45,162 nucleotides of DNA, from the NCBI RefSeq assembly GCF_014196205.1, contig NZ_JACIDE010000024.1, forward strand, positions 1 to 45,162. The letters run 5' to 3'. Below the pieces are notes generated by a model. That model saw only the letters and a program-made list of their open reading frames with translations. It did no database searches and was not told where the DNA came from. Origin of the DNA: Anoxybacteroides voinovskiense. Lineage in GTDB: Bacteria > Bacillota > Bacilli > Bacillales > Anoxybacillaceae. Position numbers and translations under genes: made by a program. This document shows, one piece after another, positions 1 through 45,162 of this stretch. Positions within the stretch are counted from its first letter, which is position 1. The number at the start of each line of letters is the position of its first letter.

Positions 1-153
1 CTTTTTTGCTCATCCCCCTTCTGTTCAAGGAATCCTCCCCTTGAAACATATGGAAGAGGATTTAGCTTCCTCCCACAAACATTTTACTCATACGAATTGG
101 GAAGATGGGGGGTAGGTGATATAATGAAAAGAAAAAGGAAAGGAGACGAGCGA

Positions 154-420
154 ATGAAATGGGCGGAACTGAGGGAACGATATCCGAATCAGTTTGTGTT
201 AGTAGAGGCGATGGCAGCTTATTCGAAAGATAAGAAACGGATGATTGAAGATGTGTCATTAATTGGACAATATGAGAGCGTGTCTTCTGCGTGGGAAAAA
301 TATAAAGAAATTCATCGAGCATTCCCAGAAAGAGAATTGTACATTTTTCATACGAGCAAAGAACAGATGGAAGTGGAAGAGCAATATTTTACAGGTATTC
401 GGGGGAGCGTATGCAGATAA
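154..420 (+). CDS. Small conserved-looking hypothetical protein
   Basis: An 88-residue soluble protein with no family that I recognise. It is rich in charged and aromatic residues (WAELRERYPNQFVLVEA near the N-terminus). The start at 154 is chosen because AAAGGAG lies at 139-145 just upstream; an in-frame ATG at 97 lacks such a site. Its last ten bases overlap the start of the retropepsin-like gene in another frame, so the two are probably translationally coupled and work together. The pairing suggests a substrate, chaperone or targeting partner for the protease-like protein, but that is inference. Confidence 0.7.
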   Translation: MKWAELRERYPNQFVLVEAMAAYSKDKKRMIEDVSLIGQYESVSSAWEKYKEIHRAFPERELYIFHTSKEQMEVEEQYFTGIRGSVCR

Positions 421-797
421 GAATGGAAAATGGTCTGCCTATTGTTTCTGTAGAAATGAAGCATGGTGGAAAATCTGTTTTTTTCACAAATGTATTATTG
501 GATACCGGCTGTGCAACGACTATTTTTGATACAGATGCACTTTCACAAATTGGTATAGAATTGGATATTATTAACGGAAAAACAAAGAGGATGTATGGGG
601 TAGGCGGGTATAGTGAGCTTTGTTATGAGCAAAATGTGAATCACCTCACGATTGACGGGAAGGAATTAGCATCGTTTTCTTTACAATTAGGAATGATTAG
701 GGAATGGTATGGGTTCGATGGGATTTTAGGTAGTGATTTCATGCTTCGAGCGGGATTGATAATTCGGTTTAAAAATCTAACCGTTGAATATGAATAG
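411..797 (+). CDS. Retropepsin-like aspartic protease domain protein
   Basis: A 128-residue single-domain protein. Residues around 30-40 carry LLDTGCATTIFD, the Asp-Thr-Gly active-site signature of retropepsin-like aspartyl proteases followed by the usual hydrophobic turn. Near the C-terminus, DGILGSDFMLRAG matches the second conserved hydrophobic-Gly element (ILG.DFL) of this fold. One DTG per chain implies a homodimeric active site. There is no signal peptide or membrane segment, so it is probably cytoplasmic. GGGGGAG lies about five bases before the ATG, and the start overlaps the upstream small gene by ten bases. Substrate unknown. The family call is fairly firm; proteolytic activity is inferred. 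Confidence 0.75.
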   Translation: MQIRMENGLPIVSVEMKHGGKSVFFTNVLLDTGCATTIFDTDALSQIGIELDIINGKTKRMYGVGGYSELCYEQNVNHLTIDGKELASFSLQLGMIREWYGFDGILGSDFMLRAGLIIRFKNLTVEYE

Positions 798-929
798 GGA
801 AAACGACGTTATCTAAAAGAAGCAAGGCGTTGTACACTTGCCACCTTTACTTTTCTTTTACCTTTTGTTTACGTTTGTATAATGTTGCTATGGTACAATA
901 GTGCAACAAAGTGAGGGGAGCGTGGCAAG

Positions 930-1712
930 TTGACGCAGCAAGAAGAGTTTTATTCCATTTTAGCCGCAGGGAAGCTGACGGCATATTATCAACCGATTGT
1001 ATCGCTTTCCGACGGGCGCATTTATGGCTACGAAGCGTTGGCGCGCGGTCCAGCGTCCAGTCAGTTGGCGATGCCAGACCAATTATGGGCAGTGGCGGAA
1101 AAAGAACAGCGGCTGTATGCGCTCGAAACGTTGGCACGGAAGCGGGCGGTAGAAGGGTTTGCGCGGGCGAATCCCGCGTGGAAGCTATTTATTAATTTGA
1201 ACGCAAATGTTATTTATGATCCGCAGTTCACGCCTGGACAGACGTTAGCGTTATTGAAAAAACACGGGTTAACTCCAGAGCAAATCGTCTTTGAAATTAC
1301 CGAGCGCCAGTCGATTTCGGACTTTACCGCATTTAAACAGGCGCTCAGCCATTACCGTTACCAAGGGTATAAAATCGCGATTGATGATGCGGGGGCGGGC
1401 TATTCATCGCTGCAAGCGATCGCTGAATTGCGCCCAGATTATATTAAAATCGACCGTTCGATTATTCGCGGAGTTGACCGTGATGACATAAAAGCGATTT
1501 TGCTCGAAACGATGGCAGTATTTGCGGGAAAAATTGGCTGCCAATTAGTCGCCGAAGGAATCGAAACATTGGCGGAATTAGAGGTCGTCACCGCACTTGG
1601 CGTACCGCTCGGTCAAGGATATGTCTTTGCTCGGCCGCAGCCGGGGCTGCCTTCCATTTCGGCGGACACGTTGCGCTGGTGGATAGGAAAGAGGATGGAG
1701 GCAAGCGGATAA
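930..1712 (+). CDS. EAL-domain cyclic-di-GMP phosphodiesterase
   Basis: A 260-residue stand-alone EAL domain without PAS, GGDEF or membrane segments, so a cytoplasmic c-di-GMP hydrolase is predicted. Visible signature elements in order are YEALARG (the EAL motif, about residue 35), FINLNANV (metal-binding Asn), FEITERQ, IAIDDAGAGYSS (double Asp), YIKIDRSI (catalytic Lys), VAEGIET and GQGYVFARP. All metal and catalytic positions known for active EAL enzymes look present, so activity is expected. The start is a TTG preceded by GAGGGGAG at 913-920. Its terminator hairpin overlaps the stop codon and separates it from the convergent Fic gene. Confidence 0.93.
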   Translation: MTQQEEFYSILAAGKLTAYYQPIVSLSDGRIYGYEALARGPASSQLAMPDQLWAVAEKEQRLYALETLARKRAVEGFARANPAWKLFINLNANVIYDPQFTPGQTLALLKKHGLTPEQIVFEITERQSISDFTAFKQALSHYRYQGYKIAIDDAGAGYSSLQAIAELRPDYIKIDRSIIRGVDRDDIKAILLETMAVFAGKIGCQLVAEGIETLAELEVVTALGVPLGQGYVFARPQPGLPSISADTLRWWIGKRMEASG

Positions 1713-1736
1713 CCCTCCATCCTGCATAGATTTTTC
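1692..1736 (+). terminator. Rho-independent terminator of the EAL gene
   Basis: A perfect 10-bp inverted repeat (AGGATGGAGG at 1692-1701, CCTCCATCCT at 1714-1723) spans the EAL stop codon and is followed after seven bases by TTTTT. It lies between two convergent genes. Confidence 0.65.
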
Positions 1737-2956
1737 TAATATTGGCTCGCGAGCGTTTCGCTAAGGGTAATTTCCATCGGTTTTCGCTTACGGAACGAAA
1801 TCCAGCCGGCCTGATGAAGTTCATCTAACGCTTTTCGCACAAGATATTCCGTTTTCCCGGTCAAGGAGAGAAGTTCTTTTTTCGTCAGCCCTTTTCCGGC
1901 GATGCCGAAAATATCGCTTTGTCCTAAGAAGAATACGATGTTTTTTTTCGTTTCGTCTTCCATCTTCAGTTTTTCCATTAACGCATATAATTTCGTCATT
2001 TTTTTCTCTTTTTCTGCTAAGTCTTCTAGTACTTCATGTTGTGCTCGGTCGATAATGTGAAAAAACACTTCGCAAAAAAAGGTAAGCTCTCCTCGATTGT
2101 GCGGGTGATTGGCTTCGGAAAAAGCATCATAATACAACTGTTTTCGTTGATTTGTTGCGTACGAGAGTGTGAGCGCCGTTAAAAAATCTAATTCTTGCAT
2201 TAAATACATACTGCTTATATAGCGGGCGGTTCGTCCGTTTCCATCATAAAAAGGATGGATGTAGCCGAAATAATAATGCGAGATAGCAATTTTGTATAAC
2301 ATCGGGGACGGGTGTTCACGGAGGAAGCGAATAAGCTGTTGGAGCTTTGTTTGAATGGCTTTCTCTGGGTACACGCCCCGATGAATGATTTTCCCGGTAG
2401 CGGTGACGACATCAACAGCCTGTTTACGGAACAATTCGCCATCGAGCGCGTCTCCCGGCTTTATTTCCTCGCGAACGAGGCGATCGTAAATGGTTCGAAT
2501 GTCTTTTACCGTCTCGAGTGCGGGGACATCGCCCGACAGCAAGTGAAAATAAGCGTTCATTAAACTAAGGTGACGGACGTTTCGTTTTTTGGCTGTTTCT
2601 TTTCGTACGATAATTTCAATGACCGTTTCCATCTCTCGTCTTGTGCTGCGAATGCCTTCGATTTCGTTTGTGCTTAATAGTTCGTCAATGAGTTTTGTTT
2701 GAATATATTGTTGGATCGCAATCGGTGGAAGGCGGTGCACAATCGTTTGAATTTGCTTGCTCTGTTTCGTCAGTTGTTCGTGCAATACGTCTAGTTGTTG
2801 ATGGTTGACGTAAAAGCATGAAAATTCGTCATTGCTTTTATAAGGTTTAATCGAAAGCGGCAAATGAACCGTCCCGTAGCTGTTTACACGTTTTTCCCAT
2901 TCAGCAAAGTAGCGCTCCGGTGCTTTATAATATAATTTAGAAAGCAGTTCATACAT
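1736..2956 (-). CDS. Fic family protein (probable AMP transferase) with C-terminal winged helix
   Basis: A protein of about 406 residues. The Fic core motif HPFYDGNGRTAR is intact, including the catalytic His and the GNGR phosphate-binding loop, so transfer of AMP (or another nucleotide moiety) to a target hydroxyl is expected. About 100 residues in, TNEIEG fits the inhibitory [S/T]xxxE[G/N] motif that blocks the ATP site in N-terminally autoinhibited (class II) Fic proteins. The last 60 residues (LTKKELLSLTGKTEYLVRKAL) look like a winged helix. GGGAGG lies only two bases before the first ATG (2962) but eight before the second, so 2956 is preferred. No antitoxin gene is adjacent, as expected for a self-inhibited Fic. 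Confidence 0.92.
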   Translation of the reverse strand: MYELLSKLYYKAPERYFAEWEKRVNSYGTVHLPLSIKPYKSNDEFSCFYVNHQQLDVLHEQLTKQSKQIQTIVHRLPPIAIQQYIQTKLIDELLSTNEIEGIRSTRREMETVIEIIVRKETAKKRNVRHLSLMNAYFHLLSGDVPALETVKDIRTIYDRLVREEIKPGDALDGELFRKQAVDVVTATGKIIHRGVYPEKAIQTKLQQLIRFLREHPSPMLYKIAISHYYFGYIHPFYDGNGRTARYISSMYLMQELDFLTALTLSYATNQRKQLYYDAFSEANHPHNRGELTFFCEVFFHIIDRAQHEVLEDLAEKEKKMTKLYALMEKLKMEDETKKNIVFFLGQSDIFGIAGKGLTKKELLSLTGKTEYLVRKALDELHQAGWISFRKRKPMEITLSETLASQY

Positions 2957-3101
2957 ATACATTCCCTCCCCCTTTCATAATGATTCCCGTTTATCTCTTA
3001 TAATATAATTAAAAAATAGCGATATTTTTTTATTTATGCAAGAATGTTAAAATAATATAATGAAAAATGCACCGTTTTTTAAAAATATAGGGGGAGAGTA
3101 T

Positions 3102-3320
3102 GTGGAGAAAGTGTTAATGATTGCGATTGCGCTTTTGTTGGTTATTGGCATGGTTCGTGGATTTATTGGTCATCATTCGACGGCAAGTCTGATGCTTTTA
3201 TTGTCGCTTATTACGATGATGAACAGCATTCGGATGCGAGAACAAAACAAAACGAGGAGCTATGTCTATTTTTCTTGCAGTTTGGCATTGGCGGTTGTAG
3301 CAATCATATGGTTCAAATGA
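3102..3320 (+). CDS. Small membrane protein, about 72 residues
   Basis: A short hydrophobic protein with two to three predicted membrane segments (MIAIALLLVIGMV near the N-terminus, SLMLLLSLITMM in the middle, ALAVVAIIWF at the end) and a short basic loop (RMREQNKTRS). I do not recognise its family. The GTG start at 3102 is preferred because GGGGAG lies at 3090-3096; the in-frame ATG at 3060 has no ribosome site and would add a non-hydrophobic extension. It is a single-gene unit closed by a terminator. Confidence 0.65.
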   Translation: MEKVLMIAIALLLVIGMVRGFIGHHSTASLMLLLSLITMMNSIRMREQNKTRSYVYFSCSLALAVVAIIWFK

Positions 3321-3321
3321 C

Positions 3322-3353
3322 AAAAGCTTCGTGCAATATGCGCGAAGCTTTTT
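3322..3353 (+). terminator. Rho-independent terminator
   Basis: AAAGCTTCG and CGAAGCTTT form a 9-bp stem around an 11-base loop, ending in a T run directly after the small membrane gene. Confidence 0.75.
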
Positions 3354-3506
3354 GCATGTCAAATTTTTTTCGAAAAAACGCCACCTAATCGTCACGAACT
3401 TTAAGCAAGGAAAGCGAATGCATTTTTTACAATGAAGGTTGTGACCGATGTAACAGAAGGACAATGGGTGTTTTGCGTATGATGAGAAAAAAGGAGAGTA
3501 AGCAAC

Positions 3507-4823
3507 ATGAATTGGGTTCCATCGCGATTTAATGCAATCGCAGAAACGGAAGAAGGGGAACTAGTCGTTTACAATAGCTATACTGGCGCGATCGGGACGG
3601 TGGCGCTAGAGGAAAAACAAGCGGTGTTAGCAGCGTTAAGAAAAGGAGTTCGTGGGGAATTAGGAGAAGTCGAGCAGACGCTTGTCGATTGCGGGTTTCT
3701 CGTTCCGGAACAGACGGATGAAAAAAGGCGTGCGCAGTTTTTGCATCAAACGCTGCATCGAACGGATACGATGCATGTCATTATTTTGCCGACAGAAGCG
3801 TGCAATTTTCGCTGTACATACTGCTATCAAGATTTTGCACACGGCAAGATGAGCCGAGAAATAGTCGATGGGGTGAAGCAGTTTTTGCATAAAAAAATGC
3901 CGAAGCTGGAACATTTGACGGTCAGCTGGTTTGGCGGCGAGCCGTTATTAGCGCTTGATGTCATCAAAGACATAAGCGGGGAAATCATTGAATGGGCAGT
4001 TGCGTACGGGGTGACGTATCAAGCGGAAATATCGACAAACGGCTATTATTTATCAAAAGAGACGATGCGGACGTTATTAGCATACGGCGTCAACCGGGTA
4101 ATGGTGACGCTTGACGGAACGAAAGAGGTGCACGATACGCGCCGCATATTGGCGACGGGTGGTCCGACATATGAAACGATTTTGCACAACTTGCGAGCTA
4201 TTCAGACGCTTGCCGAGCCGTTTGAGATCTATATTCGCGTCAATTTTGATGAAGATAATCTGGCGCAAATTCCGCCATTTTTAACAGAACTCTCGCATTA
4301 TTTTGCCGGTGATGCTCGCTTTCAGCTGTTTTGCCGCCCGGTCGGAAAATGGGGCGGGAAAAACGACGATCTTTTGCCAATTTGCGACCATCGCACAGCG
4401 GAGCGGAAAATTTGGGAGTTTACCGAGCAAGGGATCAAGCAAGGGCTAGCGATGAGCGCGGTGATTGAATCGATGCTTATGCCGTCTGGGGCAGTGTGCT
4501 ATGCAGCAAAGCCTCATTCGTTTGTCATTGGGGCGAACGGCCGAGTGTATAAATGTACGTGTTTTTTAAACGAAGAGTATAACCATGTCGGCTGGCTGCA
4601 AGCGGACGGCACGATGGCACTTGATTACGACAAGCTAGCGCTATGGGTGACGTCAGGCGAAGAGCAAGATGAAACGTGCCAAGCATGTTTCTTCCGCCCA
4701 GCTTGCCAAGGCAACCATTGTCCGCAATACCGCCTTCGAAAGAAAGAACGTCCATGTCCGTACGAAAAGCGAAAAATTAAGCAAGTATTGCGCACGATCG
4801 CGCAGAAGGAGGTGAACCAATGA
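3507..4823 (+). CDS. Radical SAM/SPASM peptide-maturase-like enzyme
   Basis: A 438-residue cytoplasmic iron-sulfur enzyme. An N-terminal region of about 85 residues (VVYNSYTGAIG) is of a kind common in SPASM-type peptide-modifying enzymes. The radical SAM core follows with CNFRCTYC at Cys99, Cys103 and Cys106 (CxxxCxxC for the SAM-bound 4Fe-4S cluster) and WFGGEP. The C-terminal SPASM region holds many cysteines (CYAAKP, YKCTC, ETCQACFFRPACQGNHC, PCPY) for auxiliary clusters. The start has AAAGGAG eight bases upstream. The stop codon overlaps the ATG of a 28-residue peptide gene (ATGA), followed by a terminator. SPASM enzymes commonly modify ribosomal peptides, so the small peptide is the likely substrate. 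An anaerobic sulfatase-maturase role is unlikely, as no sulfatase is nearby. Confidence 0.9.
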   Translation: MNWVPSRFNAIAETEEGELVVYNSYTGAIGTVALEEKQAVLAALRKGVRGELGEVEQTLVDCGFLVPEQTDEKRRAQFLHQTLHRTDTMHVIILPTEACNFRCTYCYQDFAHGKMSREIVDGVKQFLHKKMPKLEHLTVSWFGGEPLLALDVIKDISGEIIEWAVAYGVTYQAEISTNGYYLSKETMRTLLAYGVNRVMVTLDGTKEVHDTRRILATGGPTYETILHNLRAIQTLAEPFEIYIRVNFDEDNLAQIPPFLTELSHYFAGDARFQLFCRPVGKWGGKNDDLLPICDHRTAERKIWEFTEQGIKQGLAMSAVIESMLMPSGAVCYAAKPHSFVIGANGRVYKCTCFLNEEYNHVGWLQADGTMALDYDKLALWVTSGEEQDETCQACFFRPACQGNHCPQYRLRKKERPCPYEKRKIKQVLRTIAQKEVNQ

Positions 4824-4906
4824 AAATTTTACGTCCGGCAGTATCTCCAGTCGCTGCTTCTAACACAGGCAGACTATCCAAATCTGTCCCAGGGAACTTA
4901 AAATAA
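4820..4906 (+). CDS. Candidate RiPP precursor peptide for the adjacent radical SAM enzyme
   Basis: A 28-residue peptide gene starting inside the radical SAM stop codon (ATGA) with a strong AAGGAGGTG 5-6 bases upstream. The peptide starts MKILRPAV, has a small-residue middle (SPVAASNTG) and a basic C-terminal part ending SVPGNLK. It has no Cys, Trp, Tyr, Phe or His. Thioether formation to Cys and aromatic cross-links are therefore impossible, while epimerisation, C-C or C-N bond formation on Lys/Arg/Asn/Val, or cleavage remain open. A terminator follows eleven bases after the stop. Expression is well supported by the SD and coupling; the function as a modification substrate is inferred from position alone. 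Confidence 0.6.
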   Translation: MKILRPAVSPVAASNTGRLSKSVPGNLK

Positions 4907-4916
4907 GCAACGAAAG

Positions 4917-4944
4917 GAACCAGCAACACGGCTGGTTCTTTTTT
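4917..4944 (+). terminator. Rho-independent terminator of the radical SAM/peptide operon
   Basis: A perfect 8-bp stem (GAACCAGC, GCTGGTTC) with a six-base loop and six Ts. It makes the small peptide gene the last gene of the unit. Confidence 0.9.
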
Positions 4945-5011
4945 CTAGCCTTTTCCGCCATTTTTCTAGTAAAATAAGAAAAAAGTTCCGTTATTTGAAA
5001 GGAGACTATTC

Positions 5012-5974
5012 ATGAACCACACACCGCTTTTTCTTACTCCGGTGTTTCAAGAACGGATTTGGGGAGGGATCCGTCTTGCGGAGCAGTTTGGTTACCGCAT
5101 TCCGTCAGAGCGGACGGGGGAATGTTGGGCGATTTCGGCGCATCCGAACGGGCCGACGATGGTCAAAAACGGCCCGTTTCAAGGGAAGACGTTAAGTGAA
5201 CTATGGGGGGAACATCCCGAGTTATTCGGCCATTTTCCGTCTGACCGCTTTCCGCTATTGACGAAAATTTTAGATGCGAACGCGGACTTATCAGTGCAAG
5301 TGCACCCGGACGATAATTATGCGCGTACATACGAAAACGGCGAATTAGGGAAAACGGAATGTTGGTACATTATTGACTGTAAAGAAGGCGCTGAACTTGT
5401 CTATGGGCATCAGGCGAAAACAAAAGAAGAGTTGCGGGAAATGATGGAAGAAGGGCGATGGAGCGATTTGCTTCGCAAAGTGCCGATTCGCCCAGGGGAT
5501 TTCTTTTACGTACCAAGCGGAACGGTGCATGCCCTTTGCGAGGGGACGCTTGTTTTGGAAACGCAGCAAAGCTCGGATACGACGTATCGCATCTATGACT
5601 ACGATCGCACCGATGAACATGGCAAAAAACGCGAACTGCATCTTGCGAAAGCGCTTGATGTCATTACCGTCCCGCATGTAGACGTCCAATGCGAGCGCCA
5701 AGTAACAAAAACAGACGGGGCAGAAATTACGACATTTATTGACAACGAATATTTTCTCGTGCAAAAGTGGGATATTACAAACGAATGGGCAGTAGAACAC
5801 ACGACAAGCTTTTTATTAGCGAGCGTTCTTGCTGGAGAAGGCGAGCTTTCGACAGCGGCTGAAACGTATCGGTTAAAAAAAGGCGACCATTTTCTCCTTC
5901 CGTATTCGTTTGCGCCGTTTACGATAAAAGGGAATCTGCAGCTCATCGTTTCCGCGCCTGCTTGGCCGGTATAA
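5012..5974 (+). CDS. manA: Mannose-6-phosphate isomerase, class I
   Basis: A 320-residue zinc enzyme interconverting mannose-6-phosphate and fructose-6-phosphate in the cytoplasm. The cupin metal site is visible: QVHPDD at about residue 97, KTECW, and the VPSGTVHAL His. RIWGG near the N-terminus and the length match the short Bacillus-type ManA. The start has GAAAGGAG nine bases upstream. It stands alone, with a terminator before it and no mannose transporter beside it. The role may be in making mannose-derived surface sugars or in mannose use; the sequence does not decide. Confidence 0.95.
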   Translation: MNHTPLFLTPVFQERIWGGIRLAEQFGYRIPSERTGECWAISAHPNGPTMVKNGPFQGKTLSELWGEHPELFGHFPSDRFPLLTKILDANADLSVQVHPDDNYARTYENGELGKTECWYIIDCKEGAELVYGHQAKTKEELREMMEEGRWSDLLRKVPIRPGDFFYVPSGTVHALCEGTLVLETQQSSDTTYRIYDYDRTDEHGKKRELHLAKALDVITVPHVDVQCERQVTKTDGAEITTFIDNEYFLVQKWDITNEWAVEHTTSFLLASVLAGEGELSTAAETYRLKKGDHFLLPYSFAPFTIKGNLQLIVSAPAWPV

Positions 5975-6013
5975 TAAATATTGCCGCCCATTTGTTTTTT
6001 TCGACCGTAAGTA

Positions 6014-6130
6014 TTATTTTTTTGCGCTCTCTTTTACCGCGCGGACGATTTTGAAGCCGCAGCCGCATAGAAGGGAATGTTTTAAGCGGCGGGCGGGCTG
6101 TTCGCATTGTGGGCAAATAACTGGTGCCAT
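6014..6130 (-). CDS. Small zinc-ribbon protein, 38 residues
   Basis: A tiny gene too short for usual cut-offs. The peptide has CPQC near the N-terminus and CGC about twelve residues later (four cysteines), a layout typical of a minimal zinc ribbon, followed by a basic amphipathic tail ending in AKK. A perfect AAAGGAGG lies seven bases before the ATG, which strongly supports translation. It is transcribed away from VanZ with an AT-rich divergent intergenic region of about 100 bases. A nucleic-acid or protein-binding role is typical of such ribbons, but the function is unknown. Confidence 0.7.
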   Translation of the reverse strand: MAPVICPQCEQPARRLKHSLLCGCGFKIVRAVKESAKK

Positions 6131-6231
6131 TAAGGTACCTCCTTTTGCAATGAATATGTTAAAATCATTATATACGATTTATTTTTAAAATCAATATCAT
6201 TTTATAATTATTTTAATTTTAGGAGTTCGAT

Positions 6232-6675
6232 ATGAGTCAACGCATGCGATGGGTTCTTGTGCTTGGATGGTGTATAGTGATTTATTGCTTTAGTGAGTTT
6301 TCGGTCTTTACCGGAGCGAATACGGAACGACTTTTGCGCCATCTATTGGCGTATTGGCCATTTGGGTCGCAAGGGGATGGCGGTGCTTCTCCGCTTAATT
6401 TTCTCGTTAGGAAATCGGCGCATTTATCCGCGTTTGGCATTTTAGCCGTTCTTGTGTTTCAAGCCCTCCTTCCACGGCGATGGGCGTATATTGGTGCGTG
6501 GGTTTTTGCGGCCGTTTATGCGGCAACGGATGAATGGCATCAGTCGTTTGAGCCGGGGCGGACGGCTGCGGTGACGGACGTGGCAATCGATGCGTGCGGG
6601 GCGCTTATCGCGCTATGTATTGTCTTTAGTGTGCGGCGCGTTCAACGCTTCAAGCGAAACGAATATTCCGCTTAA
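6232..6675 (+). CDS. VanZ family membrane protein
   Basis: A 147-residue integral membrane protein with about four membrane helices. The VanZ-family signature is clear: RKSAHLSAFG in the first half, then YAATDEWHQSFEPGR and VTDVAIDACGA. VanZ homologues are linked to low-level teicoplanin resistance, but most chromosomal ones have no known function. AGGAG lies about six bases upstream of the ATG. It is a single gene, closed by a hairpin shared with the convergent oxidoreductase operon. Confidence 0.9.
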   Translation: MSQRMRWVLVLGWCIVIYCFSEFSVFTGANTERLLRHLLAYWPFGSQGDGGASPLNFLVRKSAHLSAFGILAVLVFQALLPRRWAYIGAWVFAAVYAATDEWHQSFEPGRTAAVTDVAIDACGALIALCIVFSVRRVQRFKRNEYSA

Positions 6676-6676
6676 C

Positions 6677-6712
6677 AAAAAAGAGGGGGGCGAAAACGAA
6701 TCCCCTCTTTTA
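6677..6712. terminator. Bidirectional terminator
   Basis: AAAAGAGGGG (within 6677-6688) pairs with CCCCTCTTTT (6702-6711). A rich and T rich flanks make it work in both directions, for VanZ (+) and for the Gfo/Idh/MocA operon (-). It touches the end of the latter gene. Confidence 0.8.
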
Positions 6713-7693
6713 TTTATCCGCCGGAAAGACGATGCCGGTTTGTTTGCGCGCTTCTTCCATAATTTCGGCGACGATGAGCGAATGGGCGTGCGAATTGATA
6801 GTAGATTCTTTTTTCCCGCTTTGAATGACGTCTGCCCATTCTTTTGCTTCATAATACATTGGATGCTGCTCTTGCGGGACGGTAATGTCTTCTGTCCGGC
6901 CGTCGCGGTAGCGAATTTCGACTTTCGTCGGCGTATGAATCGCATCGATCAGGATGCTTCCTTCTTCCCCTTGAATTTCTGCTGGGACGTACGAATTGGC
7001 AATTTTTGAGTACATGACGACCGCATCCATCTCTCCGTAATCTAGGACGATGCTTCCTTCACCATCGACGCCAGAAGAAAGCATGACGCTATTTGCTTTG
7101 AGCGACTGCGGCTTGCCAAATAAGACGACGAGCGGATATAGGCAATAAATGCCGAGATCCATTAAAGCGCCGTTGGAAAACGCCGGATTAAAGGCGTTTA
7201 ATACAATCCCTTCTTTGTACGCATCATAGCGCGACGAATATTGGCAATAGCTTGCGAAATAGCGGCGGATGTTGCCGATTTTCGGCAAGTGCTCGCGAAT
7301 CGCTTGAAAGTTTGGCAGAAGCGTCGTTTTGAGCGCCTCCATCAATACGACCCCGTTTTGCCGTGCGGCTTCGACCATGGCGCGCCCTTCTTTTGTGTTC
7401 GAGGCAAACGGTTTTTCGCATAAGACGTGCTTGCCGTGTTGTAAAAGAAAAATCGCCTGTTCGGCATGCAGCGCATTTGGGCTCGCGATATACACGGCAT
7501 CTACCTCTTTACTAGCCGCCAGTTCTTCTAAACTTGTAAAAATGGCTGGCGCCCCTGTTTTTTCGGCAAAGTCTTTTGCGGTTTCTTCCGTCCGTGAATA
7601 GACTGCAGATAGCACAAGCTCCGGAACATTGCTTGCGGCGCGAATAAACTCTTGCGTAATCCAATTCGTGCCGATTGTCGCGAATTTAATCAT
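6710..7693 (-). CDS. Gfo/Idh/MocA family oxidoreductase
   Basis: A 327-residue NAD(P)-dependent sugar or cyclitol dehydrogenase-like protein. The Rossmann N-terminus starts KFATIGTNWIT, and the family motif CEKPFASNT (catalytic-region Lys-Pro) lies near residue 95. The C-terminal alpha/beta domain carries the family's YCLYP helix region. Its ATG shares a base with the stop of the upstream VOC gene (TGATG), so the two are translationally coupled. It is the last gene of the leftward unit from 9660. The substrate cannot be told from sequence. Confidence 0.92.
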   Translation of the reverse strand: MIKFATIGTNWITQEFIRAASNVPELVLSAVYSRTEETAKDFAEKTGAPAIFTSLEELAASKEVDAVYIASPNALHAEQAIFLLQHGKHVLCEKPFASNTKEGRAMVEAARQNGVVLMEALKTTLLPNFQAIREHLPKIGNIRRYFASYCQYSSRYDAYKEGIVLNAFNPAFSNGALMDLGIYCLYPLVVLFGKPQSLKANSVMLSSGVDGEGSIVLDYGEMDAVVMYSKIANSYVPAEIQGEEGSILIDAIHTPTKVEIRYRDGRTEDITVPQEQHPMYYEAKEWADVIQSGKKESTINSHAHSLIVAEIMEEARKQTGIVFPADK

Positions 7694-8088
7694 CAGTATT
7701 CACTCCTTGTTTCGTATAATTCAAGTGGCAAGTCGTCTGGGTCGCGGAAAAACGTAAACCGTTTTCCGGTAATCGGGTCGATGCGAATCGGCTCCACCGC
7801 AACGCCGTGTGTTTGTAAATGGGCAACTACCTCGTCGATGTTGGCGACCGCAAAGGCAACATGCCGCAGTCCGCATGCTTCCGGCTCACTCGGTCGCTTC
7901 GGCGGGTGTTCAAACGAAAATAGCTCTATTTGTACATCGCCTGCGCGTAAATCTAATTTATATGATTTGCGCTCTGCACGATACTGTTCGTGCAACACGC
8001 GAAAGCCGAGGACGTTTGTGTAAAAATGCTTGGACTGCTCATAATCGGAACAAATAATGGCGATATGGTGAATCGTCGTAACGTTCAT
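7693..8088 (-). CDS. VOC family (glyoxalase-like) metalloprotein
   Basis: A 131-residue one-domain protein with two beta-alpha-beta-beta-beta modules. Likely metal ligands are His in IHHIAIICSD at the N-terminus, Glu in VQIELFSFE, His in LRHVAFAV and Glu in LPLELYE. It resembles the YaeR-like branch of the glyoxalase/bleomycin-resistance superfamily, whose members remain mostly without known substrate. Its ATG overlaps the stop of the frameshifted end of the NYN gene (ATGA), showing tight operon packing, and its own stop overlaps the oxidoreductase start. Confidence 0.9.
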   Translation of the reverse strand: MNVTTIHHIAIICSDYEQSKHFYTNVLGFRVLHEQYRAERKSYKLDLRAGDVQIELFSFEHPPKRPSEPEACGLRHVAFAVANIDEVVAHLQTHGVAVEPIRIDPITGKRFTFFRDPDDLPLELYETRSEY

Positions 8089-8297
8089 CTATCTTCTCCT
8101 TTTAAGACGGCTTGTACAAAGCGGTGTTCCCGTTGCAGTCGACAGGCGGTTGTCGGATAATCGGGCGCTTCCGGATTAGGGACGGAGTATGTATCGATGC
8201 AACCGCAGTCGAGCACATCTGTCAACGCATCACTAATTTCTGCCGCCGGATATTTTTCGACAAGTCGTTTGCGAAACAAATTGAGTCCGATAAATTC
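8085..8297 (-). pseudogene. Displaced C-terminal part of the NYN protein
   Basis: This frame has no ribosome site of its own; the only possible early start is a TTG at 8279. It reads on from the NYN frame if one base is dropped in the A8 run (T8 on the plus strand, 8298-8305). It encodes a plausible domain end (LFRKRLVEKYPAAEISDAL, then Cys-Gly-Cys, and CRLQREHRF) and its TGA overlaps the VOC start codon (ATGA), the packing expected for a native gene end. The cause may be a real mutation, a slippage site or a sequencing error. Confidence 0.6.
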
Positions 8298-8892
8298 TTT
8301 TTTTTGTCGTTCGTTCTAAATGGTCTAGCGTTTCAACGACGATTTTTGCCCATGGGTTAAGAAACAATCGCTTCGTTTTTTCTTCCCGCTCACTCATAGT
8401 GATTTTCCGAAGAATCGGATGATGGAACTCCAGCGGATAAAAATAGTCCGCCATCTCAACAATTAATTTGTTCGTATGGCCAGCAAATCCAACAACATGG
8501 ATGGTTTTTCCATTAATTTTTAGACGTCGGATGACGTGGCGCAAATCCCCATCTCCTGAGATAATCAAAAAATGGTTGATATGAGCATATTGGTACATGG
8601 TATCTAAAATGTCTAGCGACAGTTCAATATCGGTCGAACCTTTTAAATATTGAAACGGTGTTTTCGTGACGACATGTTTTGGCTGAATGCCTAAGTTCAT
8701 TAATTTTGTCTGTTTGCCCATCTCGCCTTTATCAAAATCGGCATACGCATAGATGTTCGTCACTTTTCCGTGTGGGCGGGCGAGTTCATGGACAAAGGCG
8801 GCCAGCTGTTTGTAATCAATGGCCGCCCCCGCTTCTTGTTTTGCGGTTTTTTCTAAATTTTCAAGATCAATAAACACGGCAAAAAAGTTCAT
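8233..8892 (-). CDS. NYN domain (PIN-like) protein, C-terminus changed by frameshift
   Basis: The open frame gives 219 residues. The N-terminus FFAVFIDLENLEK has the conserved acidic Asp and Asn of NYN/LabA-type domains. SGDGDLRHVIRRLK carries the second acidic cluster and VGFAGHTNKLIVEMADYF the third element. NYN domains are PIN-like ribonucleases. After residue ~184 (RTTKK) the frame runs through eight As and soon ends (QTTCRKISGGRN), while the sequence that looks like the natural continuation lies in the next frame down to 8085. GAAGGA lies about ten bases before the ATG. Loss of one A would restore a protein of about 268 residues. Confidence 0.8.
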   Translation of the reverse strand: MNFFAVFIDLENLEKTAKQEAGAAIDYKQLAAFVHELARPHGKVTNIYAYADFDKGEMGKQTKLMNLGIQPKHVVTKTPFQYLKGSTDIELSLDILDTMYQYAHINHFLIISGDGDLRHVIRRLKINGKTIHVVGFAGHTNKLIVEMADYFYPLEFHHPILRKITMSEREEKTKRLFLNPWAKIVVETLDHLERTTKKRIYRTQFVSQTTCRKISGGRN

Positions 8893-8916
8893 GCGGCTTC
8901 ATCCTTCGCTGTCTTT

Positions 8917-9660
8917 TTAGAAAAACACAATCGTTTGGAGCTGCTTGTTGACTTCGTCGATGTCGAAATGCTCTGGGTCGTATGCGCCGCCGTACCATTC
9001 CATAAACTCTTCCATTTCTTCTTTTGTTCCGTTTCCTTCGATTAAGTCGGTCACTTCCATGTAGCCGTAAATGCCGCCGACGTCTTCTGGCGGACAGGCA
9101 CGCTTGCCTTTCAAACAAACCGGGTGGCGGAACGGATCGGCCGTCGTTTCAATTTTCTCGAGCGTAACAAGATGCACCCAATTGTCGCCAAAATCATACG
9201 TATAGGTAAACTTTTCGCCTTCCTTTTTTATAAACCTCGACAGCTCTACCGTGCGAGCATCGTATTTTTCCCGCCAGCCGACGAATGAGAAGCCGTACTC
9301 TTCATCCGGAATGTCGATGACGATATCGTTAATTTCAAACTCATATAAATGGTTATTTTCCCAACCCATCGCAATTTGGATGATGTCATGCAGCTGATCG
9401 AACGTAATATGGCTAGGGACGACGATGCGCCGCCACACGGGTGGACGGATGCCTTTTAAAGCGATTTTGAACTGATAAAGCACGGTCGTTTTTTCGCCTT
9501 GCTTTGGCATTGGCTTGTTCCGTTTGGCGATTGCTTGCAGTAAATAGTCGCGATTAATAATAGCATCTAATTGCTGTTTATATATGTCTGGCAATTGTTC
9601 ATATGCGTCTGACCGTTGAATAACATCGACAACCGTTTGTAACAATTCCTCTCTCCGCAA
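8917..9660 (-). CDS. Plasmid pRiA4b ORF-3-like protein
   Basis: A 247-residue protein. The central part matches the pRiA4b ORF-3 family (PF07929): LYQFKIALKGIRPPVWRRI, then LHDIIQIAMGWENNHLYEF, and YTYDFGDNWVHLVTLE, followed by CPPEDVGGIYGY. About 60 N-terminal residues are helical. The biochemical role of the family is unknown. Starts are ambiguous: TTG at 9660 has only GGGGG upstream, and TTG at 9645 has GGAG seven bases upstream. It appears to be the first gene of the leftward unit with the NYN, VOC and oxidoreductase genes. Confidence 0.88.
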   Translation of the reverse strand: MRREELLQTVVDVIQRSDAYEQLPDIYKQQLDAIINRDYLLQAIAKRNKPMPKQGEKTTVLYQFKIALKGIRPPVWRRIVVPSHITFDQLHDIIQIAMGWENNHLYEFEINDIVIDIPDEEYGFSFVGWREKYDARTVELSRFIKKEGEKFTYTYDFGDNWVHLVTLEKIETTADPFRHPVCLKGKRACPPEDVGGIYGYMEVTDLIEGNGTKEEMEEFMEWYGGAYDPEHFDIDEVNKQLQTIVFF

Positions 9661-9801
9661 TGTTTAAGCCCCCAAACTAATAAAGAATGATACGTTTATT
9701 ATACATGCCGTCACTAGTTTTTACCATACTGTTGCATCGATGGTTGCAATATTTGTGGTACAATGGAAGAGGAACATTTGGAAAGAAAGCGAGGCGAAAG
9801 C

Positions 9802-10677
9802 ATGTATTTAGGAGCAATTGAAGCAGGAGGGACGAAATTTGTTTGCGCCGTCGGCGATGGCGACGGAAACGTCCATGAGCGCGTGACGTTTCCAACGACG
9901 ACGCCGGAAGAAACGTTCGAGCACGTGATTGATTTTTTCAAACGGTATGATGTCGAAGCAATCGGCATTGGCACGTTCGGACCGGTCGATTTACATCGCG
10001 AAAGCCCGACGTACGGCTATATTACAAGCACACCAAAGCCGCACTGGTCAAATGTGAACTTCGTTGGTGCCATTAACGAACATTTTCGCGTTCCAATCGG
10101 TTTTGACACGGACGTAAATGCCGCCGCCCTTGGCGAACAGTTATGGGGAGCAGCAAAAGGGAAACAAAGCTGCATTTACATTACGGTCGGGACAGGCATC
10201 GGCGTTGGGGCGATTGTCGAAGGACGGCTCGTACACGGACTACTGCATCCAGAAATGGGGCATATTTTGATTCGCCGCCACCCAGACGACGAATTTGCCG
10301 GCAGTTGCCCGTTTCATCGGGATTGCCTAGAAGGGATGGCTTCCGGTCCTGCGATTGAAAAACGGTGGGGGAAAAAGGGTATCGAGCTTTCCGACCGCAC
10401 GGACGTATGGGAACTAGAAGCGTTTTATTTAGGACAAGCCATCGCTCAATACATTTTAATTTTATCGCCGGAAAAAGTGATTGTCGGCGGTGGGGTCGCC
10501 CATCAGCCATCGCTACTTCCGCTTGTCCGCCAAAACGTCTTGGACTTTTTAAACGGCTATGTCCAGCATGACGCCATTTTACACCATATCGATGATTACA
10601 TCGTCCGTCCAGGGCTAGGTGATAATGCAGGGATTTGCGGCGCGCTTGCCTTGGCAAAACAAGCATTAGAAAAATAA
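9802..10677 (+). CDS. ROK family fructokinase
   Basis: A 291-residue sugar kinase. YLGAIEAGGTKFVCAVGDG is the N-terminal phosphate loop in the form found in Bacillus fructokinases of the GmuE/ScrK group. ITVGTGIGVGAIV is the second phosphate/ATP element, and HPEMGHILIRRH followed by CPFHRDCLEG carries the zinc ligands of the ROK signature. It would phosphorylate fructose to fructose-6-phosphate using ATP. The start at 9802 is chosen because alignment begins there and GCGAGG is just upstream; the frame is open to 9763. With manA nearby it fits fructose-6-phosphate metabolism, though the genes are in separate units. Confidence 0.92.
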   Translation: MYLGAIEAGGTKFVCAVGDGDGNVHERVTFPTTTPEETFEHVIDFFKRYDVEAIGIGTFGPVDLHRESPTYGYITSTPKPHWSNVNFVGAINEHFRVPIGFDTDVNAAALGEQLWGAAKGKQSCIYITVGTGIGVGAIVEGRLVHGLLHPEMGHILIRRHPDDEFAGSCPFHRDCLEGMASGPAIEKRWGKKGIELSDRTDVWELEAFYLGQAIAQYILILSPEKVIVGGGVAHQPSLLPLVRQNVLDFLNGYVQHDAILHHIDDYIVRPGLGDNAGICGALALAKQALEK

Positions 10678-10686
10678 GAAACGGTG

Positions 10687-10724
10687 ACCGTTCGCTCAGC
10701 GAAAGAGCGGACGGTTATTTTTTT
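10687..10724 (+). terminator. Rho-independent terminator of the fructokinase gene
   Basis: ACCGTTCGCTC and GAGCGGACGGT form an 11-bp stem with one G-T pair and a seven-base loop, followed by a T-rich tail. Confidence 0.88.
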
Positions 10725-10818
10725 GACTATTTGGTCATATTTTAATTTGAACAAATGGTCAATTTATTTGTTGATAAAATATGAACATGTGGTTATAATA
10801 AAAATGACTAATCGGTCA
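10724..10818 (+). promoter_or_regulatory. Four operator-like repeats of the efflux operon
   Basis: Four 14-base copies of an imperfect palindrome occur at 10724 (TGACTATTTGGTCA), 10748 (TGAACAAATGGTCA), 10782 (TGAACATGTGGTTA) and 10805 (TGACTAATCGGTCA). Start-to-start distances are 24, 34 and 23. Copy 3 lies in the promoter spacer and copy 4 at the expected start of transcription, the positions for a repressor. The TetR-type regulator encoded downstream is the obvious candidate binder; that is inference. Confidence 0.6.
10771..10799 (+). promoter_or_regulatory. SigA-type promoter of the tetR-MFS operon
   Basis: TTGATA at 10771-10776 and TATAAT at 10794-10799 are separated by exactly 17 bases. 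Transcription would start near 10806, inside the fourth operator-like repeat. Confidence 0.8.
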
Positions 10819-10841
10819 TGACCGGAATCGAGGTGCGTGGG

Positions 10842-10979
10842 ATGAGGAAAAAAAGAAAATCACCGAAACAACTTGTCGAGCAGCTGCAAAAACATGGCGT
10901 GCATGCAGAGCTAGTGAAACGGCCGAACTGGGCGCTGCCGCAGCCGACCGAAGGAAAAGCGCAGTCGCCTGTACAGTAA
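10842..10979 (+). CDS. Small basic protein, 45 residues, first gene of the efflux operon
   Basis: An open frame of 45 residues begins at the ATG six bases after GAGGTG. The peptide is strongly basic at its start (MRKKRKSPKQLVEQL) and proline/glutamine rich at its end, with no membrane segment. It sits between the operator-controlled promoter and the TetR gene, thirteen bases before the latter, so it is in the same transcript. I do not know its family. It could be a regulator-linked small protein or a leader that sets translation of the regulator. Confidence 0.5.
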   Translation: MRKKRKSPKQLVEQLQKHGVHAELVKRPNWALPQPTEGKAQSPVQ

Positions 10980-10992
10980 GCGAGGGAGAACG

Positions 10993-11898
10993 ATGGCAAA
11001 GCGACGAAAAGAAAAATTTCTCGAAACGGCAATGAAGCTTTTTGCGGAAAAAGGATACCACACCACGTCGATTCAAGACATTGTCGAAGCGTGGGGCATT
11101 TCAAAGGGAGCATTTTATCATCATTTTTCGTCAAAAGAAGAGTTGATGCTTGAAATCGTCCGCTATCATTTCGAAAAGCTGATGGCGCCGGTAGAAGAAA
11201 AACAAAAACATCAGCCTCCGCGTGATGCGTTCATTGATGAATTGACGAAGAAATTAGAAGGCATTTTAAAGCATAAAGACTTTTTCCAAATGATGATGGT
11301 CGAACAACTCCCGAAAATTAATGCCGATATTCAGCGCTATTTGTATGCTCAACGAGCGCGCATGTTTCGCTGGTATTGCCAACGGTTAATCGACATTTAC
11401 GGAAAAAAAATAGAAAAACATGTGTTTGATGTTGCGGCAATCGTCAACGGAATTTTTCGCGAATACCTTTTTTATATGATGGTTAACCAAGAAATGTTCC
11501 GTGCCGATGCGATTGCTCGCTTTATTGTCCGACAAATGGATGCGATTGTCGCGCATTTAGGGGAAGAAGAGCCGCTGTTAACTGAAGCGGCGATGCGCTG
11601 TTTTGCCGATATGGCTGAACAAGAGCACAGGGAGCGAAAGGCGAAAATTTTTGAAAGCATTGCGCAGTTAAAGCAGCAACTTTCCACGCTCCCGCTCGAT
11701 AAAAAAACACACCACCAATTACATGCGGCGTTGGATACGTTAGAAGCGGAGTTTTCCCAAGAAGAAACAACCCCGCGGGAGTATGTTGTCAAAGGCATTC
11801 TTTTATATATTGACAACCAGCAGCTTCCGTCATTAGCGGACGCGTTGGTGTCGTTAACAAAACTTGTTCATGAGTATATGACACATGACGAAAGATAG
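10993..11898 (+). CDS. TetR/AcrR family transcriptional regulator
   Basis: A 301-residue repressor, longer than the usual 190-220 residues. The N-terminal HTH is clear (FAEKGYHTTSIQDIVEAWG, ISKGAFYHHFSSKEELMLEI). The long ligand-binding part has a C-terminal extension rich in Gln and Glu that may form extra helices. AGGGAGA lies about six bases upstream. It shares a transcript with the MFS pump that starts eleven bases downstream, the layout of a drug-responsive repressor controlling its own pump. The four repeats in the promoter are the likely operators. Confidence 0.93.
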   Translation: MAKRRKEKFLETAMKLFAEKGYHTTSIQDIVEAWGISKGAFYHHFSSKEELMLEIVRYHFEKLMAPVEEKQKHQPPRDAFIDELTKKLEGILKHKDFFQMMMVEQLPKINADIQRYLYAQRARMFRWYCQRLIDIYGKKIEKHVFDVAAIVNGIFREYLFYMMVNQEMFRADAIARFIVRQMDAIVAHLGEEEPLLTEAAMRCFADMAEQEHRERKAKIFESIAQLKQQLSTLPLDKKTHHQLHAALDTLEAEFSQEETTPREYVVKGILLYIDNQQLPSLADALVSLTKLVHEYMTHDER

Positions 11899-11908
11899 GG
11901 GCGATATA

Positions 11909-13486
11909 ATGTCAGAAACGATTAAACACCGTCATTTATTAATTACTGGGCTTATGATTGCCATGCTATTTGGCGCGCTCGACGGAACGATTGTTGGAAC
12001 GGCGATGCCGCGCATTGTCGGGGAGCTTGGCGGACTAAGCGTCATGACGTGGGTGACGACCGCGTACATGTTAACGTCAACATCGATTGTGCCGATTGCA
12101 GGGAAATTAGCCGATTTATTAGGGCGCAAAGTCGTTTACGTTTCGGGATTAATTATTTTCATGGTCGGTTCGGCCCTTTGCGGAATGGCGCACAATATGA
12201 CCGAGCTTATTATTTACCGCGGCATGCAAGGCATTGGCGGCGGGATTATGATGCCGATGGCGATGATTATTATCGGCGATTTGTTTACTGGAAAAGAACG
12301 GGCAAAATGGCAAGGGGTATTCGGCGGTTTGTACGGGCTTGCCTCGATTTTAGGACCGCAAATTGGCGGCTGGATTGTCGACCATTGGAGCTGGGAATGG
12401 GTGTTTTACATTAACCTTCCTGTCGGCATTATTGCGACGATTTTTATTGCGATGGGCTTGAATAAGCACGTGGCGAAAGGGCCGGTGAAATTTGACGTTC
12501 CTGGTATGGTGACGATGGTTGTCGGCGTGGTGAGTTTACTGCTGGCGTTGACGTTTGGCGGCGATAAATATGCGTGGACGTCATGGCAAATCATCGGCTT
12601 ATTTGTTTTATCCGCCATTTCGTTCACTACGTTTGCGTTCGTAGAACGAAAAGCAGAAGAGCCAGTACTGCCAATTCATTTATTTAAACATCGGACGTTT
12701 GTAGTGTTAAACGGCATCGGCTTTTTAATGAGCGTTGGGATGTTTGGCGCGATTATGTTCGTTCCGCTCTTCATGCAAGGGGTCGTTGGCGTTAGCGCGA
12801 CGCAATCAGGGACGATTATGACCCCAATGATGATTACGATGATTATCGGTAGCATTCTCGGCGGACGACTCGTCTATAAAATTGGCGTCAAACCGCAGTT
12901 GATTGCGGGGATGGTCATTATGGCGTCTGGATTAGGGCTGCTTAGCACGATGGATATAGATACGACGCGCTGGACGGCAACGCTATATATGATTGTGCTC
13001 GGGCTTGGCGTCGGGCTTGTCATGCCGCTATTGACGCTTGTTTTGCAAGAAACGTTCCCGAAATCAGAAATGGGTGTAGTAACGTCGTCGAGCCAATTTT
13101 TCCGTTCGATTGGCGGGACGTTCGGGATGACGATTTTAGGGGCGGTCATGAACCACCGCTCAAGCACGTTGTTAGAAGATCGGCTCATGCCGCTACTAAC
13201 ATCGCTTCCACCGCAGGCAAAAGCGATGGTCAACCAGTTTTCGCATATGATTCACGACAACCCGCAAAGCTTATATTCGGCATTATTAAGCCCGAAAGCG
13301 ATGGCAAGCATGCCAGCGCAGATGAAACAGGCGCTCGTGCCGATTTTAAAACAATCGCTTGTTGATTCGCTTCATTCCGTCTTTTTATTCGGGCTTGTCT
13401 TTGTCGCTTGCGGCGCGGTATTAACATTCGTCTTGCGCAAAATCACCCTCTCCGAACAAAATCGGAGAATGAAAGAAAGTGCGTGA
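11909..13486 (+). CDS. MDR-type MFS drug efflux transporter (DHA2/EmrB-QacA family)
   Basis: A 525-residue proton-drug antiporter with about 14 membrane helices. Family signatures are LDGTIVGTAMPRIV in helix 1 (motif D1), GKLADLLGRKVVYVSG (motif A) and GLASILGPQIGGWI (motif C of antiporters). A loop of about 80 residues (MPLLTSLPPQAKAM) precedes the last helix, a feature seen in several Bacillus pumps of this branch. The start at 11909 follows AGGGGCG by seven bases; an ATG at 11885 overlaps the regulator's end and is less likely. Its substrate cannot be inferred. Confidence 0.93.
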   Translation: MSETIKHRHLLITGLMIAMLFGALDGTIVGTAMPRIVGELGGLSVMTWVTTAYMLTSTSIVPIAGKLADLLGRKVVYVSGLIIFMVGSALCGMAHNMTELIIYRGMQGIGGGIMMPMAMIIIGDLFTGKERAKWQGVFGGLYGLASILGPQIGGWIVDHWSWEWVFYINLPVGIIATIFIAMGLNKHVAKGPVKFDVPGMVTMVVGVVSLLLALTFGGDKYAWTSWQIIGLFVLSAISFTTFAFVERKAEEPVLPIHLFKHRTFVVLNGIGFLMSVGMFGAIMFVPLFMQGVVGVSATQSGTIMTPMMITMIIGSILGGRLVYKIGVKPQLIAGMVIMASGLGLLSTMDIDTTRWTATLYMIVLGLGVGLVMPLLTLVLQETFPKSEMGVVTSSSQFFRSIGGTFGMTILGAVMNHRSSTLLEDRLMPLLTSLPPQAKAMVNQFSHMIHDNPQSLYSALLSPKAMASMPAQMKQALVPILKQSLVDSLHSVFLFGLVFVACGAVLTFVLRKITLSEQNRRMKESA

Positions 13487-13494
13487 AAAACGGA

Positions 13495-13523
13495 AGAGAG
13501 CGTGTGATGCGCTCTCTTTTTTA
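13495..13523 (+). terminator. Rho-independent terminator of the efflux operon
   Basis: AGAGAGCG and CGCTCTCT form a perfect 8-bp stem with a seven-base loop, followed by six Ts. Confidence 0.9.
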
Positions 13524-13617
13524 TGGTAGAGAGTATGCAGAAAATGTTACAATATATTAGCAACTACATAAGCAGGGGTGAGCGGTTGACCACTTCCCGA
13601 TGAAGGGAGGTGGAGAA

Positions 13618-13722
13618 ATGACGACATACGAAGCATTAAGCTTAATTGCTCAATTCAGCCTAGTGCTAATAGGAGTGTTGACATTAGTAATCACGATGGT
13701 CGTCTATATAAAAAAGAAGTAA
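13618..13722 (+). CDS. Holin-like type I toxin, 34 residues
   Basis: A small gene with GGGAGGTGGAG upstream. The peptide begins MTTYEALSLIAQF, has one hydrophobic helix (LVLIGVLTLVITMVVYI) and ends in KKK. This is the pattern of putative holin-like toxins (TxpA/BsrG-like, Hol-Tox type), which insert into the membrane and depolarise it. The mRNA is strongly structured: CAACTACAT (13561-13569) pairs with ATGTAGTTG (13808-13816), and the stretch around 13577-13594 is partly complementary to 13781-13797. Such long-range pairing is known to restrain translation in type I toxin mRNAs. An antisense RNA overlaps its 3' part. Confidence 0.8.
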   Translation: MTTYEALSLIAQFSLVLIGVLTLVITMVVYIKKK

Positions 13723-13867
13723 CCGCTCTCCCACGACCAATGGATTAAGACGGTTACTCCTGTTTAGTGACCACTAATTCAGTGAGGTCAGCCGCTCTTC
13801 TCGCGGCATGTAGTTGCATTGATCGAGTGTTTGTTGCACTCGATCTTTTTTATATTATGCTCTTCTA
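13707..13867 (-). ncRNA. Candidate antisense antitoxin RNA, about 160 nt
   Basis: A transcript is predicted from the minus-strand promoter at 13874-13902, running left through the toxin terminator and 3' UTR. It would end at a minus-strand hairpin (AGTAACCG pairing with CGGTTACT, plus-strand arms 13718-13725 and 13751-13758) followed by TTCTTTTTT. It overlaps the last codons and the 3' end of the toxin mRNA, as RatA does with txpA and SR4 with bsrG. The parts are visible in the sequence; expression is inferred. Confidence 0.65.
13821..13851 (+). terminator. Toxin mRNA terminator
   Basis: GATCGAGTG and CACTCGATC form a perfect 9-bp stem with a seven-base loop, followed by six Ts. Confidence 0.9.
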
Positions 13868-13873
13868 ATCGTT

Positions 13874-13902
13874 ATTATATACGAACTAGAACGTGTATTC
13901 AA
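13874..13902 (-). promoter_or_regulatory. Promoter of the antisense antitoxin RNA
   Basis: On the minus strand, TTGAAT (13902-13897) and a consensus TATAAT (13879-13874) are separated by exactly 17 bases. The start of transcription would be near 13867. No equally good promoter was found for the toxin, whose -10 may be TACAAT or TATATT near 13548-13558. Confidence 0.75.
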
Positions 13903-13953
13903 TGTTTATCATTGCTGACCGAGAAATCGGCAAGGAACGTATTTGCTTTTGTT

Positions 13954-14283
13954 TTAATCAAACACCCTCGATCGTGTAAGAAAGCGCACGCCTTCTGGTC
14001 CTTCTAATGAAAACATGCCGCCTCTGCCAGGGACGACGTCGATGATGAGCTGCGTATGCTTCCAATATTCGTATTGGGCGGCGGAGATATAAAACGGGCA
14101 GCCGCCAATCTCCCCGAGAAGAACGTCGGAATCGCCGATCATTAGCTCCCCTTGTGGATAGCACATCGGCGAACTGCCGTCGCAGCAGCCGCCCGACTGA
14201 TGAAACATAAGCGGACCGTATTTCGCCTTTAATGTTTCGATGAGTTGTAACGCCGCATCGGTGGCGATGACTTTCGGTTGCAT
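13954..14283 (-). CDS. DUF779 domain protein linked to aldehyde dehydrogenase
   Basis: A 109-residue protein with the DUF779 pattern: FHQSGGCCDGSSPMC (Cys pair and third Cys, perhaps metal-binding), GEIGGCPFYIS, then QYEYWKHTQLIIDVVPGRGG. DUF779 genes usually sit beside aldehyde dehydrogenases, as here (14339-15859, same strand, upstream). Function unknown; a role with the dehydrogenase is inferred from this conserved linkage. The ATG at 14283 is preferred, eight bases after AAGGAG, over a GTG at 14292 that directly abuts the site. Confidence 0.88.
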   Translation of the reverse strand: MQPKVIATDAALQLIETLKAKYGPLMFHQSGGCCDGSSPMCYPQGELMIGDSDVLLGEIGGCPFYISAAQYEYWKHTQLIIDVVPGRGGMFSLEGPEGVRFLTRSRVFD

Positions 14284-14299
14284 CCTCTCCACTCCTTTT

Positions 14300-14330
14300 T
14301 AAAAAGGCAGCGTGCTGTTGCGCGCTGCCT
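14300..14330 (-). terminator. Terminator-like hairpin between aldehyde dehydrogenase and DUF779
   Basis: AGGCAGCG (14305-14312) pairs with CGCTGCCT (14323-14330). On the minus strand it is followed by five Ts. It lies between two same-strand genes, so it probably sets the ratio of the two or ends the dehydrogenase mRNA. Confidence 0.7.
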
Positions 14331-14338
14331 CGTTAATT

Positions 14339-15859
14339 TTAGAAGAATCCTAGTTTTTTCGGCGAATAGCTGACGAGCAAGTTTTTCGTTTGTTGGTAAT
14401 GCTCGAGCATCATTTTATGCGTTTCGCGGCCGATGCCGGACATTTTATAGCCGCCGAACGCTGCATGCGCCGGATACGCGTGGTAGCAGTTTGTCCAGAC
14501 GCGCCCAGCTTGAATGCCGCGGCCGAAGCGGTAAGCGGTATTGATGTTGCGGCTCCAGACGCCTGCCCCTAAGCCGTACAACGTTTCATTCGCGATAGCG
14601 AGCGCTTCGTCTTCATCTTTAAACGTTGTGACCGAAACAACTGGCCCGAAAATTTCTTCTTGGAAAATGCGCATTTTATTATGCCCTTTAAAGACGGTCG
14701 GTTGGACGTAATAGCCGCCGCTTAGTTCGCCTTCTAAAAAGTTGCGTTCGCCGCCGATAAGAAGCTCTGCCCCTTCTTGTTTGCCGATATCAATGTAGGA
14801 CAAAATTTTCTCTAGCTGTTCCGACGATGCTTGCGCTCCGATCATCGTTTCCGTGTCGAGCGGGTTGCCTTGCTTAATTTGTTTGACGCGCTCAAGCGCC
14901 CGTTCCATAAAGACGTCGTAAATGGATTCATGGATAAGGGCGCGCGATGGGCATGTACACACTTCGCCTTGGTTTAAGGCAAACATCGTGAAGCCTTCGA
15001 GCGCTTTATCGAAAAATTCGTCGTCTTTTTCTGCGACGTCAGGGAAGAAAATGTTTGGCGATTTGCCGCCGAGTTCGAGTGTGACAGGGATGATGTTTTG
15101 TGATGCATATTGCATAATTAACCGTCCGGTCGTTGTTTCGCCAGTAAACGCCACTTTGGCGATGCGCGGGTTTGACGCGAGCGGTTTTCCAGCTTCTAAG
15201 CCAAAGCCGTTGACGACGTTGACGACGCCTTTTGGCAACAAGTCTTCGATGAGTTCGATAAGTACGAGGATCGATGTTGGTGTTTGTTCTGCCGGTTTTA
15301 GGACAACGCAGTTTCCAGCTGCCAACGCCGGTGCAAGTTTCCATGCGGCCATTAAAATCGGGAAGTTCCACGGAATAATTTGTCCAACAACGCCGAGCGG
15401 TTCTTTGAAGTGGTAAGCGACGGTGTCGTAATCGAGTTCGGCTAGCGAGCCTTCTTGTGCGCGAATGCAGCCAGCGAAGTAGCGGAAGTGGTCAATCGCA
15501 AGCGGGATGTCAGCTGCAAGCGTTTCGCGAATTGGTTTGCCGTTTTCCCATGTTTCGACGACGGCAAGCAGTTCGAGGTTTTCTTCCATGCGGTCGGCAA
15601 TTTTGTTCAAAATGCGCGCCCGTTCGGCGACCGATGTGCGCCCCCATGCTTCTTTTGCTTCGTGCGCGGCATCGAGCGCTAGTTCAATGTCTGCGGCTTT
15701 GGAGCGCGGCACTTCGCAATATGGAAGCCCGGTGACTGGCGAAATGTTTTCGAAATATTCGCCGTCGACTGGCGGCACCCAGTTTCCCCCGATAAAGTTT
15801 TCGTACCGCTTTTTAAACGTGATGAGAGAACCAGGTTGTCCAGGTTGAGCATAAATCAT
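14339..15859 (-). CDS. NAD-dependent aldehyde dehydrogenase
   Basis: A 506-residue ALDH-superfamily enzyme oxidising an aldehyde (acetaldehyde-like in the closest branch, AldB/ExaC type) to the acid. Conserved elements are [38 protein letters not shown], the catalytic Glu in [11 protein letters not shown] and the catalytic Cys in [19 protein letters not shown] and [19 protein letters not shown] are also intact. The ATG at 15859 follows GGGGG by about seven bases; the frame remains open to 15889 without a better site. It is followed by DUF779. Upstream is a repeat block, so its promoter lies within or beyond the repeats. Confidence 0.94.
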
Positions 15860-15914
15860 CCAAATTCCCCCTTTGTTTTTATATAGCACTAGTAGGAGGG
15901 GGATTCCCCCTCTA

Positions 15915-16191
15915 CCAGTCGCCTTCGCTTTTCTTCTTGTCTAGCTCCGGCTCCTAGCTGCTCGGGGGGCAAATAACCTTCCCCCTCGAGGTGGCGAGCA
16001 CCTCTCCGGGGGAAGAACATTCGCCCCGTCGCAGCTAACCAGTCGCCTTCGCTTTTCTTCTTGTCTAGCTCCGAACGAACATCCTCCTCCGCGTTTGCTT
16101 TCTCCGTCGACGTGCACGCACGTCTCGTCGAAAGCTTCCGCTTCCGTCGGATGTTTCCTTGGCTACGCCAAGGACCGTTCTTCGCTTTTCT
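15915..16191 (+). repeat. Dispersed modular repeat block 1 (modules A and B)
   Basis: This gene-free stretch holds two hairpin-forming modules that recur at 22486-22716. Module A (from about 15938) starts TGTCTAGCTCCGG and has GGGGGG/CCCCC and GAGGTGGCGAGCACCTC hairpins. Module B (from about 16062) starts TGTCTAGCTCCG and has GTCGACGTGCACGCACG and GTCGGATGTTTCC elements. Each ends CGCTTTTCT. A 35-base direct repeat (15915-15949, 16039-16073) flanks module A. No convincing coding frame is present. The role is unknown; they look like intergenic elements of the thermophilic bacilli. Confidence 0.8.
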
Positions 16192-16342
16192 ATGTGTATA
16201 CGCTTTCAAAGGAAGCGTATACAAAATATAGTGAAAATTTCTCCCCAAGCAATATCGTATCATTTTCTTGATAAGGTTGTCAAAAGGTTCATCGCCATTA
16301 TCTAATCTACTCGTCCGCTTTTTTGGATATGACACTTTCACG
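16192..16342. other. Non-coding stretch with a long hairpin
   Basis: GTATACGCTT (16196-16205) pairs perfectly with AAGCGTATAC (16213-16222). The rest, up to the terminator at 16343, shows no gene. Together with the repeat block this makes about 500 bases without a supported gene. Confidence 0.5.
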
Positions 16343-16367
16343 AAAAAAAGCTGGCGGTTGCCAGCTT
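16343..16367 (-). terminator. Rho-independent terminator of the 16366-16935 gene
   Basis: On the minus strand AAGCTGGC, AACC, GCCAGCTT and a run of Ts follow the stop codon directly; the stem includes part of the stop codon. Confidence 0.85.
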
Positions 16368-16935
16368 AATAGTCTAACTCAAGCCCGTCTAACAGCAAGC
16401 TTGCATACGCACCGCTTAAGCGGTGGAACGCTTCAAGGACATCTTCTCGTTCGGCGTCAAAAAAGCCTTTCATCATCGCTTGATTTTCCTCATGAATAAA
16501 GCTTAAAATGAAGTCCGTTTTAATGCGATTGGCGACTAACACCGCGCAATACGAGCGCTCGAGCTGCTGTTTGCGCGCTTTTTGATCGGCAATTTGCGCA
16601 AAATGTGCCTCATAGCGGCCGACGATGTTCGGAAGTTCGTCGTGAATGCGCGCTTGCGCTTCCTTCAACATCTTCTCCACCGCAGCGGCAGGTGGGAAAG
16701 TCCGGCTTTCTAGCACCGTTTGAAAAATTTGCTGCAACGCATACGTCGATTCGGTCGCAAACGCGACGTTCGTTACTAACACGTGCATATAGTCGTCTTC
16801 GTTCGCGGTATCGATGCGCATTTTCATAATCACTTCAAGCACATCGGAATGGATTTTTTCTTTCGTCCAATCGCTGACAAGTTGCTGAAGCAACACCGAT
16901 AACACTTGTCCCATTTCTTCTTTCGTTATACTCAT
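16366..16935 (-). CDS. Hypothetical helical cytoplasmic protein
   Basis: A 189-residue protein, predicted almost wholly alpha-helical, without signal peptide or membrane segment. It begins MSITKEEMGQVLSVLLQQLV and contains an Arg/Gln-rich helix (KARKQQLERSYC). I do not recognise a family. It is a single gene with its own terminator; the ATG is preceded by a modest GGGGAA site. It is transcribed divergently from the comK-like gene. GC content and codon use look like the neighbours. Confidence 0.75.
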   Translation of the reverse strand: MSITKEEMGQVLSVLLQQLVSDWTKEKIHSDVLEVIMKMRIDTANEDDYMHVLVTNVAFATESTYALQQIFQTVLESRTFPPAAAVEKMLKEAQARIHDELPNIVGRYEAHFAQIADQKARKQQLERSYCAVLVANRIKTDFILSFIHEENQAMMKGFFDAEREDVLEAFHRLSGAYASLLLDGLELDY

Positions 16936-17039
16936 TCGTCATTCCCCTTACTTGTAGTCTAGCTACCTTTAGCATGCCATTTTCATTGACAAGAAGTCAA
17001 TGACGAGAAAAGAAAAGATATGTCGAAATAGAAAAAATA

Positions 17040-17067
17040 ATGACTAAATTTGAAATTTTTGTATAAT
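17040..17067 (+). promoter_or_regulatory. Possible promoter and ComK-box-like site of the comK-like gene
   Basis: TATAAT at 17062-17067 has ATGACT sixteen bases upstream as a weak -35. Between them lies AAATTTGAAATTT (17046-17058), a near match to the AAAA-N5-TTTT half of a ComK box. ComK is known to activate its own gene in Bacillus subtilis. A hairpin (GAAAGGGG/CCCCTTTC) follows in the leader. The AT-rich context makes the box call weak. Confidence 0.35.
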
Positions 17068-17154
17068 AAAAGAGAAAGGGGGGCAAAGGCCCCTTTCAAA
17101 AACCGAACATATGTGCTAAAATGGGTGTAAAAAAATGGACGAGGGGGAATGGAC

Positions 17155-17656
17155 GTGCAGTATGAAATTAAAGAAACTACGCAGGCGCTTGAGCCGACGT
17201 ACAATGAGCGGGGAGAATTGTGCACGATCCGTTCATGAAACGAATGCCACGTACACCGTTGCAGCCTCCCCTTTACGCATCGTCGAACATAGCTGCATTT
17301 ACTACGGTTGCGCTTACGAAGGAAGGCTAGAAGCTGCCAAACTGATTTTAGGCTTAAAACAAATGGTTCCCATTTGCGTCAGCAACGCTTTACGACTCTA
17401 CATCATGCCAACATGCTCCCCAGACAGCGACAAATGTTTTTGGCTTGCCATACGCCACATCCACCACATCGAGCCGTACCGACAGAAAAAAGCAAAAGTC
17501 ATTCTCGCCAACGGCACTTCCCTCATCATTGACGCACACCGAGATACGCTTGAAGCGCGACGGGCGAAAACGACGCTCCTTTATTATACGCTTGAAATGC
17601 GCTGCGGCATTTATAAAGTCATTGAGCAAAAATTCCCGCTTTGGCGGCTTTTTTAA
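17155..17656 (+). pseudogene. comK: comK-like competence regulator interrupted by a frameshift
   Basis: Read in two frames this is a ComK-family protein. Frame one starts at GTG 17155 (or ATG 17149) after GAGGGGG and gives VQYEIKETTQAL then PTYNERGELCTIR, matching the ComK N-terminus, but ends at TGA 17236-17238. Frame two continues from about 17234 with ETNATYTVAASPLRIVEHSC, YYGCAYEGRLEAA and the downstream HIHHIEPY and TLEARRAKTTLLYYT elements. Dropping one T in the CGTTCAT context joins them with exactly the spacing of B. subtilis ComK between the Cys and PL. The joined protein would be about 167 residues, with a short C-terminus. It is a pseudogene, a phase switch or an assembly error. 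Confidence 0.75.
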
Positions 17657-17685
17657 ACACTGTCCCATCATGTGGGCAGTGTTTT
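17655..17685 (+). terminator. Terminator after the comK-like gene
   Basis: AAACACTG plus CCCA pairs with TGGG plus CAGTGTTT, with one bulged T and a T-rich end. It overlaps the stop codon region. Confidence 0.75.
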
Positions 17686-17721
17686 GTCATATAATTAGGT
17701 TAAGAGACAAGGAGAGGAGAA

Positions 17722-18153
17722 ATGAGAGTGAAACCGTTGCGGTTGCGAGGGCATCATTTATTATGTGTGCACGGGTTTCGCGGCATGGGATATAGCCCAT
17801 CGTTTGTGGAAAAAATGAAAGAAATTGTCCGCGATATTCGCGAGGAAGAAAAAGAGACGCTCATTCAAGTCGTCGTCGCGCTTGATGAGGCATGTTTTTC
17901 TTGTCCGCACCACGGCGAATCAACATGCCAAGCCGACACTACTTCCAACGACCACGTCGTATCGATGGACAAAAAAGTGCTTACTCATCTTGGCTTAGAA
18001 GAAAACGCTGTATATTTAAAATCAGAACTACTTCGTCTAACGGCAAAAAAGGTGCGTCCGGACGACTTAGATTATTTATGCGCCAATTGTTCGTGGCTTT
18101 CGTACGGCGTCTGCAAAGAAGGGATTGCTCATTTGCGGCAAAAAAATGAGTGA
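17722..18153 (+). CDS. DUF1284 domain protein
   Basis: A 143-residue protein with the DUF1284 opening LRLRGHHLLCVHGFRGMGYS and several conserved cysteines (CFSCPHHGESTC in the middle, YLCANCSWLSYGVC near the end) that suggest an iron-sulfur or zinc site. Its function is not known. AAGGAGAGG lies upstream of the ATG. It ends about ninety bases before aspartate kinase with no terminator between, so the two could be co-transcribed. Confidence 0.9.
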   Translation: MRVKPLRLRGHHLLCVHGFRGMGYSPSFVEKMKEIVRDIREEEKETLIQVVVALDEACFSCPHHGESTCQADTTSNDHVVSMDKKVLTHLGLEENAVYLKSELLRLTAKKVRPDDLDYLCANCSWLSYGVCKEGIAHLRQKNE

Positions 18154-18239
18154 ATTATCAGAAATTACTTCTTCCCCTTTCCAAAAAGTGTGGTATGATA
18201 AGAAAATATAAAAAGAATTTTACGGAAAGGGTTTTGTCA

Positions 18240-19607
18240 ATGAAAGTAGCAAAATTTGGGGGGAGTTCGGTCGCTAGTGCGGAACAGTTCCGCAAAGTGG
18301 CGTACATTGTTCAGTCAGATGTGGAACGGCGTATCATCGTCGTATCTGCGCCAGGGAAGCGGTACAAAACGGATACGAAAGTAACCGATCTATTAATCCA
18401 GCTCGGGGAAGCTGCCATCCATGGAGAGCCAGTCGAACCGTTCATCGAAACAGTGGTGGGAAGGTATGTCGATATCGCGGATGGATTGGAATTGTCTGCC
18501 GCTGATTTCATCGAGCAGATGGCAACAGACTTGCGGAAAAAAATCGAAACGTATCGCCATGACCAATCTCGGTTAATGGATGCGTTAAAGGCGAGCGGGG
18601 AAGACAATAATGCGAAATTAATGGCGCTTTATTTGCGCCATATCGGGCTTGATGCGCATTATGTCAGCCCGAAGGAAGCGGGCATTCTCGTGACGGACGA
18701 ACCAGGCAACGCGCAAATGTTGCCAGAGTCATACGAAAAGCTGCGCGAGCTAAAACATCGTTCCGGCGTGCTTGTCATTCCAGGCTTTTTCGGCTATTCG
18801 CTCAACGGGCATATTGTGACGTTTCCGCGCGGCGGCTCGGATATTACGGGTTCGATTGTCGCTGCTGGCGTCGGGGCGGACGTGTACGAAAACTTTACGG
18901 ATGTCGATTCGATTTATTGCGTCAATCCGTCCATTGTAGACAACCCACGCCAATTAAAAGAAATTACATATCGGGAAATGCGGGAGCTGTCGTATTCTGG
19001 CTTTTCTGTGTTTCATGATGAAGCGCTTGAACCGGTGTATAAAGCGCGCATTCCTGTTTGTGTGAAAAATACGAACAACCCAGAAGCACCTGGGACATGG
19101 ATTGTCGCCCAGCGCGACCATCGCGACCAGCCGGTAGCGGGGATTGCGAGCGACACGGGCTTTTGCAGCATTAACGTCAGCAAATATTTAATGAACCGCG
19201 AAATCGGCTTTGGCCGCAAGCTATTGCACATTTTAGAAGATGAAGGGATTTCGTACGAACATACCCCGTCCGGGATTGACAACATGTCCGTCATTTTGCG
19301 GGCAAACCAGCTCGAAGGGGAAAAAGAGCGGCGCATCGTCGACCGCATTCAGACGGAATTGCAAGTGGACGATATTCAAATTGAATACGGGCTTGCGCTC
19401 ATTATGGTCGTCGGCGAAGGGATGGAACGCGCTGTGGGGGTTGCTGCGAAAGCAACGGCCGCCTTTGCGAAAGCAAACATTAACATCGAAATGATTAACC
19501 AAGGCTCGTCCGAAGTAAGCATGATGTTTGGGGTGAAAGAAGAAGTCGTCGACCAAGCAGTAAAAGCGCTATATGACGCCTATTTTTCGAAACAGCCACT
19601 CTCTTAA
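18240..19607 (+). CDS. Aspartate kinase
   Basis: A 455-residue monofunctional aspartokinase catalysing the first step from aspartate to lysine, threonine and methionine. It starts KVAKFGGSSVAS, the ATP-binding signature, contains FPRGGSDITGS and NFTDVDSIYCVNP, and ends in two ACT domains (EIGFGRKLLHILEDEGISYE; NINIEMINQGSSEVSMMFGV) that sense amino acids. Length and layout match B. subtilis YclM/ThrD (aspartokinase III) rather than LysC with its internal start. The ATG follows AAAGGG by eight bases. No lysine riboswitch or T-box fits in the short upstream gap. Confidence 0.94.
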   Translation: MKVAKFGGSSVASAEQFRKVAYIVQSDVERRIIVVSAPGKRYKTDTKVTDLLIQLGEAAIHGEPVEPFIETVVGRYVDIADGLELSAADFIEQMATDLRKKIETYRHDQSRLMDALKASGEDNNAKLMALYLRHIGLDAHYVSPKEAGILVTDEPGNAQMLPESYEKLRELKHRSGVLVIPGFFGYSLNGHIVTFPRGGSDITGSIVAAGVGADVYENFTDVDSIYCVNPSIVDNPRQLKEITYREMRELSYSGFSVFHDEALEPVYKARIPVCVKNTNNPEAPGTWIVAQRDHRDQPVAGIASDTGFCSINVSKYLMNREIGFGRKLLHILEDEGISYEHTPSGIDNMSVILRANQLEGEKERRIVDRIQTELQVDDIQIEYGLALIMVVGEGMERAVGVAAKATAAFAKANINIEMINQGSSEVSMMFGVKEEVVDQAVKALYDAYFSKQPLS

Positions 19608-19625
19608 AAAGGGAGTGGCTTTCTA
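19594..19625 (+). terminator. Rho-independent terminator of aspartate kinase
   Basis: AGCCACTCTC pairs with GGGAGTGGCT around TTAAAAA; a TTTCT tail follows. It overlaps the last codons. Confidence 0.8.
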
Positions 19626-19641
19626 TACAGGAACAAGGCTC

Positions 19642-19712
19642 TGTCTAGCTTCAAGCGCCATAAGGTGTTTCCTCCTCGAACCTATGCGATCTTCGCTGAT
19701 AGAAAGGCGCTT
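19642..19712 (+). repeat. Dispersed repeat, module C copy 1
   Basis: It begins TGTCTAGCTTCAAGCGCCAT and continues with TTTCCTCCTCG and TGCGATCTTCGCTGATAG. A second copy lies at 22261-22332. It shares the TGTCTAGCT entry sequence with modules A and B. Confidence 0.75.
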
Positions 19713-19754
19713 TACACATTCCTTACATAATGAGGAAGAAAAATGAAAATACTA

Positions 19755-19775
19755 CCATTGTCTAAAGGACAATGG
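19755..19775 (+). promoter_or_regulatory. Hairpin abutting the ribosome site of the surface-protein gene
   Basis: CCATTGTC and GACAATGG form a perfect 8-bp stem with a five-base loop. Its right arm ends in the first G bases of the GGAGG ribosome site, so folding could limit translation of the surface protein and, through coupling, the sortase. Confidence 0.4.
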
Positions 19776-19785
19776 AGGGATGCTG

Positions 19786-20700
19786 ATGAGAAAGTGGATA
19801 GTTTCCGTTAGTTTGTTACTTGTTTTCTGTCATTCGTACCACGTGAGAGCAGCGGTTCGCATGGCGGACATAGAGCCGTATGTTCGCGAGGTTGGCTGGA
19901 CGGAAATGGATTTGCAGCGCTATTTGCTGCAGTATCATCGGACGCTTGCCGATTTTGCGACGAAAGAAGAGCTGAAGCGATGGCTCGGTCCGCCGGTGAC
20001 AGAAGCTGGCGTGGAGCGGTTATTGCAGCGCTATCAGTTGACGGAAGAACAATTGGAGGCGCTGCTTGGTCAGTTTGGTGAAACAATACAAGATTATACA
20101 TGGATGAACGATTTAGATACGGCCGTCCGCTTTTATTTGCGCACGTATGAACACATGCAGCGCGTGCATGATGCGCTTTCGTCGTTGGAATTTACAGAAG
20201 ACGAGGCGAAGCGGCTGTTTGACCATGTGCGGGCGCTTCCGGCGAACGGCAAACGCGAGTTGCAAGCGCAAGCAACGCGGTTAACAGACGGGAAGAACGA
20301 CCTAGAAGTGCTTGCCGACGTATGGCAACAGCTGTTGCGTACGCTTCAGCTAAAAGCGGATATGTACATCGTGGCGACCGGACAGATGAAACCGGTGTCT
20401 GCTCGTGAACTGCTGGAACGAAACGCGCGTGACGAAGACGTATGGATTGCGTTGTCGGACGAAGAAGGGATGCGGATTATGGACTTGCAGCTGCCAAAGC
20501 GCACGAATGTCGTCGATGCGATGATTGAAACGGAAAAAGAGCTACTTACGGCAGGGCAGCTAGCGTATGACATGAAAGGAACTCTATATGGGCAAAAAAT
20601 GGCAAATACCGCCTCGCCGTACGTTGCGAATATGGTATGGGGAGTGGTCTTGTTATTCATCGGATTATTTCTTTTTCGGAAAAAGAAGGTGGTGCGATGA
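19786..20700 (+). CDS. Processed acidic surface protein, class D sortase substrate
   Basis: A 304-residue exported protein. An N-terminal signal peptide (KWIVSVSLLLVFCHSYHVRA) is followed by a mostly helical, acidic body (EVGWTEMDLQRYLLQYH, RYQLTEEQLEALL) and a sorting tail: MANTAS, then a hydrophobic span (VVLLFIGLFLF) and RKKKVVR. The MANTAS motif is a variant of the LPNTA-type signal used by class D sortases, and the gene overlaps that sortase (ATGA). This matches the known pairing of processed acidic surface proteins with class D sortases. The second ATG (19786), seven bases after GGAGG, is preferred. It is probably anchored to the cell wall. Confidence 0.85.
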   Translation: MRKWIVSVSLLLVFCHSYHVRAAVRMADIEPYVREVGWTEMDLQRYLLQYHRTLADFATKEELKRWLGPPVTEAGVERLLQRYQLTEEQLEALLGQFGETIQDYTWMNDLDTAVRFYLRTYEHMQRVHDALSSLEFTEDEAKRLFDHVRALPANGKRELQAQATRLTDGKNDLEVLADVWQQLLRTLQLKADMYIVATGQMKPVSARELLERNARDEDVWIALSDEEGMRIMDLQLPKRTNVVDAMIETEKELLTAGQLAYDMKGTLYGQKMANTASPYVANMVWGVVLLFIGLFLFRKKKVVR

Positions 20701-21212
20701 AACGGACTTTCGCTTGTTTGTTTAGCGCGGCTGGGATTTGGTTGATGAGTTGGAACGGGTATTCGTATTGGCAAGGGGTTCATGCTACTGTCTCGTCGAC
20801 GGTAACAGCGTCAGGAACAGTGCTTGGCACGCTCACAATCCCAAAACTTTCGCTTGTTTTGCCGATATATGAAGGAACAACGGAAAAAGAATTAAAAAAA
20901 GGGGTCGGACATGAGCCAAATAGCGCTATGCCAGGAGAAACGGGGAATGTTGTACTTTCTGGCCATCGCGATACAGTGTTTCGCAAGCTTGGGAAAGTCG
21001 AGGTAGGGGATGAACTTGTTGTCGAAACAGCAGCTGGTCGGTTTCGATATGTGGTAAAAAAGGTGCGGATCGTCTCGGAAAACGACCGCACCGTTCTTGT
21101 CGATAAGCCGCGCCCGACGTTGACGGTGACGACTTGTTATCCGTTTCAGTTTATCGGCGATGCCAAGCAGCGGTATGTGCTCGTGGCGTATTTAACGTCC
21201 GTTCACCATTGA
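20697..21212 (+). CDS. Class D sortase
   Basis: A 171-residue membrane-anchored transpeptidase. One N-terminal helix is followed by the sortase barrel with LGTLTIPKLSLVLPIYEGT, catalytic His in VLSGHRDTVF, catalytic Cys in VTTCYPF and Arg in AKQRYVLVAY, all intact. It would cleave the MANTAS signal of the preceding protein and attach it to the wall. The ATG overlaps the stop of that gene (ATGA). The 3' end overlaps the convergent ywpF-like gene by 21 bases, so the two mRNAs have complementary ends. Confidence 0.93.
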   Translation: MKRTFACLFSAAGIWLMSWNGYSYWQGVHATVSSTVTASGTVLGTLTIPKLSLVLPIYEGTTEKELKKGVGHEPNSAMPGETGNVVLSGHRDTVFRKLGKVEVGDELVVETAAGRFRYVVKKVRIVSENDRTVLVDKPRPTLTVTTCYPFQFIGDAKQRYVLVAYLTSVHH

Positions 21213-21632
21213 TTCTTTCATCCCGCGCCGTTCGTGGAGCTGGTGTTTAAATTCTTTTAATAGCGCTTCGCCTTGCAACCCTTGTTCAACAAGTCCGGCT
21301 AACACCGTTTCCGCCCAATCCGTTTTGTTGCGGACGATGTGCCCGTCCATTAATACGCTTGCTCGGTCGTTCATTGGGGTAATCGAACGAACGGAAGCGA
21401 TGACGTTGGCAGGATCGTTGTTAATATTGGAAATGACGACTTGCAGGCGAAATTCCGCATGTTCATTTTGCAGTTTGGCGAATAGTGGTTCGTATTGTTT
21501 ATCGATATATGTTTCAATAAGCCAGCGGTTTTTATCGTCTTCTTTATTAATAATGAGCCCATCGATCAGCGGTATGTCTTCTTCTATTTCATCGCGGACG
21601 ACTTGGAGCCCGACAAGCTTGAACGTTTTCAT
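21192..21632 (-). CDS. YwpF-like protein
   Basis: A 146-residue cytoplasmic protein that matches the YwpF family of bacilli: MKTFKLVGLQVV at the start and EEDIPLIDGLIINKEDD. Function unknown. In B. subtilis ywpF also lies next to ssbB (ywpH), and the same pairing is seen here in divergent orientation, which supports the call. The ATG has GAGGTGG about five bases upstream. The 3' end overlaps the sortase gene. Confidence 0.85.
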   Translation of the reverse strand: MKTFKLVGLQVVRDEIEEDIPLIDGLIINKEDDKNRWLIETYIDKQYEPLFAKLQNEHAEFRLQVVISNINNDPANVIASVRSITPMNDRASVLMDGHIVRNKTDWAETVLAGLVEQGLQGEALLKEFKHQLHERRGMKESMVNGR

Positions 21633-21740
21633 TGTACCACCTCGTCAACGTTGTCTTACTCCTCATTATACCATATCGATGTTGGAAAAAGAAAAGCGGG
21701 GGATAGACAAACTTTGCGAAAAAAAGTGGTGATTCGTGCG

Positions 21741-21753
21741 AAAATTGAATTTT
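21741..21753 (+). promoter_or_regulatory. ComK-box-like site upstream of ssbB
   Basis: AAAATTGAATTTT is an exact AAAA-N5-TTTT half-box about 140 bases before ssbB, a gene known to be ComK-activated in B. subtilis. A second half at the standard spacing (8, 18 or 31) was not found; a degenerate AAAA-N6-TTTT lies at 21822-21835. The AT-rich context weakens the call. Confidence 0.35.
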
Positions 21754-21894
21754 CTCGCGAATTTTGCTTCTTTTTGTCGGTTTTTGCGTACAAAAAGAAC
21801 GAAAATCAATCAGAAAATTGAAAAATAGAGATTTTACGGATTTTTTTCCATCGTTTATGATAAAAACGAGAAAGAAAACGAAAGGGGGAATGGA

Positions 21895-22239
21895 ATGATT
21901 AATCAAGTCGTGCTTGTCGGGCGTTTAACGAAAGACCCAGAACTTCGCTATACGGCCGATGGCGCAGCCGTTGTGAACGTGACGCTTGCCGTGAGCCGCA
22001 ACTTCCGCAATGCGGAGGGGGTCGTCGATACCGATTTTGTCCATTGCACGCTTTGGCGGAAAGTGGCGGAAAATACCGCGCACTATTGCCGAAAAGGGTC
22101 GATTATCGGTGTAACGGGCCGCATTCAGACAAGAAGCTACGAAAATCAAGATGGGAAGCGGGTACATGTGACCGAAGTCGTCGCGGAGTCGGTTCGATTT
22201 ATGGGTGGAAAAACGACGGCGTGGGTTGCGCAAGAGTAA
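21895..22239 (+). CDS. ssbB: Single-stranded DNA-binding protein, competence-type paralogue
   Basis: A 114-residue OB-fold protein beginning [20 protein letters not shown] with [20 protein letters not shown] and [15 protein letters not shown]. It lacks the long linker and acidic DDDIPF-like tip of SsbA, as expected for SsbB, which protects incoming DNA during transformation. The position next to ywpF supports this. GAAAGGGGG lies upstream. Since the comK-like gene in this window is broken, its regulation may have changed. Confidence 0.92.
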
Positions 22240-22260
22240 GTCCTTTCTTTCGTAGGGAGC

Positions 22261-22716
22261 TGTCTAGCTCCAAGCGCCATCGGTTCAAGGCGCTTCCTCC
22301 TCGGTGGGGCTTTGTGCGATCTTCACCGATAGGCAGTACTTTGCACTTTTCTTATTCTTTCCCCAACTATTCCCCAAGAGAGAGTCGTATCCTCCATCGT
22401 CCCCACGATTGCCAGCCCCTAGCGGCTGGTGTTTTTTATCGCGCGGGCCAAACGCCCGCGCACAATCGCCATCGCTTTTCGGTGATGTCTAGCTACGAAC
22501 TAACATCCTCCTCCGCTTCTGCTTTCGCCGTCGACGTGCACGCACGTCTCGTCGAAAGCGTGCGCTTCCGTCGGATGTTTCCTTGGCTGCTCCAGGACCG
22601 TTCTTCGCTTTTCTTGATTGTCTAGCTCTGGCTCCTAGCTGCTCGGGGGGTCAAATCACCTTCCCCCCTCGAGGTGGCGAGCACCTCTCTGGGGGAGTTC
22701 GTCCCATCGCTTTTCT
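22261..22716 (+). repeat. Dispersed modular repeat block 2 (modules C, B, A)
   Basis: This 475-base gene-free stretch carries module C copy 2 (22261 on, TGTCTAGCTCCAAGCGCCAT with an internal AAGCGCC/GGCGCTT hairpin), a GCGCGGGC/GCCCGCGC hairpin near 22440-22462, module B copy 2 (from about 22486; the CGTCGACGTGCACGCACG core is identical to copy 1) and module A copy 2 (from about 22620; CTCGAGGTGGCGAGCACC identical). Module order is B then A, reverse of block 1. Each module starts TGTCTAGCT and ends near CGCTTTTCT. Confidence 0.8.
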
Positions 22717-23125
22717 ATTCCACCAAGCGCATGAATTCTTTCATAACAGCGATGACAGCGGATTCAATATGTTTTCGTTTTTTGGCAGGAAGCTGAGCAA
22801 GCGAGTGGAGCGCTTGTTCCATGTCGGGATGTTGCTTTAAGTAGTCGATAATATCAAGCATCGTTTCGTCGACTTTGTCTGTGGCATACAGGCGGTTTAC
22901 TTCGCGCAGCAGTTGTTGTTTCGATGGTCGTCTGCCGATTAAAAAATCGATGCTCACATCGTATAAGTCGCTCAATTTTTCCAACGATTGCAAATCTGGA
23001 AGCGTCTCGCCTGTTTCCCATTTGCTAATTTGTGAGCGCGACATATTTAATCGCTGCGCCACGTCTTCTTGCGTCCAGTTTTGTTGTTTCCGCAAATATT
23101 TCAGATGGTCGGCTAGTTTTGTCAT
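22715..23125 (-). CDS. XRE-family transcriptional regulator
   Basis: A 136-residue protein. The N-terminal Cro/C1 helix-turn-helix is clear: LRKQQNWTQEDVAQRLNMS, then RSQISKWETGETLPDL and the LYDVSIDFLIGR end of the domain. The rest is helical and ends KEFMRLVE, perhaps for dimerisation. The ATG at 23125 is chosen because the HTH domain starts there; the frame is open to 23161 and the ribosome site (GTGGTG) is weak. It is transcribed away from the unknown gene at 23324. Targets unknown. Confidence 0.88.
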   Translation of the reverse strand: MTKLADHLKYLRKQQNWTQEDVAQRLNMSRSQISKWETGETLPDLQSLEKLSDLYDVSIDFLIGRRPSKQQLLREVNRLYATDKVDETMLDIIDYLKQHPDMEQALHSLAQLPAKKRKHIESAVIAVMKEFMRLVE

Positions 23126-23323
23126 TTTGTTCACCACAACTTTACGAATTCCACCGTACATTAAACATATAAGATGAAGCCAACCATCTACGTTCGATTT
23201 CAGAACAAACGATTATTTGTCAAAAACAAGAACGAAAAGCGCGATTCGACAACTTTTTTATCCACCGTTAAATTGTTAAAATGTAAAAAAATGATAAATA
23301 TTTACGAATGGGAGAGGATGAAA

Positions 23324-23803
23324 GTGAATATTTATCTTGCCGATTTAGTCATTCGCCAACAAAAAGGAAGAGGCCGTCGCTGTACATATCACATCTTTAT
23401 TAAAGAAATGAAACACCCGATTTCGCTTCGGCTCGCCACGATTACGCGCGCGAATTTTACTGATTCGCTTCACTTTTTGCGGCGAAAAGAAGAAACCGTT
23501 GTGGTGATGGAAGGGGATGTGCGATTTCGCCAAATTGCCTGCCATGCGAACGCCCAGCTTTATTTTTTGTTTAAATCGGTCAACCAGCGATATATGTTCG
23601 TGTTAAAGCTCGACTTAGAAAAACGTACGGTTACGATCACTTCCCACGAATGGAGCGACCGTCAACAACAGTACGTCCCTCTTCGCACGAATGCGCTTCT
23701 CATGATTGAACGTCAGCTCATCTATGACATCCTCCAGTCGCTTTCCATTTGCAAGAATGAACGAGTGTCCTATCTTTTTACATCACCTGTGCGCAAAAAA
23801 TAA
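23324..23803 (+). CDS. Hypothetical protein
   Basis: A 159-residue basic cytoplasmic protein with alternating beta-strand-like stretches (RCTYHIFIKEM, AQLYFLFKSV, YMFVLKLDLEKRTVTIT) and a helical end. I do not recognise a family. GGGAGAGG directly abuts an ATG at 23318, so the GTG at 23324 with better spacing is preferred; both give nearly the same protein. It is divergent from the XRE regulator, which may control it. Confidence 0.7.
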   Translation: MNIYLADLVIRQQKGRGRRCTYHIFIKEMKHPISLRLATITRANFTDSLHFLRRKEETVVVMEGDVRFRQIACHANAQLYFLFKSVNQRYMFVLKLDLEKRTVTITSHEWSDRQQQYVPLRTNALLMIERQLIYDILQSLSICKNERVSYLFTSPVRKK

Positions 23804-23804
23804 A

Positions 23805-23826
23805 AGGGATATCAACGATACCCCTA
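23805..23826 (-). terminator. Probable terminator of the ywqB-ywqA operon
   Basis: On the minus strand a short stem (GGGGTATC, GTT, GATATCCC with one bulge) is followed by TTTTATTTTTT. It lies right after the small 39-residue gene. Confidence 0.5.
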
Positions 23827-23943
23827 TTGTCGTAAATGTTGTTTTGCAGCTAGCTTTTTTGCCATTTGTTCGCATAATTTTTCCCAAAGCGTTTTATTTT
23901 CCGTTTCTTTTTGCTTTTTCGTTCGCTTCGTTTGTTTTGCCAT
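23824..23943 (-). CDS. Small basic protein, 39 residues, tail of the ywqB-ywqA operon
   Basis: A tiny lysine/glutamine-rich peptide: AKQTKRTKKQKETENKTL, then LWEKLCEQMAKKLAA, probably one amphipathic helix after a basic head. AAAGGAG lies at a good distance before the ATG and itself overlaps the end of the helicase gene, so it is the third gene of the operon. I do not recognise it. It might bind nucleic acid or the helicase; this is only inference from charge and position. Confidence 0.6.
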   Translation of the reverse strand: MAKQTKRTKKQKETENKTLWEKLCEQMAKKLAAKQHLRQ

Positions 23944-23948
23944 CGTTG

Positions 23949-26696
23949 TTACGCTCCTTTATGGGCGAGTGCTGGCAGGGCAAGCAACTCGCGCAATTCT
24001 TCGTTCGACAGCTCGGTAATCCACGCTTCGCTTTGGATGATTTCTTCATTGAGCGATTGTTTGCGCTCAATCATTTCATCGATTTTTTCTTCGAGCGTCC
24101 CGACGGTAATTAGTTTATGCACGTGCACAAACTTACTTTGTCCAATGCGGTAGGCGCGGTCGGTCGCTTGATTTTCCACCGCCGGATTCCACCAGCGGTC
24201 AAAGTGGATGACGTGATTGGCAGCGGTTAAATTAAGCCCTGTACCGCCTGCTTTGAGCGATAAAATAAAGATGCGGAACGCTCCGGTTTGAAATTGCTCG
24301 ATCATTCGGTCGCGCTCTGCTTTCGGGACGCTTCCGTTTAAGAACGAAACAGGCTCACCAAGTTGTTCGGTCAATAGCTGTTGCATCATTTCGCCCATGT
24401 GGATGTATTGCGTAAAAATTAAACAGCTTTCGCCTGCTTCGCGAATTTGCCGGACGAGTTCAAGTAACTTTTCGAGCTTATACGACCGTTCGAGCACGTT
24501 GTCTGGCGTTTGCTCTTTCAAATAAAGCGCCGGATGGTTGCAGAGCTGTTTTAAGCGGTTCAACATTTGCAAAATCAAGCCGCGTCGCTCGAACGGGTCG
24601 GCTTGTTCGATGCGCTCGAGCGTCTTTTGAACAAGCTCTTCATAGAGCGAGGCCTGTTCGGCGGTGAGCGGACAATATTCTTTTTGCTCGAGCTTGTCTG
24701 GCAAATCAAGGGCGATTGCTTCATCCGTTTTTGTCCGCCGCAATAAAAACGGGCGAATCAGTTTTTGCAAAACAGCGACTTTTTTCGCGTCGCGCTCTTT
24801 TTCAATCGGTGTGGCAAACCGGCGCTGAAATTGCGTCATGCTTCCTAAATAGCCTGGATTGAGAAAATGGAAAATGCTCCAAAGTTCGCTCAATCGGTTT
24901 TCCATCGGCGTACCGGAGAGAGCAATTTTATGCCCGCCTTTTAGCTTGCGGATGGCCCGCGCTTGTTTCGTATGGGCGTTTTTAATGTTTTGCGCTTCGT
25001 CTAAGCAAATGACATCCCATTCGACCATCGTTAGCTCCTCGGCATCTAAATGGGCTAGGCTATAGGAGGTGAGCACAAGGTCGGCTTCTTTCGCTGCTTG
25101 TAAAAACGCCTCCCCTTTGGCGCGAGTTTGCCCGTGATGGATATAAAGCCGCAAAGACGGCGCAAAGCGGGCGCATTCTTTTTGCCAGTTGCCAAGGACG
25201 CTTGTCGGGCAAATCAAAAGGGCTGGTTTAGTTGGTTGTTCATGGTCGCGAACGTATGTGAAATATGCAAGCATTTGCACCGTTTTGCCAAGTCCCATAT
25301 CGTCCGCAAGACAGGCGCCGAGGCGGAAGCGGCGCAAAAACAAGAGCCAATCGACGCCGCGCTGCTGGTACGGGCGCAGCTGCCCGTGGAACGAGGCAGG
25401 AATTGGCACGGACGGAATGTGGTCGATGTTCGTCAACTGGCGCACAAGCGTTTCAAAGCTACGGTTTAATTCGATGGTAACATCGTTCCACATTTCTTCG
25501 TCATCGCCTTCGATCGGTTCGTTTTGTAAAAAGGCTTGCTGCAAGACGTCGCGAATCGGCAGCCCTTCTTCTTTTGCTTTTTTCATTAATGTTTGCATCC
25601 GTTGAATGAACGCCGGGTCAAGCTGAATCCATTGTCCGCGAACGCGCAGTAAGCGGCGTTTTTGCTCGACAAGCGCCGCAAACTCTTCTTCGCTTAGCTC
25701 AACGCCATTCGTAGCGATTTTCCAATCAAAATTCACAAGCGCCTCAAGCCCGAGCAGCGAAGCTCCTGTTTTTGGTGTCGATTTGACCCGCGCTTTTAAC
25801 GTCATTCTCGCTTGTTTGACCGTTTCCCACCAAGACGGCAACAAAATGCGCACGCCTGCTTCCATCAATTGCTCGCTTGCTTCCGATAAAAAGCGCCACG
25901 CTTGTTCGTCGGTCAATTCCTGTAACAGCATGTCTTCTTCGCCGCGCAGCCACGGAACGACTGCCATCGAGCGCTGCTGGGCGCGCAACACCGCTTGTTC
26001 ATACGCTTGCCATGGTTCAGGGATATCGTCTTGTTGCCAAACGTACGTTTCGTTTTCATCATTGGCAATCAGTACCGTTTCTAGCGTCCACCGATCCCCT
26101 TCTTCCGGTTCGACTAAATGAAGGGCGACCGTGAACGGCGGCGCTTCTTTTATCCAACCAATGTCATATAGCCAATCATCTTCGTAAGTGAGCCAATACG
26201 GAATGTCGGTTGCCACCAGCGGATACGTGCGCGTAATCGCTTCCCACGTTTCGTTTAGTTCGCTGTCGCGGGAGATCCAGTCTTGAATGGCGAGCGACCG
26301 CCATTTTTTAAGGAACGGGTCTTCGTCCGTTTCGTCTTTTTGCTTCCAGCCAAACGCCCCGTTTTTCCAAGCGGAGAAGTCTGGCATGATGCGGCGTTCG
26401 CGAATGTCGGAAAGAATCGTGTTTGCCCATTGCTGAAAGAGGGAAGCGGATTCGTCCCATTCGATGCCCATGAACGAATTGCCAGACGATGCGAAAAACG
26501 TGACCGCTTCCCATGGCGAGAGCACGACCCCTATATGATTGTCGATCGTTCGTTCCACTAGAAACGTCCCGTAAAAGCTTTCTTCATGCCAAAGAAACGC
26601 CCCCGTTTTCCATTCGTAAAGCGGGGCATCGCCATAAACAAAGAACGCTTGCTCTCGGTCAAGCCACCGGCACATAAGCGTATACGTACTAATCAT
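23949..26696 (-). CDS. ywqA: SNF2-family DNA/RNA helicase-like ATPase
   Basis: A 915-residue protein. The C-terminal half holds the SNF2 ATPase: LADDMGLGKTVQ (Walker A), LDEAQNIKN (Walker B), SGTPMENRLSELWSI, SLKAGGTGLNLTAA and QATDRAYRIGQ (motif VI), all intact. The N-terminal 450 residues include the SNF2-associated region of bacterial family members. It is expected to translocate on double-stranded DNA. The start at 26696 overlaps the end of the SWIM gene by eight bases, the ywqB-ywqA arrangement of B. subtilis. AAAGGA lies about ten bases upstream. Confidence 0.92.
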   Translation of the reverse strand: MISTYTLMCRWLDREQAFFVYGDAPLYEWKTGAFLWHEESFYGTFLVERTIDNHIGVVLSPWEAVTFFASSGNSFMGIEWDESASLFQQWANTILSDIRERRIMPDFSAWKNGAFGWKQKDETDEDPFLKKWRSLAIQDWISRDSELNETWEAITRTYPLVATDIPYWLTYEDDWLYDIGWIKEAPPFTVALHLVEPEEGDRWTLETVLIANDENETYVWQQDDIPEPWQAYEQAVLRAQQRSMAVVPWLRGEEDMLLQELTDEQAWRFLSEASEQLMEAGVRILLPSWWETVKQARMTLKARVKSTPKTGASLLGLEALVNFDWKIATNGVELSEEEFAALVEQKRRLLRVRGQWIQLDPAFIQRMQTLMKKAKEEGLPIRDVLQQAFLQNEPIEGDDEEMWNDVTIELNRSFETLVRQLTNIDHIPSVPIPASFHGQLRPYQQRGVDWLLFLRRFRLGACLADDMGLGKTVQMLAYFTYVRDHEQPTKPALLICPTSVLGNWQKECARFAPSLRLYIHHGQTRAKGEAFLQAAKEADLVLTSYSLAHLDAEELTMVEWDVICLDEAQNIKNAHTKQARAIRKLKGGHKIALSGTPMENRLSELWSIFHFLNPGYLGSMTQFQRRFATPIEKERDAKKVAVLQKLIRPFLLRRTKTDEAIALDLPDKLEQKEYCPLTAEQASLYEELVQKTLERIEQADPFERRGLILQMLNRLKQLCNHPALYLKEQTPDNVLERSYKLEKLLELVRQIREAGESCLIFTQYIHMGEMMQQLLTEQLGEPVSFLNGSVPKAERDRMIEQFQTGAFRIFILSLKAGGTGLNLTAANHVIHFDRWWNPAVENQATDRAYRIGQSKFVHVHKLITVGTLEEKIDEMIERKQSLNEEIIQSEAWITELSNEELRELLALPALAHKGA

Positions 26697-28257
26697 GAAG
26701 CAACTTTCCTTTCTGTAATTCTTCTTGAAACGCGCGAAGCCGTTTCGTTTCCTCACATAGCCGGTCGCGGTAGTCGCGCCATGTGCCGTATCGGCCGAGG
26801 GCGCGGTAAGCGGCGCGAATCTTTTTTAAATAGCGAACCGCTTCTTTATAGCTTGCGCGGTTTTTGGCTCGGATCCGTTCATCGACAGCACGATGGTACA
26901 GCGGCAAGAGAAGCGAACGATCGCGTTTTTCAATCATCGATAAAAATGGACGATGAATCGTTTCGATGTCAATGCCGGCGATTATATGCAGCTCGACCCA
27001 TTGTTTATATTGCTCGTTTTCTAGCAAATAAAAGCTATAAGCGGAGGCGCTGTATGGCAAGAGCGCTTGCAGCAGGCGCTCATACCATGTGCTGTCGTTC
27101 GTTTCATTCGTGTATCGGCTAGCAACTGCCAACAGCTTGTGAGCGACATCGCCGCGAAAACCGAGCGGTGCCTCTAACAATAGCTCTCTCGTGACGATGA
27201 CTTCCCACCATAGCGCCATGCGCGTCCAATGCTTGCGGTTAGCGAGTTCGTTTAGCCAAAAAAGTACGTGCGAGATTAGCGGGGCACGCACGTTTTCTAC
27301 TAACGGCGGAATGTCGCAATCTTTTTCATGCAAAAGCGCAAGTTGAATAAGCGCAAGCCGCTGGGCATCGGCGAGCGGTTCATGGGCGCGCAATTCGTTC
27401 GTTTCTTGCGCCAGCCATTGTTCGCCAAAGAGCGTGCGCCAGACGAGTCCGTAGACGCGAATGCACCACTCTAAATAAAGATTTGCAGAACAAACCATTT
27501 TTTGCACGTATTGGCGGCATTCGTCAAGAAGCGACTCATTCGTAACCGGCTTTCTCTCTAAAAGTGCACATTTTTGCTGGATGACGTTCACAAAATCCGC
27601 GATCGCAGAATCCCAAAATGTCCGTTGATACGTAGAACGCTGAAACGGTTCGCTATATTCGATGAGGCGTTCAAACGTAAACAGCGCCGCGTGTAAGTGA
27701 TATAGCCATTTTTCTCCGTCTTGATAAGGCACTTTCTCGATAAGCGACGGAAAAAAACGGTAGCACAAATAATGGGCGAACCAATAATCCGACGGCCGAT
27801 GCCGTTGTAAAAAGTAATGGAACGACTGTTCAAATTGTTTCTCCCAGGCATCGATGGAAGCAGCAGGTACAGCTTGCTCCTGGACGATAGTTGTTCGTTT
27901 TGGCGCTGCTTCTTGCCGTTTTGTATTCCATTGGCGGACAAGGTCGCCGACTTGTCCGACGTTGGCGTATAAATAAAAAAAGAGTGCGAACAAGTGTGGA
28001 CAAAAATAAGTGCTCGAGCATTGGCACTTGCTTTGCGACAGCTGAAAAAGGTCAAGCACCGGCTTGTACACACTTCGGTCGAGCACGTTTGCTTGCACGA
28101 CATCTTGTTCAATTAATTCAGCGTTATACACAAACCCTTCCCGATACAATTTTAAGCCTCTTTTCATCGCAGTTTCATATAACGGGAAGGAAAGTTCTTG
28201 CTGGATTTGCCGAGCAGCTTGATCTAAAACGGCTTTGGATAAGCTCGTTTGCAGCAA
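26689..28257 (-). CDS. ywqB: SWIM zinc-finger protein
   Basis: A 522-residue protein with a SWIM motif (CxCx(n)CxH) at about residue 80: CQCSSTYFCPHLFALFF. The rest is long and helical (LLEAPLGFRGDVAHKLLAVA). SWIM proteins accompany SNF2 ATPases, and this gene overlaps ywqA. The TTG start at 28257 is chosen because AAAGGAGG lies seven bases before it. The longer ATG start at 28278 would place that site inside the gene. It probably binds DNA or protein for the helicase; the pathway is unknown. Confidence 0.9.
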   Translation of the reverse strand: MLQTSLSKAVLDQAARQIQQELSFPLYETAMKRGLKLYREGFVYNAELIEQDVVQANVLDRSVYKPVLDLFQLSQSKCQCSSTYFCPHLFALFFYLYANVGQVGDLVRQWNTKRQEAAPKRTTIVQEQAVPAASIDAWEKQFEQSFHYFLQRHRPSDYWFAHYLCYRFFPSLIEKVPYQDGEKWLYHLHAALFTFERLIEYSEPFQRSTYQRTFWDSAIADFVNVIQQKCALLERKPVTNESLLDECRQYVQKMVCSANLYLEWCIRVYGLVWRTLFGEQWLAQETNELRAHEPLADAQRLALIQLALLHEKDCDIPPLVENVRAPLISHVLFWLNELANRKHWTRMALWWEVIVTRELLLEAPLGFRGDVAHKLLAVASRYTNETNDSTWYERLLQALLPYSASAYSFYLLENEQYKQWVELHIIAGIDIETIHRPFLSMIEKRDRSLLLPLYHRAVDERIRAKNRASYKEAVRYLKKIRAAYRALGRYGTWRDYRDRLCEETKRLRAFQEELQKGKLLHD

Positions 28258-28389
28258 CGTTCTTCCTCCTTTGGTCATTTCTTTTCTATCATTCTCGTCA
28301 CTTTGCCGAATACTTATACAAAATTATAACAAAAGTCGTGTTCATTGAAAAAGAAAGTTTCGTTATACTAAATGAGAGGAGGGAAAGCG

Positions 28390-29535
28390 ATGGAGAGGAA
28401 AACGAAACAACTCATCTTCGCATCGGTTGTTGTGTCGGCGCTTTGGTTGGCACCAACCCCTAGCCAAGCGGCGGAATGGAAACTTGGCATGAGCCATCCG
28501 CAAATTAAAGAAGTGCAAACGTTATTAAAAGCAAAAGGCTTTTTTACATACTCAACTGCCACCGGCTATTTCGGGACGATGACGGAGACGGCGGTGAAAA
28601 AATTTCAAGCGTCTGTCCGCTTGCCGGTGACGGGCGTCGTTGATGCGAAAACGTACGCGGCATTAAAAGCGGCGGCTGCGAACCAAAAAACAAGCACGAA
28701 CCCTTCTGCTAAAACGAAACCGGATACAGTCGCAACGGAATGGAAGGTTGGGGCGTCTGGCGAAGCGGTGAAGACGCTGCAAGAGCGTCTCAAAGCGCTC
28801 GGCTATTTTACCTATTCGCAAGTGACCGGTTATTTTGGACAAGCTACCGCCGAGGCGGTGAAAAAGTTTCAAAAAGACGTAGGGCTTGCGCCGACAGGCA
28901 TTGCCGACCGTCTAACGATTGCGAAGCTCGAGGAAGCGCTGGCGAAAAAGACGAAGCCTGCCATCTTGTTAACGATTGGTGCAAGCGGCGAGCAAGTAAA
29001 AGCGGTGCAAACGAAACTGAAAGCGCTCGGGCATTTTACGTATCCAGAAGTGACTGGCTATTTTGGACAAGCGACGGCTGAGGCGGTGAAAAAATTTCAA
29101 GCGAGCGTCCAATTGCCAGCGACGGGCATCGTGGACGATGACACCTACACGCGCCTTTTGCAAGCGCCAAAAACGTTCGACCCGATGGAGCTTGTTGCCG
29201 ACGCCGCACCGCTATTAGGAAAGCCGTACGTATGGGGCGGGCAAACGCCAGACGGCTTTGACTGCAGCGGATTAATCGTCTATTTATTCCAAAAACAAGG
29301 GATTACACTGCCGCGTACGGTTGTAGCGATGTGGACCGCTGGCGTAAGTGTCGATGCACCAACGGTTGGGGACGTTGTCTTTTTCCAAACGGAAGGCGAT
29401 ACGGTGTCCCATGCCGGCATTTATATCGGCAACAACCAATTTCTCCATAGCGGCAGCTCGACCGGCGTGACGATTAGTGCGTTCAACAGCCCGTACTGGA
29501 GCGCCCGTTACGTCGGGGCGAAGCGGTATTGGTAG
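28390..29535 (+). CDS. Secreted NlpC/P60 peptidoglycan hydrolase with three PG-binding domains
   Basis: A 381-residue secreted enzyme. A signal peptide (LIFASVVVSALWLAPTPSQA) precedes three PG-binding-1 repeats of about 75 residues (each with VTGYFGQATAEAVKKFQ or a close form) and a C-terminal NlpC/P60 domain: KPYVWGGQTPDGFDCSGL (catalytic Cys), VSHAGIYIGNN (catalytic His) and FLHSGSS. It would cut the gamma-D-Glu to diamino acid bond of the stem peptide. The three repeats are close to each other in DNA, a recombination-prone setting. GAGGAGGG precedes the ATG at 28390. The neighbours (LCP ligase, UDP-glucose dehydrogenase, S-layer) are all envelope genes. Confidence 0.95.
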   Translation: MERKTKQLIFASVVVSALWLAPTPSQAAEWKLGMSHPQIKEVQTLLKAKGFFTYSTATGYFGTMTETAVKKFQASVRLPVTGVVDAKTYAALKAAAANQKTSTNPSAKTKPDTVATEWKVGASGEAVKTLQERLKALGYFTYSQVTGYFGQATAEAVKKFQKDVGLAPTGIADRLTIAKLEEALAKKTKPAILLTIGASGEQVKAVQTKLKALGHFTYPEVTGYFGQATAEAVKKFQASVQLPATGIVDDDTYTRLLQAPKTFDPMELVADAAPLLGKPYVWGGQTPDGFDCSGLIVYLFQKQGITLPRTVVAMWTAGVSVDAPTVGDVVFFQTEGDTVSHAGIYIGNNQFLHSGSSTGVTISAFNSPYWSARYVGAKRYW

Positions 29536-29542
29536 TGCAAGC

Positions 29543-29575
29543 AGGCGCTCTATTGGGGGAGCGCCTTCGTTTTTC
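29543..29575 (+). terminator. Terminator of the NlpC/P60 gene
   Basis: AGGCGCTC and GAGCGCCT (8-bp stem, eight-base loop) are followed by TCGTTTTT. The stem lies partly inside the last codons of the convergent LCP gene. Confidence 0.88.
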
Positions 29576-30494
29576 TAGGCGATAGTGGGGTGATTTGCAA
29601 ATGCGCTTTTAGCTGATTCGACACCAACTGCCGCTCTTTTTCTCGAATGATGACGTAAAAGACGCCGTTTATTTTCGTGCTTGTTCCTGCTAGGTGCAGC
29701 TTTTCGACGTTTGTGTGCGCTTGTTTATAATGCGTATAAATCGCTTTCATTTGTTCGAGCGTCAAATTCGTTTTCACGTGCCGTGCGATGGCGCGAAGTA
29801 CGTCATCGTAAGCCATCACCGCTGTCGCCCCTTTTTGCATGACCGCTTCCACGATTTGCTTTTGCCGATCTTCCCTTCCAAATCCACCGCGCGGGTCGTT
29901 ATACCGCATGCGCGCATATTTTAGCGCTTTTGCCCCGTTTAACGTAATGCGCCCTTTCGGAAACGTCGTCTTGTCGTACGTAAACGCAAACGGATTATCG
30001 ACCGTAATGCCGCCAACCGCATCGACAATGTCGCGAAACCCGTTCATATTGACTTTCACGTAATAGTCAATCGGAATATCAAGAAACTGTTCGACGGTCG
30101 CTACTGTCATCCCAACGCCGCCAAACGCATACGAATGGTTGATTTTATCGAGTTTTCCTTTGCCGACAATCATGGTGCGCGTATCGCGCGGAATGCTCAC
30201 CATTTTCACCGACGGCTGATTCGGATTGACGGTCACGACCATCAGCGAATCGGCACGCCCGCGGTCGCCTTTTCGCTCATCGACGCCGATGAACAAAAAC
30301 GAAATCGGCGGCAAGCGCTTTAACTCCACTGGCGCTAGTCGCTTCATCGGCGCTGGGCGCTTGACCGGTTCATGAATTTGTTGGGCGGTTTTTGTAAGCT
30401 CACGGTAAAGAGACTGACGATACAGATAGAAACTGCCGATACTAACGATCAACACAAGAATAAAAACGCCAATCCACTGTCTTTTTTTCCGCAC
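29550..30494 (-). CDS. LCP (LytR-CpsA-Psr) family cell-wall polymer ligase
   Basis: A 314-residue membrane-anchored enzyme that moves teichoic acid or another polymer from lipid carrier to peptidoglycan. One N-terminal helix (WIGVFILVLIVSIGSFYLY) is followed by the LCP domain: GRADSLMVVTVNP, VSIPRDTRT, DKINHSYAFGG and YARMRYNDPRGGFGREDRQ, with the conserved Asp and Arg residues that bind pyrophosphate. A second GTG at 30494 is preferred because AAGGAGC has nine bases of spacing there but none before the GTG at 30503. It is divergent from UDP-glucose dehydrogenase, which may supply sugar acids for the same polymer. Confidence 0.93.
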   Translation of the reverse strand: MRKKRQWIGVFILVLIVSIGSFYLYRQSLYRELTKTAQQIHEPVKRPAPMKRLAPVELKRLPPISFLFIGVDERKGDRGRADSLMVVTVNPNQPSVKMVSIPRDTRTMIVGKGKLDKINHSYAFGGVGMTVATVEQFLDIPIDYYVKVNMNGFRDIVDAVGGITVDNPFAFTYDKTTFPKGRITLNGAKALKYARMRYNDPRGGFGREDRQKQIVEAVMQKGATAVMAYDDVLRAIARHVKTNLTLEQMKAIYTHYKQAHTNVEKLHLAGTSTKINGVFYVIIREKERQLVSNQLKAHLQITPLSPRKTKALPQ

Positions 30495-30635
30495 ATGCCG
30501 CACGCTCCTTTTTCTCTAGCATGCGACTCCCTTCTACAAATGATTCTTTAGAGAAATGAAAATGTTTTCCAACTGCCAAAAAAGGGGGCAATCGTGTAAG
30601 ATAGAGTTAGGAAATGAACGGAGAGGAGAAACGTG

Positions 30636-31976
30636 ATGAAAATTGCCGTAGCAGGAACGGGATACGTCGGGCTTGTGACAGGTACATGCTTGGCGGAAAT
30701 GGGACAGACGGTCGTTTGTTTTGATGTGCAAAAAGAAAAAATAGTGGCATTGCAGCAAGGGCGATCCCCTATTTACGAGCAAGGGCTTGAACCATTAATC
30801 CAAAAGAACATGAACGCTGGGCGATTGTCGTTTACCGCGGACGAAAAAGAAGCTTACGGAGAAGCGGATATCGTCTTTCTTGCCGTCGGTACGCCGGAAA
30901 AAGAAGATGGCTCCGCAGATTTAACGTATATGGAAGCCGCTGTTTTTTCGATTGCGAGAACTATGACAAAAGATATCGTGCTTGTGACGAAAAGCACGGT
31001 GCCAGTAGGAACAAACGAGCGCATTCGCGCGCTGATGGAACGGTGGAAGCCGCCGTTTTTGCGGACAAGCGTCATTTCCAATCCGGAATTTTTGCGAGAA
31101 GGGTCAGCGGTTCATGACTGGTTTTACGGCGACCGCATTGTCATCGGCGCAAGCGAAGCGGACAAAGAGGCGGCAGAATTGCTTTCTCGTCTATATGAAC
31201 CGCTTGGCATTCCGATCGTTCGAACGGATTTAGCGAGCGCGGAAATGATTAAATACGCTTCCAATGCCTTTTTAGCGACGAAAATCAGTTTTATTAATGA
31301 AATTGCCAACATTTGCGAAAAAGTAGGGGCGACGATTGACGATGTCGCTTACGGAATCGGGCTGGACAAACGAATCGGTTCGCACTTTTTGCAGGCGGGC
31401 ATCGGCTATGGCGGTTCTTGTTTTCCGAAAGATACGAAAGCGCTCGTGCAAATCGCAGGCAACGTACAGCACAAATTTGAACTGCTTGAAGCGGTCATTC
31501 AAGTCAATAACCGCCAGCAAGCATTATTAGTAGAAAAAGCGAAGCAGCACATGTCGTTGCGCGGCAAAAACGTCGCATTGCTTGGGCTAGCGTTTAAGCC
31601 GAACACGGACGATGTGCGCGAGGCGGCGTCGCTTGTCATCGCAAACCGACTCTTGGCGGAAGGAGCGCATGTCGTCGCCTATGACCCGATTGCGACCGAT
31701 AACGCCAAAAATCACTTGCCTTCTACTATTCGGTACGCTTCATCCGTGACGGAAGCGATTCGCGGGGCGGATGCGGCGTTCATCGTCACCGAATGGGACG
31801 TCATTAAACAAACACCGCTTTCTGTCTTTCGCGAAAAAATGCGTACCCCTATTATTTTCGACGGCCGCAACTGCTATTCGCTAGACGAAGCAAAACAAGC
31901 GAATGTGACATACGTCTCCATCGGGCGTGCTGAAGTCGTGGCGGAGGGGTGTGAAGTAAAAAAAGGAAAATATTAA
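30636..31976 (+). CDS. UDP-glucose 6-dehydrogenase
   Basis: A 446-residue enzyme oxidising UDP-glucose to UDP-glucuronate with two NAD. It shows AVAGTGYVGLVTGTCLAEMG (Rossmann GxGxxG), VFLAVGTPEKEDG, STVPVGTNE, SNPEFLREGSAVHDW and the catalytic GYGGSCFPKDT. The C-terminal UDP-binding part includes LGLAFKPNTDDVREA. GGAGAGGAG precedes the ATG. The product could feed teichuronic acid or secondary cell wall polymer, which would suit an SbsC-type S-layer that binds such polymers; this link is inference. Confidence 0.95.
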   Translation: MKIAVAGTGYVGLVTGTCLAEMGQTVVCFDVQKEKIVALQQGRSPIYEQGLEPLIQKNMNAGRLSFTADEKEAYGEADIVFLAVGTPEKEDGSADLTYMEAAVFSIARTMTKDIVLVTKSTVPVGTNERIRALMERWKPPFLRTSVISNPEFLREGSAVHDWFYGDRIVIGASEADKEAAELLSRLYEPLGIPIVRTDLASAEMIKYASNAFLATKISFINEIANICEKVGATIDDVAYGIGLDKRIGSHFLQAGIGYGGSCFPKDTKALVQIAGNVQHKFELLEAVIQVNNRQQALLVEKAKQHMSLRGKNVALLGLAFKPNTDDVREAASLVIANRLLAEGAHVVAYDPIATDNAKNHLPSTIRYASSVTEAIRGADAAFIVTEWDVIKQTPLSVFREKMRTPIIFDGRNCYSLDEAKQANVTYVSIGRAEVVAEGCEVKKGKY

Positions 31977-32049
31977 TGAAAAAACTATTTCCTGTTTTCG
32001 TTTGTCCGCTTACAATAAATGTATGATTTTATTTTTGGGGGTCAAACTA

Positions 32050-32826
32050 ATGAAAAAATGGATGGCAAGTTTTATCATGGCGTTCGCTGTTGCGCTTAGT
32101 GTGTTTGGTTATAGCCACACCGCCGAAGCGAAAGTGCTGTGGGGCAATTTGGAGTTAAAAAAAGGGACGATTGGGAAGGTTGTTGTCGTGAAAAACACAA
32201 CGCTTTACCAGTGGAAGCAAAATAACATGCAAGCAGTTCGCGCATTGAAAAAGGGGCAGCAATACCGCGTCTATAGCACGAAAACGGTAAAAGGTGCGTT
32301 CTTTTACGGCGTCGGCAACGGCTTGTACGTGCAAAAAAATGCGAACGTCCAGTACGTGGCGCTTTCGTCGCAGCAATTTACAACGTTAGTCAAGCAAGCG
32401 TTAAAAGGGGAGTATACGCTCGTAAGCGGGCAAGAGAAGGTGTCGTTTGTCATTGAAAAGCAAGACGGGAACGAGCTGACAGGCTGGTATTTTTATGACG
32501 AAAAAGATCCATTGCCTCTCGAAGGAACGGTCGATGGGAACGTTGTGACATTACGGGCGTATTTCGATGACCGGTATGGACAAATTTTAAACTCAGTGTC
32601 GTACTTGCAGCAATACAACGTGCCGCAGACGGAAATCGAAGAAGTAGCGAAACAGCTGATGAACAACGACGATTATTACATGCAGTTTCAATTTACGATT
32701 CAAAACGATCCAGAGCAGTTTGCTGGGCAGTTTCGTTTGCCGGATTTATTTATCGACGACCGGTATGATGTGACTGGAGTCGTGCTGAGCGATCCGTTTT
32801 CTGTGCAAGTGAAAAAGCTAGATTAA
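32050..32826 (+). CDS. Secreted protein of unknown function
   Basis: A 258-residue exported protein. The signal peptide (MASFIMAFAVALSVFGYS, then HTAEA) is cut probably after AEA. The mature part is mainly beta-strand-like and starts with an SH3-like stretch (KKGTIGKVVVVKNTTLYQW, YRVYSTKTVKGAFFYGV). A second part (YTLVSGQEKVSFVIEKQDG) ends with acidic residues. GGGGGTC lies upstream of the ATG. I do not recognise the family. It lies between UDP-glucose dehydrogenase and the S-layer gene and is likely an envelope or secreted accessory protein. Confidence 0.8.
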   Translation: MKKWMASFIMAFAVALSVFGYSHTAEAKVLWGNLELKKGTIGKVVVVKNTTLYQWKQNNMQAVRALKKGQQYRVYSTKTVKGAFFYGVGNGLYVQKNANVQYVALSSQQFTTLVKQALKGEYTLVSGQEKVSFVIEKQDGNELTGWYFYDEKDPLPLEGTVDGNVVTLRAYFDDRYGQILNSVSYLQQYNVPQTEIEEVAKQLMNNDDYYMQFQFTIQNDPEQFAGQFRLPDLFIDDRYDVTGVVLSDPFSVQVKKLD

Positions 32827-32834
32827 AAGACACG

Positions 32835-32862
32835 AGGTTCGCGTTGGCGGGCCTTTTCTTTT
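32835..32862 (+). terminator. Terminator of the secreted-protein gene
   Basis: AGGTTCGC and GCGGGCCT form an 8-bp stem with two G-T pairs, followed by TTTTCTTTT. Confidence 0.7.
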
Positions 32863-32930
32863 AGTGAGAAAAAAGCGAGGATATTTTTTTTGCAAAAAAA
32901 GTTCTCGATGTGCAAACGGAGGCATATAGA

Positions 32931-32977
32931 TGTAAGGTGTGCATCGTTTTGTCATCGTTTTGTAATGAATTTGTAAC
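32931..32977 (+). promoter_or_regulatory. Pho-box-like direct repeats upstream of the S-layer gene
   Basis: TGTCAT (32950), TGTAAT (32961) and TGTAAC (32972) recur every eleven bases. Read on the minus strand they are ATGACA, ATTACA and GTTACA, near the TTNACA hexamers of PhoP boxes, which show the same 11-base period. Two 11-base units are identical (CATCGTTTTGT). The regulatory role is inferred. Confidence 0.35.
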
Positions 32978-33237
32978 CGTTTCGATAAGAGAATTGACGA
33001 AAAAATTTGGATTTAAGACTAGAAATTACGAGAAAAATGTATTATTATAGTAAACGTGGAGCGATGGGGAACAAACATCAAGATATAGCAACAGACGCAC
33101 CATTTACTTCTATTGCCTAGTGATAGGTTAATAGGAATGTTTTGACCCCGTTAAACCTTTTAGGCAATGATTTTACTAATCTTTGTTTAGTACTCATTGC
33201 TCTAAAGTTTAGATAAAGAAGGGAGACGTACTACTCT
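32978..33237 (+). promoter_or_regulatory. S-layer promoter region and structured leader
   Basis: No gene is seen in this 5' region. A plausible -10 (TATTAT or TATAGT, 33040-33051) lacks a clean -35. The leader then folds: ATTGCCTA (33112-33119) pairs with TAGGCAAT (33161-33168), and inside it AGGTT pairs with AACCT. The ribosome site GGGAG is about twelve bases before the ATG, a long spacing. Long stable leaders are typical of S-layer mRNAs, where they raise mRNA half-life. Confidence 0.55.
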
Positions 33238-36200
33238 ATGGACAAAAAGAAAGCTATTAAACTAGCAACAGCAAGTGCAGTTGCTGCAAGTGCGTTCGTC
33301 GCTGCAAATCCGAACGCTTCTGAAGCGGCTACTAACGTTGCTTCTGTTGTAAGCCAAGCAAAAGCGCAATTTAAAAACGCTTACTACGCTTACAGCCAAG
33401 TAACAAGCACTGGTCAATTTGCGGACATTAACAAAGTTTATGCAGAGTACAACAAAGCGAAAAAAGCATACGCTGATGCAGTAGCATTAGTGAAAAAAGC
33501 AGGCGGCGCAAATAAAGACGCATTGCTTGCGGACTTAGATGCTACATACAACGAGTACGTAGCAAAACGCGTTGTCACTTACCTTGACGCATACAACTAT
33601 GCAGTGAAATTGGATGCAATGCGCAAAGACTTGCAAGCTGCGGTTGATGCGAAAGATCTTGCAAAAGCAGAAGATCTTTACAACAAAATTTCTTACGAGT
33701 TGAAAAAACGTACAGTCATTTTAGACCGCGTATATGGCCAAACAACTCGCGACTTGCTTCGCTCTCAATTTAAAGCAGCTGCACAACAACTTCGCGACAG
33801 CTTAATGTATGACATCACTGTTTCTGTGAAGTTGAAAGCTGCTGAAGAAGCAACAAACAAAGGCGACCTAGCTGCAGCAGACGCAGCATTAAAAGCAGCG
33901 CAAGACGCATTAGCGAAAGCAACTGCGTTCAAAACAGAACTAACTACAAAACAAGCAACTGTACAAGCTGCTTACGAGGCGAAAGTAACGCCGAAAGTTG
34001 AGAGTGTAAGTGCGATTAACGTTAATAAAATTAAAGTAACATTCAGCAAAGCAATTGACACTACAAAAGCTAAATTCGAAGTTAAACGCGGTACAGTTAC
34101 TGAGGATGTAAAAGTAACTTGGAACGAAGCTAAAACTGAAGCTGTACTTGAAAAAACAGCTGGTAACTTCACGCCTGCTGATTACACTGTAACTGTTTCA
34201 GGTGTAGACGGTCTTCAGAATGCTACTAACACTGTAACAGTACAAGCTGAAGAAATTAAACAAATCGTAATCAACACTACTCAGCTTCAAAAATCAGCTA
34301 CAGCTCCGATTGCTGTTGACTTTATCAACCAATATGGTGAAAAAGCAACAATTTCAGCAACTGATAGCAAATTATTGATTACGGCTTACGACAAAACAAA
34401 AGGTGTTTCTCTTTCTCCTGTAGCAGGTAAATTCCAATTAAATGCTAGTGGGGCAGACCTTAAAGACGAAGTTGTTGTAACTGTTATGTACAATGGCGTA
34501 ACAGCAACTAAGACATTAACGGTTGTAAACCCTGCTACAGTTGGTTCTGTAACTTTAGGTCAAGCAGTATTACCAACTGGAAAAACGATGTTTACTCCAT
34601 CTGGTACAAAAGATGTTGAGTTAACATATACTGCTAAGAATACATTAGATGAAAATTACACATTAACTGCTTCTGATGTATCTAACGGTGCAGTACAATT
34701 CTTATCTTCTGACTCTAGCATCTTAAATCCAAGCGACATTTCAATTGACGCTAACGGAAAAATTAAGATTGCTAAGTTCGGTAAAGCTGGTACGGTTACA
34801 TTAACAGCGTTCACACCAGCTACAGGTGCGGTATCTAAAACAACTATCGAGGTTAAAGAAGATGCAGGTGCACCATACTCTGTAACATTAGGTAAATCAA
34901 CAGCTTCATTTGCTGCTGGTTCTACTAACCCAATCTATGTTGATTTATCTGTATTTGATAAATACGGAACAAAAATCGACGCAAAAGACTTAAAAGCTTC
35001 TGATTATACATTTACTTCTGATAACAAGACTGTGGTTGATTCTAGCAACATTTCTATTGAAACAACTGCCGGAAGCAACTATGGTAAGTTAAAAATTGTT
35101 CCTGTTGCTGGGGCAACTAAAGGAAGCAGTGCATTAATTACTGTAACAGTTAACGGTACAGGTCAAAAAGCTACATTAACATTAAGCGCAAGCGATGCTG
35201 CTGTTCCAACAGCTATTGATACCAAAGCAAATACTACTGTAGCTACTAACATGGTTGTTGGCGGTACACAAACATTAAGCTTTGATGTGAAAGACCAATA
35301 TGGTACTGTTGTAGGTGCAACATCTGGTTATACTGTTGAGTATTCTACAAGCGATTCAAGCGTTGTTGCAATTAACGGTGCAGAAACTGGAGATGCTTTA
35401 GACTCTGCTAATGTTAGCATTACTGCTGTTAAAGCTGGTTCTGCAACAGTTAAGGCTACATTAAAGAAAAATGGTGTAGCAATTGCAGAAAAAGCATATA
35501 CAATTAATGTACTTGCTAACGATTCTACGAAAGTAACTTACAGCATTCCAACTATCGCGCCAGTTTATAAAGGTCAACTTAACACTGCATTAGCTGGTGG
35601 TGTGACTATTACTGGTGCAATCGATACAGATGCTGAAAAAGCAGCTGCTGTTGCTTCTGGATATGCTGAAGAAGTTGTTATCAACGCAACAGACGCTTCT
35701 GGTAATGTTGCTCAAGTGCCTGCATCCGCTGTTGTAAGCGTAAGCTTAACTCAACCTAAAAAGGCTGATGGAACAGCAACTACAGGCGCACTTGACTACT
35801 TCCAATACAATGGTAAATATTATGTGTACACTAAAACTTTATTCGTTCCTGCTGATTTCCAAAACGGTAACAGCACAGCTGACTTAAAAGGTAAAATCAG
35901 CTTTACAATCAATGCTGATGATGCTGTAAAAGTAGTTTCTCAAGACATTACAGTATCTAAAGATGATGCAGTAGCTCAGTCAGTTGCATTCAAGGATAAA
36001 GCTTGGAACGATGCAAGTGCTAAAGATGCAGTTGACGTAACTGAGCTTACACTTGATAAAGCTGCAGATTATGCTACTGCTGGCGGCAAAAAAGTATTCG
36101 TTTGGGCTAAAGACCAATTCGGTGGATACACAGCTGCGGCTGAAACATTAACACTTGCAAATGTTGATGGTGTAAACAATATTAGTGATGATACTGTAAC

Positions 36201-36708
36201 AATTGCTTCAAACGGTGCAATTGCTATTGCAGATGCAAGTAATAATACAACATTCACTAAGAACAATGCTAAATTCCGTTTGATTGCTCAAGCAGGTTCT
36301 CAAACTGACTTTGTAACATTCACAGTTGCTGATGGCGTACTTCCAACAGCTGCTGCGACTGGTGCAGTTTCTGTAAATCAAGCTACAGCTGGAACTTACG
36401 CAGCTAATGATACAATTACAATCAAATTCAGTGAAAAAGTAAAAGTATCTAACCTTGTGGGTACTAATGGTGTACCTCAAAATATTTCTATTGCACAAGG
36501 TACAGCATCAAATACCCCAAACCTAGATGCTTCTACTATCGCAGCAACAGATGCTGACAACAACGGTTATGCAACAACTTTTGTAATTACACTTAAAGGT
36601 TCTTCTTTAAGTGTTGCGAAAGATAATAAACTTGTTGTAACTGCTAATAAAGTTGAAGATGTAGCTGGCAATACTGCATCTGCTAATGTTGAATTCGTAT
36701 TACCTTAA
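33238..36708 (+). CDS. S-layer protein with SbsC-type N-terminus
   Basis: A 1156-residue secreted protein forming the outer crystalline layer. The signal peptide (MDKKKAIKLATASAVAASAF, cut after NASEA) and the next 240 residues (VASVVSQAKAQFKNAYYAYS, YNKAKKAYADAVALV, RTVILDRVYGQTTRDLLRS) closely match the SbsC N-terminal helical domain, which binds secondary cell wall polymer; there are no SLH domains. The rest is a string of Ig-like (Big-type) beta domains, several with a D(Q/K)YG turn (KDQYGTVV, FDKYGTK, INQYGEK, KDQFGGY). GC is lower and codon use more biased than in the neighbours, as expected for a very highly expressed gene or a transferred C-terminal part. Self-assembly is inferred from the family. 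Confidence 0.93.
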   Translation: MDKKKAIKLATASAVAASAFVAANPNASEAATNVASVVSQAKAQFKNAYYAYSQVTSTGQFADINKVYAEYNKAKKAYADAVALVKKAGGANKDALLADLDATYNEYVAKRVVTYLDAYNYAVKLDAMRKDLQAAVDAKDLAKAEDLYNKISYELKKRTVILDRVYGQTTRDLLRSQFKAAAQQLRDSLMYDITVSVKLKAAEEATNKGDLAAADAALKAAQDALAKATAFKTELTTKQATVQAAYEAKVTPKVESVSAINVNKIKVTFSKAIDTTKAKFEVKRGTVTEDVKVTWNEAKTEAVLEKTAGNFTPADYTVTVSGVDGLQNATNTVTVQAEEIKQIVINTTQLQKSATAPIAVDFINQYGEKATISATDSKLLITAYDKTKGVSLSPVAGKFQLNASGADLKDEVVVTVMYNGVTATKTLTVVNPATVGSVTLGQAVLPTGKTMFTPSGTKDVELTYTAKNTLDENYTLTASDVSNGAVQFLSSDSSILNPSDISIDANGKIKIAKFGKAGTVTLTAFTPATGAVSKTTIEVKEDAGAPYSVTLGKSTASFAAGSTNPIYVDLSVFDKYGTKIDAKDLKASDYTFTSDNKTVVDSSNISIETTAGSNYGKLKIVPVAGATKGSSALITVTVNGTGQKATLTLSASDAAVPTAIDTKANTTVATNMVVGGTQTLSFDVKDQYGTVVGATSGYTVEYSTSDSSVVAINGAETGDALDSANVSITAVKAGSATVKATLKKNGVAIAEKAYTINVLANDSTKVTYSIPTIAPVYKGQLNTALAGGVTITGAIDTDAEKAAAVASGYAEEVVINATDASGNVAQVPASAVVSVSLTQPKKADGTATTGALDYFQYNGKYYVYTKTLFVPADFQNGNSTADLKGKISFTINADDAVKVVSQDITVSKDDAVAQSVAFKDKAWNDASAKDAVDVTELTLDKAADYATAGGKKVFVWAKDQFGGYTAAAETLTLANVDGVNNISDDTVTIASNGAIAIADASNNTTFTKNNAKFRLIAQAGSQTDFVTFTVADGVLPTAAATGAVSVNQATAGTYAANDTITIKFSEKVKVSNLVGTNGVPQNISIAQGTASNTPNLDASTIAATDADNNGYATTFVITLKGSSLSVAKDNKLVVTANKVEDVAGNTASANVEFVLP

Positions 36709-36734
36709 TTGCACAACTAAAGTTTAAATCATAT

Positions 36735-36778
36735 AGAAAAGCTCTGCGGAGAGAAAGCTCTGCGGGGCTTTTCTTTTT
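36735..36778 (+). terminator. S-layer gene terminator
   Basis: A strong 13-bp stem (36735-36747 with 36762-36774, two or more G-T pairs) is followed by TTTTT. AGCTCTGCGG is repeated inside the hairpin. Confidence 0.88.
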
Positions 36779-36840
36779 GCCCAAATCTGTATCGAGCTTG
36801 ATTTCAAATATATATTATGATTTTGAACCTACAGTCATAA

Positions 36841-36881
36841 AGCCTCAATTCCTTTCGGGGAATTGGGGCTATTTTTGTTTT
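36841..36881 (+). terminator. Terminator-like hairpin directly before radC
   Basis: AGCCTCAATTCC and GGAATTGGGGCT form a 12-bp stem with one G-T pair and a TTTCGG loop, followed by ATTTTTGTTTT. The radC ribosome site (AGGAGGG) starts right after the tail. It either ends read-through from the S-layer side or acts as an attenuator. Confidence 0.7.
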
Positions 36882-36894
36882 AGGAGGGAAAGGG

Positions 36895-37404
36895 ATGAGC
36901 AAGTATCAAACCATCAACCACCAGCAGCTAGAGTTGCTAGAAAGGGAGGTGCCTGCCAAGCAGCCAGCGAAGCGCGTCAATATTGTAAGCCTGAAGCTCG
37001 TTCGTGAGTCTAGCGTGCTGTACAAGGAGCGCCAAATCAAGTCTCCGGAAGATGCGTACAGGCTGCTGAAGCCGTTTCTTGTGGAAGCTGACCGCGAGAA
37101 GTTTGTCGTTGTCTGCCTTGACACGAAAAATCAGCCGACAGCCATTCACGTTTGCCATGTCGGGAGTTTGAATGCAAGCATCGTTCATCCACGCGAGGTG
37201 TTCAAGTCGGCGATTTTGGCAAATGCGGCGTCGGTGTTAGTCGCGCACAATCATCCATCGACCGACCCGACACCGTCAAGAGAAGACATTGAGGTGACAA
37301 GAAGGCTCGTCGAGGCAGGGAGAATTGTCGGGATTGAGTTGTTGGATCATGTCGTTGTTGGTGGGGAACGGTTTGTGTCGTTGAAAGAAAAAGGGTACGT
37401 GTGA
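36895..37404 (+). CDS. radC: RadC-like JAB/MPN domain protein
   Basis: A 169-residue protein. The metal-site motif of the JAB/MPN fold is intact: VLVAHNHPSTDPTPSREDIEVTRRL (His-x-His-x10-Asp), preceded by SLNASIVHPREVFKSAIL with the conserved Glu region. It lacks the N-terminal helix-hairpin-helix of chromosomal RadC, and this short form is common on plasmids, phages and integrative elements. AGGAGGGAAAGGG precedes the ATG. Its enzymatic role is not established. Confidence 0.92.
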   Translation: MSKYQTINHQQLELLEREVPAKQPAKRVNIVSLKLVRESSVLYKERQIKSPEDAYRLLKPFLVEADREKFVVVCLDTKNQPTAIHVCHVGSLNASIVHPREVFKSAILANAASVLVAHNHPSTDPTPSREDIEVTRRLVEAGRIVGIELLDHVVVGGERFVSLKEKGYV

Positions 37405-37416
37405 GGGGGAAGAATC

Positions 37417-37710
37417 ATGCTCGAATGGTTTATAGAGAAAATGAAACGTGAGTTTGGCGTGGAAGTGAAAATGGAGGAAGCCGGGTACGAATCGTATGCG
37501 TTTGACCATGAGGAGATCGATGACTTACTCATTCCTGCCGAACATGTGGCGAAATTGCCAAATCCGCTCTTATTAGAGGCGTTCATGTATGTGGATGCAG
37601 AAGGGATTGAGTGGATTGCTGGTGTGGTCGTTGCGGAAGAAACGAGAGAGAGGTTGTACGAAGTGTGGATCAAAGACGGAAAGCGAATCGGTTATACGAT
37701 ATATGTGTGA
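37417..37710 (+). CDS. Hypothetical protein of the island
   Basis: A 97-residue acidic soluble protein (MLEWFIEKMKREFGVEVKME; AFDHEEIDDLLIPAEHVAKL). No family is recognised. It starts twelve bases after radC with GAGGGGG upstream and is followed by another small gene, so it is part of an operon of short accessory genes. Confidence 0.7.
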   Translation: MLEWFIEKMKREFGVEVKMEEAGYESYAFDHEEIDDLLIPAEHVAKLPNPLLLEAFMYVDAEGIEWIAGVVVAEETRERLYEVWIKDGKRIGYTIYV

Positions 37711-37749
37711 AACTGGCAATATGACGGTGAAAGGAAAGGGGAAGAGAAA

Positions 37750-38001
37750 ATGGCAAAGTACCATCGCATCCTCATTAACGGAGAGCCGTACTACCGAGAA
37801 TACAGGTATGGGTCAGATAGCTATGGGGAGATGCTTAGCGAAGAAGAACTTGTTCACATGTTGTTGGAGGAGGTGGTGGACGAAGAGATTGACATGAACG
37901 AAAGGGAGATTGAATCCGCTTTGCGCCGAATTCCAGATTATCAAGATCGCCACATCCTGCAAAACTACATCCGCTATTTAGAGCGAGTCCATCGGGAATA
38001 A
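37750..38001 (+). CDS. Hypothetical protein of the island
   Basis: An 83-residue acidic, helical protein (RILINGEPYYREYRYGSDSY; EEEVVDEEIDMNEREIESAL cannot be assigned). GAAAGGGG lies upstream of the ATG. No family is recognised; size and charge suggest a soluble accessory protein. It precedes a repeat-bearing non-coding gap. Confidence 0.7.
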   Translation: MAKYHRILINGEPYYREYRYGSDSYGEMLSEEELVHMLLEEVVDEEIDMNEREIESALRRIPDYQDRHILQNYIRYLERVHRE

Positions 38002-38006
38002 AATGA

Positions 38007-38152
38007 ACTCCCGACATTTCTGTTGCCAAACTCCCGACAAAACAAAACATGTTCCAACGATCGCTGGTACGTTCGATGTGTGCCAAGACATCTCCAGCAT
38101 TTTCGCGCCAAACAACTCATGACATTATGATATAACTGTCGGGAGTCGGGAG
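38007..38152. repeat. Direct and inverted ACTCCCGACA repeats
   Basis: ACTCCCGACA occurs at 38007-38016 and 38030-38039. Its exact inverse TGTCGGGAGT lies at 38137-38146, overlapped by a second partial inverse (GTCGGGAG, 38145-38152). A TATGAT hexamer sits at 38126, so the inverse copies lie near a likely transcription start. They could form a long-range hairpin or be binding sites for a regulator or recombinase. Confidence 0.6.
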
Positions 38153-38172
38153 GGAAAGGAGGTGAAAAAGAC

Positions 38173-38253
38173 ATGTGGGAAAAAGTTGTTGCGACCATTG
38201 TGGTGACGGTTGCCACCGAAGCGATGAAACAATGGATGAACGAAGGACAATAA
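38173..38253 (+). CDS. Tiny hydrophobic peptide gene, 26 residues
   Basis: AAAGGAGGTG lies nine bases before the ATG, a strong ribosome site. The peptide starts MWEKVVATIVVTVATEAMKQ and ends in WMNEGQ: a short, mostly hydrophobic helix. No family is recognised. It sits between the ACTCCCGACA repeats and a Cys-rich peptide gene upstream of the recombinase. Confidence 0.5.
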   Translation: MWEKVVATIVVTVATEAMKQWMNEGQ

Positions 38254-38269
38254 AAAGGAGGAATGACCG

Positions 38270-38356
38270 ATGAAAGTATTTCCGTGTTCTTGCCTATGCA
38301 AGCAATCGTGCCCTTTATGTACGGGGAAAACCATCATTGACATCATCAAACGATGA
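38270..38356 (+). CDS. Cysteine-rich peptide gene, 28 residues
   Basis: AAGGAGG has eight bases of spacing to this ATG; another ATG at 38263 in a different frame is too close to it. The peptide has five cysteines in a CSCLCKQSCPLC cluster near its start, fit for a zinc or iron site, and a helical end (TIIDIIKR). A terminator overlaps the stop codon, so it ends the small-gene unit before the recombinase. Function unknown. Confidence 0.5.
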   Translation: MKVFPCSCLCKQSCPLCTGKTIIDIIKR

Positions 38357-38390
38357 CACTATGGATGAATGAGGTGTCCATCGTTTTTTC
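38351..38390 (+). terminator. Terminator before the recombinase gene
   Basis: CGATGACAC pairs with GTGTCCATCG (one bulged C), followed by six Ts. It begins on the last codons of the Cys-rich peptide gene, ahead of the recombinase ribosome site (GGGGGGA). Confidence 0.65.
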
Positions 38391-38408
38391 TGTTTTAGGG
38401 GGGATTTT

Positions 38409-39287
38409 GTGCAAGATTTACTCCATGCATTTAAGCAGTGGCTCATTGAAGAAGGGAAATCGCCGAAAACGATGGAGTCGTATGTCGGGGATGTGGCAAA
38501 GTTTCAGGCGTATATGGTCGAGAAGGTGGTTGATTCACGTCAGCCGCTTTCTCGTTTTTCTTTCGTTCGTTATAAGCAACATTTAATCGACAACGGCTAT
38601 GCGGTGGCGACGATCAACAAAAAAATCAACAGCTTAAAAGTGTACAATGACTTCCTGCAAAAGAAGGGAATCGTAAGCGACAGTTTCATTCAACTGAAAC
38701 GCGATCGCATCTCGATTGCCGCTGGAAGTGAACATGTCGTGACGGCATTGTCGGAACAACAAGTCGAAAAGCTGTTGTTTTATGTCGAGGATCAGACAAA
38801 AGTAAGCCAACGGAATAAACTGATTGCTTACTTATTGCTTTATACAGGCGTGCGCGTGTCGGAGTTGGTGAACATTAAACGAGCCGACATTGATGCTTTA
38901 GCCCGTACGCTCACCGTTCGCGGCAAAGGCGGGAAAGTGCGCGAGATCACGTTGCGGCAAGATGTGCTTCACGTCATGAAACAATACGAACAAGGCGAAC
39001 GAGCGAACTCACGTTTTGTCGACAGCGACTATTTGCTTGTGAGCCAGCGAGCGCCAAAGATGCATCGCGATGCGGTCAGGGAGTGGCTAGCGAACGTTTC
39101 AAAGGAACTCGGATTTCACTTGCATCCGCATTTGTTTCGCCATACGTTTTGCACGCGCTTGTTGAAAAAAGGAGTCGATTTAACAACGGTCAGTAAATTA
39201 GCAGGGCATAGTACAGTGAACATGACCGCAAGGTTTTACATTCAAACGACAAGACAGGAAAAGATGGATGCTGTTCAGCTATTGTAG
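38409..39287 (+). CDS. Tyrosine recombinase / phage-type integrase
   Basis: A 292-residue site-specific recombinase of XerC/D size. The SAM-like N-terminal core-binding domain (FKQWLIEEGKSPKTMESYVG) is followed by the catalytic domain with all active residues: Arg in YTGVRVSELVNI, Lys in VRGKGGKVREI, His-x-x-Arg in HLFRHTFCTRLL, His in LAGHSTVN and Tyr in ARFYIQTT. It starts at GTG after GGGGGGA. It probably integrates, excises or resolves multimers of the element. The nearby repeats and the ArgR-like protein may belong to its site and complex. Confidence 0.95.
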   Translation: MQDLLHAFKQWLIEEGKSPKTMESYVGDVAKFQAYMVEKVVDSRQPLSRFSFVRYKQHLIDNGYAVATINKKINSLKVYNDFLQKKGIVSDSFIQLKRDRISIAAGSEHVVTALSEQQVEKLLFYVEDQTKVSQRNKLIAYLLLYTGVRVSELVNIKRADIDALARTLTVRGKGGKVREITLRQDVLHVMKQYEQGERANSRFVDSDYLLVSQRAPKMHRDAVREWLANVSKELGFHLHPHLFRHTFCTRLLKKGVDLTTVSKLAGHSTVNMTARFYIQTTRQEKMDAVQLL

Positions 39288-39304
39288 GAAGGGGAAATGG
39301 AACG

Positions 39305-39700
39305 ATGAAAGTCATTCAATGTGTCAATGACATCGAGGCATTAAAAGCATACAGGCGGGCACCACAGCCGCTCATTCAAGCGATCGAGCAGGATTTCATC
39401 GATCTTTACGAAGCAAGTGGAAAAGAAACATCGCTGCTTGCTTTCTTCTTGCCATACGACCAAGCGCTCATTTTACTAGAAAAAGAGGATGACGTCATGG
39501 CGCAGGTAGATGACCCATTTACGTTGGAATATGTCGAAAGACATCATCATGGAGACATGGCATTTTACCGCATCGCGAAACGATGGGGGCATGAGTTTCA
39601 GCTATTTTATACGCTCGTTGGCATACATGATGAATCGACGGAACAATGGCTGTTGGAACAAGCCGATTGGAACGAAGGAAGAGGGGATTTTTATGTTTGA
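39305..39700 (+). CDS. Hypothetical protein of the island
   Basis: A 131-residue acidic soluble protein (MKVIQCVNDIEALKAYRRAP; FYRIAKRWGHEFQLFYTL). No family is recognised. GGAAGGGG precedes the ATG by about six bases. It starts 17 bases after the recombinase and its end overlaps the DUF960 gene by eight bases, so the three genes form one unit. Confidence 0.72.
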   Translation: MKVIQCVNDIEALKAYRRAPQPLIQAIEQDFIDLYEASGKETSLLAFFLPYDQALILLEKEDDVMAQVDDPFTLEYVERHHHGDMAFYRIAKRWGHEFQLFYTLVGIHDESTEQWLLEQADWNEGRGDFYV

Positions 39701-39992
39701 ACGATACAAGCCTCGTTATATGACACGTGCGGTCGCGGACACATTAAGTGAAGAACATCTACAGTTCATCCTTCGGTATGTGGATGAAAGGAATGAGCAA
39801 ATGACGGATTATTTACAAATATTCGAGTTTTACGTGGAAAATAACGAACAATGGCTCGTTCAACGGCAAGAACAGCCAGAGCGAGAAACGCCGGTGTTTG
39901 TGCCGCTGGAAAAAGCCCTTCCCATCGAACAGACGGTGTGGGTGATGGATCAACAAGACCATGTCATCGTCTTATTTCCGAGTTGTTATTGA
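39693..39992 (+). CDS. DUF960 family protein
   Basis: A 99-residue protein with the DUF960 pattern: RYMTRAVADTLSEEHLQFIL, then YLQIFEFYVEN and QWLVQRQEQPE. DUF960 proteins occur in Firmicutes plasmids and integrative elements with no known role. The start is set by GAGGGG eight bases upstream; it overlaps the preceding gene by eight bases. It is the last gene of the recombinase unit, followed by a terminator. Confidence 0.85.
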   Translation: MFERYKPRYMTRAVADTLSEEHLQFILRYVDERNEQMTDYLQIFEFYVENNEQWLVQRQEQPERETPVFVPLEKALPIEQTVWVMDQQDHVIVLFPSCY

Positions 39993-40036
39993 TTAATATT
40001 AGCGAATAAAGAATGATACGTTCTTGGAAATGTGGG

Positions 40037-40079
40037 ATGAGGTCAAAGCAGAAAGAAGCATTTGACCTCATTTTTTTTT
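40037..40079 (+). terminator. Rho-independent terminator of the recombinase unit
   Basis: ATGAGGTCAAA pairs perfectly with TTTGACCTCAT (11 bp), followed by a run of nine Ts. It separates convergent genes. Confidence 0.92.
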
Positions 40080-40096
40080 GCCGCTTATTTTGCCGA

Positions 40097-40534
40097 TTAT
40101 TCGGTTTCGTTTTTATGATGACGGACTAATTCGTCCAGAAAGGAAGAAATATCAGGAATGACCCCTTTTTCCTTGAGCGCTTTTAAGTAAGCGATCGTTT
40201 CTGGCAACAAATGTGCTGTAAATTTGACACGTTGTTCTTTATACGTCGTTCCTGCTTCTTTTTTTGGTCGCCCTCTGTTGTCTTTATACCCTTTTTTCTT
40301 CAATTCCTCCTTTGCCATCTCTATGCGCCGCTCGAGCGACTGCATTTTGTAAGCGATTCGCTTCTTTTCGAATGCATCACTTTCCGTTTCGAATGCTTTC
40401 TTTAACGCTTTCCATTCGGACAAAAACTCTTTTTGTTTTTCCAACAAGTGTTCGATTTGTTTCTTTTGCTTTTTCTCATATTGTTCCAAGTCGAACGCTC
40501 GCTTGCGTGGGTTGGTTGGTCTCAATTTAATCAT
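40097..40534 (-). CDS. Coiled-coil protein with AT-hook-like motif and ribbon-helix-helix-like end
   Basis: A 145-residue very basic protein. The first 85 residues form a long Lys/Glu-rich coiled coil (YEKKQKKQIEHLLEKQKEFL). An AT-hook-like NRGRPKK follows, and the C-terminus (RVKFTAHLLPETIAYLKALK, then ISSFLDELVRHH) has the strand-helix-helix pattern of ribbon-helix-helix DNA binders. This suggests a plasmid copy-control, partition or regulatory protein. AAAGGA abuts the ATG at 40534; TTG at 40525 has better spacing. Two palindromes in the divergent region upstream are likely operators. Confidence 0.8.
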   Translation of the reverse strand: MIKLRPTNPRKRAFDLEQYEKKQKKQIEHLLEKQKEFLSEWKALKKAFETESDAFEKKRIAYKMQSLERRIEMAKEELKKKGYKDNRGRPKKEAGTTYKEQRVKFTAHLLPETIAYLKALKEKGVIPDISSFLDELVRHHKNETE

Positions 40535-40568
40535 TCCTTTCGCGATGTCTTAATTTATTGTTTTCATT

Positions 40569-40656
40569 TTTTGGTCGACTGGAAAATCCAAAATGTGCCT
40601 CATTTTGTGCATGGACAGAAACATTCGCATCGCATGTTTTTTCGGTCGACCGAAAA
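40569..40656. promoter_or_regulatory. Pair of GTCGAC-centred palindromic operators
   Basis: TTTTCGGTCGACCGAAAA (40639-40656) is a perfect 18-base palindrome. TTTTGGTCGACTGGAAAA (40569-40586) is a close imperfect copy. Centres are 72 bases apart in the divergent region between the coiled-coil/RHH-like gene and the small genes to the right. Confidence 0.6.
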
Positions 40657-40680
40657 TGGGAAGCAGGAGGGGAAAGAACG

Positions 40681-40779
40681 ATGGGAGTCATGGACATTTG
40701 TCGTTTGTGGATTCAAGAGAAAGACGAATCAAAAGATGCATCAAGCCATCGTTTTTTTGCCCACAAGAGAAACAACTAG
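40681..40779 (+). CDS. Small open frame, 32 residues
   Basis: AGGAGG lies ten bases before the ATG. The peptide (MGVMDICRLWIQEKDESKDA, ending HKRNN) has no recognised family. It lies right after the perfect palindrome, so it would be the first gene under that operator. Evidence is the ribosome site only. Confidence 0.35.
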   Translation: MGVMDICRLWIQEKDESKDASSHRFFAHKRNN

Positions 40780-40844
40780 GCAAAGAAGGAGGAGGTGTTG
40801 CTTTTTTGCATGTTCAACTGCAGGAAAGAGCGAAAGGACGATGA

Positions 40845-40991
40845 ATGGATGGCTTGGTTGCCGTTTTGTTTTTTCTTTTTTTGTTGATAAAGACACCTAA
40901 CATAACATTAATGTGTTTACGTTTACGTCTACGTACACGAAAACGGCGACATGGACGTTTTTGTGCACCTGTACGCAAACGTCGCGCATGA
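40845..40991 (+). CDS. Small membrane peptide with arginine-rich tail, 48 residues
   Basis: AAAGGA lies six bases before this ATG. The peptide has a hydrophobic head (GLVAVLFFLFLLI) suited to one membrane span and a tail with alternating residue-Arg pairs (LRLRLRTRKRR, then RKRRA), about eleven Arg in the last 26 residues. In DNA the tail appears as a six-base periodic GTNNAC pattern at 40915-40986. An internal ATG at 40911 would give the tail alone but lacks a ribosome site. No family is recognised. It could bind membrane and nucleic acid or be an antimicrobial or toxin-like peptide. Confidence 0.5.
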   Translation: MDGLVAVLFFLFLLIKTPNITLMCLRLRLRTRKRRHGRFCAPVRKRRA

Positions 40992-41026
40992 CCATTTCAT
41001 TTTAGCAGGGAAAGGAGCATACACGT

Positions 41027-41455
41027 ATGGAACATGACATTGGTTATGACGGAACGAGAGGAAAACGAAGCCATCATCATTTGAAGCGAACGAGGGAGGA
41101 CGATTGGAACACGCTTGAATTCGGGGACGATGAGGAATATGAGTTGGAATATGACGAAGAAGAGGTGGAATGGGACGAAGGAGAAGAAGCAACCGAGCAT
41201 GAATCTTTCACGCAAGCAAGCAGCAAATTCAGCACAACGAACGATCAAGCATTCGTCTTGAATGGGAAGCCGCTGATGTTGAAAGAAGCAACAAAGAAAG
41301 CCACTTTTGCGGAAACACACGTGCGAGTGACGACATACTTAGAAAAAAACATTTATCAAATCATCCAAATGCTGAGAACACACAACCAGATCGAATCGAT
41401 TACTAAATTGATCAACGACAGCGTGAAAGAGTATTTGATGAAGAAGTACCAATAG
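41027..41455 (+). CDS. Acidic protein with ribbon-helix-helix-like C-terminus
   Basis: A 142-residue protein. It starts with a His/Arg-containing head, then a strongly acidic stretch (EEYELEYDEEEVEWDEGEE), and ends with a strand-helix-helix region (HVRVTTYLEKNIYQIIQML, then ITKLINDSVKEYLMKKY) like ribbon-helix-helix proteins. Such proteins act in partition, conjugation control or repression on plasmids. AAAGGAGC precedes the ATG. It is convergent with the ArgR-like gene. Confidence 0.75.
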   Translation: MEHDIGYDGTRGKRSHHHLKRTREDDWNTLEFGDDEEYELEYDEEEVEWDEGEEATEHESFTQASSKFSTTNDQAFVLNGKPLMLKEATKKATFAETHVRVTTYLEKNIYQIIQMLRTHNQIESITKLINDSVKEYLMKKYQ

Positions 41456-41480
41456 GAAAAGGACGATTCGTCCAGATGCG

Positions 41481-41510
41481 CCGAGTGACTTCGAAGGGAG
41501 AGTCACTCGG
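41481..41510. terminator. Hairpin between convergent genes
   Basis: CCGAGTGACT and AGTCACTCGG form a perfect 10-bp stem. It overlaps the end of the ArgR-like gene and lacks a strong T tail on either strand, so its strength as a terminator is uncertain. GGACGATTCGTCC, a small palindrome, precedes it. Confidence 0.45.
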
Positions 41511-41997
41511 TTGCGGTTGTTTTGCGTTTCTTCGTTTTTTTCAATTTGTCTATTTCTTTCAATAGTTTTTTACGACTGTCGACACTTGATGGATAGATGA
41601 CAAGAAAATTTGAGTTTGTCACGAATCCGATAATATCTTCTGGGTACTTATTTGACAGCAATTTTCCGATCATTGCCTCAGCATTTTCGGATGTCTTAAT
41701 AAAAATAGGGTGTGCTGGTATCTTACCATAATCTGTAACATGGTGTTTTAAAACAAAAGGAAGCAATGTTTGATTCACTTTCGTGATATGTTGTTTACCA
41801 AATACATAAACACCCTGATCACTTTTTATAATATTTAGTTCCTTAAAGTCTTTACTAATTATGCTCTGTGTAACTTTGTCAAACCCTCTCTCTTTTAGTG
41901 CTTGGATAATGTCTTTTTGACTCACCATGTTTTCGGATTTAATTATTTCTACAATAGCATTTTGTCTTTTCTTCTTTGTTTCGTTGCTTCTAGGCAT
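41503..41997 (-). CDS. ArgR-like transcriptional regulator (divergent paralogue)
   Basis: A 164-residue protein with the two-domain plan of arginine repressor. The N-terminal winged helix is visible (RQNAIVEIIKSENMVSQKDI, QALKERGFDKVTQSIISKDF, KELNIIK). The C-terminal part (IFIKTSENAEAMIGKLLSNK, then EDIIGFVTNSNFLVIYP) follows the ArgR oligomerisation fold, but the GDD-type arginine-binding residues are replaced by TNSN, so it may not respond to arginine. A lysine-rich tail is added. AAAGGAG precedes the ATG. On an element with a tyrosine recombinase it may act as an architectural partner, as ArgR does at cer; this is inference. Confidence 0.78.
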   Translation of the reverse strand: MPRSNETKKKRQNAIVEIIKSENMVSQKDIIQALKERGFDKVTQSIISKDFKELNIIKSDQGVYVFGKQHITKVNQTLLPFVLKHHVTDYGKIPAHPIFIKTSENAEAMIGKLLSNKYPEDIIGFVTNSNFLVIYPSSVDSRKKLLKEIDKLKKTKKRKTTATE

Positions 41998-42256
41998 GGA
42001 AATTCACTCCTTTCAAAAAAATTTTTTTTAATGGGGCGCGTATATAGGTCTTGGATTATTCTATTTCTATCATTATCGTTTGACCGATAGTACGAGCACC
42101 CCCTCGCGAGAAGCCTTTTTTCAATTTCATACAAAAAGAATATGAATTGATTTAAAAGGAATATTATCAATTTAGAATGTATATTATACACGTTATTGAT
42201 GCTATTGACAATACCTTTTTTCGTCATTTAATATAATGGTTGAAAGGAGGGCGATT
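41998..42256. other. AT-rich non-coding region
   Basis: This stretch upstream of the ArgR-like gene is AT-rich and holds TATCG/CGATA (42074-42089) as a small inverted repeat and CCCCCTCGCGAG near 42101. No supported gene is seen. It probably holds the promoters of the divergent ArgR-like and right-hand units. Confidence 0.4.
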
Positions 42257-42313
42257 TTGCTTGGTAGAAATAAGGATAAAAGTGGAAGATTAATAGGCGG
42301 AAAACAAATCTAA
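42257..42313 (+). CDS. Possible leader peptide, 18 residues
   Basis: AAAGGAGG lies six bases before a TTG that opens a frame of 18 residues (LGRNKDKSGRLIGGKQI). It is basic and glycine-rich. It lies upstream of the acidic-protein gene and could be a leader. Only the ribosome site supports it. Confidence 0.25.
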   Translation: MLGRNKDKSGRLIGGKQI

Positions 42314-42372
42314 GGTACTATGAAAACCGAGAAGATGATGATATTTTCCAAAACAAAATGGAGGTGTGAATG

Positions 42373-42939
42373 ATGAAGGTTAATGAACAAATGAAAACAG
42401 AAAAAAACGAGAAGGAGGTGATCGAGTTGGAACAAATGCATGACATGGAGGAAGACGACCATGAGTACGAGATGCAAACAGATGATGAGGGAAGCGATCA
42501 AGAAATAGCGTGTCAACAAGACGAAAATGAAGATGTGGCTGGAATGGTTGGGCTTGAGGGCTTCAAACCTGCCAATGCTTTACATGAACAACGAGCCCCT
42601 AAAACAGGTGCTGGTGCGTTGTCCATTGTGTTTACACCGAGAAATGGGAAACGTTTCGTTATTGCTCGGCATGTGATTGAAAACCTAGGTAATCCAGAAA
42701 CGGTACAAGTGGCTTATTCAGATCATGCAATAGCGATTGCTGAATACATCGGGGAAGAATTTACGAATTATGTGTTGAAAGCAAGTGGTTCCAAACGGGT
42801 CATTTATTCAGCTCATTTAGTGGAGCTATTAATAGAGTGCTGCGAATTGGATTTTAGTAATCGTACAACCATTACCTTTTCAGATGTATCATACCAGACA
42901 CACAACGGCAAAAAGGTTGCGATTATTTCGATGAAATAA
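42373..42939 (+). CDS. Hypothetical protein with acidic N-terminus
   Basis: A 189-residue protein. The first 60 residues are very acidic (EEDDHEYEMQTDDEGSDQE), followed by a folded-looking part (SIVFTPRNGKRFVIARHVIE, VYSAHLVE-like strand-helix pattern to the end). No family is recognised. GGAGGTG precedes two adjacent ATGs (42370 and 42373). The acidic head resembles that of the 41027 gene, which suggests a shared partner or DNA-mimic role; this is inference. GC is lower here than in the left part of the window. Confidence 0.7.
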   Translation: MKVNEQMKTEKNEKEVIELEQMHDMEEDDHEYEMQTDDEGSDQEIACQQDENEDVAGMVGLEGFKPANALHEQRAPKTGAGALSIVFTPRNGKRFVIARHVIENLGNPETVQVAYSDHAIAIAEYIGEEFTNYVLKASGSKRVIYSAHLVELLIECCELDFSNRTTITFSDVSYQTHNGKKVAIISMK

Positions 42940-42983
42940 TCTAGCATATATAAAAAATGATAGAAATGAATGGAGGAATACGT

Positions 42984-43520
42984 ATGAATTTTACAGGTAA
43001 TATCCATACAACTACATCGGCAAGTCTCAACCACAATGGAAGAATACGCATGAAGTTGGCATGGGGTGCCAATACACCGACGAATTTTGATTCATCACAA
43101 TTACATCTTTGTCATGACGTGAAAATTAATGTGTGGAAAGATACCATTCAAACTGATAATTTGGAAGAAATTAATAGATTGTGTAAAAGGATCGAGAGAA
43201 AAACTCCGTATGCGTTAACGAAAGTGTCTTTTGAGGAAGATATGCTGGTCATTCAATTACATGGTGTGGAACCATTGAACCCGTCATTAACGTTACAGGA
43301 AGTAAGTTCTGCTTGGCATCGTGTGCAACATGCGTGCTTTGAAACTTTTCCTATTCCAGAGACTGAATGGGTAGTTCAAGTTACGACTTCCCTGGAAACT
43401 ATGTGGGGATTTTTAGATAGAATAGGCAAAAAATCGTTACCAACGAAATTAGCACGTTGGTTTGTACATCAACAAATGGAATATGATAGTTCTCCTATAT
43501 ATCAACCGAAAGGATGGTAA
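42984..43520 (+). CDS. Hypothetical protein of the island
   Basis: A 178-residue soluble protein (MNFTGNIHTTTSASLNHNGR; YALTKVSFEEDMLVIQLHG). No family is recognised. GGAGGA lies before the ATG at 42984; the frame is open to 42957. It ends two bases before the DUF927 gene, so the two are co-transcribed and may work together in replication of the element. Confidence 0.7.
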   Translation: MNFTGNIHTTTSASLNHNGRIRMKLAWGANTPTNFDSSQLHLCHDVKINVWKDTIQTDNLEEINRLCKRIERKTPYALTKVSFEEDMLVIQLHGVEPLNPSLTLQEVSSAWHRVQHACFETFPIPETEWVVQVTTSLETMWGFLDRIGKKSLPTKLARWFVHQQMEYDSSPIYQPKGW

Positions 43521-43522
43521 CC

Positions 43523-45162
43523 ATGAACAACCAAGTACCAAATGGCAATAACCAAGTACAAAAACAAGCGAAAAAACAAAGCACATCGAACATAAATTAT
43601 TACGGTAGGGAAAAAGATTGGGTGTTATCGACAAATGGTTTATATCAAAAAATTGAGAATAAGCATGGTGAGAAACAATGGATTCGCATAGCTAATTATA
43701 CGGAGATACAAAAAATTCGCCAAAATATCGAAACCAAAGACATTACATTAAGTATCAAATACTATTATCACGGTCAATACCACGAAATAGAGATTGCAAG
43801 AAGTCAGTTAAACCCAAACGATTTCGTTAAATTAAATGGAAAAGGAATAGATGTATTTCATAATAATGTAAAAAAGGTTATAGAATTCCTACGCATTCAA
43901 GAAAAAAAAGCCCCATACGAATATGCCCATTGCGGTATGGGGTGGACACAGATAGATCACCGTTTGTGCTTCAAACATCATCATATCATAGGCTTGGCGG
44001 CTTTTCAATCAAATTACGAAGGAGCGTACTGCATTGAACCACGTGGAACGCTGCAGGGGTGGTTAGACATCATTCATTCAGAAGTCATCGGGAACACGCA
44101 TTTGGAATTAGCATTAGCCTTTGGTTTTTCTGCCCCTGTGGTCGGGTTACTTTCTACACAATCGGGCAATGATGTAGATACCTTGTTAGTTCATGTGTAT
44201 GGAAACAGTTCGAAAGGCAAGACGACCGCTGCTCAAGTAGCGGTCTCCCCTTTCGGTAAACCGAGCCGACAGGGCAATGGATTGATTAAAAGCTGGAATG
44301 CTACACATAACGCCATTGTTGCTTTGCTTCGTGGCAATTATGGCGTACCGATCGCTCTTGATGAAGCGTCGATGAGTACCATAAAAGATTTTTCCCCTTT
44401 AATCTATATGTTCGCGGAAAACCGTGAAAAGGAGCGGTTAAACAAAGAAGGGGGATTTCGTGAACAACACACGTGGGCGACGACACTGATCTCAACCGCT
44501 GAACATTCGTTGTTTCAAAAAACAAATAAAAACGATGGCTTGCGCATGCGGGCGTTTGAGTTCGGAAACATCACATGGACAAGCTCTGCGGAAAATGCCG
44601 ACGCGTTGAAAAAAGGACTGAATGAACATTACGGACATGCAGGGATTCATTTTGTGCAATATTTGCTTCAGCTAGGATTGGAACAGGTCATGGAACGGTG
44701 CGAGAAGTGGAAGGTACATTGTGAGAACACCTTGCCGAAAAGCGATTTCATTTCGCGGGTGTCGCAAAAGTTTGGGATTCTTCTCGCAACTGCGGAAATG
44801 GTGAAGGAAGCGTTTGATCTTCCACTAAACATTGATGGGATGATGCAAGTGTTGTATGAGGTGGAAGAACAAGCAGCAAAGGAACGTGGAATTGGCGAAC
44901 AAGCATATGAATACATCGTTCATCGCATTTTGCAACATTTGAAATGTTTCCGTATGGATAAGAAGCCATTTGAAGGACACGAGTGTTGGGGGAAAATTTC
45001 CTACCCGAAACATGCCCAAAGTAATCAGGTCGAAGTGGCTATTTTCCCTCATAAGTTTAAGCAGTTATTAGAGGAAGGCAGTTTCAGCGATCCGAAAACG
45101 GTGTTAGAAGAATGGCGGGAAAAAGGATATTTAAAAGCAGAAAAAGGAAAGTACACGAACCG
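43523..45162 (+). CDS. DUF927 domain NTPase, 3' end outside window
   Basis: At least 546 residues, open to the window edge. The N-terminal part is Gln/Asn/Lys-rich (NNQVPNGNNQVQKQAKKQ). The DUF927 core follows: GTLQGWLDIIHSEVI, LLVHVYGNSSKGKTTAAQVA (Walker A), GLIKSWNATHNAIVALLRGN and VPIALDEAS (Walker B-like, LDE). DUF927 proteins are helicase- or primase-linked NTPases of phages, plasmids and integrative elements. A weak AAAGGATGG lies before the ATG. With the recombinase it supports an element with its own replication or mobilisation function. Confidence 0.88.
   Translation, partial: MNNQVPNGNNQVQKQAKKQSTSNINYYGREKDWVLSTNGLYQKIENKHGEKQWIRIANYTEIQKIRQNIETKDITLSIKYYYHGQYHEIEIARSQLNPNDFVKLNGKGIDVFHNNVKKVIEFLRIQEKKAPYEYAHCGMGWTQIDHRLCFKHHHIIGLAAFQSNYEGAYCIEPRGTLQGWLDIIHSEVIGNTHLELALAFGFSAPVVGLLSTQSGNDVDTLLVHVYGNSSKGKTTAAQVAVSPFGKPSRQGNGLIKSWNATHNAIVALLRGNYGVPIALDEASMSTIKDFSPLIYMFAENREKERLNKEGGFREQHTWATTLISTAEHSLFQKTNKNDGLRMRAFEFGNITWTSSAENADALKKGLNEHYGHAGIHFVQYLLQLGLEQVMERCEKWKVHCENTLPKSDFISRVSQKFGILLATAEMVKEAFDLPLNIDGMMQVLYEVEEQAAKERGIGEQAYEYIVHRILQHLKCFRMDKKPFEGHECWGKISYPKHAQSNQVEVAIFPHKFKQLLEEGSFSDPKTVLEEWREKGYLKAEKGKYTN

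Follow-up and report, generated by a model that had tools for sequence, protein, structure and literature searches.

What can a radical SAM/SPASM enzyme do to a peptide that offers it neither a cysteine nor an aromatic residue? Many of the known radical SAM peptide systems rely on such residues, and the question is raised by a locus of Anoxybacteroides voinovskiense, for which a stretch of 45,162 nucleotides (contig NZ_JACIDE010000024.1, hereafter the window) was analysed. An enzyme of 438 amino acids is encoded on the plus strand at 3507..4823, from the ATG at 3507 to the TGA stop codon at 4821-4823, with a ribosome-binding site read from the sequence as AAAGGAG (3490..3496, plus strand). The gene of a putative 28-residue precursor peptide, MKILRPAVSPVAASNTGRLSKSVPGNLK, follows on the same strand at 4820..4906, with its ATG at 4820-4822 and its stop codon ending at 4906. 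The enzyme stop and the peptide start share ATGA, the peptide frame beginning at the base before the enzyme stop codon. The Shine-Dalgarno sequence of the peptide gene, AGGAGGTG (4807..4814, plus strand), lies within the last codons of the enzyme, 5 bases 5' of the ATG. Downstream, an intrinsic terminator hairpin, GAACCAGC-AACACG-GCTGGTTC, and then a T run occupy 4917..4938 on the plus strand; the folding energy of the stretch is -19.2 kcal/mol (z -5.3). For this terminator stem, a simple consensus scan reported the minus strand only. The original prediction had described a peptide gene with a Shine-Dalgarno sequence, an overlap with the enzyme stop codon, and a terminator behind it, and all of these elements were re-found; the enzyme and the overlapping peptide gene are real. 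It had also held that no transporter or peptidase gene adjoins the pair in the window, which was borne out: the genes nearby encode a Fic protein, a small protein of 86 amino acids, and a mannose-6-phosphate isomerase. An Rfam scan of the window gave nothing above gathering scores.

To trace the two genes across genomes, 45 distinct full-length enzymes were assembled, and divided by identity, without use of the peptide. Thirty-eight share 49.3% identity or more with the window enzyme and the other seven 42.2% or less. A peptide adjoins 37 of the 38, carrying K-S-[VI]-P-G in 36 loci and K-A-V-P-G in one (G596); at the remaining locus (G243), the contig ends 272 bases after the enzyme stop. The peptide adjoins none of the seven. 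Not counted among the 45 are the enzymes of G020, G022, and G501, which are broken, and the second copy of G021, each with a peptide, as well as the sister enzymes found in G027 and G029 and the distant loci. Measured from the last base of the enzyme stop codon, the peptide starts range from 13 bases upstream to 349 bases downstream, and 34 of 36 lie within 100 bases. In a tree with some very long outgroup branches, the 38 enzymes are set apart from the rest by a branch supported at 90/91.

Surveys at increasing taxonomic distance gave the same picture. Among 41 genomes of the host's family, 15 intact enzymes (69-100% identity) occur in 14 genomes and all 15 are followed by the peptide; G017, G025, G027, and G029 hold an enzyme of 42-43% identity without a KSVPG-type peptide. 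The 397 genomes of the order contain 12 intact enzymes of at least 52% identity, 11 with the peptide, the twelfth being that of G243 at the contig end. Conversely, 13 of these genomes hold a peptide match at E <1e-4, and 11 of the matches adjoin an intact enzyme; G022 has two intact peptide genes adjoining enzyme fragments, and the G029 peptide has no such enzyme nearby. Partial matches in four further order genomes (G242, G249, G278, and G312; E 0.0016-0.0045) were set aside as chance, and no such enzyme lies near those of G242 and G278. A search of 398 class genomes gave 12 with a peptide match, 10 of them new, and the enzyme lies upstream in all 10, although in G501 it is apparently frameshifted beside an intact peptide. 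Among 299 evenly drawn genomes of the phylum, the sole peptide match is the window's own. A species-level contig collection yielded 42 enzyme loci; in a check that left out the 24 loci from L027 on (at most 36% identity), the peptide was present at 12 of 12 loci of 53-96% identity and was lacking from three Paenibacillus loci (42-43%) and three loci of 25-28%.

The pairing thus recurs far beyond chance, and these comparisons show the enzyme and peptide genes to be linked, with the enzyme group on one side of a single branch. The cassette occurs in Anoxybacillus, Parageobacillus, Thermolongibacillus, Neobacillus, Robertmurraya, Evansella, Ammoniphilus, and further genera of the class. That an SVPGNLK-like peptide is always encoded right after the enzyme, a check proposed in the original prediction, held in the family and the order, and homologous enzymes without the peptide were found only among relatives of at most 43% identity. 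The predicted two-gene RiPP system is supported by this conserved pairing, together with the codon-level selection described below. Cluster analysis of neighbours in 45 sequences shows no further neighbour common across the enzyme group, no other protein cluster occurring in more than seven of them. The exceptions to that figure are the enzyme itself and a frame in 12 loci, which we judged by eye to be antisense to the peptide gene. As for mobile carriers, viral contigs were dismissed, as they gave two partial matches of 29% only, and phage records contained no DNA match. Among plasmids, 129 records match, none at 60% identity or above; the best matches are enzymes of 39-40% identity from Deinococcus, next to a gene whose annotation is LLM-class oxidoreductase or alkane monooxygenase. 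A filtered small-frame search over parts of two Deinococcus plasmid loci gave one 82-aa frame, unlike the peptide.

The nearest enzymes outside the clade belong to a different cassette. It was found in G017 and G025 of the host's family and in the Paenibacillus loci L020 and L021, with enzymes 42% identical to that of the window, and it comprises a Flavoprotein-family protein (PF02441; CypD match 26 of 215 bits), an MFS transporter, a peptide of 37-42 residues, and the SPASM enzyme. Read frame by frame, the peptides of these four loci end in NCGGC, NCNNC, or NCNGC. The sister cassette therefore differs from that of the window in its peptide, its extra enzyme, and its transporter, and also lacks a promoter box at threshold and Cys293 (both described below). 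Since enzymes at 42% identity accompany Cys-ended peptides, the wider enzyme family would serve different peptides, with the Cys-free one forming a distinct branch.

Across 32 distinct peptide genes of 28 codons, three of which adjoin broken enzymes (27- and 29-codon genes were left out), pN is 0.24 and pS 0.67, giving a pN/pS of 0.36; over the last eight codons (21-28), pN drops to 0.06 with pS at 0.76. These ratios show purifying selection on the peptide codons. K21, P24, and G25 are invariant in all 31 distinct peptides and are the only invariant core residues. Residue 22 is Ser in 30 of the 31 and Ala once (G596, beside a full-length enzyme), and residue 23 is Val in 29, Ile in one, and Met in one, which gives a conserved core of K-[S/A]-[V/I]-P-G. 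The Met23 peptide is that of G020, which also has Leu in place of P10 and whose enzyme is truncated; it looks like decay after enzyme loss. Against that reading, the peptides of G022 and G501, which accompany broken enzymes, and the lone peptide of G029 are intact at these core positions. Cys and Trp occur in none of the 31 peptides, and acidic residues only once (one Glu). The window peptide has no NCBIfam or Pfam match at E 0.1. The original prediction had it free of Cys, Trp, Tyr, Phe, and His, which is correct for the window and does not hold clade-wide: His occurs in the peptides of some relatives, and Phe in two of 31, one adjoining an intact enzyme. Within residues 21-28, the only such residues are Phe27 in one peptide and His26 in two. 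With no Cys or Trp in any of the 31 and no conserved aromatic in the core, the peptides do not fit the common thioether and aromatic cross-links, which the original prediction had excluded.

In Pfam, the enzyme scores 62.5 bits for Radical_SAM, above the cut-off of 29.5. Of 77 matched NCBIfam families, none of the best 25 reaches its own cut-off, and the best match among those listed is TIGR04463 (225.9 bits against 525). The radical SAM motif CNFRCTYC lies at 99-106 and the SPASM cysteines at 331, 350, 391, 394, 400, 405, and 417; C99, C103, C106, and the seven SPASM cysteines are present in 38/38 clade and 7/7 outgroup enzymes. In the AF2 model (mean pLDDT 81, pTM 0.73; pLDDT 45-63 after residue 380, that is, over the last ~60 residues at the SPASM end), the N-terminus, where a leader-binding domain (RRE) would be sought, forms four strands and two helices ahead of residue 62, with no PqqD-type Pfam match. 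A fold search with this model returned CteB and anSME as best, then TigE. A co-model of the peptide in the enzyme gave the peptide a pLDDT of 22-28. A defence reading by PADLOC was rejected, as its viperin-like matches (49 and 39 bits) cover the radical SAM core only. The epipeptide family YydG (TIGR04078), the EpeE type, has no match in the host genome at E 0.001, and 0 of 150 order genomes exceed its cut-off.

One further cysteine sets the clade apart. In the alignment, Cys293 is present in 38/38 clade enzymes and in one of the seven outgroup enzymes (that of G043), the residues there being F, F, V, V, V, T, and C; five outgroup enzymes at 42% identity lack it. The alignment thus shows Cys293 to be clade-specific. 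The model places it in the loop between strand 272-278 and helix 295-311, and in alignments read by eye the same column holds Leu in CteB and Lys in anSMEcpe. We regard Cys293 as a candidate only, either for a hydrogen donor or for the fourth ligand of the first auxiliary cluster. CteB has one auxiliary cluster with an open site facing the substrate (PMC8326336); since the 42% enzymes, whose peptides end in Cys where read, lack Cys293, one reading is that Cys293 fills this site. By analogy, it may instead be a hydrogen donor, as proposed for the critical Cys223 of EpeE (YydG) of Bacillus subtilis, an enzyme with Val and Ile targets (PMC8326336). Either way, this clade-specific residue provides a single-residue handle on mechanism.

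When would such a cassette be expressed? Side-by-side reading of upstream regions first brought out TGTGA-N6-T[CA]AC. In the window, an Fnr/Crp-type operator, TGTGA-CCGATG-TAACA, occupies 3440..3455 on the plus strand; its second half-site is TAACA, and it matches TGTGA-N6-TCACA, the consensus given in Table 1 of PMC8151001, at 9/10 positions. It is kept among relatives, 21-22 bases before the -10 element, which in the window is TATGAT (3478..3483, plus strand), with the box centre ~42 bases before the predicted transcription start. By a rule set after the motif had been seen (at least 8/10 half-site letters and at least 4/6 of TATAAT 20-23 bases downstream), and with no account taken of kinship, box and -10 are present in 28/38 clade genes including that of the window, the other 10 lacking a box at threshold; shuffles gave a mean of 1.9/38, other upstream regions of the same loci 11/248, and outgroup enzyme genes 0/7. 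In five genomes of one family of the class (f50), the box scores 7-8 and the -10 is poor, with two of the five satisfying the rule. All 28 genes have a spacing of 21 or 22, so the box centre lies near -41.5. About -41.5 is the position of a class II activator. A simple sigma-70 scan found no plus-strand promoter before the enzyme gene, as may be expected of an activator-dependent promoter. These counts show a conserved box plus -10 before the enzyme gene, which, like Cys293, had not figured in the original prediction.

Several findings in the host point to Fnr as the activator. The strict pattern TGTGA-N6-TMACW-N19-24-TATRAT occurs three times in its genome (reversed control 0) and 123 times over the 41 family genomes (control 3). 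The three host sites precede a NarK-like gene (289 bits, cut-off 312), an operon of DUF2249, MobA-like (141 of 164 bits), and TIGR04053 radical SAM proteins, and the enzyme gene of the window. The contig of the other two sites also carries narG and two Crp/Fnr-type proteins that end in C-x2-C-x4-C, neither of which reaches an NCBIfam cut-off; this spacing is that given for the Bacillus Fnr cluster ligands (PMC3520743), and nar is under Fnr control in B. subtilis (PMC8139620). Of the 14 family genomes whose cassette is intact, 13 have a narG above its cut-off, against 15 of the other 27 (one-sided p 0.015, kinship ignored). The exception, G039, also has the sole boxless cassette of the 14 scored in the family. 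That the box belongs instead to CcpA, Rex, or another Crp-like protein is unlikely, although the window box is one mismatch from a consensus cre site, the Rex site TTGTGAAW4TTCACAA shares its half-sites (PMC2883068), and five Crp-type proteins of the host exceed the Pfam cut-off. In several relatives, the box has neither the CG of cre nor the A/T flanks of Rex, and the class II placement and the company of the other two strict sites also speak against it. We thus favour Fnr, and the promoter suggests that the cassette is turned on when oxygen runs out. Oxygen control of a radical SAM peptide has a precedent, since subtilosin is reportedly also induced anaerobically, by ResDE.

Taken together, we consider it highly probable that the locus is a minimal RiPP cassette. 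The SPASM enzyme would bind the N-terminal part of the peptide, M-K/R-I/V-L-R-P-A-x-S-P, as a recognition (leader) part, and modify the C-terminal K-S-V-P-G through a radical reaction for which neither Cys nor an aromatic residue is required, the peptide being its probable substrate. Transcription would proceed from the class II Fnr promoter, so that the oxygen-sensitive enzyme and its substrate are co-produced at low oxygen, and export and trimming would rely on general cell machinery. With no immunity or transport gene beside the cassette, its product would more likely be a signal or a cofactor-like compound than a bacteriocin. Three loci run counter to this explanation: the enzyme-less peptide of G029, the enzyme fragments of G022, and the apparent frameshift of G501. 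The retention of the frame there would fit a peptide with a regulatory or leader function in the operon, with the enzyme acting on another target. We regard this as very improbable: the frame lies downstream of the enzyme, where a leader would lie upstream, and in the window it precedes the terminator; moreover, it is under protein-level selection and tracks the enzyme type.

Which reaction the minimal cassette would perform is judged from the core. Epimerisation or another one-residue change at 22-25, most likely at the beta-branched residue 23 (Val/Ile) and with Cys293 as donor or ligand, is our tentative choice, at somewhat under an even chance; Val or Ile at 23 fits epimerisation as well as cyclopropane or dehydro chemistry. 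With its full SPASM set, the enzyme could as easily be expected to catalyse an oxidation as a redox-neutral epimerisation. Overlapping with this choice is conversion of Val/Ile23 to a cyclopropylglycine-like or dehydro residue (-2 Da). TvgB, from a survey of SPASM subfamily IPR023867, converts Val to cyclopropylglycine (PMC9062424); apart from the G020 peptide with its truncated enzyme, all peptides have Val or Ile at 23, and the nearest folds include the TigE structure (8vpo). Yet TvgA has a repeating TVGG motif (PMC9062424), whereas the site here is single, and Cys293 would have no role, so we find this improbable. An invariant Lys fits a cross-link from Lys21 to an aliphatic residue or the backbone (a C-C, C-N, or similar macrocycle), in which the P-G turn would close the ring, and K21, P24, and G25 are indeed the sole invariant core residues. 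There is, however, no second invariant partner besides P and G, and in streptide and darobactin the Lys cross-link involves Trp, which the clade peptides lack; such a cross-link appears rather doubtful. Anaerobic sulfatase maturases act within S-x-P-x-R-like motifs, which S-V-P-G resembles, and anSME structures are close by sequence and fold, which might suggest oxidation of Ser22 to formylglycine. G596, however, has Ala22 beside a full-length enzyme, so Ser22 is not essential and its oxidation is unlikely. In addition, the residue after Cys350 (351) is Thr or Ser in 38/38, where anSMEcpe has, after the aligned Cys, an Asp with a catalytic role, and the sulfatase maturase model scores 84 bits against a cut-off of 349. 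Oxidation of Ser22 is therefore the most improbable of these reactions by far.

The system has several points of interest. Its core has neither Cys nor aromatics, and yet its eight-residue end is almost frozen across genera. An enzyme of 438 residues with a substrate of 28 is small enough for direct reconstitution, and the conserved Fnr-type promoter points to when the product would be made, under oxygen limitation and with nitrate, offering a physiological setting. It is possible, though we would not presume it, that the cassette represents a new RiPP class of Bacilli, Fnr-switched and transporter-less, whose SPASM enzyme, bearing an additional invariant Cys, installs an undescribed modification in K-[S/A]-[V/I]-P-G of a peptide free of Cys and Trp to yield a conserved signal or cofactor for the anaerobic switch. 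A literature search made without the peptide sequence, and covering PMC9062424 apart from its figures and supplements, brought up no recognised description of this peptide. In that paper, Kostenko et al. clustered the IPR023867 subfamily, and their clusters may contain the window system; its main text has no occurrence of Geobacillus, Anoxybacillus, or TIGR04463.

Compared with known systems, this is a radical SAM RiPP of known kind that falls outside the thioether RiPPs, TIGR04463, the sulfatase maturases, and the epipeptide enzymes. Sactipeptides and ranthipeptides carry Cys in the precursor, unlike the peptides here, and aromatic cyclophane or streptide-like RiPPs need a conserved core Trp, Tyr, Phe, or His, which is absent. 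The enzyme resembles the TIGR04463 maturase (rSAM_vs_C_rich) over residues 8-426 of 438 and in its SPASM layout, but misses the cut-off, and the window peptide lacks Cys. CteB (5wgg/5why), a thioether-forming maturase, is the best solved-structure match by sequence and fold, although its substrate has Cys. EpeE shares Val/Ile targets and a critical Cys and is a fold match at rank 28, but has two clusters in all (PMC8326336), against three expected here. TvgB acts on an aliphatic Val (PMC9062424), and TigE is a near fold match. With the Fnr regulon of Bacilli, the enzyme gene shares a box upstream of the -10 near -41.5. With radical SAM/SPASM RiPP systems at large, the window enzyme shares the CxxxCxxC core and the SPASM cysteines, and the locus a conserved short precursor beside the enzyme.

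The Fic-family protein gene adjoining the cassette (window 1736-2962, minus strand) encodes a protein that PADLOC matches as SoFic-like with 119 bits, whereas its NCBIfam score is 56 bits against a cut-off of 550. Because its cluster was found in 4 of the 45 compared sequences, it is no part of the cassette. Elsewhere in the host, predicted promoters of the Fnr type, like the one preceding the window's enzyme gene, are located at G000:C14:18829-18871 and 21358-21400 (L178), 5' of a DUF2249/MobA-like/TIGR04053 radical SAM operon and 5' of a NarK-like gene. The same contig carries narG and encodes two Crp/Fnr-type proteins with C-x2-C-x4-C tails.

In genome G021 (L111), the cassette is present as two complete copies separated by approximately 6 kb, and their peptides differ, one ending in SVPGNLK and the other in SVPGHLK. 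Peptide genes also occur apart from an intact enzyme. At L110 (G020, about 7888-8570), the peptide adjoining a truncated enzyme differs at P10 and V23, which are conserved in other peptides; these changes perhaps reflect decay following enzyme loss. An intact KSVPG peptide gene stands alone at L129 (G029:C49, 9011-9094, minus strand), and no enzyme of the cassette type was found near it. The enzyme search of family genomes matched only the 42%-identical sister enzyme in G029, on a different contig.

A 37%-identical enzyme is encoded at L130 (G043, about 3640-9080, minus strand), which is possibly a further RiPP system. A 42-residue Glu/Thr-rich frame ending in NIACFA lies 5' of this enzyme, which is followed by an M16-like peptidase, assigned by eye, and an MFS-like protein. 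A sister RiPP-like cassette occurs in the host's family (G017/G025; L102:5753-9134 and L103:5688-9069) and in Paenibacillus (L020:5110-8584 and L021:5144-8587). This cassette encodes a Flavoprotein-family protein, a short peptide, a 42%-identical SPASM enzyme, and an MFS transporter. Its peptides, of 37-42 residues, end in NCGGC, NCNNC, or NCNGC, and its chemistry perhaps involves Cys decarboxylation and radical cross-linking.
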